From: Desulfatitalea sp. BRH_c12
GTDB taxonomy: Bacteria; Desulfobacterota; Desulfobacteria; Desulfobacterales; Desulfosarcinaceae
DNA length: 64,000 nucleotides
Assembly (NCBI GenBank): GCA_000961655.1
Contig: LADR01000010.1
Span: 62,001-126,000 of the forward strand
Reading direction: 5' to 3'
This document shows, piece after piece, positions 1-64,000 of the stretch. A program made the position numbers and the translations under genes. Position 1 is the first letter of the stretch, and each line of letters opens with the position of its first letter. Under the pieces are notes generated by a model. It was given only the letters and a program-made list of their open reading frames with translations, ran no database searches and was not told the DNA's origin.

Positions 1-828
1 CACCGGCTTGATATTGCCGCGGCGCACACGCATCAGAAAAACGTTGAACAAAGAAGTGACCACGTGAAAGTGTTTGCCAAGGGGCAGAAAGCACAGGAAC
101 GTAAAAAAGGTCACATCATGCAGAAAATAGGCGGCCGAATGCAGAAACTGCAGTGTGCTCTGAGAGGCGGAGGAAAGAATCAATTCGAAAAACCAGGCCA
201 GTGTTAACGGCGCCAAGGTGTGCGCCTGCATGCCCTGCTGATTTTGGGCGGCCACCAGGCTGCCCTCGAACAGACTTTCCATGAGCACCAGGGTGCAGAT
301 CATGCCCAGAACGAAAACAGCCTCGGCCGTGTGGGGTTTTCCGTATTTGGCAGGAACCGCATAGCGGGCCGGCTTGGTGACCAGGCGGCGGTACATGGCC
401 ATCAGTGCAACCACCAGGACCCAGGTGGCGGCATACGAACGAATGACGCTGTAAACCGCCCCGAAGGTGCCATCCATGAATGGAAAGGAGAAGTCAGCCT
501 TGATCCCCACGAACATCAGCTCGGTGGAACGCACGGCCAGGATGAGAAAGCCGAAAAAAAGCAAAATGTGGATGACACCCGCCAACATGTAACGCGGTTG
601 GCGGACCTGCAGCAGCCAGATCTTGAGAACCTGCATCAGTCGCGCAGGGCTTTCCTTCAAGATCTCGCTGACCGGTTTGTCCGGCTGAGCCAAAACCATC
701 GGCTTCAGGCGCATCACGATCTGGTAAATGAAAAACGTGATACCGGCAACGGGAAGCAGCGTGTAAAAGATGAACGCGGGAATAAATAAAAATGTACTGT
801 GGGCTGGTGGAATTAACGCGAAGTCCAT
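1..828 (-). CDS. Membrane-bound Fe-S oxidoreductase, N-terminal membrane part (partial)
   Basis: The frame is open from an ATG at 828 to the window edge (276 codons), so the 3' part of the gene is missing. AAGGAG lies about 12 nt before the ATG. The visible protein is hydrophobic with about five or six membrane segments (for example residues 12-38, 78-100, 120-145 and 165-190), resembling the NarI/DsrM-like membrane domain of proteins whose C-terminus carries two [4Fe-4S] clusters and CCG domains. In anaerobes such proteins pass electrons between ETF, reduced by acyl-CoA dehydrogenases, and menaquinone (EMO type). The divergent fadD, the nearby acyl-CoA dehydrogenase and the FadR-type operator in its promoter fit that role. 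The assignment is inferred from the membrane part and context only; a different quinone-linked Fe-S oxidoreductase is possible. Confidence 0.6.
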   Translation of the reverse strand, partial: MDFALIPPAHSTFLFIPAFIFYTLLPVAGITFFIYQIVMRLKPMVLAQPDKPVSEILKESPARLMQVLKIWLLQVRQPRYMLAGVIHILLFFGFLILAVRSTELMFVGIKADFSFPFMDGTFGAVYSVIRSYAATWVLVVALMAMYRRLVTKPARYAVPAKYGKPHTAEAVFVLGMICTLVLMESLFEGSLVAAQNQQGMQAHTLAPLTLAWFFELILSSASQSTLQFLHSAAYFLHDVTFFTFLCFLPLGKHFHVVTSLFNVFLMRVRRGNIKPV

Positions 829-989
829 TTTCCTTTTCTTCTCCTTTGGAAAAAATACCCAATCTACTTAATCCGGGTGCACCGGAATGTTACGTATTCA
901 GTGTTCGTTAAGGTATTCTGTCGATTTAATCCATTATGCCTTTCTCCGGGAACATGCCTGGGTGGCATGCTGAAGAGAAAGGGGCTAAA

Positions 990-1007
990 TGAATGAAGAT
1001 TCATTCA
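990..1007. promoter_or_regulatory. FadR-type (TetR family) operator
   Basis: TGAATGAAGATTCATTCA is a perfect 7-4-7 inverted repeat and matches the consensus known for the Bacillus-type fatty-acid-degradation regulator FadR. It lies between the divergent Fe-S oxidoreductase and fadD genes. A near-identical site precedes the TetR gene at 5685, which is the likely binding protein. Confidence 0.75.
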
Positions 1008-1033
1008 CTACTAATACGGCTTATTCCTGTCAA
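1005..1033 (-). promoter_or_regulatory. Leftward promoter of the membrane Fe-S oxidoreductase
   Basis: On the minus strand TTGACA (1033-1028) is followed after 17 nt by TAGTGA (1010-1005). The -10 overlaps the palindromic operator at 990-1007, a geometry suited to repression. Confidence 0.5.
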
Positions 1034-1157
1034 GCAAAAAGTACCTGAAAAAAAGGTGCGATTATGAATAGGAAAAACGCCACTTGCAAGCTTTTTTCGC
1101 GTCCGCCAGGCGCGACGTCGCAGGATGCCGTGCCCGATGCCCAAAAACGAATCTTAC

Positions 1158-1186
1158 TTGACAAAACACTGTTTTCGAACATAAAT
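1158..1186 (+). promoter_or_regulatory. Candidate promoter of fadD
   Basis: TTGACA (1158-1163), a 17-nt spacer and ATAAAT (1181-1186), about 100 nt before the fadD start. The same -10 ATAAAT at the same spacing is seen in front of the TetR gene. The rest of the 829-1283 gap shows no convincing gene. Confidence 0.4.
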
Positions 1187-1283
1187 GTCGGAAATGGCGG
1201 TCCGCTTGGCCCAGCCTTCTCGCCTTAGCACAGTTCGTCTACCCGTTCCACAATGAAATCCATCTACCCAGAAGGAGGTTCAA

Positions 1284-2981
1284 GTGATTCAGAACGTGAC
1301 GTACAACGAAAAACCGTGGCTAAAACACTATCAGCCCGGGGTACCGGAAACACCGAAATACGAAGATATGTGCCTGCCGGATTTTCTGGACCGTACAGCC
1401 TCGCGCTTTCCCGACAAAACTGCGCTTTGGTTTCAAGGATTCAAACTCAGCTATTCCCAGCTTAAAGACATGGTTGAGCGCTTTGCTGCCTGCCTGTACA
1501 ACTTCGGCATCCGCAAAGGCGATGCGGTCGCCATCCTGCTGCCCAACATCGTGCCTTGTGTGGCAGCCTACTATGCCATTCATCGGCTGGGCGCCATCGC
1601 GGTCATGAACAACCCGCTTTACTCTGATCGCGAACTACAACATCAACTCAATGATTCGAATTCGAAAGTGCTCATCACCCTCGATCTTCTGGCCAACCGC
1701 ATGATCGACTTGCGTCCAAGCACCAAGATCAAGCAGATCGTGGTGACCAGCATCGGCGACTATCTGCCGTTCCCCAAAAGCCTGCTTTTTCCGCTGGTGG
1801 CCAAGAAACAGGGCCTGGCCGCCGATGTTAAACCGGCCCAGGATCTCTATCGCTGGAAAGAACTGATCGCCAAGACGACCCCGAGCTACCCAAAAATCAA
1901 GGTGACCTTTGACGATGTGGCGATGTATCAGTACACCGGCGGGACCACCGGTGTCAGCAAGGGCGCGGTCCTGACCCATGGCAATCTGAGCAAACAGGTG
2001 CAGCAGGCGGCGGGCTGGTTTCCGCACATCGACAGCAATAACATCGCTCTCGGCGCCCTGCCCTTTTTCCACGTTTTCGGTCTGACCTGCGTCATGAACA
2101 TGGGCATATTCTACGGCTGGACCATCATTCTTACGCCCAAGCCCCAGCCCCCCCAGTTGATCGAAGCCATCAAAAAGACCAAGCCCACCTTCGCCGCCTT
2201 GGTCCCGACAATGTATATCGGCATCCTGCAGGACCCGCAAATCAGCAGCATCGACATGAGTTCCATTGATAATATGTTTTCAGGTAGCGCGCCGCTGCCG
2301 GTCGAGGTCATCAAGGAGTTTGAAGAGCGTACCAAAGGCATCATCGTTGAAGGTTACGGATTAACCGAAAGCTCTCCGATCACGCACATCAATCCATGCG
2401 GCGAGGGCAGCCTGCGCAAGATCGGGAGCATCGGACTGCCCATCTGCGACACGCTGTGCCGCATTGTGGACGCTAACGACGGAAAGACCGATGTGCCGGT
2501 CGGCGAAACGGGCGAACTGCTGATCCAGGGCCCGCAAGTCATGAAAGAGTATCTGAATCGCCCCGAGGCCACCGCTGAAACACTGGCTGACGGCTGGCTG
2601 CATACCGGCGATATCGCCAAAATGGACGATGATGGCTATTTCTACATCATCGATCGCAAGAAGGACATGGTCATATCCGGCGGCTACAACATCTATCCGC
2701 GGGACATCGAAGAGGTCTATTTCGAACACCCCAAAGTGGTCGAAGCCACCGCCATCGGGATTCCCCACCCCTCACGCGGAGAGTCCGTCAAGGTATTCAT
2801 CGTGCTCAAGGAGGGCGAAACCGCCACCGCCGAGGAGATGATTTCCTTTTGCGCGGACAAGTTGGCCAAGTACAAATGGCCGACCGAAATAGAATTCCGC
2901 AAGGAACTTCCCAAAACCAACGTTGGTAAAGTGCTGCGCAAGAATCTGCGCGACGAAGAGCTTGCCAGACGCCCAAAATGA
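1284..2981 (+). CDS. fadD: Long-chain fatty acid-CoA ligase
   Basis: This ANL-superfamily enzyme (565 aa) activates fatty acids with ATP and CoA in the cytoplasm for beta-oxidation. Visible motifs are the AMP-binding loop YTGGTTGVSKGA (residues 217-228), the GYGLTESSP motif near 357, the hinge-region GWLHTGD and DRKKDMVISGGYNIYP, and the C-terminal catalytic lysine K549 in the PKTNVGKVLR segment. The start is GTG at 1284, preceded at good distance by AGGAGG (1273-1278). The gene diverges from a membrane Fe-S oxidoreductase and faces an acyl-CoA dehydrogenase gene, and a FadR-type operator lies upstream. Chain-length preference cannot be read from the sequence. Confidence 0.93.
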   Translation: MIQNVTYNEKPWLKHYQPGVPETPKYEDMCLPDFLDRTASRFPDKTALWFQGFKLSYSQLKDMVERFAACLYNFGIRKGDAVAILLPNIVPCVAAYYAIHRLGAIAVMNNPLYSDRELQHQLNDSNSKVLITLDLLANRMIDLRPSTKIKQIVVTSIGDYLPFPKSLLFPLVAKKQGLAADVKPAQDLYRWKELIAKTTPSYPKIKVTFDDVAMYQYTGGTTGVSKGAVLTHGNLSKQVQQAAGWFPHIDSNNIALGALPFFHVFGLTCVMNMGIFYGWTIILTPKPQPPQLIEAIKKTKPTFAALVPTMYIGILQDPQISSIDMSSIDNMFSGSAPLPVEVIKEFEERTKGIIVEGYGLTESSPITHINPCGEGSLRKIGSIGLPICDTLCRIVDANDGKTDVPVGETGELLIQGPQVMKEYLNRPEATAETLADGWLHTGDIAKMDDDGYFYIIDRKKDMVISGGYNIYPRDIEEVYFEHPKVVEATAIGIPHPSRGESVKVFIVLKEGETATAEEMISFCADKLAKYKWPTEIEFRKELPKTNVGKVLRKNLRDEELARRPK

Positions 2982-3127
2982 TAACGTTTGCCCGTTCGCC
3001 CGTCAGCTCGTTTGCTACCATGAACCCACCTGGGGAAGGTGGCGTTTATGGCACCCCAAGCGCGCTGATGGGCTGCCGGCGTATTTCCCAGGGATGTAAC
3101 GTCACGAGCCAACGGCAAACAAACGCA

Positions 3128-3162
3128 AAAAAGCCGGAAACCTCAAAGGTTTCCGGCTTTTT
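3128..3162. terminator. Bidirectional terminator between fadD and the acyl-CoA dehydrogenase
   Basis: A 16-bp stem (3128-3143 with 3147-3162, loop caa) is flanked by A and T runs, so it can stop transcription from both converging genes. Confidence 0.9.
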
Positions 3163-3192
3163 GTGGTATGTTGTCAAAGAGACCTAAGACCC

Positions 3193-5007
3193 TTACTTGG
3201 CGCCGAAGCTCTCGTCATCCATCTCGATGGCCGAGCAGCAGTTGTCCATGATGGTCTCGATTTTGCCATGCGTGATCGGCAGCACGTTGCGGACGTAGAA
3301 AGTGGCCGATTTGATCTGGCCGTCCAGGAATTTTTCGTCTTTTTTACGGGTGCCTTTGGCCAGCAGATCGGAGGCGATCGAAGCCCTCCACAGCAGCATC
3401 CAAGCCATGATCGCGTCGCCGAGCACTTCCATGAAGGTATAAGCAAAAGCGAAAGTGTTTTCAACCTGTCCCGTCATCAGGTTTTTGCCCAGAAACATCG
3501 CCACATCGCCCAACTTTTTGAGCAGTGCTTCGGCTTTTTCCACCAATGGCTTCAACGGTTCAAACGTTTTGGCCTGGTCGAAGGTTTTCTGCATTTCGGC
3601 CGCCAGTGCCATCATGGCTTTGCCTCCGTCCATGACCGTTTTGCGTCCGAGCAGATCCATGGCCTGAATACCATTGGTGCCTTCGTAGATCATGGTGATG
3701 CGACAGTCGCGCACCAACTGCTCCTGCGGGAACTCCTTTATAAACCCGTACCCGCCGTACACCTGCATGCCAAGATTACACACATCATAGGCACGGTCGG
3801 TGACATACCCCTTGCAGATCGGGGTCAGATACCCGATCAATGCTTCGTAGGTGGCTTTTTCGGCCGGATCTTTGGCAATATGGGATTTGTCGATAAGCAG
3901 GGAAACGTAGTAAAGCAGGCTGCGCATGCCTTCCACGTTGGCTTTCATGGTCATCAGCATGCGGCGGACGTCGGGATGCTGGATGATCGGCACCGCGGGG
4001 GCGTCTTTGGCAGTCGCCGTGATGTTGCGGCCCTGAACGCGATCGCGGGCATAGTTGAGAGCATTGAGGTAAGAGCTGCTGGCGCAGGCAAAGCCCTGTG
4101 CGCCGGTGTGCAGGCGCGCGCCGTTCATCATCAGGAACATGGCGCGCATGCCCTTGTTCTCTTCGCCCAGCAGATAGCCGCGGCATTGGCCTTTGCCACC
4201 CAGCGTCAAGGAAGCGGTGGCATTGCCGTGGATGCCCATTTTCTCTTCGATGCCGGTGCAGACCACATCGTTGAACTCACCGAGGCTGCCGTCATCATTT
4301 ACCCAGATTTTGGGAACCAGGAAAAGGGAGATCCCCTTGGTGCCTTCCGGCGCGCCTTCGATGCGGGCCAAGGTCGGATGGATGATGTTATCGGACAGAT
4401 CGTGTTCGCCGGAGGAGATAAAAATTTTATTGCCGCTGATTGAATAGGTGCCATCCGGATTTTTAACCGCCGAGGTGGTCAGGCGACCGACGTCCGAACC
4501 GGCTTCCGGCTCGGTCAGCAGCATGGTGCCGGTCCATTCGCCGGAGTTCATCTTTTTCAGAAAAAGCTTCTTCAGCTTGTCCGTGCCAAAATTTTCAATC
4601 AAAGAAGCCGCGCCGTTGGTCAAGCCGGTGTACATCATAAAGGAAAAGTTGGCGCCGCAGAAATAGTCGCCGGCGGCCATGGCGACAAGATGGGGCATGC
4701 CCTGCCCACCCCATTCGGGATTGACATGCGTTGCGACCCATTCGCCTTCTTTGAACAGATCCCAGGCACGTTTGAAACTATCCGGTGTAGTCACCTTGCC
4801 ATTATCAAAACGGCAACCGATTTCATCGCCATCTTTCTGAGTGGGCAAAATCTCCTTGATTGCCAGATTGCGTGCTTCGGTAACGATCAATTCGATGGTT
4901 TTGCGGTTGAATTCCGCAAAATGGGGATCTTTGCTCAAACTATCCACGTTGAGCTGGTCGAAAAGAACAAAATCGACATCTTTGCGTTCAGCTATCACCT
5001 GTGCCAT
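3193..5007 (-). CDS. Acyl-CoA dehydrogenase with C-terminal extension
   Basis: This FAD enzyme (604 aa) introduces the alpha-beta double bond into acyl-CoA and gives the electrons to ETF. Its length and C-terminal helical domain (about residues 470-600) place it in the long DmdC/FadE-like branch rather than the roughly 380-aa short/medium-chain type. The LLTEPEAGSD segment near 165 and the catalytic glutamate E442 in IYEGTNGIQ are intact. A clear AGGAG precedes the ATG. It lies 21 bp downstream of the TetR regulator on the same strand, so the two likely form an operon controlled by the operator at 5709. The natural substrate (fatty, aromatic or methylmercapto acyl-CoA) is not decidable from sequence. 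Confidence 0.9.
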   Translation of the reverse strand: MAQVIAERKDVDFVLFDQLNVDSLSKDPHFAEFNRKTIELIVTEARNLAIKEILPTQKDGDEIGCRFDNGKVTTPDSFKRAWDLFKEGEWVATHVNPEWGGQGMPHLVAMAAGDYFCGANFSFMMYTGLTNGAASLIENFGTDKLKKLFLKKMNSGEWTGTMLLTEPEAGSDVGRLTTSAVKNPDGTYSISGNKIFISSGEHDLSDNIIHPTLARIEGAPEGTKGISLFLVPKIWVNDDGSLGEFNDVVCTGIEEKMGIHGNATASLTLGGKGQCRGYLLGEENKGMRAMFLMMNGARLHTGAQGFACASSSYLNALNYARDRVQGRNITATAKDAPAVPIIQHPDVRRMLMTMKANVEGMRSLLYYVSLLIDKSHIAKDPAEKATYEALIGYLTPICKGYVTDRAYDVCNLGMQVYGGYGFIKEFPQEQLVRDCRITMIYEGTNGIQAMDLLGRKTVMDGGKAMMALAAEMQKTFDQAKTFEPLKPLVEKAEALLKKLGDVAMFLGKNLMTGQVENTFAFAYTFMEVLGDAIMAWMLLWRASIASDLLAKGTRKKDEKFLDGQIKSATFYVRNVLPITHGKIETIMDNCCSAIEMDDESFGAK

Positions 5008-5028
5008 TTAAAAATTCTCCTTTTTCTT

Positions 5029-5685
5029 CTATGTCATGTCACCGCAATGATTCACTAACTGCTGCAGTGCTTGGTTGCCGGTGTCGTGCTGCCCTTTGGG
5101 CGTTCCGATGCCGTTTATGAACAGTTCCACCAACGGTTCGGCCATGGCGGCCAGATCATGGTCGCGCCCCGTGTGAATCCATGTGTTGATCACCTCTTCG
5201 ACGGCGCCGTTGATCAGGCGCTTGACCAGTCCGACATACAGATCGCCGCGGATGGTGCCCTCATCCTGGCCGAGGGCCACGATTTTAGAGATCACATCGC
5301 GATACATTTTGGACATCTGACGCGTCGGCTCCTGAACCAGGCGCCATTGCAAATGGGTCTCGCCCTGGTATACGATAGCCCCATTGGGTTCCTTCTGGAA
5401 CAGTTCCAGATGGGCGTGTATCAGGTTGTGCAGTTTCTCCAGGGCGGTCTGCCCTTGTTGCACCGCTTCCCAGAAACGAATGGACACATGTTCAGTCATG
5501 CGCTCGTAGAACTGAACCAGAATATCGTCCTTGTTCTTGAAATAGAGATAGATCGTGCCGTCCGCAACGCCGGCTTCCTGTGCGATCTGACTGATGGTGG
5601 ATTGCGAAAACCCTCTCTCGGCAAACACCTTGATCGCCGCGGTGAGTATCTGATGGTACTTGTCCGAGTTGCGTTTCACAGCCAA
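5029..5685 (-). CDS. TetR-family regulator, FadR-like
   Basis: This repressor (218 aa) has an N-terminal TetR helix-turn-helix (about residues 10-58; ILTAAIKVFAERGFSQSTISQIA, then GTIYLYFKNKDD) and a ligand-binding helical domain. FadR proteins of this group release DNA on binding long-chain acyl-CoA. It is first in a two-gene operon with an acyl-CoA dehydrogenase. A FadR-like palindrome lies 24 bp upstream of its start codon and overlaps its own -10, so autoregulation is likely. The second perfect copy at 990 links it to the Fe-S oxidoreductase and fadD region. The acyl-CoA ligand is inferred from the operator sequence and the neighbours. Confidence 0.88.
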   Translation of the reverse strand: MAVKRNSDKYHQILTAAIKVFAERGFSQSTISQIAQEAGVADGTIYLYFKNKDDILVQFYERMTEHVSIRFWEAVQQGQTALEKLHNLIHAHLELFQKEPNGAIVYQGETHLQWRLVQEPTRQMSKMYRDVISKIVALGQDEGTIRGDLYVGLVKRLINGAVEEVINTWIHTGRDHDLAAMAEPLVELFINGIGTPKGQHDTGNQALQQLVNHCGDMT

Positions 5686-5708
5686 GTCAAAGGCCCTCTT
5701 TTAAGAAA

Positions 5709-5726
5709 TGAATGAACATTCACTCA
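5709..5726. promoter_or_regulatory. FadR-type operator, autoregulatory
   Basis: TGAATGAACATTCACTCA differs from a perfect 7-4-7 palindrome by one base. It touches the -10 element of the tetR promoter. Confidence 0.7.
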
Positions 5727-5754
5727 TTTATCAAAGGCCTTTTCGCACTGTCAA
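5726..5754 (-). promoter_or_regulatory. Promoter of the tetR-acyl-CoA dehydrogenase operon
   Basis: On the minus strand TTGACA (5754-5749), a 17-nt spacer and ATAAAT (5731-5726), directly followed by the operator. Confidence 0.65.
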
Positions 5755-5839
5755 GGATTTTATAAAATGGCCAGAAAAAAACGCGGGCCGACAACTTTCC
5801 ATTTTCATTTCCACTTTCCACTTTTATATGCCATATCTA

Positions 5840-5868
5840 TTGACACGACCTCTCTAATCCGTTTAGAT
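5840..5868 (+). promoter_or_regulatory. Candidate promoter of the Hdr-like selenoprotein gene
   Basis: TTGACA (5840-5845), 17 nt, then TTAGAT (5863-5868), about 150 nt before the ATG at 6018. Apart from this and the tetR promoter, the 5686-6017 gap shows only A/T-rich sequence with 'ctttccactt'-type low-complexity motifs. Confidence 0.35.
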
Positions 5869-6017
5869 AGGTTCCCTTGATACGATAACGACGCCACCTG
5901 TGTGCAAAGGATAGCGAGAAGCCGTTTCATACTCGTTTTTGCGTTCGTAAGTTCGTTAATGGCTGAGGCCACTCGGATTCAACTGAGATAGGTATTAACT
6001 TTTGGAGGTTTTGTTAA

Positions 6018-7337
6018 ATGGCTGAACAAGCAATCAAACTTGGCGGCAAAAAACAGAGCACCTTCATCGACAAGGTCAAGGGGTTGCTTCCCGAAGGCGG
6101 GAATCTAAACCTCTGCCTGACCTGCGGTGCGTGCTCGTCGGGTTGCCCGGCCACCGGCTTGGAAGGCATGGACCCGCGCAAATTCCTGCGCATGGCCGCC
6201 CTGGGGATGGATGAAGAGGTCACCTCGACGCCCTGGGTGTGGATGTGCAGCATGTGCACGCGCTGCGTCTATGTTTGCCCCATGAAAATCAACATCCCGC
6301 AACTGGTGTTCTACGCGCGCCAGGCCTGGCCGCGGGAAACGCGGCCCAAAGGCATCCTGGGGTCTTGCGACATGGCCCTGCGCAATGACACCTGCAGCGC
6401 AATGGGGGCCACCGAAGAGGATTTTCAGTTCGTGGTCGAGGATGTTCTGGGAGAGTACCAGGAAGCTCAACCCGAGTTCGCCGAGATGGAAGCCCCTGTG
6501 AATAAAAAGGGCGCAACCTATTTTCTCAATCAGAACTCACGCGAACCGGTCACCGAACCGGATGAAATGGTGCCGCTCTGGAAAATCCTGCACCTGGCCG
6601 GTGCCGACTGGACCTACGGCACCAAAGGATGGGCGGCTGAAAACTACTGCCTGTTCCTGGCCGACGATCCCAACTGGGAAAAGATCGTCCGGACCAAAGT
6701 CAAGGCCGTCGAGGACCTTGGCTGCAAGGTCTGGCTCAACACGGAGTGAGGGCACGAACTTTTCGCGGTCCGGTTCGGACTGCAAAAATTCAAGATTCCT
6801 CACAACTTCGAAATCAAAAGCATCATTCAACTCTATGCCGAATGGATTCGCGAAGGTAAGCTGAAGCCCAGCTCGGAGTGGAACAAAGAACGCAAGATCA
6901 AGTTCACCCTGCAGGACCCCTGTCAGCTGGTGCGCAAAACCTACGGCGACCCGGTGGCCGAGGAGATGCGTTACGTCGTCAAAGCTGTCGTGGGTGAAGA
7001 GAATTTCATCGACATGTACCCCAACCGCTCCAACAACTTTTGCTGCGGCGGCGGCGGCGGGTATCTGCAATCGGGCTACGCAGAACAACGGCGCGAATAT
7101 GGTACGATGAAGGCCAATCAGATCCTGGCCACCGGCGCCCAGTACTGCATCACGCCCTGCCATAATTGTCACGCTCAGGTTCACGATCTGGCCGAAGTGC
7201 GCGACCATGCCTGGCAGACCGTCCATCTGTGGACCTTGCTGTGCCTGTCTTTGGGCATCCTGGGTCCCAACGAGCGTGCCTATCTGGGCGACGACTTGAA
7301 AGACGTGGACGTGTTCCACCCGGAAAGCGAAATGTAA
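6018..7337 (+). CDS. HdrD/GlpC-like Fe-S oxidoreductase, predicted selenoprotein (UGA at 6747-6749)
   Basis: Read through one in-frame UGA, this gives a 439-aa protein with Sec at residue 244. The N-terminus has two [4Fe-4S] motifs (C33, C36, C39, C43 and C77, C80, C83, C87). The C-terminus has one complete CCG domain, C302-x39-C342-C343-x37-C381-x2-C384, of the type that binds the non-cubane cluster in heterodisulfide reductase. The UGA replaces the residue before Gly-His in a Thr-Glu-x-Gly-His motif where relatives appear to carry Cys (from memory). Both halves are in the same frame and the joined length suits the family. The ATG has GGAGG 9 nt upstream. No HdrA, ETF or membrane partner is adjacent, so donor and acceptor are unknown; thiol/disulfide or ETF-linked electron transfer is inferred. 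Confidence 0.82.
6750..6783 (+). promoter_or_regulatory. Candidate SECIS hairpin of the Hdr-like gene
   Basis: GCGGTCC (6765-6771) pairs with GGACTGC (6777-6783), leaving the 5-nt loop GGTTC. The loop begins 22 nt after the UGA, within the usual bacterial SECIS distance, and has the GGU motif recognised by SelB. Confidence 0.65.
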
Positions 7338-7365
7338 TTTATCTCGCTTGATCAAAGAGATCCTG

Positions 7366-7398
7366 AACCGGCAGCACCCAGGTGCTGCCGGTTTTTTT
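7366..7398 (+). terminator. Terminator after the Hdr-like gene
   Basis: A 13-bp perfect stem AACCGGCAGCACC/GGTGCTGCCGGTT (7366-7378, 7381-7393) followed by a T run. Confidence 0.9.
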
Positions 7399-7442
7399 AT
7401 TCCAAAACCTCCATGCAAACCTCCTTCATTCAATGAACCTTA

Positions 7443-8395
7443 GTGTCAAAAACCGATGTTTGCGGGAAATAGCGGTGGGCAATGCCCACCCTACACTCTG
7501 AAAAAATTCAGGGCAATCGCATGTCAAAAACTCTCTCAGGATACCCGAATTCGTATGCGGGATTTGGCACGGGGGAGGTGATTCGGGCGGTGCGGTGCGC
7601 CACGTCAGCAGGTAGCAGGTAGGGTGGGCATCGCCCACCATTGTCTTATGTCGATCACCTCTGTTTGATTGGCCGTATTCAACGTTTCATTGCTGTGTTC
7701 TATCGGGTGTCCCTCCAATCGCTTGCGGGATCAGTATCACAAACCGATGATGTTTTTTGCGGGAAATAGCGGTGGGCAATGCCCACCCTACATTCTGAAA
7801 GAATTCAGGACAATCGCTCTCTCGGGATACCCGAATTCGTTTTCGGGATTGGCACGGAGGAGGTGATTCGGGTGGTTGGTCCGCGCCACGTCAGCCATGA
7901 GATTTAAAGATGTAGGGTGGGCATCGCCCACCATTGTCTTATGTCGATCACCTCTGTTGATTGGCCGTATTCAACGTTTCATTGCTGTGTTCTATCGGGT
8001 GTCCCTCCAATCGCTTGCGGGATCAGTATCACAAACCGATGATGTTGTTTGCGGGAAATAGCGGTGGGCAATGCCCACCCTATATTCTGAAAGAATTCAG
8101 GACAATCGCTCTCTCGGGATACCCGAATTCGTTTTCGGGATTGGCACGGAGGAGGTGATTCGGGTGGTTGGTCCGCGCCACGTCAGCCATGAGATTTAAA
8201 GATGTAGGGTGGGCATCGCCCACCATTGTCTTATGTCGATCACCTCTGTTGATTGGCCGTATTCAACGTTTCATTGCTGTGTTCTATCGGGTGTCCCTCC
8301 AATCGCTTGCGGGATCAGTATCACAAACCGATGATGTTTTTTGCGGGAAATAGCGGTGGGCAATGCCCACCCTATATTCTGAAAGAATTCAGCTG
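7443..8395 (+). repeat. Tandem array of a palindrome-ended element (292-bp period)
   Basis: Three copies of a 171-173 bp element (7619-7791, 7912-8082, 8204-8374) and a truncated right end (7443-7492) alternate with near-identical 120-bp flanks (7792-7911, 8083-8203; an older diverged one at 7493-7618). Each element begins GTAGGGTGGGCATCGCCCAC and ends with its inverse. Short reading frames inside it repeat with the array and have no coding support. The rest of 7338-8517 holds only a terminator and, at about 8499-8506, the AGGAGAGG ribosome site of the next gene. Confidence 0.9.
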
Positions 8396-8517
8396 CCCTT
8401 GCCTTTGAAGAAAAGAGTTGTTAGTGTGGCCGGCACTTTTTGGAACCAGGATGGCACCGCCAGTGGGTTGCCATGCAAATTGGCGCATAGTCGAACATAG
8501 GAGAGGAAAACAGATAC

Positions 8518-11367
8518 ATGATGATTTTACGCGTGGATATGAGCAGAGAAAGTGTCGATCTGCAAGCCATTCCGAAAGAGTGGGCCTATATCGGCGGCAG
8601 TGCCTTGACCGCCAGGATCATGAACCGGGAAGTGCCCCCCATGTGCGATCCCTTGGGGCCCGATAACCGCTTGATCGTCGCCGGCGGCCCCTTGGCCGGG
8701 ACCCAGGCCCCTCAACTAGGCCGGATTTCGGTGGGTGCCAAAAGTCCGTTGACATTGGGCATCAAAGAGGCCAACTCGGGCGGTCCGGTGGCCCAGATGC
8801 TCGATCGGCTCGGCATCCGCGCAATTGTCGTACAGGGGGCACCCGCGGCAGGTCGCTTGTACTGCCTTCATATCGCGAAGGACACAGTCAAACTGGTTTC
8901 CGCCGGTGACTACCGCGGCATGAAAAACTATGCACTGGTTGACAGTCTGCGTAAAACACACGGTGAAAAAATCGGCGTTGTCTGCATCGGCATTGCCGGA
9001 GAACGCCTCTACCGTGGTGCATCGGTTTCCTTTACGGATATTTTCGGCGACCCGTCCCGCAACGCTGCCCGCGGCGGGTTGGGCGCCGTGATGGGCGCCA
9101 AGGGCTTAAAGGCCATCATCGTCGATGATGCCGGCACCGCACCGGTGGCCTTGCATGATGCCAACGCCTTTCGGGATGTTGTCAAAAACTGGGTAACGGT
9201 GCTCAAACACGATGTAGGCTGCAGTTTGTACTCACGCTTCGGCACCCCGTTCGCGGTGAACAATTCGGCCAGCCACGCCAGCTTACCCTCCCGGAATTAT
9301 CGATCGGGTTGCCCGGAAGATTTCATTGCCGTCAGCGGCGACAGCATCCAGAAAATCATGTTCGAACGCGGCGGCAAGATGCATGGATGCATGCCCGGCT
9401 GCTTCGTGCGCTGCTCGATCATCTATCCGGACAAAGACGGCAACCGCATCTGCTCCGCCTACGAGTACGAAATCATCGGGCTGCTCGGTACCAACCTGGG
9501 GATCACCGACAACGATGCCATCGCCCGTCTTAAATTCATGTGCGACGATTTGGGCATCGATGCCATCGAAGCGGGCAGCGGCTTGGGCGTTGCCGCTGAA
9601 GCGGGCAAAATGGGCATGGGGGACGGGCAGGCAGCCGCACGCCTGCTCGAAGAGATCGAACATGAAACCCCCCTGGGGGTTGCCCTGGGTAACGGCGTGG
9701 TGGCTACGGCCAAATACCTCGGCGTCGACCGGGTGCCCGCCTTTAAAGGGCAGGCATTTCCGGCCCACGACCCGCGCTCGGTCAAGGGCACCGGCGTAAC
9801 CTATTTTTCAAGCCCGATGGGCGCCGACCACACTGCCGGATTGACCTACAGCCAACCTGCCCAAAAGGAAAACCAAGCCTATTATTCGCTTCGGACCCAG
9901 GTTCAAGCAGCCACCTGCGACGCTTTCGGCTACTGCCTGAATGCCGTGCCGGGCAAGGCATCCATTTACGCCTTTTTCGCGGATTTGATGAACGCCCGCT
10001 ACGGGGTCGCACTGAGCCCCCAAGACGTGCTGGAGATTGGCAAGCAGACCTTGCGCGATCAGCTCGCTTTCAATGAGGGTGCCGAATTCAGCCAATCAGG
10101 TTCACAAGACGCCGCCTTTGTGCGCCAGGAGCCGATTGCGCCGACCGGCCAAGTCTTTGATGTCGATGACACCGACGTCAAGACGATATGGAAAGGGCTG
10201 GACACTTTCAAAGAGAAAGAAAAGGCGTGGGAAGTGCGCATCCCACCCTTGCCTGACGTGTTGTTCGGCGCCGGTGTGGCCAGGAACATGGCCGCCCGCA
10301 TCCGCCGGTACAACGTCCAAAAAGCACTGCTGGTCACCGATCCCTTCATGGCTGCCAGCGGCCGGGCCGATGAAGTCGCTCAAATCCTTAGAAAAGGCGG
10401 CATCGAAACCGTGCTATTTTCGGAGGTGGAACCCGATCCACCGATCGCGCTGATCGAACGCACCAGCGGCCTCTATAAGGAGAATGGTTGCGACGGCATT
10501 ATCGGTCTGGGCGGCGGTAGTTCCATGGATACCGCCAAGATTATTGCCCTGCGCGTATCGCATCCCGGGGAATTGCGCGAGTATGAAAGCATCCTGGGCG
10601 GCGGTGCAAAAATCAAACCGATCATGCCGCCGGTCATCTGCATCCCGACCAGTTCGGGCACCGGCAGCGAAGCCAATTCCTGCGCGGTCGTGACCGATAC
10701 GGCCCGCGATATGAAGATCGTGCTGATGGCCAATCCCATGACACCCAAATTGGCGGTCATCGATCCGCTCTTTTGCAAAACCATGCCGCCGGCCCTGACC
10801 GTCCAGTCGGGTATCGACGCTCTGGCGCACTGCTGCGAAGGCTACGTATCGCTGGCCACTGAATACAATCCCTATTTCGAATCCAAGGCACTGTATGCCG
10901 TCAAGCTGATCGGGCGGAGCCTGCCCCGCGCGTATAAAGATGGCAACGATATCGCGGCGCGTACCGACATGTGTATGGCCGCCATGTTCGGCGGCATCTC
11001 TATCGTCAAAGGCTTGTGTTCAGGTCATGCCCTGGCCCATGTCCTGGGCGGCGTGTACCACATGCCCCACGGCCGGGCAGTGGTCTATGGCCTGATGTTC
11101 TTCGTCAAAGCCAACAAAGAGGCCTGCCGGGAACAGTTCGCCGATATTGCCCAGATGCTGGCGCGCTCCGACGATCTCGAAGCCTGCCTGACCGAATTCT
11201 ACAAAAAACTCGATATCACGATTAGTCTTAAAAACGAGGGAATTCCTAAGGAGGCGCTGCGGAAAATCGCCTTCCTGACCTCACGGGATGCGGTCAACCT
11301 GGCCACCGATCCGGCCTCGCCAAGCGAAAAGAAAATCCTGGAACTGCTCGAGCAGATGTACGCGTAA
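8518..11367 (+). CDS. Aldehyde ferredoxin oxidoreductase fused to iron-dependent alcohol dehydrogenase
   Basis: A single 949-aa frame carries two enzymes. Residues 1-565 are a full AOR: N-terminal tungstopterin domain (IGGSAL, then RNAARGGLGAVMGAKGLKAI at 181-200) and the [4Fe-4S] cysteines C291, C295, C299 in HGCMPGCFVRCS, with a fourth among C467/C473. Residues 575-949 are a complete group III Fe-ADH: nucleotide motif GGGSSMD (665-671), PTSSGTGSEA (710-719), and metal ligands D767, H771, H837, H851 with family spacing. Known reactions are carboxylate/aldehyde interconversion with ferredoxin and aldehyde/alcohol interconversion with NAD(P)H, so the fusion could convert acids to alcohols or the reverse without releasing the aldehyde. 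The coupling is inferred. It stands alone between a repeat array and the phosphate genes; no small AOR Fe-S subunit is adjacent. Confidence 0.93.
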   Translation: MMILRVDMSRESVDLQAIPKEWAYIGGSALTARIMNREVPPMCDPLGPDNRLIVAGGPLAGTQAPQLGRISVGAKSPLTLGIKEANSGGPVAQMLDRLGIRAIVVQGAPAAGRLYCLHIAKDTVKLVSAGDYRGMKNYALVDSLRKTHGEKIGVVCIGIAGERLYRGASVSFTDIFGDPSRNAARGGLGAVMGAKGLKAIIVDDAGTAPVALHDANAFRDVVKNWVTVLKHDVGCSLYSRFGTPFAVNNSASHASLPSRNYRSGCPEDFIAVSGDSIQKIMFERGGKMHGCMPGCFVRCSIIYPDKDGNRICSAYEYEIIGLLGTNLGITDNDAIARLKFMCDDLGIDAIEAGSGLGVAAEAGKMGMGDGQAAARLLEEIEHETPLGVALGNGVVATAKYLGVDRVPAFKGQAFPAHDPRSVKGTGVTYFSSPMGADHTAGLTYSQPAQKENQAYYSLRTQVQAATCDAFGYCLNAVPGKASIYAFFADLMNARYGVALSPQDVLEIGKQTLRDQLAFNEGAEFSQSGSQDAAFVRQEPIAPTGQVFDVDDTDVKTIWKGLDTFKEKEKAWEVRIPPLPDVLFGAGVARNMAARIRRYNVQKALLVTDPFMAASGRADEVAQILRKGGIETVLFSEVEPDPPIALIERTSGLYKENGCDGIIGLGGGSSMDTAKIIALRVSHPGELREYESILGGGAKIKPIMPPVICIPTSSGTGSEANSCAVVTDTARDMKIVLMANPMTPKLAVIDPLFCKTMPPALTVQSGIDALAHCCEGYVSLATEYNPYFESKALYAVKLIGRSLPRAYKDGNDIAARTDMCMAAMFGGISIVKGLCSGHALAHVLGGVYHMPHGRAVVYGLMFFVKANKEACREQFADIAQMLARSDDLEACLTEFYKKLDITISLKNEGIPKEALRKIAFLTSRDAVNLATDPASPSEKKILELLEQMYA

Positions 11368-11389
11368 CGGTCTGCCGATGATCTCTGAC

Positions 11390-11417
11390 CCCGTTCCCAC
11401 ACTTGCGTGGGAACGGG
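11390..11417. terminator. Hairpin between convergent AOR-ADH and DUF47 genes
   Basis: An 11-bp stem CCCGTTCCCAC/GTGGGAACGGG with a 6-nt loop. There is no proper T run on either side, so it may be a weak or factor-assisted terminator. Confidence 0.5.
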
Positions 11418-11426
11418 TATCAGCAA

Positions 11427-12095
11427 TTATTTAGCCAACATCGCCCGCATCATATCTCCGGCATTTTCGGCATGATCCGCGATGGAACCAATGATTTCCG
11501 CCAAGCGGACCGTGTGGAAAACGGTTACAGCATCCGTGCTCATGTGGAAGACGGCCTTTTTGATCCTGTGTTCTATTTTATCGGCTTCATGCTCTTGACG
11601 ACGCAGGGCACGGATGATCTCCTTGACTTTGCTGCGTTGCTTTTCGCTATAGGTTCTGAAGTATTCACGGGCCTCGCGGACCATCTTGCTCAGCTCCTCG
11701 ATCGGCTCGATGACCGCGTCCAGCAGCAAAATAAAATCCTTTTCCACTTCTATCGGAATTTTCGGTTCACTCCGATAGGATATCCAGTCCAGCACATCTT
11801 CCATGGCATCCAATACGCTGTCCTGCTCGCGTAAATAGCGAAATAATTGGAATTTGCTGACCGGCATGAGTGTCCCTATAGGCAAATGTCCGCGTATGCG
11901 GCGTTTGATGGCGTCGGCTTCACTTTCCATCCGAATCACCTCATCGCGCAATTCATCGAAACGCAGACATTTTTCTGCGATATGGCACTCGATCGCCTCT
12001 TGGAAAGCCCAAGCGCATTCCTTGATCATTTCGGCATGCTCCTGGATACCCTCGAACGGTGAGGTCATAAACATCGACATGAACGGCAATCGCAT
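11427..12095 (-). CDS. DUF47 (PhoU-like) phosphate transport regulator
   Basis: This all-helical 222-aa protein belongs to the DUF47/TIGR00153 family, related to PhoU and usually encoded beside PiT transporters. The E-x3-D-rich helices characteristic of metal-binding PhoU bundles are visible (for example ADAIKRRIRGHLP and RRQEHEADKIEHRIKKAVF). It lies 11 bp downstream of the PiT gene on the same strand. AAGGGGGG precedes the ATG. It most likely modulates the transporter rather than the PstSCAB system, none of which is present here. Confidence 0.88.
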   Translation of the reverse strand: MRLPFMSMFMTSPFEGIQEHAEMIKECAWAFQEAIECHIAEKCLRFDELRDEVIRMESEADAIKRRIRGHLPIGTLMPVSKFQLFRYLREQDSVLDAMEDVLDWISYRSEPKIPIEVEKDFILLLDAVIEPIEELSKMVREAREYFRTYSEKQRSKVKEIIRALRRQEHEADKIEHRIKKAVFHMSTDAVTVFHTVRLAEIIGSIADHAENAGDMMRAMLAK

Positions 12096-12106
12096 CGCAC
12101 CCCCCT

Positions 12107-13333
12107 TTAAAATATTCCGCTAAAGATCCAGTACAGCACCATGCTGGTCCCGGCGGCCGCAGGAACGGTAAGAACCCAATAGATCATAATCTGAAAAACA
12201 ATCCGGAAATTAACCGCTTCCAGCCCGCGGGCAAGACCTACTCCCAAAACCCCCCCCACAGCGGCATGCGTCGTCGATACCGGCAGACCCATTTTGGAAG
12301 CGATCAGCACGGTGGTGGCAGCGGCAAAGTCCACCGAAAAACCGCGTGTATTGGTCAATGTCGTGATTTTCGTCCCCAATGTGGACATGACCCTTCCGCC
12401 GGCCATCCAGATGCCGCAGGCAATTCCCACGCCGCCAAACAGGAGCAAAAAGAGTGGCACGGGGACTTGACCACCGACGGTCCCGGTTTTCACTAAAAAA
12501 TAGATCATGGCCAGAGGACCGATGGCATTGGCGACATCGTTGGCGCCCTGCGCCAGGGCGACATAGCATGAGGTTCCGATCTGGATGCGCCGAAAGATCT
12601 CTTCGGCATTGGCCGTCGCTTTATGAATCACGAATCGCCGCAGCATCCAACGGCCTGAAAAACCGAGGATCACGGCGAGCAAAAATGCGACCAACAGGGC
12701 GGCCGGTGTACCCATCGCCAACTGATTGCCCAGGGGCGTCTTGAAAAGAAAAGAGAGCACCACCACAAAGCAGGCGCTGCCGATAAAGAGGGGCGATAGA
12801 CGCAAAGCGGCTTGCAAGGCCTGCTGCCGCGACAAAACAAGCCGTACGATGATCTTGAAAAGGACATACCCGATGACGAGACTGAACAACGGTGAGATAA
12901 CCCAGCTCATCACCACTGCGCCCAATTTCATCCAATTGATCACCTCCGGTCCGCCGACCATCAGGCCAAAACCGATCATCGCGCCCACAATGGCGTGCGT
13001 TGTGGAGACCGGAAGGGACTTCCAGGTGGCGAAAGATACCCATAATGCCGCGGCCAAAAGGGCTGACAACCCTCCGAGCATTGCCATCCGGGGATCACTG
13101 ATCACCTCGGTGGAGACAATGCCTTTGCGGATCGTATCGGTGACATGCGAGCCGATCAGGGTTGCGCCCAAAATGTTGAGGATGGCCGCGATAAATACGG
13201 CTTGGCGAATGGTAATGGCTTTGGCGCCAACCGCGGAGGCCATCGAGTTGGCGACATCATTGGCCCCGATATTCCAAGCCATGTAAAAACCGAAGATATA
13301 ACTGACAATCAAAACTATGTATTCAGTGGGCAT
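12107..13333 (-). CDS. pit: Low-affinity inorganic phosphate transporter, PiT family
   Basis: This inner-membrane protein (408 aa, about 10-11 membrane segments) has the duplicated PiT signature: GANDVANSMASAVGA near residue 24 and GANDVANAIGPLA near 272, and two SLPVSTTHAIVGA-type motifs (LPVSTTHA near 108 and 352). It exchanges phosphate, probably as a metal-phosphate complex, with H+ or Na+. It is first in a two-gene operon with the DUF47 protein. Residues and length are as expected for a functional transporter. Confidence 0.92.
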   Translation of the reverse strand: MPTEYIVLIVSYIFGFYMAWNIGANDVANSMASAVGAKAITIRQAVFIAAILNILGATLIGSHVTDTIRKGIVSTEVISDPRMAMLGGLSALLAAALWVSFATWKSLPVSTTHAIVGAMIGFGLMVGGPEVINWMKLGAVVMSWVISPLFSLVIGYVLFKIIVRLVLSRQQALQAALRLSPLFIGSACFVVVLSFLFKTPLGNQLAMGTPAALLVAFLLAVILGFSGRWMLRRFVIHKATANAEEIFRRIQIGTSCYVALAQGANDVANAIGPLAMIYFLVKTGTVGGQVPVPLFLLLFGGVGIACGIWMAGGRVMSTLGTKITTLTNTRGFSVDFAAATTVLIASKMGLPVSTTHAAVGGVLGVGLARGLEAVNFRIVFQIMIYWVLTVPAAAGTSMVLYWIFSGIF

Positions 13334-13655
13334 CTTTGAGCCTGCTGCGCTGTCGGAAATTGTCGTCGATCATATCACCAGGGGCGCGGCTGGGTTACCC
13401 GAGCAAACACAGGCACCCCTGACAGTTTCGCAATGCCCCGCGGGGGCGGGAATGCGGCACCTTACCAAGGATTGTTTCGCACTGCAATCAAAGAGGGCAT
13501 CCCTCACAACCATGCTGCAAAGCGTGTAATGACGATGGCTTCCTGAAAACACGACGACACGAAAAACAAAAGGGACCCGCATTGCACAAGAAAGGCCGCC
13601 CTGTATGGGGCGGCCTTTGATGTATTCGGATGAAGGAATCTTCAGCCGATCCCTA
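13334..13655. other. Intergenic region between pit and fdhA
   Basis: Apart from the fdhA terminator hairpin at 13591-13618, no supported gene is seen. The part next to 13333 should contain the pit promoter, but no clear -35/-10 pair was recognised. Confidence 0.4.
13591..13618 (-). terminator. Terminator of fdhA
   Basis: A 10-bp stem AAAGGCCGCC/GGCGGCCTTT with an 8-nt loop, 38 nt past the fdhA stop. The T tract on the minus strand is short and interrupted. Confidence 0.7.
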
Positions 13656-16421
13656 TCAGGCGGCCTTGTTGATTTTAACCGCGCACACCTTGTATTCGGG
13701 AATACCCGAAACCGGATCGAGGGCCGCGTTGGTCAGTTTGTTGGCCGCACCTTGCGCAAAATGGAAGGGGATGAAGACCGTGCCATCAACGGCTTTGTCC
13801 CCGATTTGCACTTGTACGTCGATTTTTCCGCGCCGGGAGGTGATCGAAACATGATCGCCATCCTTCAACCCGTATGTCCGTGCATCGCGACGCGAGACTT
13901 CCACGTAAGAATGCGGCGCCCGGTTATTCAGATCGTCGCTCTTCATGGTCATGGTGCCCGTATGATACTGGTAGAGCACGCGGCCGGTTGTCAAATAGAG
14001 CGGATAGTCTTCATCGACCTGTTCGGCCGGCGGAATCCACTCGATCGCATGGAACTTACCTTTGCCGCGGGTGAACTGCTGGCCATGCAGGATGGGTGTA
14101 CCCGGGTGTTCGGTGGTCGGACACGGCCAATGCATCCCTTCATTTGCGATACGGTCGTAAGTGATGCCGGCATATGAGGGCGTTACCTTGACCACCTCTT
14201 CGAAGATGGCGCGGCTGTCCGCGTACTGCATGGGGACACCCATGCGGGTGGCCACCGCACACGTGATCCACCAGTCGTCCTTGCATCGGCCGGGCGGGGT
14301 CACTGCCTGGCGCACGCGTTGCACGCGCCGCTCGGTATTGGAAAAGGTACCCTCTTTTTCGGCAAAGCAGGCCGAAGGCAGCACCACGTCGGCCAGTTGG
14401 GCCGTTTCGGTCATAAAGATGTCTTGGACCACCAGAAAATCAAGATGCTTGAAACTCTTTTCGGCATGGTTCAGATCCGGGTCCGACATCAAAGGGTTTT
14501 CGCCGATGATGTACAGGGCTTTAATGTCCCCGTCATGGGCCTTGGGGACCATTTCGGTCACCTTCAACCCCGGCTGGGTCGGCAGTCCGGATACGCCCCA
14601 GGCCTCCTCCATCTTTTTGGCGATAGCCAGATCGCTGACGGACTGGTAAGCGGTGTAGACGTTGGGCAGGCCGCCCATGTCGCAGGCACCCTGTACGTTG
14701 TTCTGGCCGCGCAGCGGGTTGACGCCCCCGCCGGGAATGCCGAGATTGCCGGTCAGCATTGCCAGATTGGCCAGCGACTTCACGTTGTCGGTGCCGCTGA
14801 CATGCTGGGTAATGCCCATACAGTAAAGAATGCTGCCGGCTTTGGCCGTGGCGAACAGCCGGGCGGCGGTGATCAGACTCTCGGACGAAATGCCGGTCAC
14901 GCCCTCGACGAACTCTGGGGTGTATTTTTCGACCTGTTTCTTGAGTTCTTCAAACCCTTCGGTGCGGTTCTGGATGAAGGCGTCATCCTGCAAGCCTTCT
15001 TTGATGATCACGTGCATCATGCCGTTGATCCAGGCCACGTCGGTGCCCAGGTTGGGCCTTAGCCAGTGTTCGGCGAACTCGGTCATCTTGATGCGGCGCG
15101 GATCCACCACAATCACCTTGGCGCCCTTGAACTTGACGGCCCGTTTGACAAAAGTGGAAAGCACCGGATGGTTTTCAGTGGTATTGGACCCGGTGACCAG
15201 GATCACATCGGCGTCTTCAATATCGGCGATGGTGTTGGTCATTGCGCCCGAACCAAATGCTGCGGCCAGACCGGCCACGGTGGAGCTATGTCAAAGCCGG
15301 GCACAATGGTCCACGTTGTTGGTCTTGAGCACCGCCCGGGCAAACTTCTGGGCAATGTAGTTCTCCTCGTTGGTGATGCGCGCCGAGGTCAGCACGCCGA
15401 TGCTGTCGCCGCCGTGGGCGTCACGAATCTGCGTGAGCCGGCCGGCCACCAGGTCCAGGGCTTCATCCCAGCTCGCTTTGCGGAAAGTACCGTTCTCTTT
15501 GATCAGCGGATCGGTCAGGCGCTCGGGCGAACTGACGAAATGGTAGCCGAAACGGCCCTTGACGCACAGACTGCCATGGTTGGGCGCCACGTCGGCGCCG
15601 GTCACCTTGACCACCTGGTTGTCATTGACGTGCAGGTAGAGTTGACAGCCCACGCCGCAGTAGCTGCAGGTGGTGCGCACTTTTTCGGTTTCCCAGGGGC
15701 GCACCGTGTAGCGCACATCTTTTTCCACCAGGGCGCCAACCGGGCAGGCCTGCACGCACTCGCCGCAGAAGACGCAATCAGAGTCCTTCAACGGCCGGTC
15801 GCCGGCGGCAATGATTTTGGATTCCGGACCGCGATAGCCGAAGCTGATGGCATTGTTGACCTGGACATCATTGCAGGCCTGAACGCAGCGCCCACACTGG
15901 ATGCACCGCGAAAAATCGCGAACGATGAAGGGATTGACGGTTTCCATCGGGTAACGCGTCGGGGTGGCGGCAAAACGTTCGCCACTGACCTGGTAGCGGT
16001 AAGCCAGGTCCTGCAAGCGGCAGTCGCCCCACACCGGGCACAGCTCATCGCTGCCATCCTCGCCCTGCACTTTGAGTTGAAAGGCGGTCCATTCCTGGTC
16101 GTCGCTGCCGCGCACCGCGCAATTATGATTGCCCGAACTGAGCAGTAATTGGATGATCAGCCGCCGGGCTTCGATGACAGCGGGTGACTCGGTCTGCACT
16201 TTCATGCCTGACGCGGCCGGCGTGGCGCACGAGGCCAGCAGGGTCCGCGCGCCCTCGACCTCCACGACGCAGATGCGGCAGGCCCCTGTAGGGGTCGTCC
16301 CTTTGAGATGGCAGAGGGTCGGTATGTCGATGTGGTGTTGGCGAGCCACTTCCAGAATGGTCTGGCCGCTTTGGAAACTCACATCGTGGCCGTTGATGGA
16401 AAGGGTTTGCTGTGCATTCAT
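13656..16421 (-). CDS. fdhA: Formate dehydrogenase alpha subunit, selenoprotein (UGA at 15293-15291)
   Basis: Joined across one in-frame UGA, this is a 921-aa molybdo/tungstopterin enzyme with Sec377 in the context CARL-U-HSSTVAGL, the exact active-site position of Sec140 in E. coli FdhF. The N-terminus is NuoG-like: [2Fe-2S] cysteines C37, C48, C51, C65, then two [4Fe-4S] motifs around C173-C183 and C216-C226, then the cofactor-proximal cluster C252, C255, C259, C286. This layout matches NAD(P)-linked or electron-bifurcating FDHs such as Moorella FdhA. The start is taken at the ATG at 16421 because AAGGAG lies 11 nt upstream; an upstream in-frame start at 16517 lacks one. NuoE/NuoF-like partner genes are absent nearby. 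With fhs in the same window it supports the methyl branch of the Wood-Ljungdahl pathway. Confidence 0.95.
15262..15290 (-). promoter_or_regulatory. SECIS element of fdhA
   Basis: On the minus strand GTGGCC (15278-15273) pairs with GGCCGC (15267-15262), exposing the loop GGTCT, the same apical loop as E. coli fdhF. The loop begins 18 nt after the UGA. Confidence 0.85.
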
Positions 16422-16535
16422 GCCGGCGTTCGCTCCTTGGAATAAGGTCCCGCAGTGAAACATAAAACTGGTGCGGTCTGGTCGATTCCTTCTATATAAG
16501 TCCGGGGCTTTTGTCAATGCGGGGAATTGTTCTTA

Positions 16536-16964
16536 TCAGGGTAACCGCATTTGCGTGTGGGCCGCATTTCAGAAATGGCACATCGTTCTTCCTCAGGGCG
16601 AACCATGTGTACGTGGTGCGCTAAGATGTCCGTTATTACCAGGGACGAATGGACAGCTTGATGGTCACGAGACTTATGGCACGATGCGCGCTGTAGGGGC
16701 GACCGGCGGTCGCCCGCGCGAACCTTTGCATTCGGGTCATCGCAAAGGCTGGCGCGGAAATATTCTCCCGCACGCATGAGTGCCGGGATGGTGGCTTTGC
16801 TCCCGCACCGGGCGACCGCCGGTCGCCCCTACAGGTGGAACCCCTGCGATAACACGGTGAAAAGGGTCCGCGTATGGTCCGCAGGAAGATATGGCCTTTT
16901 TAGCTCAGAATAACGCTTATTGCAAAAGTACAGTAATGAAAAATATCAAATGCGGTTACCCTGA
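16536..16964. mobile_element. MITE-like element with perfect 18-bp terminal inverted repeats
   Basis: TCAGGGTAACCGCATTTG (16536-16553) and its exact inverse (16947-16964) bound about 430 bp without a credible gene. TTGTTCTTA(T) occurs on both outer sides (16527-16536, 16967-16976), like a 9-10 bp target duplication offset by one base. Inside are two copies of the palindrome GGCGACCGCCGGTCGCC (about 16698 and 16803). Similar ends and one such palindrome recur at 54128-54222. The element fills most of the fdhA-VanZ gap. Confidence 0.65.
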
Positions 16965-17097
16965 GTTGTTCTTATAACCAACTTTCGGGACCGGCACGTC
17001 GTCAGGTGGGCCGGGCGGGCGGGCCGCAATACCATCAAACATGAGATTGAATGGCTCCCGCATTTGCGGGCCATGACCGGCCCACGCCCCTGCCGAT

Positions 17098-17490
17098 TTA
17101 TCGAATCGAACGGATGGGCACACGGCGCAACAGTGCATAAGAGGCGCTGCCGATGAAGCCGCCGACAGTGTCGGCGAGCAGGTCGGCAATCTCGGCCGTT
17201 CGTTCGACCACGAAGGATTGGTGCCATTCGTCGCTGAGGCCGTACAAAGCCGTTAAAACCGTGGCCAGCGCGATGCATCCGACCGACCGATCGTTCCAGC
17301 CGTTGACATTGGCCAGCGCCCGGCAGAGCAAGGCGCCCAGCAAACCATACACCCCGCAATGCGCCACCTTGTCCAGATAAGGCCAATTCGGCACCGAATC
17401 CGGGGTGGCAAAGGCGGATTGCGCAAAGATGATCGCGCACCAGACGACCACCGGCACCCAATAAAAAACAACCTTTCGTATCATTATCAA
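17098..17490 (-). CDS. VanZ-like membrane protein
   Basis: A 130-aa protein with three or four membrane segments and the VanZ-like pattern: FAQSA after the first segment, DKVAHCGVYGLLGALLCRAL (residues 40-59), ALYGLSDEWHQSFVVERTAEIADLLADTVGG (residues 81-111). The conserved DExHQ and D-x3-N/D-x-xG residues are present. Relatives include the teicoplanin resistance factor VanZ, but most members have no known function, so no resistance role is claimed. It lies downstream of the repeat element and 77 bp past the end of thrS on the same strand. Confidence 0.85.
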   Translation of the reverse strand: MIMIRKVVFYWVPVVVWCAIIFAQSAFATPDSVPNWPYLDKVAHCGVYGLLGALLCRALANVNGWNDRSVGCIALATVLTALYGLSDEWHQSFVVERTAEIADLLADTVGGFIGSASYALLRRVPIRSIR

Positions 17491-17567
17491 TCCCGCAGCA
17501 GGCAGCGATATCTCCCGCCCTGCATTTCTATCGGCAGAATTCCTTCACTTTCCACTTTCCACTTTGC

Positions 17568-19481
17568 CTACCATCCAAAATCCAACTGGAGCTTACGCTG
17601 ACGGATATTTTCCAGCACGCGCTGCTCGAACACTTCCATGGGCACGCCCTGGCGTACCTGGCCATCCAGAGTCCGCACCGAGATGGTGCCATTCTCTTTT
17701 TCCTTGGCACCGCAGGTGAGAATCAAAGGAATTTTGTTGAGCTGGGCGTCGCGCACTTTTTTGTTGAGACTTTCGGAACGTTGATCGACCTCGGTGCGCA
17801 GGCCGACTTTTTCCAGGCGCGCGGATACGCTTTGGGCAAATGGCAGCAGATCGTCGTTCAGCGGTAGAATCCCGGCCTGTACGGGGGCCATCCACAGCGG
17901 AAAATTCCCGGCGAAATGCTCGACCAGAATACCGAAAAACCGCTCGATCGAGCCATATATCACGCGGTGGATCATGATCGGCCGATGACGCTCGTTGTCC
18001 GCGCCGATATAAGCCAAATCGAAGCGTTCGGGCATGTTCATGTCCAGCTGCACGGTACCGCACTGCCATGTCCGACCCAGGGCGTCCTTGATATGAATAT
18101 CGATCTTGGGACCGTAAAACGCCCCGTCGCCCTCATTGATCTTGTATTCAGCGCCGTATTCCGCAAGGGCCGCTTTCAAACCGTTGGTGGCCGTATCCCA
18201 CTGCGCGTCGGTACCGATGGATTTTTCGGGCCGGGTAGAGAGCTCCAGGTGAAATCCCAGTCCAAAGGTGCTGTAAACCCGGTCTACCAGGCGCAGTACG
18301 CCCAGAATCTCGGCCTGGATCTGGTCGGGGGTCATGAAGATATGGGCATCGTCCTGGTGGAAAGCCCGCACGCGGAAAAGACCGTTGAGCACGCCGCTCA
18401 ACTCATGGCGGTGCACCAGGCCCACTTCGGCGGCGCGCACGGGCAAGTCGCGGTAGGAGTGGTGTTTGCGGCTGAACAGAAGCATGCCGCCCGGACAATT
18501 CATCGGTTTGATAGCGTAATCAGTCTCATCGATTACGGCGGTGTACATGTTTTCGCGATAATTTTCCCAGTGCCCACTGCGCTCCCACAACTTGCGCTGC
18601 AGCAAAATGGGGGTCTTGATTTCCACATAGCCGGCAGCGCGATGCTCCTCGCGCCAGTAGTCGAGCAGCGCATTCCACGTGGCCATACCTTTGGGATGAA
18701 AAAAAGCCATGCCGGGAGCTTCGTCGCGGAAACTGAACAGATCCAGGGCCGTTCCGATGCGCCGGTGATTACGCTTGCGCGCCTCTTCCAAAAAGGTGAG
18801 ATAGGCGTTGAGATCCTTTTTGTCGAAAAAAGCCGTACCGTAAATGCGCTGCAGCTGCGCCTTGCTTTGGTCGGCGCGCCAGTAGGCCCCCGAAGACTTC
18901 ATCAGTTTGAAGGCTTTGACGAAACCGGTATGCGGGACATGCGGCCCACGACACAAATCGGTGAAATCGCCCTGGCTGTAAAAGGAGATCGTGCCATCCT
19001 GCAGATCGCTGATCATCTCCAGCTTGTAAGGTTCGTTGCTGTAAAAAGAGAGCGCCTCGCTTTTGGGCACCTCGCGCCGTGCGATGGGCAGCTTGGCCTG
19101 CACGATCTTTTTCATCTCCGCTTCAATGCGCGCGAAGGCCTCCTCGGAAATCGGCGGCATGTCGATGTCGTAATAAAACCCATCCTCGACAACCGGTCCG
19201 ATGGTCAGCTTGGCCTCCGGATAAACCTGCAAGATGGCCTGGGCCATCACATGCGCGGCGGTGTGGCGCATGATTTCGAGCCCTTCGGGATCTTTCACCG
19301 TAATGAACCGGACCGATTGATCGCTGGCGATGACAGCGTTAAGGTCTGTTATCCGGCCATCCAGTTCCATAGCCACGCAGTTGCGGGCAAACCCCTCTGA
19401 AATGCTCTGGGCCACCGTAAAACCTGTCGGCGGTTGGTCAAAATGCTTTATGCCACCATCGGGAAGTGTTATAGTAATCAT
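17568..19481 (-). CDS. thrS: Threonyl-tRNA synthetase
   Basis: This full-length class II synthetase (637 aa) charges tRNA-Thr. Domains in order: TGS (1-62), editing domain with HTAAH (near 73) and the CRGPHVPHTG segment (near 181), catalytic core with zinc-ligand Cys in PMNCPGGM, VHRHE and the motif 2 RVRAFHQDDAH, motif 3 near 515-530, and the anticodon-binding domain (about 540-637). The start is the ATG at 19481; a TTG two codons upstream sits too close to AAAGGG to be preferred. No T-box or other leader was recognised upstream. Confidence 0.96.
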   Translation of the reverse strand: MITITLPDGGIKHFDQPPTGFTVAQSISEGFARNCVAMELDGRITDLNAVIASDQSVRFITVKDPEGLEIMRHTAAHVMAQAILQVYPEAKLTIGPVVEDGFYYDIDMPPISEEAFARIEAEMKKIVQAKLPIARREVPKSEALSFYSNEPYKLEMISDLQDGTISFYSQGDFTDLCRGPHVPHTGFVKAFKLMKSSGAYWRADQSKAQLQRIYGTAFFDKKDLNAYLTFLEEARKRNHRRIGTALDLFSFRDEAPGMAFFHPKGMATWNALLDYWREEHRAAGYVEIKTPILLQRKLWERSGHWENYRENMYTAVIDETDYAIKPMNCPGGMLLFSRKHHSYRDLPVRAAEVGLVHRHELSGVLNGLFRVRAFHQDDAHIFMTPDQIQAEILGVLRLVDRVYSTFGLGFHLELSTRPEKSIGTDAQWDTATNGLKAALAEYGAEYKINEGDGAFYGPKIDIHIKDALGRTWQCGTVQLDMNMPERFDLAYIGADNERHRPIMIHRVIYGSIERFFGILVEHFAGNFPLWMAPVQAGILPLNDDLLPFAQSVSARLEKVGLRTEVDQRSESLNKKVRDAQLNKIPLILTCGAKEKENGTISVRTLDGQVRQGVPMEVFEQRVLENIRQRKLQLDFGW

Positions 19482-19679
19482 TTTCAATGCCCTTTGTGTT
19501 TTCGGCCTCGACTATCGTTCTGGATTCAGCTAAGTTTATCTGTGCGCGCGACCGCCGACCAAAGATAAAGTGCCGACGCCCTCGGCGCAACGCCGTCCAT
19601 CCATTCGGACGCAAAGCTAACCATCGGTTTTCAGCTTGGATGCAGCCGGTAAAAGTGTTGAAGTAGGAGAAATACCCCA

Positions 19680-20843
19680 GTGGGTCAAGAGAAAAATGCC
19701 AAACTACCGCACCAGCCCGATTACGAGCTGATTGAAACCAGGTCGCGATTGGCCGTCTTTGTCGACGAAGCACAAGCGATCGATACGCTCTGTGTGGATC
19801 TGGAAGCAGATTCCATGTTCCATTACCGTGAAAAAGTGTGTCTACTGCAAATGGCGGCCAATGGCCGCACGGTCGTTGTCGATCCGCTCAAGCTGCAGGA
19901 TCTTTCCATCCTGAATCCGCTTTTCGAGGATGCCCGCATCCGCAAAATTTTTCATGGGGCCGATTACGACGTGCGTTCGCTTTACCGCGATTTCGGTATC
20001 ACGATCAACAACTTGTTTGACACACAATTGGCCAGCATGTACCTGGGCCATACCGAAACCAGCCTGGAAGCCGTGGTTGCCCAGCGCTTCGGCGTGGAAC
20101 TGGATAAAAAATACCAGAAAAAGGATTGGTCGCGCCGGCCGCTGCCCCCCGAGATGGTGGCCTATGCCGCCATGGACGTCCTTTATCTTGAGCCTCTGGC
20201 CGATGCACTGATCGGGGAACTTGCGGCCAAGGACCGCCTGGCCTGGGTTCAAGAGGCCTGCCGCCTGCTCAGCCAGGTGCGCCCCCAGGAAAACCACCAG
20301 CACCTGTTTCTGAAATTCAGGGGTGCCGGGCGCCTTATACCGCAACAATTGGCCGCCTTGGAAGAACTGCTGCAACTGCGTGACACGGTGGCGCGCCAGA
20401 AGGATCGTCCCTTGTTCAAAATCATGAGCAATGCCGCTCTGCTCAAAATCGCCATGACCCTGCCGACCGATCTCAAACGGCTGAAGGCCACCCAGACGTT
20501 AAGCGGTAAGCAATTGGACATGTATGGACACGCCATCATGGCCGCGCTTGAGAAAGCCCTGGCCATGCCGGTCGACCAATTGCCTCGCTATCCGCGTCAG
20601 AGGGCGCCGCGCTTGTCGCCGCGCATTCCGCGCCGAGTCAAGGCGATACGGGCATGGCGGGATGAGACCGCGGCCAGGATGAACATCGACCCGGCGCTGC
20701 TGCTCAACAAATCCCTGATACGCGATATCGCCGTAAACAAACCGCGCACACTGGCCGACCTGCAATCCATCCCGCAAATCCACCAATGGCAGGTCGACGC
20801 CTTCGGCGAAGCGATCATCGCCATCCTCAACAGTATGCCCTGA
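19680..20843 (+). CDS. rnd: Ribonuclease D
   Basis: This 3'-5' exoribonuclease (387 aa) of the DEDD family trims tRNA and small RNA precursors. The exonuclease motifs are present: CVDLEADSM (near 39, D and E), FHGADYDVRSL (near 92, D) and YAAMDVLYL (near 161, Y and D). HRDC-like helical domains follow at about 215-300 and 310-387. The start is GTG at 19680 with AGGAG ten bases upstream. It diverges from thrS. Confidence 0.92.
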   Translation: MGQEKNAKLPHQPDYELIETRSRLAVFVDEAQAIDTLCVDLEADSMFHYREKVCLLQMAANGRTVVVDPLKLQDLSILNPLFEDARIRKIFHGADYDVRSLYRDFGITINNLFDTQLASMYLGHTETSLEAVVAQRFGVELDKKYQKKDWSRRPLPPEMVAYAAMDVLYLEPLADALIGELAAKDRLAWVQEACRLLSQVRPQENHQHLFLKFRGAGRLIPQQLAALEELLQLRDTVARQKDRPLFKIMSNAALLKIAMTLPTDLKRLKATQTLSGKQLDMYGHAIMAALEKALAMPVDQLPRYPRQRAPRLSPRIPRRVKAIRAWRDETAARMNIDPALLLNKSLIRDIAVNKPRTLADLQSIPQIHQWQVDAFGEAIIAILNSMP

Positions 20844-21071
20844 TCGGTTGGCCGTGGGCCCCAACCCTTTTTATGAATTGACGTTGTCATAAGGTTGCGT
20901 CCCTAAGACTCGACACTATTATTGTAATGTAGATCTCAAGCGTGCACGACATTTTGCAATCCTTTCAGGAAATTCCCCGCTCTCACCACGTCGCCATGCT
21001 TCTCTTCCGCCCGTCGTATCGATGGACGCGCTTGTCCTGTCTGCAACCTTTTTTTAACCAATGGAGGCATC

Positions 21072-23156
21072 ATGGCCAAAAAAGCACAGGCTAAACCACA
21101 ACCACAATCCGCGTCCCCGCTGCACCAGCACTGTCTTGCTGTTAAAGAGGGCGAACGAAGCTTTGAAAATGCATTCCAGAGCGTTGCCCGGATGGTCTTG
21201 GAAACAGACATCGAAAAGGTGGTGGTGAATGCCAGAACCACTTACGATTTCAGTATCTTCCGCCGCGGTAAAAAACATGTGATCGGGATGTACGATGAAA
21301 TCAACAGTTTTGTTTCCTATGTCAAGGATGCCGCCGAAAATGGTTCGTCCAAGGAAATGGCATTTGTCCTGGTCGGCGAACCAGGCAATGGGAAAACATT
21401 CTTTGTCGAGTTCCTCTGCGCCCAATACCGCGCCTTTCTGACACACCCTAAAAACCGTAAATACACCTTCCGCTTCAATGGCATGAACAACTTGGGGAAT
21501 TATGGAAGGCTTACCTTCATCGAATCCCAAACCTATGAAGATCCGATCATCCTGGCCATGAACCTGTTCGACGATCCGGATGAAAACAAAGCTTTTCTTT
21601 CGCGCGAGATCGGTTTCAGCGACAAGGCTATCGACACATTGTACGATAACTACCGCCCGATGGGAGCCTGCAGCAGTTACATCTGGAACGATATCCGCCA
21701 ATATGCCGACGGCGATCTGGATAAAATGCTTTCCATGGTGGATATTATCCCAGTGCCACTGACCGAAAGCCTGGGCACTGTTACCGGCAAGTATCCAGCC
21801 AAAGACAAGATCACCTCCTCGGCCGTCGATCTGCTCGGCGAAGAATCAATCCAGCGTCTGCTGCACATCGCTGACACCAACAATCCCTACCGCTTCGATC
21901 TGCGCCGCGGCGCCCTGGCGCGTGTGGCCGGTGGCGGTATTCATTTTGCGGACGAGATTTACAAGAACAAGAAAGACCTCGTGCAGGTCTATCTGGGCGT
22001 TATCCAGAACCGCAGCATCGAAATCGACGGCTATAAATGGCCGATCGATACCCTGATCATCGCCACCAGCAACAATTCCGAGTTCAACCGTTTCCTGGCC
22101 GAAAAGGAGGAAGCGCCTATCGTGGATCGCTGTCGGATCTGCTACGTGTCGCACAATACCAACTACAAAATGCAGAAGGAACTGACCAGCTACGCCATCG
22201 GTACCGAAGCTCGCACGACGCTGATGCGCGAGGCGCTGCATCAGGATCCCAACCTGAATTATGCCGCATCGACCACCGCGGTGCTCACACGCTTGCCGCG
22301 ATCGGAAAAACTGACGCCGATCGAAACCATGAAACTGGCTGCCGGCGAGGTTGCCGGCGAAAAAAGCATCAAAGCGCTGGCCGAGGTGATCGATACCCTC
22401 AACCAGGAAACGGACATCACCAAAAGATTCGGGCAAAAAGGATTGGGCCAGCGCAATCTCGGACGCGCCATCCAACTGCTCACCGAAAGCTCGGAAACCA
22501 ATGAGGGGCAGTGCATGGTGGCCTATGATGTCTTCAAAGCCATCGAACGCATCATCCTCGACTATGTCACCGAGCCCAACGATCGCGCCAAGTACCTGGA
22601 AGACCTGAAAATCGCGAAAAGCCTCTATCGTGAACGCATCATGACCGAGATGTTCAACGCCTACATGGACGAGCCGCTGGCCATCCGCAAAGATGTGCTC
22701 AATTATGTGAACATGATCATCGGAGCCGATGCCGAGAACCTGGGGCCGGATAAAATGTGGAAGTACAAAGACCCTCAGACCGGCGAACTGCGCGCTCTTA
22801 AAATCGATGACCGCTTCATCAAAAGCGTGGAAGAACGGCTCGGGCTGAAAACCGAGGAACAGCGCGATACGTTCCGAACATCCATCCGCAAAATATACGG
22901 CCAGAAAATATCCGTCGATCCCAACTATGACTTCATGGACAATCTGGAACTGGTCAAAGCGGTGACGGACGTTCGGCTCAAATCGGACATTGCCGGCGCA
23001 GGCAGTCTCATTGGGGCATTGGCCAACCGCACCAATGAAGAAAACCAGAAACTCTATGACCGCATGGTGACCACCATGCTGCACAAACTCGGTTATTGCC
23101 GGACGTGCGCGCAGAAGACCATCGAATATTTCTGCACGCAGGAAGATGAAAGTTAA
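21072..23156 (+). CDS. prkA: PrkA-family serine protein kinase / AAA protein (YeaG-like)
   Basis: The protein (694 aa) has the PrkA AAA domain with Walker A GEPGNGKT (102-109), a Walker-B-like IHFADE segment near 297, and the C-terminal PrkA domain. In E. coli YeaG acts with YeaH in adaptation to nitrogen starvation and stationary phase, and in Bacillus PrkA affects sporulation. It opens a run of four same-strand genes (prkA, yhbH-like, spoVR-like, second PrkA-like), 63 bp ahead of the next. TGGAGG precedes the ATG. Kinase activity of this family member is inferred. Confidence 0.92.
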   Translation: MAKKAQAKPQPQSASPLHQHCLAVKEGERSFENAFQSVARMVLETDIEKVVVNARTTYDFSIFRRGKKHVIGMYDEINSFVSYVKDAAENGSSKEMAFVLVGEPGNGKTFFVEFLCAQYRAFLTHPKNRKYTFRFNGMNNLGNYGRLTFIESQTYEDPIILAMNLFDDPDENKAFLSREIGFSDKAIDTLYDNYRPMGACSSYIWNDIRQYADGDLDKMLSMVDIIPVPLTESLGTVTGKYPAKDKITSSAVDLLGEESIQRLLHIADTNNPYRFDLRRGALARVAGGGIHFADEIYKNKKDLVQVYLGVIQNRSIEIDGYKWPIDTLIIATSNNSEFNRFLAEKEEAPIVDRCRICYVSHNTNYKMQKELTSYAIGTEARTTLMREALHQDPNLNYAASTTAVLTRLPRSEKLTPIETMKLAAGEVAGEKSIKALAEVIDTLNQETDITKRFGQKGLGQRNLGRAIQLLTESSETNEGQCMVAYDVFKAIERIILDYVTEPNDRAKYLEDLKIAKSLYRERIMTEMFNAYMDEPLAIRKDVLNYVNMIIGADAENLGPDKMWKYKDPQTGELRALKIDDRFIKSVEERLGLKTEEQRDTFRTSIRKIYGQKISVDPNYDFMDNLELVKAVTDVRLKSDIAGAGSLIGALANRTNEENQKLYDRMVTTMLHKLGYCRTCAQKTIEYFCTQEDES

Positions 23157-23219
23157 ACATGAAAGAGGTAACCGGAAGCAACGATCATCTGAAGCAACAA
23201 TAGACCAGGAATAGATGGC

Positions 23220-24596
23220 ATGAAGAGCGATCTGTGGGAAATATATGAACAACTGAAGCGGCGGGGCCTTTCTTCCGAAATGGCAGATAAAATCCAGGCT
23301 GAAATCCGTGCATTCGAAGCAGCAGCGCACGATAAAGCGATGCCGGAGCCGCCTCCGCGGCCGCCCGGTTTGTATGCCTACTTCGATTTGCAGGTACTGC
23401 AGGGCGTGTCCATGGCACGCCATAATTATACGACCCAGATCCGCACGATCGACGAGTTGCTGGCCAAGGATCGCCAACGCGAAAAAGACGGATTTCCGCG
23501 CAAGGTCAGAGTCGGACGGATGATCAAGCCGGGCCGCGGCGGCAAGGACAAAGTCGTGGTTGTGCCAACCGCTACCGAAGAAAAGCTGATGCATGACCCC
23601 TCTTTCAAGGATCAGGAAGAGGAGCAGGCCAATGGCGGATCGGGGTCGGGCCAGGAGGGCGAAGTGATTGGCGAAGAGCCGGTGCGCCCCTCCCAGAAAG
23701 GCAGCGGCGCAGGCCCAGGCCAAGGCGAAGGCGAGGAGCATGAGCTGGAATCGTCGGCCTATGACCTGGGACGCATTCTCACCGAGCAGTTTGAACTGCC
23801 CAACTTGCAAGATAAAGGCAAAAAACGGTCATTGTCGCGCTTTACCTATGATCTGACCGACCGTCATCGCGGTTTCGGCCAGATCCTGGACAAGAAGGCC
23901 ACCCTGCGCAAAATTGTCGAAACCAATATCCACCTGGGCAGGATCCCGGACATTTTCGACATCAACCCCGTGGATTTCCTGATATCGCCCAAGGACATGA
24001 TCTACCGTATTCTGAGCCGTGAAAAAGATTACGAATCCCAGGCGGTCGTCTTCTTCGTACGCGACTATTCCGGCTCCATGGTTGGCAAGACCACCGAACT
24101 GGTGGTCGCCCAGCACGTTCTCATCTACAGCTGGCTGCTGTATCAGTATGCCAATCAGGTGGAAACGCGCTTTGTGCTTCACGACACAACCGCCAAGGAG
24201 GTCCCGGATTTTCACACCTACTACAACTCCAAGGTGGCTGGCGGGACGCAGGTTTCCTCGGCTTACAAACTGGTCAACGAAATTATCGAAAAAGAGAACT
24301 TGGCCCAGGATTACAATATCTATGTCTTTCACGGAACAGACGGCGACGATTGGGACACCGAAGGCCGGGAGGCCATTCCGCAGCTCAAAACCATGCTGCG
24401 TCATGCCAACCGTGTAGGCATCACCATTGCCCAGCACGGTGCCGGCAGTGCCACCGAGGTGGAAAAGTACCTCAAAAAATCAGGACTGCTGGAGCAGTCG
24501 CCGCACCTGGTCCGGCTGGATGTCATGAGCGACGATGCCGATGAATCACGTCTGATCGAAGGAATACGCAAACTGATCTCCCAAGATCGTTCCTGA
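23220..24596 (+). CDS. YhbH/YeaH family (DUF444) protein with VWA-like domain
   Basis: This 458-aa protein has an N-terminal DUF444 region, a Gly/Glu-rich low-complexity linker (about residues 138-180) and a VWA-like domain with the metal-site motif DYSGSM near 282. The family is the constant companion of PrkA and SpoVR. Its biochemical role is unknown; a metal-dependent adaptor for the PrkA ATPase is plausible because MoxR/AAA-VWA pairs work that way. It follows prkA by 63 bp. Confidence 0.9.
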   Translation: MKSDLWEIYEQLKRRGLSSEMADKIQAEIRAFEAAAHDKAMPEPPPRPPGLYAYFDLQVLQGVSMARHNYTTQIRTIDELLAKDRQREKDGFPRKVRVGRMIKPGRGGKDKVVVVPTATEEKLMHDPSFKDQEEEQANGGSGSGQEGEVIGEEPVRPSQKGSGAGPGQGEGEEHELESSAYDLGRILTEQFELPNLQDKGKKRSLSRFTYDLTDRHRGFGQILDKKATLRKIVETNIHLGRIPDIFDINPVDFLISPKDMIYRILSREKDYESQAVVFFVRDYSGSMVGKTTELVVAQHVLIYSWLLYQYANQVETRFVLHDTTAKEVPDFHTYYNSKVAGGTQVSSAYKLVNEIIEKENLAQDYNIYVFHGTDGDDWDTEGREAIPQLKTMLRHANRVGITIAQHGAGSATEVEKYLKKSGLLEQSPHLVRLDVMSDDADESRLIEGIRKLISQDRS

Positions 24597-24714
24597 ATTC
24601 GGTAAGTCGTTGATCGTCAATCGAGCAGTCATCGAATCAGACTAAAACAACGATCAGGGATTCAGTAGATATTATAGCTGAATACGGGCAACCACCCAAC
24701 GGGCAAACGGAACA

Positions 24715-26355
24715 ATGGAACTTATCAGTCAACATACCAAGAAGATCATGGAAGGCTGCAAAGAGCGCGCACGAGATGCGGGACTGCGTTTTGAAGATGA
24801 GACGCTGGAGTATATCGTCACCAACCGCGATCTGCTGGAGCTGTCTCCCAAAATCATGATTCCGACCCTCTATGATTACTGGGTCCACGATGTGGAGGTC
24901 CTCAAAGGCAAGGGCCGCTACGAGCTCTATCCGGACAATCCCTACGAAACCGTCATCAACACGCGGCCGGCCATCTCCTACTACAATGACAACAATCCGG
25001 ACTGGCTCAATGTGATGATTTTCTATCATGTCCTGGGACACGTCGACTTTTTCCAGAACAATTTGTACTTTCGGCATACCTGGGATTACGATTTTACCGG
25101 CGAGGCGCTGTCGGACAAGCGTGTATTTACAAAGTTGCGTTCCGAACGCGGCCACTGGGTCGATTATGTGATCGAATTCAGCCGCGGCATCGACAACCTG
25201 GTCGGCTATTTTCCGGAACTGGACCGGCTTTTTCCGGTTGCGACCTCACAGCACTCACTGCGCCTGGATTATTACTTCGACATATTCCTGCAAGGCGTCA
25301 AAAAGGCCAGGACGACCGAGTACATCAAGGAAATCGAACGCTACAATCAATGCATTACCGAGCGCGGCGAGCTGTGCGAAGACATCTTTTTTGCCGAAGT
25401 GGACCGCCGCTATCCCGAATTCACGGCGATGTACCACAAGTACCGACAAAAAAAGGCTACCCGGCCCTTGGATCTGGTCCAGTTCATCCTTGAAAATTCG
25501 GATTTCCTCAACAAAGAAGAAAACAAATGGATGAAAATCATCATCGAGGTGATCCGCAAAACCTCCTTGTTCTTCCAGCCCCAGATACGCACCAAGATCA
25601 TGAATGAAGGCTGGGCCAGTTTTTGGCATGAAATCCTTTTTCTGCAGGACGACCGCATCAGCGGTCACGAGGTTGACTTTGCGCGTGTCAACGCCGGTGT
25701 TACAGCCATGCCGCGCGTGGGTCTGAATCCCTATGCCCTGGGTATGCGCATGTTCTACTTCATCGAGGAAGAGGCAGACAAAGGACGTTTGGAGTGGAAC
25801 TTCGAGCGCCTGCGCAATGCCGACCAACGCCGGACCTATGACACCGCGCCCAGACGCGGCCGCGAGTATGTCTTTGCCGTCAGGGAAAACATGAGTGACT
25901 TTACGTTCATCAATCAATTCGTCCGCCAGGATTTTGTATCGCGTTACGACCTGTTCGTCGCCGGCCGGCGCCTGAACGAAAGCCGGATGGTCTGGGAGTA
26001 TTACGTGAAAAGCCGTAAAGGCGACGACTATCGCCAGATGCTGCTCGATTCGTTGTACCACCCGCCGAGCATCACCATTGATGAAGAAAACGGCCGCCGC
26101 AACAACACACTTTACCTGGTGCACCGTTTCGAAGACAAACCGCTGCTCAAGAGTTTTCTTGCCAACACGTTGATGGGCATCGAGTATCTGTGGGGCGCAC
26201 CCGTTGAACTGGAAACCCATGAAGTACTGCCCAAAACCACGCGCGGCGACCGCACGCGGCCCGCTGGCGACAAGGGCGCGGAAGCCAAACCGCAATGGCA
26301 GCGCGTGGTTTACACCATGAAAGAGCGCAAGCTGAGCCGACGCATCCTGGCCTGA
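24715..26355 (+). CDS. SpoVR family protein (YcgB-like)
   Basis: A 546-aa soluble protein of the SpoVR family, named for a Bacillus spore-cortex gene and called YcgB in enterobacteria, where it is co-regulated with yeaG-yeaH. Family segments such as HVLGHVDFFQNN, NEGWASFWHE and GLNPYALGMRMF are intact and the length is normal. It starts 118 bp after the YhbH-like gene. No enzymatic function is established. Most organisms with this gene do not sporulate, and nothing here suggests this one does. Confidence 0.9.
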   Translation: MELISQHTKKIMEGCKERARDAGLRFEDETLEYIVTNRDLLELSPKIMIPTLYDYWVHDVEVLKGKGRYELYPDNPYETVINTRPAISYYNDNNPDWLNVMIFYHVLGHVDFFQNNLYFRHTWDYDFTGEALSDKRVFTKLRSERGHWVDYVIEFSRGIDNLVGYFPELDRLFPVATSQHSLRLDYYFDIFLQGVKKARTTEYIKEIERYNQCITERGELCEDIFFAEVDRRYPEFTAMYHKYRQKKATRPLDLVQFILENSDFLNKEENKWMKIIIEVIRKTSLFFQPQIRTKIMNEGWASFWHEILFLQDDRISGHEVDFARVNAGVTAMPRVGLNPYALGMRMFYFIEEEADKGRLEWNFERLRNADQRRTYDTAPRRGREYVFAVRENMSDFTFINQFVRQDFVSRYDLFVAGRRLNESRMVWEYYVKSRKGDDYRQMLLDSLYHPPSITIDEENGRRNNTLYLVHRFEDKPLLKSFLANTLMGIEYLWGAPVELETHEVLPKTTRGDRTRPAGDKGAEAKPQWQRVVYTMKERKLSRRILA

Positions 26356-26460
26356 GCCTGTTTCGCCGGCAATAATCGCTGACAGCACGGCGCCGTGCCT
26401 AAAAACATAAAAAAGGTCCACCCCGGTGGTCCTCCCAGCGTATGATGAAATGACAGAAGA

Positions 26461-28782
26461 ATGAACCCTATGCAAGAAACAGCTCATAAGTTAGACAACA
26501 TTGAAAAGGCGCTGTCCCAGGTTCAGCGTGGCACCAACGCCATCGAACAGCAGGGGCCGGTTCCTTTTAAAACATTTCTGACCCAGGTCACCCAACGACC
26601 TCAGGCGATGATCCGGAATGTCTTTCAGTTCTTCCACGATATGGTCAAAGCGTATGTGGGAGCAGGCGTGGACGAGTACCCCGATGATCCTGAGACGATC
26701 AATTATGTGGACTACGACTGTACACGACTGTTTGTCGAAGATTCGGATCATCCCTTTTTCGCGGATCGCCTTTTTGCCAATCGCCTGATCAAACAGGTCG
26801 AAAGCATGCGGCAAGGCGCTCAGCAGAACAAGATCTATATTTTCGATGGCCCGCATGGATGCGGCAAGAGCACCTTCCTCAACAATCTGCTGAACAAATT
26901 CGAAGAGTACGCCAATACCGAAGATGGATGCCGCTATGAAACGATCTGGCGGATCAATGCGGCCGACTTCGGCGCGCCCGCGGTCAGCGATGAAACCTTT
27001 TCCATCCTGGAAAAGTTGTTTCAGCTGCAAAAAGAATCGCAGCACATTCAGTATGACCGCATAAAATCAAGAATGCTGCAGCAAACCCGGGAGCAGTTCC
27101 TGGACATTCTCTGCCCCAGCCACGACAATCCCCTGCTGATGATACCCAAGCAGCGGCGAAGGGCTTTTTTCGATGATCTGTTTAAAAACGACCCCTTCAA
27201 GTTTACCCTGTTCACCAACAAGGAATATGAGTGGGTCTTCAGCGATCTGCCCTGCACCATCTGCAGCTCTGTGTACGATGCCCTTTTGCAGCGGCTCAAA
27301 GATCCCATCAAAGTACTGCAGATGCTCTGGGCCAAGCCCTATCCCTTCAACCGACGGTTGGGCAATGGCATCAGCGTCTTCAATCCGGGCGACCGGCCGT
27401 TAAAACAGGTCGTGGTCACCAACGAAATGCTTCAAAACAGGATCAACCGTATTTTCGGAGACAGCAACCAGGTCCATTACATCTTCTCGCGTTATGCCAA
27501 AACCAACAATGGCCTTTATGCATTGATGGATATCAAATCCCACAACATCGATCGTTTGATAGAACTGCACAACATTATTTCCGAAGGCGTGCACAAAGTA
27601 CAGGATATCGAGGAGAATGTCAGTTCACTTTTCATGGCCCTGATGAATCCGGAGGACAAAAAGAACATCCAGAACATCCAGTCTTTTTCCGATCGCATTG
27701 CCTATATCAACATTTCTTACGTGCTCGATCACAATACGGAAGTGGACATTTACCGTGACATCTTCGGACGCCACATCGACGATGCTTTCCTGCCGCGCGT
27801 GCTGCAAAATTTTGCCAGGGTTATCATCGCATCGCGCCTGAGCCTGCGCTCTGAAGCACTGCTGGAATGGATCGGCAACCCGGAAAAATACCATCGTTTC
27901 TGCGATAAAAACCTGCAATTGCTCAAAATGGAGATCTATACGGGCTACATCCCGACATGGCTGAGCGAGGAGGATCGCAAGCACCTGACGGCCAAAAGAC
28001 GCCAGCGCATCATTTCAGAGTCGGAAAACGAAGGCAAACACGGCATTTCCGGCCGTGACGCCATCAAAATCTTCGGAGAGTTTTATACGGCCTTCGCCAA
28101 ACCGGAGAACCTGATTGACATGTCCACGCTGTGCAAGTTTTTCCGCTCCAGAAAGGAACTGCGGGCGTCCATTCCCGATGGCTTTTTGGATTCCCTCCTG
28201 CACATGTACGATTACTCCGTACTGCAGGAAGTCAAAGAATCCTTGTATTATTACAATGAAGAACAAATCGCCATCGAGATTCAAAACTACATGTTCGCCA
28301 TCAATTTTGAGGTGGGGTCCACGGAAAAATGTCCCTATACCGGCGACAAAATCGAGATCACCGAAGAGTATCTGAAGTCGTTTGAATTGAGGATTCTGGG
28401 AGTCAATGCCCGGGAAACGGAACGAATGAGATTCCGCAAAGATGTCCAGAAAGAATACGCCACACGTACCCTCACGCAGGAAGTTCCGCGCGGCGCCAAA
28501 AGCCTGATCGGCACCACCTTGTTCGACAAGCTCAACGAGCGCTACATTTTCAACATCAAGGAGACCGTGCTGGAACCTTTTCTGGAAAATGAGAACTTCC
28601 GGCGCGCCATCAAAGATTACGGTGAAAAAGGTTTCAAAACGTACGACCGCAAGATTCGTCACGATGTGACGTACCTGATGAACAACCTGATCAGCAAATA
28701 CCGCTACACCCCGCAGGGGGCCCGTGCGGTCTGCATCTATGTGATTGATAACGATTTGGCGCGGATTTTCAAAGCGGTGTGA
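26461..28782 (+). CDS. Second PrkA-like AAA ATPase/kinase
   Basis: This 773-aa protein is PrkA-related but clearly different from the gene at 21072. Walker A is GPHGCGKS (130-137). The middle region (about 300-480) matches the PrkA domain pattern (INRIFGDSNQVHYIF, ISEGVHKVQDIEE), and a CxxTG-type segment KCPYTGDKIEITEEY lies near 623. It closes the four-gene operon, 105 bp after spoVR. The start is uncertain: ATG 26461 lacks a good ribosome site and ATG 26470 is an alternative. Two divergent PrkA proteins in one operon suggest a hetero-oligomer or a hierarchy; that is inference. Confidence 0.85.
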   Translation: MNPMQETAHKLDNIEKALSQVQRGTNAIEQQGPVPFKTFLTQVTQRPQAMIRNVFQFFHDMVKAYVGAGVDEYPDDPETINYVDYDCTRLFVEDSDHPFFADRLFANRLIKQVESMRQGAQQNKIYIFDGPHGCGKSTFLNNLLNKFEEYANTEDGCRYETIWRINAADFGAPAVSDETFSILEKLFQLQKESQHIQYDRIKSRMLQQTREQFLDILCPSHDNPLLMIPKQRRRAFFDDLFKNDPFKFTLFTNKEYEWVFSDLPCTICSSVYDALLQRLKDPIKVLQMLWAKPYPFNRRLGNGISVFNPGDRPLKQVVVTNEMLQNRINRIFGDSNQVHYIFSRYAKTNNGLYALMDIKSHNIDRLIELHNIISEGVHKVQDIEENVSSLFMALMNPEDKKNIQNIQSFSDRIAYINISYVLDHNTEVDIYRDIFGRHIDDAFLPRVLQNFARVIIASRLSLRSEALLEWIGNPEKYHRFCDKNLQLLKMEIYTGYIPTWLSEEDRKHLTAKRRQRIISESENEGKHGISGRDAIKIFGEFYTAFAKPENLIDMSTLCKFFRSRKELRASIPDGFLDSLLHMYDYSVLQEVKESLYYYNEEQIAIEIQNYMFAINFEVGSTEKCPYTGDKIEITEEYLKSFELRILGVNARETERMRFRKDVQKEYATRTLTQEVPRGAKSLIGTTLFDKLNERYIFNIKETVLEPFLENENFRRAIKDYGEKGFKTYDRKIRHDVTYLMNNLISKYRYTPQGARAVCIYVIDNDLARIFKAV

Positions 28783-28849
28783 GTTTCGTGAATGGTTAGA
28801 TGGTAGCCGCCGATTTCACTTGAGCGAACTGGTTAACCAAATCAACAAA

Positions 28850-31024
28850 TCAACTGACCCCTATCAGGCGCCCGCCCTGGTAGACCGCGAAGGCCATGAG
28901 CCAGGCGATCGAGGTGGTGTATCCGATGCTGAAGAACATCCATTTCACCGAGCCGGTTTCGCGGCGAATCGCGGCCACCGTTGCCAGGCAGGGCATGTAA
29001 AGCAGCACAAACACCATCATGGACAAAGCGGCAAGCGGCGTCATGCCCGCGGCGCGCAGGGCGCTTTGCAGTGCATTGGCTTGCGGGTCGTCGGTGACCG
29101 CGTACAACACTCCCAAGGTGCTGACCACGATCTCCTTGGCGACAAAGCCACTGAGCAGGGCGATGCCGCCACGCCAATCGATCCCAATCGGCTGGAATAC
29201 CGGTTCCAAGACATGGCCCAGCCGCCCCAGTAGCGAGCGGGAGGCCTGCTCGGCGTTGTGGTCGCGTTCCAAGTCGCTCAGCACGGCCTGCTGCTCCAGA
29301 GCCAATTCAGACTTCCGAGTGGCGTCGGCGTCCGCCATGCGATCCGTGAACTGCTCCTGGATCGAGGCGGTTTTTTGAGAATAGGCGGCCTGTAAATCGC
29401 CGGAGCGCGGAAAATTGGCCAACCCCCACACGACCATCGAACCAATCAGGATGACACCGCCCATGCGCTTGAGGAAAAGCTTGCTGCGATCCCACATGTG
29501 GATCATGAGGCTTTTGAGCATGGGCATGCGATACGGCGGCAACTCCATGACAAACGGGGCATCGGCCCCGCGAAAAAGGGTCGAACGAAAGATACGGCCG
29601 GTCACGATGGACAGCACGATACCGGTCAGATAAATCCCGAAAATCACGCTACCCGCCCGCGCACCAAAAAAGCCGCCTGCCAGAACGATGTACACCGGCA
29701 GCTTGGCCGAGCAGGACATGAAGGGGGTGATCAGGATCGTGAGAATGCGATCGGTTTTGCTCTCCAGGGTGCGCGTGGCCATGATCGCGGGCACATTGCA
29801 GCCGAAGCCCATCAGCATGGGGATGAAAGATTTGCCATGCAGGCCCACCAGGTGCATGATCTTGTCCATCAAAAAAGCGGCCCGCGCCATGTAGCCCGAA
29901 TCCTCGAACAAGGCGATACAGAAAAACAGGATCAATATGTTGGGCAGAAAAACCGCCACCGTCCCCACGCCGTTGATAATGCCTTCCAGCACCAGATCCT
30001 TGATCATCCCCTCGGGGAGCAAATAGCCTGCCCCTTGGGCCAATAGGCCGAAAACAGCTTCGATCCCCGCTTGCGGGTATGCCCCTACGGTAAAGGTGAC
30101 CTGAAACATGGCCCAGATGAAGAAAAAAAAGATCGGCATGCCAAGGAAGCGGTTGGTCAACACCATATCAATCGTGCGGGAAATATCCACGCGCTGCAGC
30201 GTAGAAGTTGTCAGAACCTCCTTGATGATGCCTGAAATGAAACCATAGCGCTCATCGGTGGTAACGATCTCAGGCTCGTCGCTGAAGCGGTCCATGAGAT
30301 AGATGCGTTGCTGCTGGGCGGCCTCCAGCAACGCCGGCGCTTTGTCGCCGGCAACAGCCGTCAGGCGCTCCTTGATGATGCCATCGTCTTCGATAAGTTT
30401 GATGGCGGTCCAACGGGGATCATACGGCAAGCCGGGATCGGTCAGGACCTGCTCGAGCGCGGCAATCGCCTTTTCAATCTCCAGATTGTAGCGCACTTTG
30501 CGCTTTTGAGTGACCTGCCGTTCGGAAAGGGCCAGTTCGATGGCAGCCGTCAGCAACTCGTCAATGCCTTTGCCCTTGTTGCCGACCGTGAAAACGACCG
30601 GCACATCCAGCAGTTCGGATAATTTGGCAGCATTGATCTTGATACCCCTGGTCTGGGCCTGATCCATCATGTTGAGAGCAAAGACGGTTTTGCAATCCAG
30701 CTCACGCAGCTGCGTGGCCAGGTAAAGGCTACGCTCCAGATTGGATGCATCGATGATGGCGATCACCACATGCGGCGATTCGTCCAGGATATAATTGCGT
30801 GCAACGATCTCTTCGATCGAAAAGGGCGTCAGACTATAGGTTCCCGGCAGGTCGACAATTTTGAGCTGGTAGCCGTTTTTGACGACCAGACCTTCTTTTT
30901 TCTCCACGGTCACACCAGGCCAGTTGCCTACCTTCTGGCGCGTACCGGTGATTGCATTGAAGATAGTGGTCTTGCCTGAATTGGGGTTGCCCGCAAGGGC
31001 GATGGTCAGCGTGCTATCAGCCAT
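28850..31024 (-). CDS. feoB: Ferrous iron transport protein B
   Basis: This inner-membrane Fe(II) importer (724 aa) has a cytoplasmic GTPase domain with G1 GNPNSGKTT (near 11), the switch region GVTVEKKEG, G3 DLPGTYSL and G4 NMMD, a GDI region, then Gate-type membrane segments (PMLMGFGCNVPA, SCSAKLPVYIVLAGG) and a C-terminal membrane part. The ATG at 31024 overlaps the feoA stop by 8 nt, so the two are translationally coupled; an in-frame codon five residues upstream is less likely. No feoC is present. No clear Fur box was found. Confidence 0.95.
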   Translation of the reverse strand: MADSTLTIALAGNPNSGKTTIFNAITGTRQKVGNWPGVTVEKKEGLVVKNGYQLKIVDLPGTYSLTPFSIEEIVARNYILDESPHVVIAIIDASNLERSLYLATQLRELDCKTVFALNMMDQAQTRGIKINAAKLSELLDVPVVFTVGNKGKGIDELLTAAIELALSERQVTQKRKVRYNLEIEKAIAALEQVLTDPGLPYDPRWTAIKLIEDDGIIKERLTAVAGDKAPALLEAAQQQRIYLMDRFSDEPEIVTTDERYGFISGIIKEVLTTSTLQRVDISRTIDMVLTNRFLGMPIFFFFIWAMFQVTFTVGAYPQAGIEAVFGLLAQGAGYLLPEGMIKDLVLEGIINGVGTVAVFLPNILILFFCIALFEDSGYMARAAFLMDKIMHLVGLHGKSFIPMLMGFGCNVPAIMATRTLESKTDRILTILITPFMSCSAKLPVYIVLAGGFFGARAGSVIFGIYLTGIVLSIVTGRIFRSTLFRGADAPFVMELPPYRMPMLKSLMIHMWDRSKLFLKRMGGVILIGSMVVWGLANFPRSGDLQAAYSQKTASIQEQFTDRMADADATRKSELALEQQAVLSDLERDHNAEQASRSLLGRLGHVLEPVFQPIGIDWRGGIALLSGFVAKEIVVSTLGVLYAVTDDPQANALQSALRAAGMTPLAALSMMVFVLLYMPCLATVAAIRRETGSVKWMFFSIGYTTSIAWLMAFAVYQGGRLIGVS

Positions 31025-31262
31025 GAAAGTTTCCCGCAACCACTTCGCGGACCGTTATCTGAGCCGCCTCTTCGACACGCAACGAAATATGCGCGCCTTT
31101 GACGATGAGTTCCATGGGGTCTCTCAGGGGGGCATACTTTTCGACGTACACGCGTGTGCCTTTCAAAATGCCCATTTCCAGAATACGGCGCCGCAAGGCG
31201 CCGCTGCCGCCGACCCGCTCGATCACAGCCGAATACCCTTTTCCCAGTTCGCTCAGTTGCAT
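31017..31262 (-). CDS. feoA: Ferrous iron transport protein A
   Basis: An 81-aa SH3-like FeoA protein (MQLSELGKGYSAVIERV, ALRRRILEMGILKGTRV), a cytoplasmic accessory of FeoB. The ATG at 31262 has AAGGA 8 nt upstream and is preferred to the longer in-frame start at 31298. It overlaps feoB. Confidence 0.92.
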   Translation of the reverse strand: MQLSELGKGYSAVIERVGGSGALRRRILEMGILKGTRVYVEKYAPLRDPMELIVKGAHISLRVEEAAQITVREVVAGNFHG

Positions 31263-31436
31263 ACCCGTGGTCCTTTTCCTCGTCAACTGTGCATGCATTT
31301 GAAATCACATCAAAATACATTGCAAAAGAAAAGGAAATTAATCCTATGCCCGCGAAATGTCAATAGATAAGGGAGGATTGGACAGGGCGATCGCATGTAA
31401 ACCTTGGCAGGTAGCGTGCTGTTATGAAATGAAGTT

Positions 31437-31664
31437 GTAGGGTGGGCATTGCCCACCACCATAGGAGGAATTTCTGGCACCGGTTAAGTTAGCACGATAA
31501 AAAAGCAAGTCGCACCATTGGCATTGGCGCGGCGATAATCCGACATGATTTGTCATCAACATTTATGGGCGGGGCGTTGCCTGCCACCGTGTCATTCAAA
31601 GCCATCAGCACCACAGATCACCTATGACCATTTGCAAATAAATGGTGGGCGATGCCCACCCTAC
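31437..31664. repeat. Palindrome-ended element, variant copy
   Basis: GTAGGGTGGGCATTGCCCAC at 31437 and its inverse ending at 31664 bound 228 bp. The interior differs from the 7619-type copies. A lone element end follows at 31758-31780, and a fragment of the TIR repeat (TTACTGGAGCGAACTGCG) lies at about 31880. No gene is supported in 31263-32191. Confidence 0.7.
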
Positions 31665-32018
31665 CTGGATAGGAAGATTTCGGGATCCTACGCCCCATGG
31701 CGGTTAACCTGCATCCCTAAAGGGCGGTTTACAAACCAAACGCCTGAAAGCAGAGTTGTAGGGTGGGCATTGCCCACCACGGTAGTCGCTGGATTGAAGG
31801 GATTCGCAAAGCATGCCGATCTTGCGGCAGTTATTGGTTCTAAAAATTACAGCGTTCTTATGACACTGCATACCTTTGTCTTACTGGAGCGAACTGCGAA
31901 ACCATAATCCGGAATTTGGGTATCCAGCTCGCCCCAGTGACTATTGGTTTTCGGGATTGGCACGGAGGAGGTGATCCGGGTGGGTGGTCCGGGCCACGTC
32001 AGCCATGAGATTTAGCCA

Positions 32019-32180
32019 GTAGGGTGGGCATTGCCCACCATTGTCTTATGTTGATCGTCTCTGGGACTGGTCGTTCAACGCTTCATCGCTATGTTACCGC
32101 CAGTGTCTACCCAACCGCTTGGATGGACTGTGTCAGAAACCGATGGTGTTGTAGTAGCGTGGTGGTGGGCAATGCCCCCT
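32019..32180 (+). repeat. Palindrome-ended element, degenerate copy
   Basis: Same ends and interior as the 7619-type copies but with a damaged right palindrome. Upstream (31948-32010) it keeps the TTCGGGATTGGCACGGAGG flank seen in the 7443-8395 array, so flank and element travelled or were duplicated together. Confidence 0.75.
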
Positions 32181-32191
32181 GCTATTGGCAT

Positions 32192-32473
32192 CTAACAAAA
32201 CCTGGATTGCTGGTCATTTTTCAGAAAATCGTAGAGACGTCCATTATAGCGGCATTGAACCATGTCTCGGATTTTACGCATCAGATACTCGCGCGTGGCG
32301 CTTTCACCATCCGTTCGCAGGCGAAAGGCCAAGAGCCTTTGCAGCGCAACATCCTTTTGATCCCGCTCCGGGGCCATGCGCATCACATTGCGCAACATCA
32401 TCCGCAGCGCGTCGTCCAGTTCTTCGATTGAGATGACTTTATCTTTGGACATGGTGTCTATCATCCCTTTCAT
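32192..32473 (-). CDS. Small hypothetical protein
   Basis: A 93-aa protein rich in charged residues with predicted helices (MSKDKVISIEELDDALRMML; LQRLLAFRLRTDG), no signal peptide and no recognised domain. An alternative start is the ATG at 32452. It ends 12 bp from the repeat at 32019-32180, so its last residues may derive from repeat-adjacent DNA. It precedes the CheX-FliN gene region on the same strand but downstream of it, with an 91-bp gap. Confidence 0.5.
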   Translation of the reverse strand: MKGMIDTMSKDKVISIEELDDALRMMLRNVMRMAPERDQKDVALQRLLAFRLRTDGESATREYLMRKIRDMVQCRYNGRLYDFLKNDQQSRFC

Positions 32474-32564
32474 ACCAACCTAAGCGGAAACCCGAAAAAT
32501 AACAATGGTGTCTGAAAAGTCATCCGACCACACCGCACCCGTGCCGGAAAAGGCCACTATGGGC

Positions 32565-33905
32565 TCACCGCAAACTCTTGACGCGCTCGGTGCGGCTGAC
32601 GATCTCGACGATACGGATACCGTATTTTTCCTTTTCCACGACGATTTCACCCTTGGCGATCAATGTTTCATTGACCAGCAAATCAACGGGTTCGCCATCC
32701 AGTTGGGCCAGTTCGACCACAGATCCCTGACCCAGCTTGAGTACATCCTGAATGCGTTTTTGGGTTCTTCCCATCTCGACGGTCAATTCGATGGGGATTT
32801 CCATGATCAAACTCAGGTTGCGCAGTTCGTCCTCGGTGTCTTCCGGCGCCTGCCCTTGCGCCTCCTTGCCGGCCGAACTCCGGCCGTCGCCCCCCTCATC
32901 TTTTTTGATGCCCGCATCCACAATAATGGTACTGCCACCGCAAGCGAAGAGGAACCGCTGCGTCTTGATGATGTTCAGGGATTCCACCTTGAAATCTTTG
33001 CCGCTCGTGATCGACGGGGTGGAGAGCATACAGGAAAGGCCCACGTCGACGAAGGCCGATTTCAGGTTGCCACCGATGATATTGCTCAACTCCCGCAAAA
33101 CATCGAAGACCTCTTCTTCACTTTCGATCTCGTCTTCATCAATGCCGAGCATTGCGGCAGTCATGATACGGGCGAAATCATAGTTGACCTGAATATTGAA
33201 AAGCCCTTGGACATCTCCGGCAAAACTGACAGTGCCCACGGTGCGGTTACCCTCCACGAACCCGGGCGGCACTGCGGATATATTTTCAGTCTCCATGGAC
33301 AGCATGGTGTAGAACACATCGATCACGCTGTTGATCACGGTGGTGGGGATATCGACCGAATTGACTTTGGCGCTGACGGCAACACTGTCCAGCAGGGCAA
33401 TGCCGGCGATTTCGGCTTTGGCGCCGAGATCTTCCTTGAGGGTGATCTCAACGATGATTTCGTGTTTTTTGTACCTGAAAATCCACTTGTGCAGCTCGCC
33501 CATCTTGCTGGGCTCGATCTTGAAATCCGAACCGCGCGTAATCGAGGGCGTGGAGATGACGCACGAGAGATCATTGTCCAAAAATTCGCTTTTTAAATTA
33601 CCGCTGATGATGTTGGCCAGTTCGCCCAGGACATCCTTGACCTCCTCCTCACCGTCGATTTCGCTCTCCTCGACACCCAGCATGGCGGTGGTGATCAGGG
33701 TCGCAAACGCCACGCTGACATGCAGACTCATCGTACCGACCACCTCGCCGGCAAAATGGACGGCGCCGACCAGGCGCTTATCGTTCAAACCTTCATCGGT
33801 CACCATGCCCACTTTTGTCAGGGGCATCGAAAGCATGGTTTCGAAGGTCTCGACGGTGCAGTTGGTGATGTTTTTTTCAACGGCGGTGATGCGGATCTTT
33901 TCCAT
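32565..33905 (-). CDS. CheX-CheX-FliN fusion (motor-switch-associated phosphatase)
   Basis: This 446-aa protein has three domains: CheX-like 1 (about 10-160), CheX-like 2 (about 185-335) and a C-terminal FliN/SpoA domain (365-440; IMEIPIELTVEMGRTQKRIQDVLKLGQGSVVEL). Both CheX domains keep the catalytic E-x2-N pair of CheC/CheX CheY-phosphate phosphatases (E95/N98 in GELANIISGN, E272/N275 in RELSNIIGGN). The architecture recalls FliY of Gram-positives, which joins CheC and FliN units, but with CheX-type modules. A role in clearing CheY-P at the flagellar switch is likely. No flagellar or chemotaxis gene lies nearby. Confidence 0.85.
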   Translation of the reverse strand: MEKIRITAVEKNITNCTVETFETMLSMPLTKVGMVTDEGLNDKRLVGAVHFAGEVVGTMSLHVSVAFATLITTAMLGVEESEIDGEEEVKDVLGELANIISGNLKSEFLDNDLSCVISTPSITRGSDFKIEPSKMGELHKWIFRYKKHEIIVEITLKEDLGAKAEIAGIALLDSVAVSAKVNSVDIPTTVINSVIDVFYTMLSMETENISAVPPGFVEGNRTVGTVSFAGDVQGLFNIQVNYDFARIMTAAMLGIDEDEIESEEEVFDVLRELSNIIGGNLKSAFVDVGLSCMLSTPSITSGKDFKVESLNIIKTQRFLFACGGSTIIVDAGIKKDEGGDGRSSAGKEAQGQAPEDTEDELRNLSLIMEIPIELTVEMGRTQKRIQDVLKLGQGSVVELAQLDGEPVDLLVNETLIAKGEIVVEKEKYGIRIVEIVSRTERVKSLR

Positions 33906-34149
33906 TATCGGTCATCCAACAGTCAACAGCAGCTTGGCCGCCGCAATGATAGGGTCGTCACATTTTTGACATTCGACCGGGGCCGGACCGTGGATAAAAC
34001 CCACGTCAAAGCCCCTCACCAACACCTTTTATCCGGCACATAAAGATCTGCCTACAAGGGCATGTATGGCAATGCAAAATTTCGGCCAAAAGACATTGGC
34101 TGTATTTAGCGCAACCCAGGATATGCAGCGGACCGCCGGTAGAAACAAA

Positions 34150-34175
34150 AACGCCCCGGCCGAAGCCGGGGCGTT
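34150..34175 (-). terminator. Terminator of fhs
   Basis: An 11-bp GC-rich stem AACGCCCCGGC/GCCGGGGCGTT with loop CGAA, followed on the minus strand by a T-rich tail. It lies about 30 nt past the fhs stop. Confidence 0.9.
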
Positions 34176-34203
34176 ACCGTCAAGCATCACTGCTTGTTTT
34201 TGC

Positions 34204-35967
34204 TTAGAACAGGCCGCTTACCTTGCCGGTGGCCGGATCGACATCGATGCGGCGGAAGGCCGGGTTGGACCCGGTACCAGGCATCAGGCTGATGGTGCCG
34301 GCGCAGGGGCACAGGAACTTGGCACCCGAGTAGATGAGAACGTCGCGGATCGGCAGCCGCCAACCCTTGGGCACGCCCTTTCTGACCGGATCATGGGTCA
34401 AGCTCAGATGGGTCTTGACCATCATGGTGGCAAAGTCGGCGTACTTGGGATCTTTTTCAAGCATATCGGCTTTGGCATTGGCTTCCGGCGACCAATCCAC
34501 ACCATCGGCGCCATACACTTCCTTGGCGATGGTGGCCACGCGGTCGCGCAGTTTCATCTCCAACGGATAGAGGAATTTGAAGTCGTTCGTTTCGTTGCAG
34601 GCATCGATAACGGCATCGGCGAATTCCAGGGCGCCTTCGCCGCCTTTTTCCCAGTGCTTGGACTCGGCACAACGGGCACCGGCTGCTTCGGCCGCCTTCT
34701 TGACCAAGGCCACTTCAGCGTCGGTATCGGTATAGAACCGGTTAACGCACACGACCGGATTGATGCCGGATTTGCGGATGATGCCGATCATGTGGACCAT
34801 GTTCTCGCAGCCTTTTTCCACCAGAGCCAGATTCTCCTTGGTGTAGGCCTCGTCCAGGGCTTTGCCGGCCACGACCTTGGGGCCGCCGCCATGCATCTTC
34901 AGAGCGCGTACGGTGGTGGTCAGAACGGAAACATGCGGTTTCAGACCGGAGAAGCGGCATTTCACGTTCCAGAATTTTTCGAAACCGATATCGGCGGCAA
35001 AACCCGATTCCGTGACATGGTAGTCCCACAGTTTCAGACCCACGCGGTCGGCGATGATCGAGCTCTGGCCCACGGCGATGTTGGCGAATGGGCCGGCGTG
35101 CACCAGACAAGGCTGATATTCGGCCGTGCTCATCAGGGTGGGGTTGATGGTGTTGCGCATGAAGGCCGCCATGGCGTTGCCCACTTCCAGGTCGCGGCAG
35201 GTAACCGGTTTGCCGCTCTTGTCAAAGGCAACGGTGATGTTGTTAATACGCTCTTTCAGATCGGCCAGATCGGTGGCCACAGCCAGAATGGCCATCAGCT
35301 CGGAACCCACGGCGATGCCGAACTTGCTTTGCATGGTGTACCCATCGGTGCGGCCGCCAAGGCCGATCACGATATTGCGCAAGGCCTGGGCACAAAAATC
35401 GATGATCCAGCCCATTTCAACGCGCGTCGGATCGATGTCCAGACGGCGCATACCGGTCAAACGGGCCAGCTGCTCGTCATTGTAGTTGCGCTCATGCTGC
35501 ATGCGCGAAGTCATGGCGACCATGCCCAGGTTGTGGGCATTCATGATGTCGTTGATGTCGCCGGTCAGGCCCAGGGAGAATTCGGTCATGGGGATCAGCA
35601 GCGAATTGCCGCCGCCGGCCGCCGTACCTTTGACGTTCATGGTGGGGCCGCCCGAGGGTTGACGCAAGGCGCCGCCGACGCTTTTGCCGCGCGCGCCCAA
35701 GCCTTCCATCAATCCCAGCGACGTGGTGCTTTTACCTTCGCCCAACGGGGTCGGTGTGATGGCGGTCACTTCGATGTACTTGCCGTCCGGCTTGTCTTTC
35801 AGACGATTGATCACATTCAGAAAATCGATTTTGGACAGGCGGCCCATGGGCAGCATTTCATCGGATTGCAATCCGAGCTTGTCACGCCATTGATCGGGCG
35901 TGGGCATGTTCTTTTCCGCTTCTTCGGAAATCTGCCAGTCGGCCATTTTTGTCGCATCGTAAGCCAT
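34204..35967 (-). CDS. fhs: Formate-tetrahydrofolate ligase
   Basis: This cytoplasmic enzyme (587 aa) makes 10-formyl-THF from formate, THF and ATP, the second step of the Wood-Ljungdahl methyl branch after formate dehydrogenase. The P-loop [11 protein letters not shown] lies at 71-81; family segments [14 protein letters not shown] and [14 protein letters not shown] follow. It is about 25-30 residues longer than typical 555-aa members, because of an N-terminal extension. AAAGGAGG precedes the ATG at good distance. It stands alone with its own terminator. In this setting it may run reductively (CO2 fixation) or oxidatively (acetate oxidation). Confidence 0.96.
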
Positions 35968-36263
35968 TGATCCAACCTCCTTTTACTGATTTTTAGTGGG
36001 AGTGACGTGTGAATTTAAAGGCGCCAGTTTATGGATTAAAAGGATCATGAATGGAACCGAGAATTTAAAGATAGATCCTTTCACTTCAGCAGGGTTTCGA
36101 ATCACCGGCCTATTAACATGACGGCCTATGTATTTGCAAGCGCAAACGCGGCCGGAACACCGGGCAACCGCATAGGGGGCTTGGCCCTCATCTCAGTAAT
36201 GCAACTTTCGGGATTGGCACGTAGTGAGGTGATCCGGGCGTTTGAAACCCGAAAGTTGAACCT

Positions 36264-36471
36264 GGTTATGCACTTACTCCAGTAAGACACAAGTATGGAT
36301 TGTCATAAGAAGGTTAGGTTGTCCATTTTTAGAACTTTTAACAAAAGCATGCACGTCAAAGCGTTCGACATGGGGAGGTGAGCATGTCAATCGACAGAAT
36401 ACCTCCCTTTACACTTTACACTTTTCACTTAACACTTCGCCCATAATCACTGGAGCGGAGTGCATAGCCAG
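36264..36471. repeat. Dispersed repeat with 22-bp imperfect terminal inverted repeats, copy 1
   Basis: The ends are CTGGTTATGCACTTACTCCA and the inverse of CTGGCTATGCACTCCGCTCC. The interior has 'aaaagcatgcacg', 'gggaggtgagcatgtc' and a 'ctttacactt' run. Other copies: 46937, 50939, 54488, 58322; fragments at 31857, 44212 and 48868. The remainder of 35968-36474 holds a fragment of the TTCGGGATTGGCAC repeat (about 36207) and nothing recognisable as a gene. Confidence 0.8.
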
Positions 36472-36474
36472 AAG

Positions 36475-38520
36475 TTAAAGCTTAAGCAGGGGGATTCGAT
36501 CGGATGGGATATATTCCGGATCTCCGTCACTGAAGGTTGCATGATCGCTCTGCTGATACAGTCGCCAGTAAAGGCCTTCGCGGTGCATGAGCTGATCGTG
36601 GGTGCCGATCTCGGCCAGGCGGCCTTCCTGCAGAACGATGATGCGATCGGCCATGCGCGCAGTGGAAAGACGATGCGCGACGATGACGCAGGTGCGGCCG
36701 GCGATCAAGTTGCGCAGGGCTCGGAATATGGCCTGCTCGGTCTGGGAGTCGATGTAGGAGGTAGCCTCGTCCAGCAGGATCAACTGCGCATCGCGCGCCA
36801 GGGCCCGAGCGATGGTGATCAACTGCCGTTCGCCGCTGGACAGCCCTACCCCGCCTTTTTCGAGCACGGTGTCCAGCCCTTGTGGCAAGCGGTCGATCAG
36901 GGCCGCGCAGTCGGCCGCGGCCACAACGCCGGCCACCGTGCTTTCGTCAACGCCAGTCGGGTCCGGAAAGATGTTACGCCGCACGGTGGTGGTAAAGAGC
37001 ACCGGATCCTGGGTGACCAAAGCGATCAGCGCTCGCAGGCGGGGCGTCTCCCACTCACGCAGGTCCGTGCCGTTAAAGCGCACCTGTCCGCGGGACGGGT
37101 CATAAAACCGCTGGATCAGGTTGAGCACACTGGTTTTGCCCGAACCGGTCGGACCGACCAGGGCCACGGTCTGACCGTGGGGCACCTCGAATGAGATATC
37201 GCGCAGCACCCATTCTCCGGGCGTATAGGCAAACGACACATTGTCCAGCGCCAGCGACCTGAGCACAGGCGGCTTTCGATGGTCGCCGTCCGCGGTGGCA
37301 GCGACCTGAGGCAGGCGCTGATCCGTATCCAGCAGGCCGAAAATACGTTCGGCCGAAGCCATGGCGTTTTGCAGTACATTGTAGTTCTCGGCCAAATCGC
37401 GCATCGGCCGAAAAAACATGCGCAAATAGGAAAGCGCCACCACCAGCACTCCCAGGGTGATGTTGCCCTTGAGCACCTGCAGGCCGCCATACAAAAGCAT
37501 GATGGCCGAAGCGATGATACCCAACACCTCGATCATGGGCATGAACAGGCCGAAAACATGGATCTCGCGCATACCCAACCGATAATTTTCCGCATTCAGG
37601 CGGGCAAAACGCTCGTAGTTGTGGTGTTCCTGGGTAAAGGCCTGAATCGGCTTGATCCCGTCAATCGTCTCGGCCATGCGCCCGTTGATTTCGGCCACCT
37701 TGACGCGTAACGCACGGAAGATGTCGCGCGCGCGCGCGGAAAACTGCATTGCCGTCCAGACCACCACCGGCAGAACGGCAAAAGCGGATATGGCCAGGCG
37801 CCAGTCCAGCACCAGCATGACTATGGCGATGCCGAGTACCATGAAGATATCCTTGAAAACCATGGAAACAAATGTGGTGAACAGTTCGTGCATGTTCTGG
37901 ATATCGTTGGTGGCCCGCGTCACCAGGCGTGCGACCGGCTGGCGCGTGAAAAATGCCATGCTCTGCTGCTGGATATGGTCGAAAATGCGCACGCGTAAAT
38001 CGTGCATCACCCGGTGACCGGCCTTTTCCATAATGACGCGCTGCAGGAACGTCAGGCCGAAATCCGCCCCGACAATCACCAGAAACAGCAACACCACCCA
38101 TACCAGGCTTGCGAGATCGTCGTGCCGCAAGGCTGCCAGATCGTTCTTGGGCAGACGCGCAAGATCCTCATAGGCAATATGCGCCTGCCCATTATCGATC
38201 GTGAACAGGCTGCCATGACGCGCGATGACGTCGCGGACCTTTTCGTCTTGCAGGTCCACCTGCAGATAACGGACCTGGCGCGTGCCGTCGCGGTCGTTCT
38301 CAAGCGGTCCGCTGCGCTGTGGGACGATGTAGCGGTCAATGACGATTTTGCTGAAATAGGGCAAGGCCAGGTTGAGCAGCGTCAAGGCCACCACCAATGC
38401 CACCGACCCCATCAACAGGCGCCGGTAGGGCAGCAGGAAGGGCAGCAGTCTGCTGAGCAGGCGCAGGTCGTGGGGCCTGCCCAAGTGAACCTCCTCGCTG
38501 TATCCGTAATCAGACCGCAT
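36475..38520 (-). CDS. ABC exporter half-transporter, catalytic-site subunit
   Basis: This 681-aa protein has an N-terminal membrane domain (six segments) and a C-terminal ATPase domain. Walker A GPTGSGKTS, Walker B LILLDEATS with the catalytic glutamate, and a divergent signature motif LSSGERQ are visible. A long soluble insertion between the first two membrane segments (about residues 55-125) is unusual. The ATG at 38520 overlaps the stop of the upstream ABC gene by 11 nt and has AGGAG 7 nt upstream. It forms a heterodimer with the 593-aa partner, as in MdlAB/TmrAB/BmrCD. Substrate (lipid, peptide or drug) is not predictable. Confidence 0.9.
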   Translation of the reverse strand: MRSDYGYSEEVHLGRPHDLRLLSRLLPFLLPYRRLLMGSVALVVALTLLNLALPYFSKIVIDRYIVPQRSGPLENDRDGTRQVRYLQVDLQDEKVRDVIARHGSLFTIDNGQAHIAYEDLARLPKNDLAALRHDDLASLVWVVLLFLVIVGADFGLTFLQRVIMEKAGHRVMHDLRVRIFDHIQQQSMAFFTRQPVARLVTRATNDIQNMHELFTTFVSMVFKDIFMVLGIAIVMLVLDWRLAISAFAVLPVVVWTAMQFSARARDIFRALRVKVAEINGRMAETIDGIKPIQAFTQEHHNYERFARLNAENYRLGMREIHVFGLFMPMIEVLGIIASAIMLLYGGLQVLKGNITLGVLVVALSYLRMFFRPMRDLAENYNVLQNAMASAERIFGLLDTDQRLPQVAATADGDHRKPPVLRSLALDNVSFAYTPGEWVLRDISFEVPHGQTVALVGPTGSGKTSVLNLIQRFYDPSRGQVRFNGTDLREWETPRLRALIALVTQDPVLFTTTVRRNIFPDPTGVDESTVAGVVAAADCAALIDRLPQGLDTVLEKGGVGLSSGERQLITIARALARDAQLILLDEATSYIDSQTEQAIFRALRNLIAGRTCVIVAHRLSTARMADRIIVLQEGRLAEIGTHDQLMHREGLYWRLYQQSDHATFSDGDPEYIPSDRIPLLKL

Positions 38521-40291
38521 GATCCAACTCCTGCAAGGCATGCACGCGCGCGTAATACCCTTTTTGGGCCAGCAATTGCTCGTGCGTGCCGGATTCGACC
38601 AACCGGCCCGCCTGCAGCGTCAGGATGGTATCGGCAAAACGCAACGCAGCGAGGCGATGCGACACCACGAGCACTGTTTTGCGCCCGGCCATGGCGCGTA
38701 TGGCATCCACGATGATCTCGGCGGTGGCTGTGTCCACCTGGCTGATCGGATCGTCGAGCAGAACGATCGACGCATCGATCAGCAGGGCGCGGGCCAGAAC
38801 GATGCGCTGCTTCTGACCCCCGGAGAGCAATACGCCCTTTTCGCCCACGCGCGTGTCCAAACCATGCGGCAAGGCAGCCAGCGTTTCGCGCAGCCCCGCT
38901 GCCGCAATGGCAGCATCCAAACGGTCATGACAGCGCAGCGGGCAACCGAACATGATGTTGTCACGCACGGTACCGGCAAACAGAAAAGGTTCCTGGGGCA
39001 CATAGGACACCTGCCGGCGCAAATCGGCCAGGGCCCAGTCCCGTACATCCACCCCGTCAATGACCACCCGCCCGCCGGTCGTATCATACAGACGCGGCAC
39101 CAGGCTCAGCAGCGTGCTTTTCCCACTTCCCGGGGGGCCCACGATGCCCACTATCCGGCCGGGTTGGATCTGCAGACTGATGTCCGACAAAACCATCTGC
39201 CGATCTGCCTGGCCGTAGGCGAAATGCACCCGCTCAAAACCCAACGCACCCTTTACGGCGGTCATGACCGTGGGGGTTGGCGGGTCCGCAATGGCCGGCT
39301 GCAGTTGCATGATCTGCTTGAGACGCTCCAGCGAGGCGCCCCCGCGCTGGATGACATTGGTCACCCAGCCCAACGCCATCATGGGCCAGGAGAGCAGGTT
39401 CAGATAACTGATAAAGGCCACGAAATCACCCGGAGTGATTTCGAACAACAGGCTTTTGCGGCCGCCAAAAAAAAGAACGGCCGCCAGGCTCAGGTTGGTC
39501 AGCAGCATCATGAGTGGGAAAAAAACGCTGGTCACCCCTACCAACCGCATGTTGCGATCCACATACTCCTGGGAAACCGCACGCACCGCCGCCATGGCGG
39601 CAGCCTCCTCATTATGGGCCTTGATCATGTGCATCCCGGCGCAGCGCTCGCGCACCGTCTCCGTCAAATCGGCAAACGAGCCCTGGACCTGCTGATATCG
39701 CTGGTGCATGCGCCGGCCGAGCAGGCGAGAGGCCAAAACGATGAAGGGCATGGGAATCAGCACGTACAAGGTCAACTCGACATGGATATACAACATGAAG
39801 CCGATGGCGGCGGCGCCGAGCACGATGGCGTCGTTCAAGGCCACCAGCCCCATGCCTGTGGCCATGCGCACCTGCATGATGTCGTTGGTGGCATGCGCCA
39901 TAAGGTCGCCCGTCTTGCTGCGATCGAAAAAGCTTGCGGATAAGGTTTGCAGGTGGCTCAACAACCGGTTGCGCAGATCAGCCTCCAGATGACGGGCCGT
40001 ACCCAACAGGCAGCGGCGCCAGACATACCGAAATACACCGATGCACACGCCCATGATGGCAATCGCGCCGGCATAACGCAGCAGTGCATACCCCTCGACG
40101 CGCAGCAAGGTCAGATCGTCCACTGCCCACTTGATCACGCGCGGAATCATCAGTTGCATAAAATCCACTGTAATCAGCGACAGCAGCCCAACCGCGACAA
40201 TGCGCCAGCGGGATTTGAAATAAGGTATGATCAGATCGGCCGCTTTCATGGGCGATACCATAAGGCGCATGGCGCGTCGGGTCAACGCCAT
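38510..40291 (-). CDS. ABC exporter half-transporter, degenerate-site subunit
   Basis: This 593-aa half-transporter has a membrane domain (about 20-310) and an ATPase domain with Walker A GPPGSGKST, a canonical signature LSGGQKQR, and Walker B IVLLDDPIS, where Asp replaces the catalytic Glu. Together with the divergent signature motif of its partner this predicts one inactive and one active ATP site, the hallmark of heterodimeric exporters. The two genes overlap by 11 nt. Start is uncertain; ATG codons at 40270 and 40249 are alternatives. Confidence 0.9.
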   Translation of the reverse strand: MALTRRAMRLMVSPMKAADLIIPYFKSRWRIVAVGLLSLITVDFMQLMIPRVIKWAVDDLTLLRVEGYALLRYAGAIAIMGVCIGVFRYVWRRCLLGTARHLEADLRNRLLSHLQTLSASFFDRSKTGDLMAHATNDIMQVRMATGMGLVALNDAIVLGAAAIGFMLYIHVELTLYVLIPMPFIVLASRLLGRRMHQRYQQVQGSFADLTETVRERCAGMHMIKAHNEEAAAMAAVRAVSQEYVDRNMRLVGVTSVFFPLMMLLTNLSLAAVLFFGGRKSLLFEITPGDFVAFISYLNLLSWPMMALGWVTNVIQRGGASLERLKQIMQLQPAIADPPTPTVMTAVKGALGFERVHFAYGQADRQMVLSDISLQIQPGRIVGIVGPPGSGKSTLLSLVPRLYDTTGGRVVIDGVDVRDWALADLRRQVSYVPQEPFLFAGTVRDNIMFGCPLRCHDRLDAAIAAAGLRETLAALPHGLDTRVGEKGVLLSGGQKQRIVLARALLIDASIVLLDDPISQVDTATAEIIVDAIRAMAGRKTVLVVSHRLAALRFADTILTLQAGRLVESGTHEQLLAQKGYYARVHALQELDHAV

Positions 40292-40589
40292 TGCTTAGCA
40301 GGTGCAGGACTATTCAGTGGTTCGCGTGAGGGGCTTCACCTGTAGGGGCCGGCGGTCGCCCGGTGCGGGTGTAAAGCCACCACCCAGGCCAATCATTGGT
40401 GCGGGAGACGCAGGGACCAGCCTATTTGACATTGGCGGGGGGGGTTGTTAATTAGGTAAAATCCATCAATGGAGACGGCTCCAGGCATATCGCAGCCGCT
40501 ATCCCGAAGGGCAGAGCATCAAACAGCTTTTGTGGATGGGTACACTTTGCACTTTCAACTCCGGCGCAGCCGGCTCAGAACAGGATTTT
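40292..40589. other. Intergenic region with repeat fragments
   Basis: Contains a partial copy of the GGCCGGCGGTCGCCCGGTGC palindrome (40345-40366) and a 'acactttgcactttcaa' fragment (about 40541) typical of the TIR repeat. No gene is supported. The promoters of the divergent ABC and RNB genes should lie here. Confidence 0.4.
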
Positions 40590-42566
40590 ATGGAATCGGG
40601 TCAAGTGGTTGAATTCATCGACAGCCAGAAAATTTTCTGCGCCGTTGTTCTGGACATTAAAAACGTGCGTTTGCGGCTGTTGACCGAAAACAATCGCGAG
40701 GTCAAAATCTCGGCTGAACGGCTGACGCATCGGTCCGAAAAGCGTCTGCCGGCCTCTTTGGGGCGCGATAAAATGGTGGCCACTCTCAAGGAGATTGCCG
40801 CGCGCCGCAGGGATCTGAGCCGGCAGGTCGATATCCAGACCCTTTGGGAAGTCCTGCACAGCGAACAGCAGTGGGTCGATCTGCCCACCATGACCGCTTT
40901 TTGTTTTCCCGAGGATTCCAATGGCGATCACGAATCGGCCGTGATTCGCGCCTTCTTCAACGACCGGCTCTATTTCAAGTTCAGCTCCGACCAGTTCTTT
41001 CCTCACTCGGCCGACAAAGTCGAACAGATTATGGCCGCCCGCGAAAAGGTAGAGCGCCAAGCGCGCCTGATCGATCAGGGCGGTATCTGGATGCAAAAGG
41101 TTCTCAAGGGGCAGGACGCGGTTGCGCCGTCTGAAAAAGAGGCGATCATACGCATTCTGGTGTCCTACGAATTGCACGATAAAGAAAGTCCCCACCGGGA
41201 AATGGCCCGCGGTATTTTGAAAAAAGCCGGCACGGCATCGCCCTCGGCGATCTTCACCTTTCTGGTAAAGATCGGGGTGTGGGATCCCAATGAAAATATA
41301 GATCTGTTGCGCCACGATATCCGTGTTCAAATGCCGCCGGTCGTTGAAAAACATGCCGAGACCCTCTGCCGCACACCCCCACACGTCGGCGACCGGCGTG
41401 ACCTGCGCGATCTTCCCTTGATGACCGTCGATGGCCCGTCTACGCTCGATTTCGATGATGCCATCAGTCTGGTACCCCAGGGCGAGGATTTCGTGCTCGG
41501 CATCCATATCGCGGACGTGGGCCACTATCTGACCAAGGACTCCCCTGTCGATCAGGAAGCCCGGGCGCGCGGCACCTCTATTTACATGCCCGACCTGCGC
41601 ATTTCCATGCTGCCGCAATGCCTGGCTCTGGGCACCTGCAGTCTCAGGGCGGGTGAAGACCGGCCGGCCATCAGCACCTTGATAACCATCTCGCCCCAGG
41701 CGCGCATCCGCGACTTTGAAATCGTCCCCAGCCTGATCCGCGTCAAAGACCAGCTGACCTACCAGGATGTGGACGACATGGCCGTCAGCAACCCGACCAT
41801 TCAGGCCCTGCACACAATTGCTGGGCATTATCGCACGAGTCGTTCGAACGATGGGGCCCTGATCATCGATTTGCCCGAAATCAATATCTGGCTGAACGCC
41901 AACGGGGAGCCGGTCGTCTCGCGTGTGGACCGTGAAAGCCCATCGCACCTGCTGGTGGCCGAACTGATGATACTGGCCAACAGCCTGGCTGCCCGCTTTC
42001 TGGCCGAACGCGATCTGCCGGCGATTTTCCGCGCCCAAGCCGCGCCGCGCGAAAGGTTGTTCGACAACAACCAGGGATCGCTTTTCCAAAATTGGATGCA
42101 GCGTCGCCAGATCAACCGTTTCATGCTGGGCAGCGCCCCCGAACCCCATTCCGGGTTGGGCGTTCCCGCTTATGTCACCTGCACCTCGCCGATCCGCAAA
42201 TATACTGACCTGGTCACCCAGCGGCAACTGCGCGCGGCCATGGGCCTGGAAAAAGCCTACGACCGCAAGGAGATGGATTTTCTGATTGCCGCCCTGACCG
42301 AACCGATCAGTTTGGTTGGACGCCTCCAGTCCCGCCGGCACCGGTACTGGATGCTCAAATACTTGGAAGGCCGCATTGGCAAGAAGTACGAGGCGCTTGT
42401 CCTGAACAAACGCCGCGAAGGCTACGTGATCCTTATTCCCGAATACATGATCGAGTGCCAATTGTCCGGTGCCGACAACGTCACCTTAAAACCGGAAGAT
42501 CTGATCCAGATCACCATCCAGCACGTCAATGCGCGCAACGACGTGATTACGGTGTATTTGGGGTAA
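40590..42566 (+). CDS. RNB-domain exoribonuclease (RNase II/R-like)
   Basis: This 658-aa protein has an N-terminal region (1-270) unlike the cold-shock domains of E. coli RNase II/R, then an RNB catalytic domain with TVDGPSTLDFDDAIS (metal-binding aspartates, near 286-300) and MLPQCLALGTCSL, and a C-terminal segment that may be S1-like. It degrades RNA processively from the 3' end. The start is placed at ATG 40590 because the upstream in-frame codons (from TTG 40530) lie in repeat-derived DNA. It is followed by the ribosome-rescue gene arfB 48 bp downstream. Confidence 0.88.
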   Translation: MESGQVVEFIDSQKIFCAVVLDIKNVRLRLLTENNREVKISAERLTHRSEKRLPASLGRDKMVATLKEIAARRRDLSRQVDIQTLWEVLHSEQQWVDLPTMTAFCFPEDSNGDHESAVIRAFFNDRLYFKFSSDQFFPHSADKVEQIMAAREKVERQARLIDQGGIWMQKVLKGQDAVAPSEKEAIIRILVSYELHDKESPHREMARGILKKAGTASPSAIFTFLVKIGVWDPNENIDLLRHDIRVQMPPVVEKHAETLCRTPPHVGDRRDLRDLPLMTVDGPSTLDFDDAISLVPQGEDFVLGIHIADVGHYLTKDSPVDQEARARGTSIYMPDLRISMLPQCLALGTCSLRAGEDRPAISTLITISPQARIRDFEIVPSLIRVKDQLTYQDVDDMAVSNPTIQALHTIAGHYRTSRSNDGALIIDLPEINIWLNANGEPVVSRVDRESPSHLLVAELMILANSLAARFLAERDLPAIFRAQAAPRERLFDNNQGSLFQNWMQRRQINRFMLGSAPEPHSGLGVPAYVTCTSPIRKYTDLVTQRQLRAAMGLEKAYDRKEMDFLIAALTEPISLVGRLQSRRHRYWMLKYLEGRIGKKYEALVLNKRREGYVILIPEYMIECQLSGADNVTLKPEDLIQITIQHVNARNDVITVYLG

Positions 42567-42614
42567 ATTCATATAGACCAACAGACCAAATGGGCCAAAA
42601 ACGGGCTGACGACA

Positions 42615-43043
42615 ATGGTGCCAATTACCGAAACAGTGGCCATTCCCTTAAGTGAGATCGAACTCAGTGCTATTCGCAGCCAAGGCGCGGGCGGGCAGAA
42701 CGTGAACAAGGTCTCGACAGCCGTGCACCTGCGCTTTGACGTGAGGGCCTCTTCCCTGCCGGACATCTACAAAGAGCGTCTGCTGAGATTGAGCGACCAC
42801 CGCCTCACAAAAGACGGTGTTATCGTCATCAAGGCTCAGCAGCACCGTACACAGGAGAAAAACCGGCAGGACGCCTTCGAACGGCTGCAGCAACTGGTCA
42901 GGACCGTAACAGTCACGCCCATAAAAAGGCGCGCCACCCGGCCGAGCCGCAGCGCGCGCCGCAAGCGCCTGGATTCAAAAACCCGGCACGGACAACGCAA
43001 ATCACTCAGGGGCAAAGTGGATATCAGAAAAGAAGACAGTTGA
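42615..43043 (+). CDS. arfB: Peptidyl-tRNA hydrolase ArfB (YaeJ-like)
   Basis: A 142-aa ribosome-rescue factor that hydrolyses peptidyl-tRNA on stalled ribosomes. The GGQ motif lies in RSQGAGGQNVNKV (residues 21-33), and the basic C-terminal tail (RRATRPSRSARRKRLDSKTRHGQRKS) that inserts into the empty mRNA channel is present. The ribosome site is weak, so coupling to the RNB gene 48 bp upstream is possible. Confidence 0.92.
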   Translation: MVPITETVAIPLSEIELSAIRSQGAGGQNVNKVSTAVHLRFDVRASSLPDIYKERLLRLSDHRLTKDGVIVIKAQQHRTQEKNRQDAFERLQQLVRTVTVTPIKRRATRPSRSARRKRLDSKTRHGQRKSLRGKVDIRKEDS

Positions 43044-43123
43044 AGGAAAAAAATGGCCCACCGTGCGCCGCGCGCGGGCGCACGTACGAATCAATGATCA
43101 AAGAAGGATTTAAAGGAGCGCCG

Positions 43124-44191
43124 ATGAGCCATCTTTTTTCCCCTTTTACGCTACGATCCATTACCTTCAAAAATCGAATCTTCGTCTCCCCCATGTGCCA
43201 GTATTCCAGCCAGGACGGCCTTGCCAATGACTGGCACCTGGTCCATCTGGGAAGCCGGGCCGTGGGCGGTGCCTCCCTGGTGATCGTCGAAGCCACGGCA
43301 GTCAGCCCCGAGGGCCGCATCTCGCCCTGGGACAGCGGGTTGTGGTCCGACCGCCATACGCAGGCTTTCACAGGCATCACCGCATTCATCAAAGCCCAGG
43401 GCTGCGTCCCTGGCATCCAACTGGCCCATGCGGGACGCAAAGCCTCGACCGACGCCCCCTGGCGTGCCGGGCGCCCGCTCGATGAAAGTGCCGGTGGATG
43501 GCAGCCGCTGGCGCCCAGCCCGATCCCCTTCGATGCCATCGCCCCTGTGCCGCGCGCGCTGAGCGCCGCCGACATCGCCCAAGTGGCCGACCAGTTCGAT
43601 GCCGCCGCCGACCGCGCCCTGCAGGCCGGCTTCGAGGTCCTCGAACTGCACATGGCCCATGGTTATCTGCTGCACGAATTCCTGTCGCCGCTCTCGAACC
43701 AGCGCACGGACGCGTTCGGCGCAACGCTTGAAAACCGCATGCGCCTGCCACTCGAGATCGCCGAGCGCGTACGCAAACGCTGGCCGGACCACCTGCCGCT
43801 GTTCGTGCGCATCTCCTGCACCGACTGGGCGGACGGCGGATGGGATCTGGCCCAATCCATCCAGTTGTGCCGCAAACTCAAAACGATCGGCGTCGACCTG
43901 ATCGATTGCTCCAGCGCCGCACTGGTGCCGCATGTTCGAATCCCAATCGGCCCTGGTTTCCAAGTGCCCTTTGCCGAGACCATCCGCTGCGACGCGCACA
44001 TCGCCACCGGGGCGGTCGGCCTGATCACCCACCCGGTGCAGGCCGAGCAGATTCTGTGCAACGGGCAGGCCGATGCGGTTCTGCTGGCCCGCGAAATGCT
44101 GCGCGACCCATACTGGCCATTGCACGCCGCCCGCATCCTCGGCGAAGATATCCAATGGCCTGCGCAATACGACCGGGCTAAAACGGGATAG
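43124..44191 (+). CDS. NADH:flavin oxidoreductase, old yellow enzyme (YqjM/NamA-like)
   Basis: This FMN enzyme (355 aa) reduces activated C=C bonds with NAD(P)H. The YqjM-subclass Cys and Tyr (PMCQYS near 22-27), the substrate-binding His pair in the HMAHGYLLHEFLSP segment and the NQRTD motif are intact. The start is ATG 43124 with AAGGAG 5 nt upstream; a longer frame from 43040 is rejected for lack of a ribosome site. It follows arfB by 80 bp; no functional link is evident. The physiological substrate is unknown. Confidence 0.92.
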   Translation: MSHLFSPFTLRSITFKNRIFVSPMCQYSSQDGLANDWHLVHLGSRAVGGASLVIVEATAVSPEGRISPWDSGLWSDRHTQAFTGITAFIKAQGCVPGIQLAHAGRKASTDAPWRAGRPLDESAGGWQPLAPSPIPFDAIAPVPRALSAADIAQVADQFDAAADRALQAGFEVLELHMAHGYLLHEFLSPLSNQRTDAFGATLENRMRLPLEIAERVRKRWPDHLPLFVRISCTDWADGGWDLAQSIQLCRKLKTIGVDLIDCSSAALVPHVRIPIGPGFQVPFAETIRCDAHIATGAVGLITHPVQAEQILCNGQADAVLLAREMLRDPYWPLHAARILGEDIQWPAQYDRAKTG

Positions 44192-44292
44192 GTATCCGAA
44201 TTTCAGAATATGGCTATGCAGTTCGCGCCAGGCGGACACACTTTAAACTTTACACTTCGCCAATGGGAGACTTGTCTCCGGTTCGGAGAGTT

Positions 44293-44865
44293 ATGATAGA
44301 CACTTTCGACACACATATTCTGATCACCGGTTTGGTGATCTTCGTCGCCCGGATCTGCGATGTATCCATCGGCACGGTACGCACGATCATCACAGTGCAG
44401 GGCCGCACGGTGATCGCTTTTTTTCTGGCCATTTTCGAGATCACCCTCTGGGTGCTGGTGGCCAGCACAGTCATCAACCAGGTGAAGGACCAGCCGATCC
44501 TGGTGGTCTTCTACGCCTTCGGGTATGCCACCGGAAATGTGGTCGGCATCCTTGTCGAACGCAAACTGGCTTTCGGGTTGATCATCCTCAGGGTAATCAC
44601 GCGCGATGCGGGCAAGCTGCTCTCCGATTCGCTGCGCGAGTTCGGCCAGCCCGTCACGGTCTTTCACGGCGAGGGCATGACCGGACCCGTGGAGGAACTC
44701 TACATTGCCTGCCGGCGCCGGGATTTGAAATGGATCCTGCCGCATGTGCGCACGACAGACCCCAACGCCTTTTATGTCATCGAGCAGGCCCGCGACGTCA
44801 GCAAGGTGCTGCGCCCCACCTACAGTTCCCTGGGCGGCTGGCGGGCGACGAACAAGCGTAAATAA
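44293..44865 (+). CDS. UPF0316/DUF2179-type membrane protein
   Basis: A 190-aa protein with about three N-terminal membrane segments (residues 9-28, 38-60, 68-85) and a soluble C-terminal DUF2179-like domain (about 100-175; AFGLIILRVITRDAGKLLSDSLREFG), as in the YebE/UPF0316 family. ATG 44293 has GGAGA just upstream. Function unknown. Its last codons and stop lie inside a 59-bp sequence duplicated at 45066-45124 around a repeat element. Confidence 0.8.
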   Translation: MIDTFDTHILITGLVIFVARICDVSIGTVRTIITVQGRTVIAFFLAIFEITLWVLVASTVINQVKDQPILVVFYAFGYATGNVVGILVERKLAFGLIILRVITRDAGKLLSDSLREFGQPVTVFHGEGMTGPVEELYIACRRRDLKWILPHVRTTDPNAFYVIEQARDVSKVLRPTYSSLGGWRATNKRK

Positions 44866-45124
44866 AGACTCTTTCCACAAAATGGACCGCATACAGCCAG
44901 GTAGGGTGGGCATCGCCCACCATTGTCTTATGTCGATCGCCTCTGTGATTGGCCGTGTCATCGCTATGTTCGATCCGGTGTCTATCCAATCGCGTGGCGG
45001 GATCAATGTCAGAACCGATGGTGTTGTTTGCAGGCAATAGTGGTGGGCAATGCCCACCCTACATTCTGGCGGGCGACGAACAAGCGTAAATAAAGACTCT
45101 TTCCACAAAATGGACCGCATACAG
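44838..45124 (+). mobile_element. Palindrome-ended element flanked by 59-bp direct repeats
   Basis: A 162-bp element (44901-45062; same ends and similar interior as the 7619-type) lies between two identical 59-bp sequences, 44838-44896 and 45066-45124. The first copy includes the last codons and stop of the UPF0316 gene. The arrangement looks like an insertion with a very long target duplication, or a tandem duplication centred on the element. Confidence 0.85.
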
Positions 45125-45146
45125 AATATGATTTGAATTCAATAAA

Positions 45147-45176
45147 TTGACATACCGCCTGTCTCGCATCTATAAA
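45147..45176 (+). promoter_or_regulatory. Sigma-70 promoter of the porin gene
   Basis: TTGACA (45147-45152), an 18-nt spacer and TATAAA (45171-45176). It would give a 5' leader of about 210 nt before the ATG at 45394, long enough for post-transcriptional control. Confidence 0.7.
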
Positions 45177-45393
45177 AATTTATTATCTTGAACACAATTT
45201 TAACGAAACGCTAGTGTACAACTCACCTCGACTTCGCTATAGTCCCACCACTTGGTTTGGCGACCAAAGTGCATTTCGAAAGGCAACGAACCGGATACGA
45301 CCGGCCGGTTGAGCCCCCCGGCCCGTGTTCGTGGAATATATACTGCAGTTCGAATGACTTTTTTTATCAGTTCACTTTTTAAGGAGGAAACAC

Positions 45394-46452
45394 ATGAAGA
45401 AAGCTTATTGTTTGGCAGCTCTGTTAGCCGTGTGCCTGGTGCTCGGTGCCTTCAGCCCGGCCATGGCCCTTGAAGCCAAAGTGTCCGGTCAGATCAACCA
45501 GATGGTGATGTGGGCCGACGATGGCGACGAAGACGATTTTTTCGTGGCCGACAACGACAGCTCGTCGACCCGCTTCCGGTTTACCGGATCGGAGAAGTTC
45601 GGCGCGGTCACGGCCGGCTTTCAGTTCGAGATGGAAGCCCAGAGAAACGCTTCCAATTTTGTCACCATCGCCCAAACAGACGATGGCGATTTTGAATGGA
45701 ACGATCGTTGGATGAATGTCTACTTCGATACCGCCTTCGGTAAATTCGAAATCGGCAAAGGCGACAGCGCCGCCAACAACACGGCTGAAGTCGACCTGTC
45801 CGGCACGGCCGTGGTCACCTATTCCGATATCAATGCCACCGGTGGATCGTTCGCCTGGCAAAATGACGATGGCACCGATTTTGGCACCACAATCAGCGGT
45901 ACACGCAACAACTTTGACGGCATGTTGAGCCGTACCGAACGTCTGCGCTACAACACGCCGCTTTTCGCCGGATTTCAGTTGGCCGGCAGTGTTTCCAACG
46001 GCGACGGCTGGGATGCATCGCTGTGGTATGCGGCCGAGTTTTATGGCAAACTGGCTGCGGCCATCGGCTACACCAAACCCGAAGATCGCAGTGCCGCCAC
46101 GGATTACCAGTTGGCTGGATCGATCTCCTGGCTGGCGCCGTTCGGTTTGAACCTCACGGCATCATACGGCACCCGTGAACTCGAAGCCCCCGGCAGAGAC
46201 GACGCCACCACCTGGATGGGCAAAGTCGGTTACAAGTTCGACATTCATGCGGTGTCGGTTGAATACGGCATGACCTCTGATTTGAGGCTCGATGGTGAAG
46301 ATTCCTCCAACTGGGGCGTGGCCTACGTGGTCAATCCCTGGAAACCGGTTGAATTCTATGCCGCTTATCGTCATTACATGCTGGATGCGGCTGCTGGTCC
46401 GGACCCTGAGGACATCCAGGTGGCCATGGCCGGTACGCGTATTAAATTCTAG
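45394..46452 (+). CDS. Outer-membrane porin
   Basis: A 352-aa secreted beta-barrel protein. The signal peptide (1-26, cleavage after AMA) is clear. The mature part starts with LEAKVSGQINQMVMWADDG, has alternating aromatic/hydrophobic strands with acidic loops, and ends in ...TRIKF, the C-terminal Phe required for BAM-mediated assembly. The length fits a 16-stranded general porin of deltaproteobacteria. AAGGAGG precedes the ATG. The strong promoter and long leader suggest high, regulated expression. Substrate range is not predictable. Confidence 0.9.
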   Translation: MKKAYCLAALLAVCLVLGAFSPAMALEAKVSGQINQMVMWADDGDEDDFFVADNDSSSTRFRFTGSEKFGAVTAGFQFEMEAQRNASNFVTIAQTDDGDFEWNDRWMNVYFDTAFGKFEIGKGDSAANNTAEVDLSGTAVVTYSDINATGGSFAWQNDDGTDFGTTISGTRNNFDGMLSRTERLRYNTPLFAGFQLAGSVSNGDGWDASLWYAAEFYGKLAAAIGYTKPEDRSAATDYQLAGSISWLAPFGLNLTASYGTRELEAPGRDDATTWMGKVGYKFDIHAVSVEYGMTSDLRLDGEDSSNWGVAYVVNPWKPVEFYAAYRHYMLDAAAGPDPEDIQVAMAGTRIKF

Positions 46453-46476
46453 TAATATCTATCAAGGTGTTCGATC

Positions 46477-46878
46477 ATGAAAAAACAATTCACGCTCAAA
46501 ACGATTCTAGTGGTGGCCGGCGCGGCCCTGCTCATGGGGTGCGCCGCTCCCAAGCCTTTTGAATACCACTCCGACAACGAGATCCCCAAAGGACCGGGCC
46601 TCTTCTCCGGAGAAAAGGGCGAATTCAAGCTCTATGACGATTCCAGGAAAGTTGAGGCGCCTGCCCGCCAAATGGCAACGCCGCCGGCCCCTGGAAGCGC
46701 CGAAGAGGCCGAGTTCCGCGAATTTCAGGAGTGGCGCAAGGATCAAAAGGCCTTCGAGGAGTTTAAGCAGTGGAAGCAGTCCGGCGGACAGAACAGCGCC
46801 GATTATGAAGAGTTTCGTGATTGGCAACGCTGGCAGGAGTACAAGCGCTGGCAGGAATCCAAACCGCAGGATCGTTGA
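46477..46878 (+). CDS. Small lipoprotein with Trp-rich charged C-terminus
   Basis: A 133-aa lipoprotein: signal peptide and lipobox LLMGC (Cys22), then a Pro-rich stretch and a C-terminal helical region with repeated E-F/W-x-x-W units (FREFQEWRKDQKAFEEFKQW; YEEFRDWQRWQEYKRWQES). It follows the porin by 24 bp and shares its terminator, so the two are probably co-transcribed. Outer-membrane or peptidoglycan anchoring is possible. No known family was recognised. Confidence 0.8.
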   Translation: MKKQFTLKTILVVAGAALLMGCAAPKPFEYHSDNEIPKGPGLFSGEKGEFKLYDDSRKVEAPARQMATPPAPGSAEEAEFREFQEWRKDQKAFEEFKQWKQSGGQNSADYEEFRDWQRWQEYKRWQESKPQDR

Positions 46879-46907
46879 GCGCCTGAATTGATTTACACGT
46901 AAGACCA

Positions 46908-46934
46908 GGGCCTCCCGCAAGGAGGCCCTTTTTT
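46908..46934 (+). terminator. Terminator of the porin-lipoprotein operon
   Basis: GGGCCTCC/GGAGGCCC stem with a 5-nt loop and six T residues. Confidence 0.92.
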
Positions 46935-46936
46935 AT

Positions 46937-47153
46937 CTGGTTATGCACTCCGCTCCCGTGATTATGGGCGAAGTGTTAAGTATAAAGTTAAAAGTGTAAA
47001 GGGAGGCATTCTGTCGATTTGACATGCTCACCTCCCCGTGGTTGCACGCTTTTACGTGCATGCTTTTGTTAAAGGTTCTAAAAATGACAACGTAACCTTT
47101 TTATGATACCCCATACCTTGCCTGTGTCTTACTGGAGCGAAGTGCAAAACCAG
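46937..47153. repeat. Dispersed TIR repeat, copy 2 (full length)
   Basis: A 217-bp copy running from CTGGTTATGCACTCCGCTCC to the inverse-matching ACTGGAGCGAAGTGCAAAAC. It is in opposite orientation to copy 1 and begins right after the T run of the preceding terminator. It occupies most of the 46879-47206 gap. Confidence 0.85.
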
Positions 47154-47206
47154 ATTTTTGGATCTTTTTTACATCATCGAAGGTCGACAGGTCGCCCAGG
47201 CATCCG

Positions 47207-47866
47207 CTATGCGGATGGCGATGCCGCAATCATGCGGTACTCTCCACGATGCCACGCTTTTTTGATCATGATATCCTCGACAACGCGCAAGCGGTTTTTC
47301 CGCAAAAAATCCTGAAACTGCCCCTCATACACCACCGTCCCGAAATCCACGGTGGTCAGATACACCAGTTTGGGCTTGATGAAATCCAGAAAAGTCGAGT
47401 GGTCGCGGAATATGGTCTGGAAAAAAACCAGGTGGCCGCCGGGCTTGACCCACTCCCGGACGCGGTCCAGCACCGCTTGCTGATCCTGGAAAAGCATGAA
47501 GCTCATGCTGAAAAGGATGTAGTCATAACGGCAGGGGGTGCAAGGCCGGAATTGTTCCACGGCCTCATGATAGATGTGGATGTGGTTTTCCATATGGTAA
47601 TGACGGATCAACTCGCTGCACTGGCTGAGATAGTGACGGTTGATGTCGATCCCATCGATGGTCAGCATCTTATCCCGTATGACCGGGTGAAAATCGGGGA
47701 TCATGGTGCCGTTACCGATGCCGACATCAAGGATTGTGGATTGCGGTGGAAAATACCTCAGACAGTTATCATAACAGTGGGAAGTGGCATCTTGGATGAA
47801 AAAGCGATAAAGGCGATTGCGCAATCGTTTCATCATTTTTCCAATACTTGGAATGGATTTTTCCAA
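47207..47866 (-). CDS. Class I SAM-dependent methyltransferase
   Basis: A 219-aa protein with the SAM-binding glycine loop ILDVGIGNG (near 45-53), the acidic residue in TIDGIDIN (near 70), YDYILFSMSFM (motif IV-like) and a WVKPGGHLVFF post-motif. Substrate unknown. A basic N-terminus (MMKRLRNRLYRFF) may contact a nucleic acid or membrane. It stands alone between repeats. Confidence 0.8.
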   Translation of the reverse strand: MEKSIPSIGKMMKRLRNRLYRFFIQDATSHCYDNCLRYFPPQSTILDVGIGNGTMIPDFHPVIRDKMLTIDGIDINRHYLSQCSELIRHYHMENHIHIYHEAVEQFRPCTPCRYDYILFSMSFMLFQDQQAVLDRVREWVKPGGHLVFFQTIFRDHSTFLDFIKPKLVYLTTVDFGTVVYEGQFQDFLRKNRLRVVEDIMIKKAWHRGEYRMIAASPSA

Positions 47867-48131
47867 AGTTAGGATGAAAAGGACCTTAAGTCAAAAGATC
47901 TATTAAAAACAGCGGGGATCATACGTATACGAACGTGAGATGGGCAGTCTATGGGGCTCAGGCTTTCTGTCCACGCCAGCCGGTCGGACAACGCGTCAAC
48001 ACTGCCCGGATCGCTTCCCGGCGAAACGCTCGGATGAGGCGGAGTCAGTTTCCGGGATTTTCCGCCCCATCCGCCTCGCTTGCGCCAAGGCGGTTACACC
48101 GGCTTGGCGAAGAACGCGTCAGTTAAACAAA

Positions 48132-48266
48132 CTACTGTTCCTTGGCCAATTTTTCAAGGACCGCGTAGTTATTCGCAATTCTTTTCGCTTCAGCTTTGCG
48201 ATTGGCCTTGTGGGCGGTATCTTTGTTTTTGCGGATAATCTTCAGCTTGCGGGTTTTCGATGCCAT
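48132..48266 (-). CDS. Small basic protein (44 aa)
   Basis: A 44-codon frame with AAAGGAG 7-8 nt before the ATG at 48266. The product is very basic and helical (MASKTRKLKIIRKNKDTAHK at its start, about 14 Lys/Arg), ends at TAG 48132, and has no signal or membrane segment. The strong ribosome site and biased composition support expression. A nucleic-acid- or ribosome-associated role is a guess. Confidence 0.6.
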   Translation of the reverse strand: MASKTRKLKIIRKNKDTAHKANRKAEAKRIANNYAVLEKLAKEQ

Positions 48267-48459
48267 GGTTGACTCCTTTAAGTCCCTTAATAGTTCAGGC
48301 ACCCGATGGAACGGATGCTGTTATTGTTCTGTTATAAACGCGTGCTACCTATCACGCCGTAGCCAAAACACACAACAAAAAATTTGAATACCCGGTTTCG
48401 TGTTAAGTGTTAAAGGAGGCACTCCCGGCCGGATCACCTCTTCCGTGCCAGTCCAGAAT

Positions 48460-48831
48460 GTAGGGTGGGCATTGCCCACCACTATCCCCGCAAACACATC
48501 ATCGGTTTCTGACACTGATCCCACCCAAACGATTGGATAGACACCCAGTTCGACCATACCGTTGAAACGCTGACACGGCCAATCACGAAGCGATCAACAC
48601 AAGACAATGGTGGGCGATGCCCACCCTACTGGCTGCTATCCAAAAGGTGCAACATAGAATGTAGGGTGGGCATTGCCCACCATTATCCCCGCAAACACAT
48701 CATCGGTTTCTTGCACTGATCCCACCCCAAGCGATTGGATAGACACCAGATCGACCATACCGTTCAAACGCTGAACACGGCCAATCACGAAGTGATCAAC
48801 ACAAGACAATGGTGGGCGATGCCCACCCTAC
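48460..48831 (-). repeat. Two palindrome-ended elements in tandem
   Basis: Copies at 48460-48629 and 48661-48831 (201-bp period) lie in the opposite orientation to the array at 7443-8395. The sequence after the first (48630-48660, ending in caaaaggtgcaacatagaat) resembles that after the second (from 48832), so flank DNA is again duplicated. A fragment of the TIR repeat follows at 48868-48930. No gene is supported in 48267-48942. Confidence 0.85.
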
Positions 48832-48942
48832 TAGCCAAAAGATGCAGCATAGAGAGTGATCGACTGAAAGCCTCCCTTTACACTTAAAACTTTACACTTA
48901 ACTCTTCGCCCCAAATTATATGAAGTGCATCCCAGACTTAAT

Positions 48943-49539
48943 TTATATATTGATAACTTTATCAGCCAATTGCATGGCGGTCACGATATCCAGCATGTTG
49001 GTGGTCTGTCCGACCTGCTTTTGTTCCAGCAGGCGAAAGTGCTCCAGACAGGTTCCGCACACCAGGATGACCACCCCGCTTTCCTCATAGGCGCGCAAAT
49101 CTTCAAGCACCGGAGACCCGCCGATGGTCAGCTTGACGCCGTTGTTCACAAACACCAGTTGCCACAACGCAGGCCCCATTTCCTTGAGGGTGCGGATAAA
49201 ATTCACCATCAGTTTCAGGCCCAGGTCGTCATCGCCGTAGCCTAGACGGTCGGTGGCGCACATGACCATGATCTTGGTTTCACTGTCCCGATCGACCGGC
49301 GCCGGTTGCGGCTGAGCAGCGGCCTCGGAACCGCCCTGGCCGACAACCGTGAAATCTTCACCCTCACGGGCAAGCGTGGTCTCAAATCCCCGGGATTGCA
49401 GAAAACGCTGCACGTTTTGCTGTGAAGCGGCATTGTCCAGGATGACTCTGATGGTATTCGGATGATCCTGCTCCAAGGTCGCTTTGGTATGCAACACCGG
49501 TGCCGGACACGACAGGCCACGGGCATCAATCTCTTTCAT
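48943..49539 (-). CDS. yedF: Selenium metabolism protein YedF (TusA-DsrE fusion)
   Basis: This 198-aa protein has an N-terminal TusA/SirA-like domain with the active Cys11 in GLSCPAP and a C-terminal DsrE-like domain (from about 88; CGTCLEHF near 160). The family is found beside selD in selenium-using anaerobes and is thought to handle activated Se or S; its reaction is unproven. It lies 58 bp downstream of selD, as last gene of a three-gene selenium operon. Confidence 0.92.
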   Translation of the reverse strand: MKEIDARGLSCPAPVLHTKATLEQDHPNTIRVILDNAASQQNVQRFLQSRGFETTLAREGEDFTVVGQGGSEAAAQPQPAPVDRDSETKIMVMCATDRLGYGDDDLGLKLMVNFIRTLKEMGPALWQLVFVNNGVKLTIGGSPVLEDLRAYEESGVVILVCGTCLEHFRLLEQKQVGQTTNMLDIVTAMQLADKVINI

Positions 49540-49597
49540 TGATCTCTCTCCATTCGATATGTCAACTTTCAGGTTTCAGACCCCCGGCAAGCCGGCT

Positions 49598-50650
49598 TTA
49601 GGCCGCATAGATCTTCTCAGCCGGGTCCGCGACCACATCACCAATCACTGCGGCCTGGTCTACCCCGTGCTGAATCAGATCGGACACCAGGTCCTCGGCC
49701 CGATTGCGCGCTACGCTGATCAGCAAGCCACCCGAGGTCTGCGGATCGAACAACACATCCTGCATCACGGCACTGACCGTGGCGGCAAAGCGAACCATCG
49801 GCAGCCGAAAGCTTTTGTTCTTGAAAGCGCCGGCCGGCAGCAAGCCCATTTCCGCGAATGTGATCGCTTCCGGGAAAATCGGCACCCGGCCGCTGTGAAT
49901 CTGGACACTGCACCCAGAGCCCCCCACCATTTCAGCCGTGTGCCCGAGCAGCCCGAAGCCGGTGATATCCGTGCAGGCATGCACCGGGTAGCGTATCATC
50001 ACCTCCGCAGCCGCGCGGTTCAATGCCGCCATCAGGCGGATCACGCGTTCGACCAGCTCGGGCGGGGCAAGATCCGCTTTGATGGCCGTGTTGATCACAC
50101 CGCTGCCCAGGGGCTTGGTCAAAATCAGGGCATCCCCCGGATGCAGATTTCTTTTGACGAGCACCTTATCGGGATGCACGAAACCGGTCACCGACAATCC
50201 GTATTTGAGTTCATGGTCTTCCACGCTGTGCCCGCCCACTAGGGCCACCTGGGCCTCGCGCAATTTTTCGATGCCACCTTCGATTACACGGCGCAACACC
50301 TCTATGGCCATGGTCTTGATCGGGAATCCCACCAGGTTCATGGCGGTTTTCGGCACGCCGCCCATCGCGTAGACATCGCTCAGGGCATTGGCGGCGGCAA
50401 TCTGACCGAACCAGAAGGGGTCATCGACGATGGGCGTAAAAAAATCGACTGTCTGAATCAAGGCCAGATCGTCAGAAACCCGGTACACGCCGGCGTCGTC
50501 GGCGCGCTCCAGTCCGACCAGAACATTTTCGTCCGTAGGAAATACCAAACCACACAATGCCTTGTCCAGGTCCCCTGGAGCGAGTTTGGACGCTCAACCG
50601 GCGCCTTGAACGGTCTGGGTCAATCGCAGTATTTCAGATTTATCGGTCAT
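49598..50650 (-). CDS. selD: Selenide, water dikinase, selenoprotein (UGA at 50596-50594)
   Basis: Read through an in-frame UGA, this gives a 350-aa SelD that makes selenophosphate from selenide and ATP for Sec-tRNA synthesis. Sec19 lies in QGAG-U-ASKLAPGDL, the catalytic position occupied by Cys17 in E. coli and by Sec in some bacteria. The rest is typical: SVDFF-equivalent TVDFFTPIVDDP, VGGHSVED, TDITGFGLLGH and DPQTSGGL. The ATG at 50650 restores the known N-terminus; without read-through the protein would lack the glycine-rich catalytic loop. The gene thus depends on its own product. Confidence 0.95.
50565..50593 (-). promoter_or_regulatory. Candidate SECIS element of selD
   Basis: On the minus strand TCCAG (50579-50575) pairs with CTGGA (50569-50565), exposing GGGAC. 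The loop begins 19 nt after the UGA, close to the 18-nt distance in fdhA. The stem is short, and one more G-C pair could close the loop to three bases. Confidence 0.6.
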
Positions 50651-50675
50651 TTTTGTCTCGTTTGCCAATCCGTCA

Positions 50676-50882
50676 TCAGTCATTTCCAAAGGGGCAACTC
50701 AGCGCGTCGGCCGAATAGATATGCCGGTCTCCGCAATGCGGACACGCCATGTCCACGCACACCTTGGCATCCAAATGCTTTTGCCCCGCAGCATCCGTCC
50801 GGATGCCGTGGTTTTCAACAATCCGGTATGCGTCGGTTTTAAAGGGGGTATGCGCTACAGGGCATACAAATACGAGTTCCAT
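50676..50882 (-). CDS. Small CxxC protein of the selenium operon
   Basis: A 68-aa protein starting MELVFVCPVAHTPF, with a DMACPHCGDRH zinc-ribbon-like CxxC and further Cys residues (C7, C42, C62). ATG 50882 has AGGAG about 10 nt upstream. It is 25 bp upstream of selD on the same strand and hence first in the operon. A role in Se/thiol or metal handling is inferred from position only. Confidence 0.65.
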   Translation of the reverse strand: MELVFVCPVAHTPFKTDAYRIVENHGIRTDAAGQKHLDAKVCVDMACPHCGDRHIYSADALSCPFGND

Positions 50883-50938
50883 CGACCCTGCTCCTGCAAC
50901 CCGGTATTCAGGTTTCAACACCGGTGAACGGAACAAAT

Positions 50939-51092
50939 GACGTTGTAATTTTTAGAACCTTTAACAAAACATGCACATAAAAACAGGCAACATGGGGGTG
51001 AGCAAGTCAAATCGGCAGAATGCCTCCCTTAACACTTTAAACTTTACACTTAACACTTCGCCCATAATCGCTGGAACGGAGTGCATAGCCAG
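50939..51092. repeat. Dispersed TIR repeat, copy 3 (left end missing)
   Basis: Interior and right end (CTGGAACGGAGTGCATAGCC, ending 51092) of the same repeat as at 36264. It lies directly upstream of the selenium operon. Confidence 0.8.
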
Positions 51093-51161
51093 AAAATTAA
51101 TATAGTTACCAAACCTTCCATCGGCAATCAAGAACCGTCGCCGATCGCCTCGGCGGCCGGT

Positions 51162-51674
51162 TCACCGTTGGCGGTGCCATAATGCTTCTATCTGGTCGGC
51201 GACCTGCGCGACCGAGAGCGCATCGGTATCGACCTCGAACTGCGCCGCCGCACGATATTTCTCAAGGCGCCGCACGAGCACGTCGGCAATCTCCTCGGTA
51301 AAGGTCTTGCCCGCGACCAGCGCCGGGCGCTGAGTGTCCCCCTGAATACGCTGGACGATCACCGCAACCGAGGCTTTGAGCCAGACGACCAGAGCGTTTA
51401 CCTTCAAAACCGCCATATTTTCAGACCGTTCGATCACACCGCCGCCCGTATCGATGACCAATGCATCCCGCGCGGACAGGTCGCGGGCGACGGCACTCTC
51501 CAGATCGCGAAATGCCGGCCAGCCATGCGCCTGAACGATTTGCGGGATCGACATGCCGGCACGTTCGACAATCAGGGCGTCCATGGACACATACGTCAGT
51601 CCCAACCGCCCGGCCGCCATTTGGCCCACCGCACTTTTGCCCGTGCCCCGGTAACCGACCAAAACAAGATTCAT
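51162..51674 (-). CDS. aroK: Shikimate kinase
   Basis: A 170-aa P-loop kinase phosphorylating shikimate at O3. Walker A GYRGTGKSA (7-15), the shikimate-binding Asp in MDALIVERAG and the GGG motif in IDTGGGVIER are visible. The start overlaps the aroE stop by four bases (ATGA), so translation is coupled. Confidence 0.9.
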   Translation of the reverse strand: MNLVLVGYRGTGKSAVGQMAAGRLGLTYVSMDALIVERAGMSIPQIVQAHGWPAFRDLESAVARDLSARDALVIDTGGGVIERSENMAVLKVNALVVWLKASVAVIVQRIQGDTQRPALVAGKTFTEEIADVLVRRLEKYRAAAQFEVDTDALSVAQVADQIEALWHRQR

Positions 51675-52540
51675 GCCTTCAAGTGCTCCATCACCACCTG
51701 CCGCATCACGTCGACAGGCGCATTTTCCCCAGTGAAACGTTCGAATTGCAACACGGCTTGATGGATAAACATCTCCACGCCGGATATCGCCTGGGCGCCG
51801 GCCGCGCGCGCATCGGCCAGCAGCCGGGTTTCAAGCGGCGTGTAGACCACGTCGAAAACCACCTGGCCGGGCCTGAAAAGCGCTGCCGGAATCAATGAGC
51901 GGTCGTGCTGAGGAGACATGCCCACCGAGGTGCAGTGAACGACGAGATCCGCTTGCGCCATGGCATCCGCCAAAGCCGCCGGCGTCAAGGCGGCGGTGCT
52001 GATGGCGGTAACCGATTCGGCTGCCAGATCGGCCGATAATCCCAGGCGCAAGTCTGCGTTGATATCCAGCAGGGTGAATGACTTCAGGGCGGCCTGGCGC
52101 ATCAGGGTAAAGGCAATCGCCCTGGCCGCCCCGCCCGCGCCCAGCATCAACACGCGTTGGCCCTCCAACCGTACCCCGGCTTCCTTGAGGGCTTTAAACG
52201 CCCCCGGACCATCCGTACCCAGCCCGATCAAGCGTCCCGCTTCGTTGACCACCGTGTTGATGGCCCCGATCGAACGATCAACCGCCGCGATCTCATCCAC
52301 GTACTGCATCACCGCGATCTTATGCGGAATGGTGACGCTCATACCCCGAAAGTTGCCCAGCGCACGCATACCGGCCAGCGCATGGCGCACATCTGCCACC
52401 CTGCAGGCCAGATAGACAAAGTCCAGGCCCAATGCTGCGTATGCGGCATTGTGAATGGCCGGCGAAAGGCTGTGGGCGATCGGGTCGCCGATGACAACGC
52501 AAAACCGGGTGCCGCAACCGATGGATCTGATATCCGTCAT
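51671..52540 (-). CDS. aroE: Shikimate dehydrogenase
   Basis: A 289-aa NADPH-dependent enzyme reducing 3-dehydroshikimate to shikimate. Substrate-site residues (HSLSPAIHN; the Lys in SVTIPHKIAV; NTVV), the GTDGPGAF segment and the nucleotide loop GAGGAARA are intact. The start is ATG 52540 with GGAGG 8 nt upstream; 24 upstream in-frame codons to 52612 lack such a site. With aroK it forms a two-gene aromatic operon. Confidence 0.93.
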   Translation of the reverse strand: MTDIRSIGCGTRFCVVIGDPIAHSLSPAIHNAAYAALGLDFVYLACRVADVRHALAGMRALGNFRGMSVTIPHKIAVMQYVDEIAAVDRSIGAINTVVNEAGRLIGLGTDGPGAFKALKEAGVRLEGQRVLMLGAGGAARAIAFTLMRQAALKSFTLLDINADLRLGLSADLAAESVTAISTAALTPAALADAMAQADLVVHCTSVGMSPQHDRSLIPAALFRPGQVVFDVVYTPLETRLLADARAAGAQAISGVEMFIHQAVLQFERFTGENAPVDVMRQVVMEHLKA

Positions 52541-52745
52541 AACAAACGCCTCCATTTGTGCCTGCAATCGATGACATCCCATAAACCTTGTCCGCTCCTG
52601 CACCCCTTTCAAACCCTGCAGGGCTGGACCTTATGTCGGCCACGTTGGACGCACAGAGCAGCCAGCCCAAAGACGATTCGGCATCGCCCGCGCATGCGAA
52701 CCGAAAGTCGCGCCAGATCGCGTCGGGGTCGATCGAAATCGAGCA

Positions 52746-52774
52746 TTGAAATCAGCGGGCCATATCGCTATAGT
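52746..52774 (+). promoter_or_regulatory. Promoter of the DUF3786 gene
   Basis: TTGAAA (52746-52751), a 17-nt spacer and TATAGT (52769-52774), about 38 nt before the ATG at 52812. Confidence 0.6.
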
Positions 52775-52811
52775 GCGCACACATTCACCGATAAAGGAGA
52801 GGAAAGATACC

Positions 52812-53423
52812 ATGGCACGCATCGACGATTTTCAGCAGGCTCGCGACCTGGCTGCACAGGAACTGGCCTTGGAAAACATCAATACCATCGCCCAGCGCTC
52901 AGGATTTGAAGTCGCCGGCGACACGGCCTTGCGTGTCCCATTTCTCGATCGGGTCTACCGCCTCGACTATCCCGCTTTCACCTTTACCGACGAAGCCGAC
53001 CCTTCCGCGCAAGTGCCGCTCCAGGAACAAGTACTGATCCTGCACTACCTGAAAGGGTGCCGCCCTGCCCTGCAGGACCGCTGGGTGGCCTACCGCGAAC
53101 TTCCCGGCGCCGGTTTTTACTTCGGCGCATTTGCCAAAAGGGCCGTCGAGCCGCTCAAAAAAGTCTTCGGTCAGAATGCACAGGCATTGAAAAAAGCCGG
53201 CGGCAACCTCGGAGCCCTTCCCATCGACACCGGCGATGCCGGGTTGCGCATCGATGTGCTGCCGTATGCCCCCATCCAGATCATTTTGTGGGAAGGCGAT
53301 GATGAGTTCCCGGCCGAAGCCAACATCCTCTTCGATGCGGCCACGGGAGATTGCCTGTCACCCGAAGATTCGGCCTGGCTGGCCAGTCTGACAGTGTACC
53401 GGTTGATGGCCCTAGCCCGCTAA
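52812..53423 (+). CDS. DUF3786 protein
   Basis: A 203-aa soluble protein of the DUF3786 family, found in anaerobes, sometimes fused to a 4Fe-4S or corrinoid-type domain. Typical are the segments LQEQVLILHYL, WVAYRELPGAGFYFGAF and IDVLPYAPIQIILWEGDDEFPAEANILFD. ATG 52812 has AAAGGAGAGG upstream. Function unknown; it converges with the rhodanese gene. Confidence 0.85.
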   Translation: MARIDDFQQARDLAAQELALENINTIAQRSGFEVAGDTALRVPFLDRVYRLDYPAFTFTDEADPSAQVPLQEQVLILHYLKGCRPALQDRWVAYRELPGAGFYFGAFAKRAVEPLKKVFGQNAQALKKAGGNLGALPIDTGDAGLRIDVLPYAPIQIILWEGDDEFPAEANILFDAATGDCLSPEDSAWLASLTVYRLMALAR

Positions 53424-53453
53424 CGCCAGTGCGTCGGCCAAGCCGACTCCCCG

Positions 53454-53918
53454 TCAATCCACCGGCAAGCGGTGTTTTGTCCATTGGCCCCAACCGTCGA
53501 CTACAAAGTATACTTTTTCAAACCCGAGCCAGGTGAGTTTTTCGGCCAACTCTTTGGAAAGCGTGCATTGCGAGCCTTCGCAGTAAGTTATGATCGGCTG
53601 ATCGGAGGCGTAGCTGGACATCAGCATATCCGCCCACTGCTCGAACGAATTGGGGTCCAGGTGGACTGCGCCCTGGATATGGCCCTCTTCATAGGCAATC
53701 GAGGGGCGTGCATCCGCAAACAGAGCCTGCCGGTCCGCAAACATTTCCCGAGCTTGTTCAAAGGAAATTTCTTTGTAGAGCTGATCACTCTCATCGGAAG
53801 CCGCCGGACCGGACGGCACCAACGGCAGCAGGCCCGGTCGGAAGCCGTAACTTGCCGCCGCCAGCAAGACAGCCACCAGAAGGACCCAGATCGCCTCGGA
53901 TATCGCTTTTCGAATCAT
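53454..53918 (-). CDS. Membrane-anchored rhodanese-like protein
   Basis: A 154-aa protein with one N-terminal membrane anchor (residues 8-28) and an exported rhodanese domain (about 45-150). The active-site loop is YCEGSQCTLS with Cys in the catalytic position. It probably transfers sulfane sulfur at the cell surface. It converges with the DUF3786 gene (30-bp gap holding the small hairpin GTCGGC/GCCGAC). Confidence 0.85.
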   Translation of the reverse strand: MIRKAISEAIWVLLVAVLLAAASYGFRPGLLPLVPSGPAASDESDQLYKEISFEQAREMFADRQALFADARPSIAYEEGHIQGAVHLDPNSFEQWADMLMSSYASDQPIITYCEGSQCTLSKELAEKLTWLGFEKVYFVVDGWGQWTKHRLPVD

Positions 53919-54127
53919 TTGTCATCTTCCAGGAACATGATGGCCGGCCGTGGACAAACGTCCCTGCCGCCGCCAACGCTTGAGCAGCCCGAACCTTATC
54001 ACGAGACCCCTGCCGCATGCAACCACGCCTCGCGTGAAAGCGGGCGCGTAATAGCGGGGAGCTCACCCCTATACGGAAACGGCGCCCAAACATAGTTTGG
54101 GCCCATGGAATTGCGGCCCACTTTGAC

Positions 54128-54222
54128 GGCGGATACCCTATAGAATCCTCCTTAGGGCGACCGCCGGTCGCCCTACAGGTGTTATCCCCTGCGAGAACAA
54201 TTTCCAAATGCGGATACCCTGA
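54128..54222. repeat. Relic of the MITE-like element
   Basis: GCGGATACCCT at the left and CCAAATGCGGATACCCTGA (54204-54222) at the right match the ends of the element at 16536, both in the same orientation, around one GGGCGACCGCCGGTCGCCC palindrome (about 54157). It probably arose by deletion. It lies just upstream of the attenuator promoter. Nothing else is recognised in 53919-54240. Confidence 0.55.
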
Positions 54223-54240
54223 AAAAAGAGTGGCCTGCCC

Positions 54241-54270
54241 TTGACTTTGCCGTGAAGCAAGAGGTATAGA
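54241..54270 (+). promoter_or_regulatory. Promoter of the Phe leader-aroF/pheA unit
   Basis: TTGACT (54241-54246), 18 nt, then TATAGA (54265-54270), about 28 nt before the leader ATG. Confidence 0.65.
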
Positions 54271-54297
54271 CACAAAAAATACAAAAGGTGCGATACC

Positions 54298-54378
54298 ATG
54301 CCAGCCGGCCTCATGACGATCTTCAATTTTATCTGCGGATGCTTCTTTTACTTTAGAAGCATCCATCCGGCAGCGTAG
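54298..54378 (+). CDS. Phe-rich leader peptide (pheL-like)
   Basis: A 26-codon frame preceded by AAAGGTG encodes a peptide with five Phe and one Tyr, including the run Phe-Phe-Tyr-Phe at residues 16-19. An internal ATG (codon 6) is possible too. The Phe codons lie within a 10-bp hairpin (54337-54346 with 54355-54364). A transcription terminator follows before the aroF-pheA gene. This is the standard layout of a leader peptide whose ribosome stalls when charged tRNA-Phe is scarce. Confidence 0.85.
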   Translation: MPAGLMTIFNFICGCFFYFRSIHPAA

Positions 54379-54482
54379 CGCCTTAAACAGCGATCTACCC
54401 CGGGTGGAGACATTCTTCACCCGGGGTTTCCATTTTAAAAAAGCCCCGCGGAGAAGCGAATCCTCCACGGGGCTTTTTCTTT
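54337..54482 (+). terminator. Phenylalanine attenuator
   Basis: In order: hairpin GGATGCTTCT/AGAAGCATCC over the Phe codons; hairpin CCCCGGGTG (54398-54406)/CACCCGGGG (54418-54426); terminator AGCCCCGCGGAG ... CTCC-A-CGGGGCT (54442-54474) with a TTTTTCTTTTT tail. A ribosome stalled at 54343-54354 would free CCATCC (54363-54368) to pair with GGGTGG (54402-54407), releasing CCGGGG to pair with CCCCG of the terminator. Parts are seen directly; the alternative pairing is inferred. Confidence 0.8.
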
Positions 54483-54487
54483 TTCCT

Positions 54488-54674
54488 CGTTATTCACTTC
54501 GCTCCAGTAAGAGGAAAGTTACGTTGCAATTTTTAGAACCTTTAACAAAAGCATGCACGCAATAGCGTGCAACATGGGAGGTGAGCATGTCAAATCGACA
54601 AAATGCCTCCCTTTACACTTTAAACTTTACACTTAAAACTTGGCCCATAATCACTGGAGCGGAGTGCATAACCA
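54488..54674. repeat. Dispersed TIR repeat, copy 4, between attenuator and structural gene
   Basis: A nearly full copy (left end TATTCACTTCGCTCCAGTAA, right end ACTGGAGCGGAGTGCATAAC) lies after the attenuator tail (54482) and ends 34 nt before the aroF-pheA ATG, so it is transcribed in the leader mRNA. Confidence 0.85.
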
Positions 54675-54707
54675 AATTATTTTTATACCTTACAAGGGAG
54701 GCACACC

Positions 54708-56573
54708 ATGATCCTGGTCCTGAAAAAAGATGCAAATGACGCTGACAAAAGCCGTATTCGTTCCGAACTGTTCGCGAAAGGCTGCGTCGTACGCGAAATG
54801 AACGGCACCGGACAAACCGTCATCGCCGCCATCGGGCGCGGCGACCTGGACATCGCCGAACTGGCCGCCCTGCCCGGGGTAGCCGAGGTAGTCCCCATCA
54901 CCAGCAAATTCAAACTGGTCGGCCGTCAGTGGCACCCGCAAGACTCTGAAGTCACGGTCGGACCGATCACCATCGGCGGCCAGCGCATCGCCCTGATCGC
55001 CGGCCCGTGCGCCATTGAAAGCATGGACCAGGCGCTGACCACGGCCCGCGAAGTTAAACGTTACGGCGGCGTGCTGTTCCGCGGCGGGGCCTTCAAACCA
55101 CGCACCTCGCCTTACTCGTTCCAGGGCATGGAAGAAGAAGGGCTCAAAATTCTGGCCCAGGTCCGCGCGGAGACCGGCATGCCGGTGGTCACGGAAATCA
55201 CCTCGGTCAGCCAGGCCGACCTGATGCTCAGGTACGTGGACATGGTCCAGGTGGGCGCCCGCAACATGCAGAATTTCGAACTGCTGAAATGTGTCGGGCG
55301 CATGGGCAAACCGGTCCTGCTCAAACGTGGGTTGGCATCGACAATCGAGGAGTGGCTGATGTCGGCCGAGTACATCCTGGCCGAAGGCAACGACCAGGTG
55401 GTCTTGTGCGAACGCGGCATCCGCACCTTCGAACCTTATACGCGCAACACCCTGGATCTTTCAGCCATCCCGGTGCTCAAGAACCTGACCCACCTGCCGG
55501 TCGTGGTCGATCCGAGCCACGCCACCGGCATCCGCGAAAAAGTTGCCCCCATGGCGCGCGCCGCCATCGCCGCCGGCGCCGACGGCTTGATGGTCGAGGT
55601 GCACCACGATCCGGACAAGGCCCTCTCCGACGGTCCACAGAGCCTGTATCCGGAACAGTTCGGTCAATTGGCCCGCGATATTTACGTCATCGCCCCGGTG
55701 GTCGGCAAGCAACTGGATTTCGACTATCTTGAAAAATCGTCCCGCTATCAGCAGCAGCCGCGCGGTGAACAGGTGATGGCCGCCTACCTGGGCGAACCGG
55801 GCAGCTTCAGCCATATCGCCTGCACCCAATACCTGGGTGGCGAGGTCGCAACAGCCCCCCAATCTTCCTTCCGGGCCATCTTCGATGCGGTCCAGAACGC
55901 CGAGGCGCGCTACGGCATCATCCCCCTGGAGAACTCACTGACCGGCAGCATTCATGAAAACTATGATCTGCTGCTGGCCTATGACCTTAAAATCGTCGGC
56001 GAGTTGTACCTGCGCATCATCCATCACCTGATGGCCGCCCCGGGTACCGGGCTTGAAGATGTCCGACGCGTCTGGTCGGCCGAACCGGGTATCCAGCAGT
56101 GCCGCCAGTTCCTGGACCGCTACCCCCAATGGGAGCTGGCCACGGTGCCGGCCACCAGCAGTGCGGTACGCCGCCTGCGCGACGGGCAAAAAGGCGATGC
56201 GGCCATCGGCAGCCGCGAAGCCGCCGTTCTGAACGACATGCACATCATTGCCGAAGGCATCGAGACCGATCCACGCAATTTCACACGCTTTGTCATTGTC
56301 GGCAAAACCCCCTTGGCCGACCGGCCCAAGACAAAGTCCTCTATCGTCTTCTCAACCGCCAATCAACCCGGTGCGCTGTTCGAAGTGATGCACATTTTTG
56401 CCGACCATCACATCAACCTGGTCAAGCTCGAATCGCGCCCCATTCACGGCAAACCGTGGCAATACATGTTCTACGCGGATATCCAGGCCGACGTGCAGGC
56501 CCCGGAGTTGGGTGCGATGCGCGCGACTATCCTCGAGCGAACCGAATACTTTAAGGTCCTGGGTACTTATTGA
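54708..56573 (+). CDS. Fusion of DAHP synthase (type I-beta) and prephenate dehydratase with ACT domain
   Basis: One 621-aa protein carries: a ferredoxin-like N-terminal regulatory domain (1-70) as in TM0343-type DAHP synthases; the DAHP synthase barrel (85-345; GPCAIES at 99-105, FKPRTSPYSFQG, VDPSHATG at 268-274, EVHHDP); prephenate dehydratase (355-535; AYLGEPGSFSH, PLENSLTGSIHENYD, catalytic NFTRF 524-528); and an ACT domain (545-615) with the Phe-binding ESRP at 575-578. It thus holds the first step of the shikimate pathway and a terminal step to phenylalanine, with Phe probably feeding back through ACT. GGGAGG precedes the ATG. Expression is governed by the Phe attenuator upstream. No chorismate mutase domain is present. 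Confidence 0.93.
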   Translation: MILVLKKDANDADKSRIRSELFAKGCVVREMNGTGQTVIAAIGRGDLDIAELAALPGVAEVVPITSKFKLVGRQWHPQDSEVTVGPITIGGQRIALIAGPCAIESMDQALTTAREVKRYGGVLFRGGAFKPRTSPYSFQGMEEEGLKILAQVRAETGMPVVTEITSVSQADLMLRYVDMVQVGARNMQNFELLKCVGRMGKPVLLKRGLASTIEEWLMSAEYILAEGNDQVVLCERGIRTFEPYTRNTLDLSAIPVLKNLTHLPVVVDPSHATGIREKVAPMARAAIAAGADGLMVEVHHDPDKALSDGPQSLYPEQFGQLARDIYVIAPVVGKQLDFDYLEKSSRYQQQPRGEQVMAAYLGEPGSFSHIACTQYLGGEVATAPQSSFRAIFDAVQNAEARYGIIPLENSLTGSIHENYDLLLAYDLKIVGELYLRIIHHLMAAPGTGLEDVRRVWSAEPGIQQCRQFLDRYPQWELATVPATSSAVRRLRDGQKGDAAIGSREAAVLNDMHIIAEGIETDPRNFTRFVIVGKTPLADRPKTKSSIVFSTANQPGALFEVMHIFADHHINLVKLESRPIHGKPWQYMFYADIQADVQAPELGAMRATILERTEYFKVLGTY

Positions 56574-56668
56574 AACGGCTGGGGGCTTTTCAGCGAAGGC
56601 GACTATTTCAGGCATGCAACCTGCATATCCTCACGCGGTTCGAACCCGAACGACGAGAGGAGCCAAAC

Positions 56669-57046
56669 ATGGCGATTGTGGAAAAAAGGCTATACCCGCG
56701 GCTGTCACTCAGGGTCGAAGACGGCTATTTCGGGAATTTCAGGCTGGACGACCAGGAGACCCTGGTTGCTCCGATTGTCAACATCAGCGCCGGCGGCCTC
56801 TGCATGGTTGCCGACGCGCGTGGCAAGATCCGGCAAGGGGCGATATTCATACTGCGCAACATCATCGGCGGTGCCAACTTTTCCTTTGTCAGCGAAATCA
56901 GCGGCGACATCCGCTGGATCAAGCAACTGGGGAGCCCCAACCAGGTCTCGGTGGGATGCCGCTTCCATAATATGACCGACTCTTTGCGGCTGCAGCTGAC
57001 AAAATTCGTCGATTCAGAGCGCATGGTGCGCGGCCAATATGATTGA
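56669..57046 (+). CDS. PilZ domain protein (c-di-GMP effector)
   Basis: A 125-aa single-domain PilZ protein: the RLYPRLSL segment supplies the N-terminal arginine motif and NISAGGL the D/N-x-S-x-x-G motif; GCRFHNM is the third conserved segment. ATG 56669 has GAGGAG upstream. It follows aroF-pheA by 95 bp and may be co-transcribed with it, though a functional link is not obvious. Confidence 0.85.
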   Translation: MAIVEKRLYPRLSLRVEDGYFGNFRLDDQETLVAPIVNISAGGLCMVADARGKIRQGAIFILRNIIGGANFSFVSEISGDIRWIKQLGSPNQVSVGCRFHNMTDSLRLQLTKFVDSERMVRGQYD

Positions 57047-57171
57047 ACTGACCCGCTCGGACGGGCGCGCCGCTAGAGGTGAATTCCCGAAGCACGCGCT
57101 TATCTAAAAGCATACGAGGGTACCACCTTCGAATACACATCCCACATGGCAAGGCGTGAACAATGCGCCTG

Positions 57172-57543
57172 TCAAGGCCTCATCTGGTCCAGCAGACCGC
57201 GGAGATGCTGGGCGTCTTTCGGCTGGGGAACAACGGGCAACTGGGCCAGAATCCCCAATCCCTCGCTGCGCTCGTGAAAATCCGCTTCCGAGGCAGCACT
57301 TAAAACAGCCGTGTGCACGAAAGCATTGATTTCGAGCAAGCGCCGGACGATGTCCAATCCAGCCGTTTGCGCCACCTCCTCATCGATCACGGCAAGCGTG
57401 ATCTTGCGATTCCTGGCCGCGTTGAGCGCTTCCGAGACCGAATCGACCGATATCAAATCCACGCCTTTGCCCAACGCCTGCACAAAAGGCTGCATCTGGG
57501 ATGAACGCGCCGTCACCAGAAGAATAGTTTGCAAAGTACTCAT
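57172..57543 (-). CDS. Degenerate response-regulator receiver protein
   Basis: A 123-aa CheY-like fold. A candidate phospho-acceptor Asp (LAVIDEEVA) and a Thr/Ser region (TAVLSAASE) exist, but the conserved Lys-Pro motif reads PQP and the N-terminal acidic pair is missing, so phosphorylation is doubtful. The start is the ATG at 57543 (GGAG 6 nt upstream); ATG 57555 is an alternative. It sits at the end of the ORP-like cluster, on the same strand, 57 bp from the zinc-ribbon gene. Confidence 0.65.
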   Translation of the reverse strand: MSTLQTILLVTARSSQMQPFVQALGKGVDLISVDSVSEALNAARNRKITLAVIDEEVAQTAGLDIVRRLLEINAFVHTAVLSAASEADFHERSEGLGILAQLPVVPQPKDAQHLRGLLDQMRP

Positions 57544-57599
57544 CTTTTTCTCCATATTGCCTTCACCGACATGTCCCTTTTACCTCCGATGAAGGCCAC

Positions 57600-57806
57600 C
57601 TACAGTGTTTTGCCGCAGCAGGAACCAGGCCCCGCGCAGCCGGTGTGTCCGGGATGCTGACCACAGCAGCCCGTGTCACCAGGCCCCGGCAGCGGTTGAC
57701 CGGCCTTGCCCGTCAGGCTGCTGGTGGCCGACATGAGTTTTTGCGTATCGGTCCCCCCACAATCGGGGCACTTCAAACCATCGGCCTGGTAGGTGGTTCC
57801 ATCCAT
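57600..57806 (-). CDS. Small zinc-ribbon protein, FmdB-like C-terminal half
   Basis: A 68-aa protein with LKCPDCGGTDTQKLMSATSS, the second half of the FmdB zinc-ribbon pattern, and a Gly/Pro/Cys-rich tail (CCGQHPGHTGC, GSCCGKTL). The usual first CxxC is missing and an in-frame stop lies directly before the ATG, so it may be a shortened family member. It follows the NifX-like gene by 78 bp. Confidence 0.6.
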   Translation of the reverse strand: MDGTTYQADGLKCPDCGGTDTQKLMSATSSLTGKAGQPLPGPGDTGCCGQHPGHTGCAGPGSCCGKTL

Positions 57807-57884
57807 TCAGCAGGGTGCAGCGCCCAGACCGGTTTTTCAGCCAGCAGGACGCGACACCCCAAAAAAGCACTTTTGGCGGATCGC

Positions 57885-58268
57885 TTAATGCGCACCGCCG
57901 CCCCCGCACGTATGCATCTGCTGGAATTGGACCAACTTGCCATCGATGGCGGCCTGCACGGCCTCGCCCACGGTGCGGGCCTCCCCCCCATGCAGCACCT
58001 GGATGCCGACCTGGTTGAATCCCATCAATGGACGAAGCCCCATGCCCCCGGCGATCAGCTGCTGAACGCCTTTGCCTGCCAGATACTGCACCGGCGCCAT
58101 GCACCCGCCTTGCTGATGGGGTATATTGGGAATAACCGCAACATCTTGAATAGCGCCATCCTGCACTGAAACCAGCGTGTACAGGTCGCAGTGGCCGAAA
58201 TGAGCGCCCAACCCCGATTCCAAACCACCGGGTGTCTCGGACGGTACTGCTATCAATGTTGTGTTCAT
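57885..58268 (-). CDS. NifX/NifB-like dinitrogenase iron-molybdenum cofactor family protein
   Basis: A 127-aa protein of the PF02579 family: IAVPSETPGGLESGLGAHFGHCDLYTLV, then NIPHQQGGCMAPVQYLAGKGVQQLIAGGMGLRPL, and a C-terminal HTCGGGGAH Cys/His tail that could bind metal. Family members carry Fe-Mo or Cu-Mo-S clusters (NifX, ORP). In this setting, with two MinD-like ATPases, it resembles the cluster-carrying proteins of the Desulfovibrio ORP complex. GGAGG precedes the ATG. Confidence 0.85.
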   Translation of the reverse strand: MNTTLIAVPSETPGGLESGLGAHFGHCDLYTLVSVQDGAIQDVAVIPNIPHQQGGCMAPVQYLAGKGVQQLIAGGMGLRPLMGFNQVGIQVLHGGEARTVGEAVQAAIDGKLVQFQQMHTCGGGGAH

Positions 58269-58321
58269 GGAACCTCCTTAGAGTTTGTTGCTTTGTTGAT
58301 TGTTAAAAGATGTAACGAATT

Positions 58322-58419
58322 ATGGTTATGCAATGCTTTCCAAAAGCGTGCGACACGGAGAGGTGAGCATTACTTAACACTTCGCCAATAGTCGGGCTTG
58401 AGCGAACTGCATAACCAGA
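58322..58419. repeat. Dispersed TIR repeat, copy 5 (internally deleted)
   Basis: Keeps both ends (GGTTATGCAA at the left; AGCGAACTGCATAACCAG at the right) and 'gagaggtgagcat' of the interior. It separates the NifX-like gene from the two ATPase genes. Confidence 0.75.
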
Positions 58420-58427
58420 TAAACGAT

Positions 58428-59288
58428 TTATCGAATCAGCAATTCCCATGCTTTACGCAACTGCTGGGCAACCGCGCCGTCGGCATACTCGGTGATCGCC
58501 TGCCCCCTGACCATGGCATGTACAAAATCGACATGATGCGGCAACTCGGCCAGAATCGGCATTTGGCGTCCCTGGCAAAAGGCGCGAATGCGACCGGCAA
58601 AGTCAGCATTCAAATCGCACTTGTTGATCAGACCGGCCACCGGAACGCGAAAATGCTCGCACAACGCCACGATACGCTCCAGGTCGTGCAAACCTGAAGG
58701 CGTCGGCTCCGTGACAATCAGGGCGCGGCTGATGCCTGACAAGGCGCTGATCACCGGGCAGCCGATTCCGGGGGGACCATCCGAAAGGATGGTGCCTGCA
58801 CCGGTTTTTTCGGCCAGCGCTTTGGCCTCGCGCCGCAGCAGGGCCACCAGCTTGCCGGAATTCTCTTCACCTGGATACAGCTGCGCATGCACTAACGGCC
58901 CGAAGCGTGTGTCGGCCACGCTCCAGTGGCCGCATTGCCTGGGAACGCTCTCGATCGCCTTCTCCGGACAAAAATGCACGCATACACCGCAGCCCTCACA
59001 GCGGATCGGGTCCACAGCATAAGAGGCGCCATTGCAACGCACCGCCTTGAACTGGCACATCTCGGCGCAGGTTCCGCACTGCGTACATTTCTGCGCATCG
59101 ATGTGCGCCGCACTGCCGGATACAAAAGGCGTGGGTGTCGTCGGCGCCGGCCGTAAAATCAGGTGCAGATCAGGCGCGTCCACATCCAGGTCGCACAGCA
59201 CCGCCCGCTCGCTCAAGTGGGCGAAGGCCGCCGTCAGCGAGGTCTTGCCCGTGCCGCCCTTACCGCTGATGATCAGAATTTCATGCAT
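58428..59288 (-). CDS. MinD/Mrp-like ATPase with inserted ferredoxin domain (second of pair)
   Basis: A 286-aa P-loop ATPase: deviant Walker A GKGGTGKTS (9-17), CDLDVDAPDLH (switch-like) and DGPPGIGCPV. Between them sits a two-[4Fe-4S] insertion (CTQCGTCAEMC; CEGCGVCVHFC). Start ATG 59288 has AGGAGG 6 nt upstream and overlaps the stop of the first ATPase by 8 nt. Paired ATPases of this kind are part of the ORP complex in Desulfovibrio, linked there to cell division and to building a Mo-Cu cluster protein. Confidence 0.9.
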   Translation of the reverse strand: MHEILIISGKGGTGKTSLTAAFAHLSERAVLCDLDVDAPDLHLILRPAPTTPTPFVSGSAAHIDAQKCTQCGTCAEMCQFKAVRCNGASYAVDPIRCEGCGVCVHFCPEKAIESVPRQCGHWSVADTRFGPLVHAQLYPGEENSGKLVALLRREAKALAEKTGAGTILSDGPPGIGCPVISALSGISRALIVTEPTPSGLHDLERIVALCEHFRVPVAGLINKCDLNADFAGRIRAFCQGRQMPILAELPHHVDFVHAMVRGQAITEYADGAVAQQLRKAWELLIR

Positions 59289-60159
59289 GCCGGACCTCCT
59301 GAAAGGTACCGGCCGCCTGCCGGATCGTATTGGCCAGTTGCCGGAACAGGTCGGCCATTGTTTCCGAACTGCCGGACAAAACCTGCCCGGCGGCATATGC
59401 TTCGGCAATGGCTCTCTGGTAGGGAATTTCCGCAAAAATCGGCAACCCGACTTCACCGCAGAAACGGTAAACATCCGCGTCGCCCAAGCCGGCCCGGTTG
59501 ACCACAACCCCCATCGGCTTGCCCAGAGGCTGAAAGGCCTGGTACGCCAATCGCAGATCAAAAACCCCGAAAGGGGTCGGTTCGGTCACCAGCACAATGA
59601 TGTCACTGTCGATCACCGCGCTGACCGCTGGACAGCTGACCCCCGGCGGTGCGTCCATCAACACATCGGCGCCAGCGGGGAACCCCTCCGCCTGCATCAA
59701 CGCGGCCTGGACCTGTCGGATCAGCGGCGGGCTCATGGCCTCGCCAATGCGCAACCGCCCCATCAGAAAACCAGCTGACCCGGTCCGGCCCCATGACACC
59801 TCGCCCAGCACGCGACTGCCCGCGGTAATGGCACGGGTCGGGCACACAGCCATACAGCCCCCGCAACCATGGCACATTTCCGGGAAAACGAGCACGACGG
59901 TATTGAACACCGAAATAGCTTTGTACGCACACAAATTGGCGCAGGCCCGGCAGTAATTGCATTGGCTCTCATCGACCTGCGGCACGGCCATCAGGGCGTC
60001 ACGCCGGCCCGCTATCTCCGGTTTCAGGAACAAGTGCAGATTGGGCTCTTCGACATCGAGATCGACCGCGATCACGGGAGCATCCCATATGGCCGTCAAT
60101 GACGCCGTCACCATGGTTTTACCGGTTCCGCCCTTCCCGCTGGCAATGGCCACCTTCAT
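59281..60159 (-). CDS. MinD/Mrp-like ATPase with inserted ferredoxin domain (first of pair)
   Basis: A 292-aa paralogue of the next gene: Walker A GKGGTGKTM (8-16), VDLDVEEPNLH, ferredoxin insertion CNYCRACANLC and CHGCGGCMAVC, and DAPPGVSCPA. Its start overlaps the stop of the DUF134-NifX gene by four bases, and its stop overlaps the second ATPase, so the three are translationally coupled. The two ATPases probably act as a heterodimer on a NifX-like client. Confidence 0.9.
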   Translation of the reverse strand: MKVAIASGKGGTGKTMVTASLTAIWDAPVIAVDLDVEEPNLHLFLKPEIAGRRDALMAVPQVDESQCNYCRACANLCAYKAISVFNTVVLVFPEMCHGCGGCMAVCPTRAITAGSRVLGEVSWGRTGSAGFLMGRLRIGEAMSPPLIRQVQAALMQAEGFPAGADVLMDAPPGVSCPAVSAVIDSDIIVLVTEPTPFGVFDLRLAYQAFQPLGKPMGVVVNRAGLGDADVYRFCGEVGLPIFAEIPYQRAIAEAYAAGQVLSGSSETMADLFRQLANTIRQAAGTFQEVRHA

Positions 60160-60902
60160 GCACGCACACCTTTCGCATCGGTCAACGCCGACCAGGTCAC
60201 CGCCCCGCTTTTGAAACGTTCGAGCGCTTCGCGCACCGTCATATTTTCCAGATCCTGGGCCACGCGGATGCCGGCGGCGGACAACGCCTGAAACGCCTTG
60301 GGACCGACATAGCCGGTCAGCACAGCAGTGGCGCCAGTGCCCGCAACAATTTCGGCAGCCTGGATACCCGCGCCCTGAGCGCGCACTTGCGCAGCCCCGT
60401 TTTCAACATAGCGAAATGACAAAGTGTCCGGATCGATGACGATGAAGCCAGCCGCGCGTCCGAAACGCGGATCAACCGCATCGTCGAGCGTAGGTCCATC
60501 GCTGGTAATGGCGATCGTGTTCATCAAGACGTTCTCCTTCCCTGCATTGGGTATTTCGGCGGCCGAACGGTCGTCGGTCGATGAGACGCTCACGGTGGCG
60601 CTCTTTGGCACAGCGACAGGATGATCCGCTGTATGAATACGCAACGCCAACCCGCCGATCAACGCTTTGGCCACCGTATTGCGGGCCGAAGACAAAATTC
60701 GTCCGAAAGTCTGTCGCGATACATGCATGCGCTGCGCCGCAGTTGCATGACTGAGCCCCTCGAAATCGGCCAACCGTATCGCCTCGAAACCATCCAGGGG
60801 CAAATACACCTCAGCCAACTCGCGCAACGGCACACCGCGCGGCTTGAAATAGGTCACCTCGGGCGTGGTGTTGATATTTCGACATTTTCGTGGACGCACC
60901 AT
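60156..60902 (-). CDS. DUF134 regulator fused to NifX-like domain
   Basis: This 248-aa frame joins a DUF134 domain (1-95; MVRPRKCRNI, GFEAIRLADFEGLSHATAAQRM, VSRQTFGRIL, a sigma-region-4-like helix-turn-helix) and a NifX-like PF02579 domain (127-245; AITSDGPTLDDAVDPRFGRA). At residue 127 an ATG (60524) has AAGGAG eight bases upstream, so a free 122-aa NifX-like protein is probably also made. The gene overlaps the first ATPase by four bases. A cluster-sensing regulator is a possible reading. Confidence 0.88.
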   Translation of the reverse strand: MVRPRKCRNINTTPEVTYFKPRGVPLRELAEVYLPLDGFEAIRLADFEGLSHATAAQRMHVSRQTFGRILSSARNTVAKALIGGLALRIHTADHPVAVPKSATVSVSSTDDRSAAEIPNAGKENVLMNTIAITSDGPTLDDAVDPRFGRAAGFIVIDPDTLSFRYVENGAAQVRAQGAGIQAAEIVAGTGATAVLTGYVGPKAFQALSAAGIRVAQDLENMTVREALERFKSGAVTWSALTDAKGVRA

Positions 60903-60918
60903 TTTCGGTCCTCACTTA

Positions 60919-60988
60919 TGAGCGTATGCTACTTACGTCTCAACTACGACTCCAAAATACAAAAGTCAAGTAAAAGAGCATATGCTCA
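60919..60988. promoter_or_regulatory. Paired operator-like palindromes upstream of the DUF134-NifX gene
   Basis: TGAGCGTATGCTA (60919-60931) and GAGCATATGCTC (60976-60987) share the motif TGAGCRTATGCT; the second overlaps the end of the upstream DUF134 gene. They are candidate binding sites for one of the DUF134 proteins. Confidence 0.5.
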
Positions 60989-61354
60989 AAATTGGTCAGC
61001 CAGACGCCCCCTGCGCTTCGCACCCTTGCCTTGGCGATCCGCGCATGACGACACATCGCTACCGCTCAAGCGGTAATCCCCCCCGTCAATATGAATCGCC
61101 CAACCCCTGCTGAGCGCCCGGGCCACGTTGCGACGCGCTTCGCCCAGGATACGCGAAAAAGTCGCCCGCGACACCTCCATGCGCGCTGCAGCCTCACCAT
61201 GCGCCAGCGCCTCGGCATCTGCCAACCGCAATGCTTCCAGACCTTCTACCGACAAGTTGACCCCGGTAAGGCCCTCAAGCGGAACCCCCTGAGGTTTATA
61301 AAAGGTGTGCACGGGCGCTTGACCCACTCGGCGGCATTTTCTCGGTCGCGGCAT
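60986..61354 (-). CDS. DUF134 putative DNA-binding regulator
   Basis: A 122-aa DUF134 protein (MPRPRKCRRVG, LEALRLADAEALAHGEAAARM, VSRATFSRILGEARRNVARAL) with a helix-turn-helix like that of sigma region 4. It lacks the NifX extension of its neighbour 83 bp downstream. A perfect 20-bp palindrome lies 11 bp before its start codon, suggesting autoregulation. DUF134 genes commonly accompany NifX/Mrp genes in anaerobes. Confidence 0.85.
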   Translation of the reverse strand: MPRPRKCRRVGQAPVHTFYKPQGVPLEGLTGVNLSVEGLEALRLADAEALAHGEAAARMEVSRATFSRILGEARRNVARALSRGWAIHIDGGDYRLSGSDVSSCADRQGKGAKRRGRLADQF

Positions 61355-61365
61355 AGTCCCTCTAG

Positions 61366-61385
61366 TTATGAAATTAATTTCATAA
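61366..61385. promoter_or_regulatory. Perfect 20-bp palindrome upstream of the DUF134 gene
   Basis: TTATGAAATTAATTTCATAA reads the same on both strands and lies 12-31 bp upstream of the ATG at 61354, a position suited to an operator. Confidence 0.65.
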
Positions 61386-61571
61386 TATGCAGATTGGCGC
61401 TATTCGTCAAGCCATAATTATGAACAATATTTCATTTGATCACCTTCCCGATCGCCGGCACGAAATTCCGCTGATGCCGCGCCGCCCGCGTTCAGCACAA
61501 CGTCAGGTGCTTCGGGCGCGTGTTGCACGCCCTATCCGTCATGCGATTTTGTGTCGATCAGGTAGGATGAC

Positions 61572-62372
61572 CTACATTTTATCAGAGGTGTCGGCCCGCG
61601 AAGATCGGGCATGATGACTTTTTGCAGAGGAAAGCACTTTTTGGACATACGCGCGGGTTTCACGAAAAGGCACATCGGCACCATATCGCATCACCCTTGC
61701 CGGCCCGGCATTATAAGCAGACAACGCCTTCTTCAAATCCTGTCCGAACATGTCCAGCATCCGGCGCAAATAGCGCGCACCGCCATCGATATTCTGCTCG
61801 ACATTGAAAGCATCGTCCACACCCAATTCACGGGCAGTCGCCGGCATCAACTGCATCAAACCCAGCGCACCAGCCGGAGAAACCGCCCGCACCCGGAAAT
61901 TGGATTCAGCCTCGATCACGCTGCGAATCAGCCCGGAAGACAAATCGTATTTGGCCGCGGCCCTATCGATACTTCGCGCAATGCGCGCCGACTCCGACAT
62001 CCCAGGCGCTTCAACCCCATTCAGCCGGACCGCATGCATCGCATGAAGGCCCTCAACCCGTTCAGCCGCAGCGCCCACTTCAGGTTCAGCCATTTCCGGA
62101 GACGCTTGAAAGCCGACGGCACCCGCCCCTCCAGCAACCGGATCGCGCGGCAGCCTTGCGGCCACAGGATTCTTTAAATAGTCGCCTATGCGCATACCAG
62201 CACCCGGCGCAACCGGCGCGGGCGACCGGGATTCCAAACCAGCCAGAACCGTCTCGAAGCGGGTTATCGGGTCCGCACCCCGGCCCGCAACATCCTCGGA
62301 CCCGCGCGTCGGTTGGGCCATACCCGCTTGCTTGAAATAATCGTGAATGGTCAAATTTGTTTTTGGAACCAT
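61572..62372 (-). CDS. Lytic transglycosylase, SLT domain
   Basis: A 266-aa protein with a Pro/Ala/Gly-rich N-terminal half of low complexity and a C-terminal Slt70-like domain (about 135-255): catalytic Glu in VIEAESNF, GLMQLMPATA, AYNAGPARV. No signal peptide is visible, which is unusual; such proteins can be flagellar or secretion-system exported muramidases (the MVPKTNLTIHDYF start recalls these). ATG 62372 has AGGAGGAGG upstream and is preferred to 62438. Confidence 0.85.
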   Translation of the reverse strand: MVPKTNLTIHDYFKQAGMAQPTRGSEDVAGRGADPITRFETVLAGLESRSPAPVAPGAGMRIGDYLKNPVAARLPRDPVAGGAGAVGFQASPEMAEPEVGAAAERVEGLHAMHAVRLNGVEAPGMSESARIARSIDRAAAKYDLSSGLIRSVIEAESNFRVRAVSPAGALGLMQLMPATARELGVDDAFNVEQNIDGGARYLRRMLDMFGQDLKKALSAYNAGPARVMRYGADVPFRETRAYVQKVLSSAKSHHARSSRADTSDKM

Positions 62373-62738
62373 GACCTCCTCCTGATTTTGCGCTCCCAAT
62401 GAAGCCAGCAAAATCCGTTCCAAAACACCCTGAGGCAATTTATTAAAAAATTCAAATGCTTATAATATAGACCGTCGTCGTAGCCGATATGAAACCGATC
62501 CTTTTTGCCGGATGCAGGCAAAATATTGACACCGCCCCCACATGCATTGTGTGTACGGGGCTAACTTACCCCTGTGATCTCTCTGTGCGCTGTGCTATTT
62601 TTCTTTTTGGTTACGCGGTTCGCCCAGTGACTATTGGCGTTTTCGGGATTGGCACGGAGGAGGTGAGCCGGGGATCTCACTTAACCGAAATGGATATTTT
62701 TTGTACATGACCCATGGCATGGAGGATCGATACCCCCT
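62373..62738. other. Intergenic region with a repeat fragment
   Basis: About 62624-62675 matches the CCAGTGACTATTGG / TTCGGGATTGGCACGGAGG repeat seen at 31934 and in the array at 7443-8395. No gene is supported. The promoters of the transglycosylase and ywbE should lie here. Confidence 0.5.
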
Positions 62739-62954
62739 ATGAACGGCACCCAGCGCAGCGACATCAAACCCGGATTACAAGTCGACATCGTGTTGAAGCA
62801 AGACCAGCGCACAGGCCGGTTGACAAGAGGCATCGTCAAAGAACTGCTGACCCGATCGGGCACCCACCCCCATGGCATCAAAGTACGGCTGACAGACGGC
62901 CAGGTAGGCCGGGTCAAAAACATCATAGGCGCATCCCCGACACCCCCTGCATAA
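62739..62954 (+). CDS. ywbE: YwbE family protein
   Basis: A 71-aa protein matching the conserved YwbE (DUF2196) pattern nearly end to end: RSDIKPGLQVDIVLKQDQRTG, LTRGIVKELLT, HPHGIKVRLTDGQVGRVK. GGAGG lies about 13 nt upstream of the ATG. Function unknown; KOW-like beta fold suspected. Confidence 0.9.
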   Translation: MNGTQRSDIKPGLQVDIVLKQDQRTGRLTRGIVKELLTRSGTHPHGIKVRLTDGQVGRVKNIIGASPTPPA

Positions 62955-62967
62955 TCACCGGCGGATT

Positions 62968-63585
62968 TCATTCATGCGCCTTGCCCGCATGCGCGGCGGC
63001 CGCCTCCCGTTCCCATTCGGCCGTATCCTTCAGAAAAGAACGCATGCCGCCGCGCCAGGGATATTTAGACCAGAATGAGGCGCCCCAGAAATCGAAGCGG
63101 GCGACCTGAACCACGCGCGTCCGTCCATTATCCGCATACAGCTGGATAAACCCGTAATGAAAGCGGTTGCCGGTCTGGTTGGTGGCGATCAATTCGAATT
63201 CCAACCGATGCCGTTCGGCCATAATGCGGGTTTGCCAGCGAAAATACACTTCCGGCAGGCTCTTGTAATAGTTTTCCGTAACGACCGTATCGCCGCTGCG
63301 CGAAATCAGGCGATGACTGAGAATATAGGGGTTGGCCTCAAGAAAGGTATTGTCAAAATCGGTCTTGAAGCGCCAGTAAACGTCCAGCGGCAAATCGACC
63401 TGATAGGTCATCCGGTAGGCTTGCCCGCCTCGCGCGTCCGGTGCCGCATGCGTGATCTGTATGGAATCGGTCGCAGTTGCATTGCCTGCCGCCATCAGCG
63501 TGGCGCAGGCTACCCAGGCGCTGAAACATAGCCGGCAGAGCCAGCGCGCATACGGCCTCGGACGTTGCCTTGGGAAGGTCGCCAC
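62968..63585 (-). CDS. Secreted START/SRPBCC-like protein
   Basis: A 205-aa protein with a signal peptide (basic start, hydrophobic 15-33, cleavage near ATA-TD) and a domain resembling the polyketide-cyclase/START fold (YQVDLPLDVYWRFKTDFDNTFLEANPYILSHRLI, FELIATNQTGNRFHYGFIQL, WRGGMRSFLKDTAEWE). Substrate unknown. It is 80 bp downstream of the truncated gene at the window edge. Confidence 0.65.
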   Translation of the reverse strand: MATFPRQRPRPYARWLCRLCFSAWVACATLMAAGNATATDSIQITHAAPDARGGQAYRMTYQVDLPLDVYWRFKTDFDNTFLEANPYILSHRLISRSGDTVVTENYYKSLPEVYFRWQTRIMAERHRLEFELIATNQTGNRFHYGFIQLYADNGRTRVVQVARFDFWGASFWSKYPWRGGMRSFLKDTAEWEREAAAAHAGKAHE

Positions 63586-63665
63586 TGATCCGCCCCTTTG
63601 TTCGGCTCTTTACGTAAATCCGATAACAGTAGTTGATATCTTTACGAATGCGCGCGTAAACGCCT

Positions 63666-64000
63666 TTATTTAAGCACAGCAGGCGTGAAGAACGGCGCGT
63701 GATTGGACGTGAAAACCGGCGGATCGCGGCGTACAATCCGCTGAATTGCCGGATGTCGCTTGAAGGTCCGATCAAGATACCGACGCACCTGGATGCGGCC
63801 CCAACCGGCCGGATGCTCGAAATCACGGTACAAGGCCAGATCACCCTGGTAGAAATCGCGCGACTGCAGCTCTGCCGCATCGGGGCTGTCCAAGGGCAGG
63901 TTGAAGACGGCCATGTTGAGAAATCCGATCAGTTCCTGGTGAGCGACCACAAAGTCGAGCGTCTTGTGCGCCGCGGCCGCGTCTTCGGCCGGAGTGCCGA
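63666..64000 (-). CDS. C-terminal fragment of a radical SAM-like protein (partial)
   Basis: The frame is open to the right edge; 111 codons are visible. Its C-terminus (LNMAVFNLPLDSPDA, FYQGDLALYRDFEHPAGWGRIQVRRYL, PPVFTSNHAPFF) resembles the tail of deltaproteobacterial B12-binding radical SAM proteins, from memory. The Cys motif that would prove it lies outside the window. The stop is TAA at 63666-63668. Confidence 0.5.
   Translation of the reverse strand, partial: GTPAEDAAAAHKTLDFVVAHQELIGFLNMAVFNLPLDSPDAAELQSRDFYQGDLALYRDFEHPAGWGRIQVRRYLDRTFKRHPAIQRIVRRDPPVFTSNHAPFFTPAVLK

Follow-up and report, generated by a model that had tools for sequence, protein, structure and literature searches.

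An aldehyde ferredoxin oxidoreductase-like half and an iron-containing alcohol dehydrogenase-like half joined in one predicted protein of sulfate-reducing and syntrophic bacteria

Introduction

AdhE carries out two successive steps of aldehyde and alcohol chemistry in one chain, which consists of an N-terminal CoA-acylating aldehyde dehydrogenase and a C-terminal iron-containing alcohol dehydrogenase (Fe-ADH). Enzymes of the Fe-ADH family also catalyse the 4-hydroxybutyrate step in the 4-hydroxybutyrate dehydrogenase/succinyl-CoA reductase route of C. kluyveri and of the dicarboxylate/4-hydroxybutyrate cycle, where 4-hydroxybutyryl-CoA dehydratase acts next. A known route between acids and alcohols is the AOR-ADH pathway, in which, according to excerpts of PMC10816221, aldehyde ferredoxin oxidoreductase (AOR) and ADH perform the same successive chemistry as separate proteins in Thermoanaerobacter and other anaerobes. 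As two separate enzymes, the pair has been investigated for the production of alcohols from acids, and a 2025 review, in its excerpted text, holds that AOR and ADH genes would have to be inserted, or found by screening, before the acids that Syntrophus-type syntrophs make could be converted into alcohols (PMC12096430). Thermoanaerobacter kivui (PMC10816221) and Aromatoleum (PMC12096430) have been reported as hosts for AORs.

Here we describe a gene that joins AOR and Fe-ADH in a single reading frame. It lies in the window, a 64,000-nucleotide stretch of DNA from Desulfatitalea sp. BRH_c12. A search of one open-access library, limited to open-licence papers, returned no description of such a fusion, nor is it mentioned in the excerpts of PMC6365974, PMC10816221, PMC12096430 and PMC4275255. 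The fusion would unite the two steps of the AOR-ADH pathway in a single, naturally occurring chain, and it also differs from that pathway in belonging to Desulfobacterota-type bacteria.

Results and discussion

As the initial annotation had proposed, the gene is one uninterrupted frame, in which Pfam recognizes four domains, all above the curated cut-offs and in the order AFOR_N (residues 3-204, 204 bits, cut-off 29.8), AFOR_C (residues 222-520, 155 bits, cut-off 27, profile positions 3-324 of 385), Fe-ADH (residues 580-750, 162 bits) and ADH_Fe_C (residues 761-948, 133 bits). Its parts are:

8518..11367, + strand: AOR-Fe-ADH fusion gene, a single ATG-to-TAA frame of 949 codons plus TAA
8518..10212, + strand: AOR half, residues 1-565, delimited by Pfam and by the matching end of unfused sister AORs
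10213..10254, + strand: linker, residues 566-579, between the Pfam matches and of equal length in the window copy and in that of locus L005
10255..11364, + strand: Fe-ADH half, residues 580-949, delimited by Pfam and PDB matches

Twenty-six intact fusions of 948-951 aa, from 25 genomes and including the window copy, could be aligned, and all are open across the junction, so that sequencing error can be excluded. A stop or frameshift at codons 565-575, named beforehand as counter-evidence, is absent from all 26; absence of the architecture from related genomes, likewise named, failed as an objection, since the AFOR_N-AFOR_C-Fe-ADH layout recurs in relatives, among them genomes listed as Syntrophaceae and Smithellaceae. 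AOR and Fe-ADH genes do occur side by side without being fused (e.g. at L068, with 6 bases between the genes), and two such genes might have been joined by an error of sequencing or assembly; this is, however, extremely improbable in view of the recurrence in 25 genomes, of the equal length of the window and L005 copies throughout a codon-by-codon comparison, junction included, and of a search of 395 genomes for sequences close to the ADH half (E ≤ 1e-65), which returned 14 genomes: the 13 fused-type ones and G251, where the match is a contig-edge fragment.

Among the 30 fused-type loci of one search, the gene is intact in 21 and not intact in nine: copies run into contig ends at L025, L031 and L032, and also at L035, where the frame is broken as well; the L022 copy begins at residue 183, the L029 copy is without residues 1-116 and 740-857, and the frame is broken at L027, L028 and L033. 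Of the fused-type genomes that came from a second search only, G076, G171 and G048 have intact copies, the G414 copy has a stop near residue 803, and that of G122 begins at a contig end. Within the window's family the distribution is patchy (2/30 genomes).

An AOR tree, rooted at the midpoint for display, groups all fused AOR halves in a single clade (support 100/99), which is joined with five unfused sister AORs at 100/96; the program gave a warning that some of the distant rows have long branches. These sisters (L082-L086, 560-568 aa) are 50-55% identical to the fused AOR halves and stop where the ADH begins in the fusions, which indicates that the AOR half is complete; truncation, which the end of the Pfam match at position 324 of 385 could have suggested, was rejected because the short AORs that occur unfused have their end at the matching position. 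The tree of AOR halves points to a single origin, in which a short AOR that was already complete would have gained an Fe-ADH at its natural C-terminus. Of 36 loci examined, seven, including two in the genome of the window, have an Fe-ADH gene beside an unfused AOR, and hence the pair also occurs unfused. AOR and Fe-ADH genes adjoin at L038 (an Oscillospiraceae MAG) as well, but there a polyferredoxin, not the AOR, is fused to the Fe-ADH.

The N-terminal half is assigned by its sequence to the AOR/WOR family, as both domains exceed the Pfam cut-offs and four probable cluster cysteines are present, albeit with a different spacing (CX3CX3C in the fusions versus CX2CX3C in P. furiosus AOR, PDB 1aor). 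Of the cysteines put forward in the initial annotation, C291, C295, C299 and C473 hold and are invariant in 26/26 fusions, whereas C467 does not: it is Cys in 26/26 fusions and in 0/40 unfused rows, and the probable fourth ligand is C473, which is aligned with Cys494 of 1aor, a residue we take to be the fourth cluster ligand. The alignment also matches T243, E318 and H438 with Thr243, Glu313 and His448 of P. furiosus AOR. These are three of the four second-shell residues given in excerpts of PMC12096430; the fourth, Tyr427, is replaced by His417 in 26/26 fusions. His occupies this position in the nearest unfused AORs too (6/6), and Tyr in the other short AORs (30/30); excerpts of the same source report the change for C. 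formicoaceticum AOR and WOR5/ASOR. The fusions thus share two Pfam domains, four cluster cysteines and T243/E318/H438 with 1aor, C. autoethanogenum AOR (9g7j) and others, and differ from them in the CX3CX3C spacing, the Tyr427 to His change and the short C-terminus, all of which are found in the unfused sisters, and in the attached Fe-ADH.

9388..9414, + strand: C291, C295 and C299 (CX3CX3C), probable [4Fe-4S] cysteines, in 26/26 fusions
9934..9936, + strand: C473, probable fourth cluster ligand, in 26/26 fusions
9469..9471, + strand: E318, counterpart of P. furiosus AOR Glu313 in the 1aor alignment, in 26/26 fusions (role from excerpts of PMC12096430)
9766..9768, + strand: H417, at the position that Tyr427 occupies in P. 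furiosus AOR, His in 26/26 fusions
9829..9831, + strand: H438, counterpart of His448 in the 1aor alignment

The C-terminal half is likewise placed in the iron-containing alcohol dehydrogenases by both of its domains, by an Asp/His/His/His site and by a GGGS motif. The full metal site claimed previously (D767, H771, H837 and H851) was confirmed in 26/26 fusions, with H841 also invariant.

10510..10539, + strand: GGGSSMDTAK, residues 665-674, presumably the nucleotide-binding motif; G665, G666, G667, S668, D671 and K674 invariant in 26 fusions
10816..11070, + strand: D767, H771, H837 and H851 (plus H841), the first four of which we take to be the Fe-ADH metal ligands; all invariant in 26 fusions

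No NCBIfam model reached its cut-off on the ADH half: the choline dehydrogenase and ErcA models scored 255 bits each, both far below cut-off (ErcA, 'alcohol dehydrogenase-like regulatory protein', 254.6 bits against 550), and the 4-hydroxybutyrate dehydrogenase model came third (236 bits against 500). The presence of ErcA among these best matches could mean that one of the halves has lost its activity and acts as a scaffold or in regulation. We consider this very unlikely, since the residues of the metal and nucleotide sites are invariant in the 26 copies and since dN between the window copy and L005 is the same in each half (0.135, with dS about 1.1).

An AlphaFold2 model of the fusion (mean pLDDT 81.9, pTM 0.73) is poor at the W site and the cysteine loop, where residues 290-298, 405-428 and 435-447 fall below pLDDT 50. 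Foldseek recovered both halves with this model: AORs including 1aor and 9g7j at TM 0.79-0.80 by target length, and AdhE (6sci, 3zdr) at ~30% identity to the C-terminal Fe-ADH. The AdhE-like layout suggested earlier is upheld, in that a C-terminal Fe-ADH of the same family is present and both active sites are kept. Unlike AdhE, the fusion has an AOR at its N-terminus; a CoA-acylating aldehyde dehydrogenase domain is absent from its Pfam matches, the NCBIfam AdhE model matches it over the ADH part only (459-857 of 872), and its whole-chain overlay with the AdhE spirosome 8uhw is poor (TM 0.38-0.42). Judged from its sequence, it would act on the acid without CoA, with a pterin-metal and Fe-S site in place of NAD.

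We consider it probable, with good confidence, that the fusion is a bifunctional one-chain enzyme interconverting carboxylate, aldehyde and primary alcohol, our guess at the substrates being succinate, succinic semialdehyde and 4-hydroxybutyrate. The class of enzyme, acting on acid, aldehyde and alcohol with ferredoxin plus NAD(H), appears well supported. The AOR half, with a W- or Mo-bispterin and one [4Fe-4S] cluster, would use ferredoxin or a comparable Fe-S carrier of low potential to interconvert carboxylate and aldehyde, and the Fe-ADH half would interconvert aldehyde and alcohol with NAD(H). Fusion would hold the reactive aldehyde near both sites, and we propose that the unfavourable half of either direction would thereby be pulled by the other. 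Conversion of acid to alcohol, as first annotated, is only one of the two directions. A potential of -520 to -560 mV is given for the acid/aldehyde couple (excerpts of PMC10816221), so that sulfate reducers and syntrophs may run the fusion oxidatively, the direction towards which we lean for these organisms.

A broader role, in line with the initial annotation, would make the fusion an AdhE analogue of broad specificity that draws on reduced ferredoxin and NADH to reduce fatty or aromatic acids to alcohols, an electron sink unconnected with 4-hydroxybutyrate. AOR-ADH pathways with broad AORs are known (excerpts of PMC10816221 and PMC12096430), methanol dehydrogenases are the top-scoring PDB matches of the ADH half, and several loci neighbour acyl-CoA dehydrogenases, thiolases and enoyl-CoA hydratases, which fits many acids. 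Such a role is possible but doubtful, as sulfate reducers and syntrophs would have difficulty in driving the acid/aldehyde couple, and as a dehydratase gene adjoining the fusion in seven genomes points to a narrower one.

This gene, the best clue to the substrate and one that the initial annotation, made without relatives for comparison, could not include, is a close homologue of 4-hydroxybutyryl-CoA dehydratase. It lies directly upstream of the fusion in seven of the 25 genomes that carry an intact copy, all of one subclade, a minimum count in view of the short flanks of some loci. At L026 this neighbour matches 1u8v (E 1.4e-231), with which it shares the CFQRC and HRQSYGGC motifs; 1u8v bears the name 'gamma-aminobutyrate metabolism dehydratase/isomerase', and we take it to be 4-hydroxybutyryl-CoA dehydratase. 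At L011, L012, L015, L016, L017 and L019 the gene before the fusion is 93-96% identical to the L026 homologue, and at L016 the two genes overlap by ATGA. Upstream of the fusion at L009, L013, L014 and L018 are SucC/SucD-like and Na+-decarboxylase-like genes, and downstream are enoyl-CoA hydratase-like (L009, L014, L018) and succinate-dehydrogenase-like (L009, L014) genes; the SucC, decarboxylase and hydratase assignments at L014 were checked and the remaining ones made by eye.

The dehydratase family is common in the phylum (104/395 genomes at E ≤ 1e-120, paralogues included), and its occurrence in 12/13 fused-type genomes against 92/382 others (Fisher p 7e-7) is confounded by ancestry. As it is also found in 5/5 genomes with unfused sister AORs and, within the window's family, in 12/28 genomes without the fusion, the association may be due to common descent or a common lifestyle. 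The window's genome encodes two close homologues elsewhere (67% and 58% identity), but the window locus has no dehydratase neighbour, its own neighbours being uninformative on 4-hydroxybutyrate, and at L026 a terminator-like hairpin, identified by eye, separates the dehydratase homologue from the fusion. For these last two reasons we propose succinate, succinic semialdehyde and 4-hydroxybutyrate as substrates with moderate confidence.

In its most specific form, which we put forward tentatively, the fusion would be a dedicated one-chain succinate:4-hydroxybutyrate oxidoreductase that uses ferredoxin and NAD(H), acts on free succinate without CoA activation and, through 4-hydroxybutyryl-CoA dehydratase, connects the succinate pool of syntrophs and sulfate reducers with that of crotonyl-CoA. 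In the lineage of the window, its electrons of low potential may be handed on to an HmcF/TmcB-like Fe-S protein that probably contains selenocysteine. Compared with the 4-hydroxybutyrate route, an AOR would stand in for the CoA-dependent step at succinic semialdehyde, so that succinate and 4-hydroxybutyrate would be linked without CoA.

A protective function, in which the AOR half oxidises leaked aldehydes or the ADH half reduces them without carrying flux, would agree with the patchy distribution, with the lack of a clear pathway operon around the fusion in the window and L005, and with TPP-dependent enzymes, conceivable aldehyde sources (NCBIfam: acetolactate synthase large subunit type), near the fusion at L011, L015 and L026. 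It seems unlikely, however, as the fusion clusters with genes of acyl-CoA metabolism in several relatives and as scavenging needs no fusion.

The recurrence of the joined protein suggests that sulfate-reducing and syntrophic bacteria have one machine that connects acids with alcohols in two steps. The fusion also makes it possible to test whether an aldehyde is channelled between a tungsten and an iron site. The relatives filed under Syntrophaceae and Smithellaceae already carry AOR and ADH, in fused form.

Upstream of the fusion in the window are:

6018..7337, + strand: possible partner, an HmcF/TmcB/DsrK-like Fe-S protein (Fer4 and CCG) with an in-frame TGA at codon 244
7459..8392, + strand: 292-bp tandem repeats, 3.2 copies

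The TGA probably encodes selenocysteine. The Fe-S gene of L005, which ends 120 bp before the fusion, has the same in-frame TGA, and a frameshift in 6018-7337 was rejected, as one frame with the TGA is common to both loci. The repeats lie between the Fe-S gene and the fusion and contain short ORFs only.

AOR and Fe-ADH on one chain

The AOR–Fe-ADH fusion is real and conserved, a new architecture assembled from known parts. As the initial annotation had it, both enzymes are encoded by one uninterrupted frame of 949 codons (window 8518-11367, +), along which four Pfam domains follow in order.

Pfam domains of the fusion protein
Residues 3-204: AFOR_N
Residues 222-520: AFOR_C
Residues 580-750: Fe-ADH
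Residues 761-948: ADH_Fe_C

Its genome, 98% complete in 91 contigs, carries four AFOR_C genes, of which no other is fused. Confidence in the AlphaFold2 model, built from 29 sequences (mean pLDDT 81.9, pTM 0.73 overall), is low at residues 290-298, 405-428 and 435-447, in the cysteine loop and around the W site; Foldseek matched the AOR half to AOR structures 9g7j and 1aor (TM 0.79 and 0.80) and the ADH half to methanol dehydrogenase 8zwd (TM 0.89 by target).

Scanning a single genome for each species gave 35 loci, of which 30 are fused-type; the rest are one unfused AOR (L034), two unfused ADHs (L036, L037) and two loci with separate AOR and ADH genes (L038, L039). The fused gene was intact at 21 of the 30 (22 genes, with L015 holding two); at the other nine it meets a contig end, is truncated or has an interrupted frame. 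With three additional intact copies from a phylum sample of 395 genomes, and the window counted, there are 26 intact genes of 948-951 aa in 25 genomes, 56-79% identical to that of the window; the architecture, whose absence from relatives would have spoken against it, thus recurs among them. The two L015 genes (Syntrophaceae MAG) lie in tandem at 4986-7835 and 8001-10850. At E <= 1e-180, 18/395 genomes of the phylum sample matched, 13 with the fused type (three incomplete: G122, G348, G414) and five with an unfused AOR at 50-55% identity; within the window's family, 2/30 genomes carry the fusion. The fused-type records named in the species scan are metagenome-assembled genomes, filed under Syntrophaceae, Smithella/Smithellaceae, Syntrophales, Desulfobacteraceae, Desulfobacterales, Deltaproteobacteria, Proteobacteria and, for L032, which may be misbinned, Dehalococcoidia.

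Conservation of the active sites

AOR-half residues were mapped by alignment to 1aor (P. furiosus AOR) and then compared across relatives. T243, E318 and H438 are invariant in the fusions, as are four of the cysteines initially listed as AOR signatures (C291, C295, C299, C473); at the position of the fifth, C467, only members of the fused clade have Cys in the set of sequences aligned. The position of 1aor Tyr427 is His in 26/26 fusions and 6/6 nearest unfused AORs, and Tyr in all 30 other short AORs. An excerpt of PMC12096430 names Thr243, Glu313, Tyr427 and His448 of P. furiosus AOR, the counterparts of T243, E318, H417 and H438, as second-shell residues, and reports Tyr-to-His exchanges in C. 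formicoaceticum AOR and in WOR5/ASOR. In the ADH half, the proposed metal site (D767, H771, H837, H851) held throughout, and H841 and GGGS (665-668) are likewise invariant.

Origin of the fusion

In a tree of 67 sequences, restricted to AORs and AOR halves, the 26 fused halves and a degraded copy from L029 (a fused-type gene that carries the label 'alone' in this tree) formed one clade (100/99). Five unfused AORs are sister to it, with support of 100/96 for the two groups together, and L034 branches next outside (100/99). Judged on AOR-half sequences, the fusion has a single origin. The sister AORs stop only a few residues from where the ADH starts in the fusions, which argues that the ADH was appended to a complete AOR. 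Matches to the ADH half at E <= 1e-65 (at most four candidates scored per genome) occurred in 14/395 genomes, namely the 13 fused-type genomes and G251, with a contig-edge fragment. Between the window and L005, its nearest relative, the fusion genes are of equal length; dN is 0.135 in each half, and dS is 1.15 for the AOR half and 1.10 for the ADH half (dN 0.20, dS saturated, in the 35-codon junction).

The degraded L029 gene (7986-10112) lies 3' of a second AOR gene (622 aa) and of one judged CoA-transferase-like by eye. It lacks residues 1-116 and 740-857, and hence the ADH metal site; it is possibly decaying or misassembled.

AOR and ADH paired without fusion

An Fe-ADH gene lies near the unfused AOR at 7/36 loci (raw count, in fetched flanks mostly of about 1.5 kb); these seven include two from the window's genome, which has three AORs besides the fusion. 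At L114 (6781-9706, on another contig of that genome, C84), the Fe-ADH gene ends 40 bp ahead of the AOR gene, the same pair as in the fusion, but as separate adjacent genes. L038 (Oscillospiraceae MAG) ties the two activities differently: an AOR gene (6512-8431) is followed by one joining the Fe-ADH to a polyferredoxin (8706-10358). At L111 (8688-13044), genes for a TPP-dependent enzyme and a small protein judged ferredoxin-like by eye come after the unfused sister AOR of G038; the former, 23% identical to the one near some fusions, is a possible different source of aldehyde.

Proposed reaction and substrates

From its sequence, the fusion likely interconverts acid, aldehyde and alcohol: the AOR half would couple carboxylate and reduced ferredoxin to aldehyde, and the ADH half aldehyde and NADH to alcohol, both reversibly. 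NAD+-driven alcohol oxidation is uphill unless the aldehyde is taken away at once. The acid/aldehyde couple lies at -520 to -560 mV (excerpt of PMC10816221), so acid reduction is difficult without immediate removal of the aldehyde. Carrying the two sites on a single chain could aid in either direction.

A close 4-hydroxybutyryl-CoA dehydratase homologue lies directly 5' of the fusion at L011, L012, L015 (ahead of the first tandem copy), L016, L017, L019 and L026, and in the AOR tree the fusions from all seven genomes group together as a single subclade. The L026 protein matches dehydratase structure 1u8v at E 1.4e-231 (772 bits), versus 8e-38 or weaker for 4-hydroxyphenylacetate hydroxylases; its only NCBIfam matches were hydroxylase-kind models of the latter, far below cut-off. 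Dehydratase and fusion genes overlap (ATGA) in L016 and are separated by a terminator-like hairpin (by eye) in L026. Several of these loci have thiolases, a 611-aa acyl-CoA dehydrogenase and a TPP-dependent enzyme nearby; L009, L013, L014 and L018 have SucC/SucD-like and Na+-decarboxylase-like genes upstream in place of the dehydratase, and the same 611-aa-type dehydrogenase downstream. On the strength of the dehydratase neighbour, we suggest as putative substrates succinate, succinic semialdehyde and 4-hydroxybutyrate. The dehydratase family occurs in 12/13 fused-type genomes versus 92/382 others (p 7e-7), an association confounded by ancestry, since 5/5 genomes with sister AORs and 12/28 unfused genomes of the window's family also have it.

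A candidate electron partner

Two features precede the fusion gene in the window.

6018-7337, +: HmcF/TmcB/DsrK-like Fe-S protein (Fer4 + CCG), in-frame TGA at codon 244
7459-8392: tandem repeat between the Fe-S and fusion genes, 292-bp unit, 3.2 copies, 94% matching

The TGA falls at the same codon in L005 and is followed by a hairpin in both (z -2.1 in the window, -2.25 in L005); it probably encodes selenocysteine, making the product a predicted selenoprotein. The Fe-S gene ends 120 bp from the fusion start in L005 and about 1.2 kb from it in the window, and only these two of the 32 sources searched carry it at full length. We consider the Fe-S protein a candidate electron partner of the fusion in both. 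A further in-frame TGA, in the motif HCARLUHSSTVAGL, lies in a formate dehydrogenase-like gene (by eye; window 13653-16517, -), whose product we take to be an ordinary selenocysteine formate dehydrogenase.
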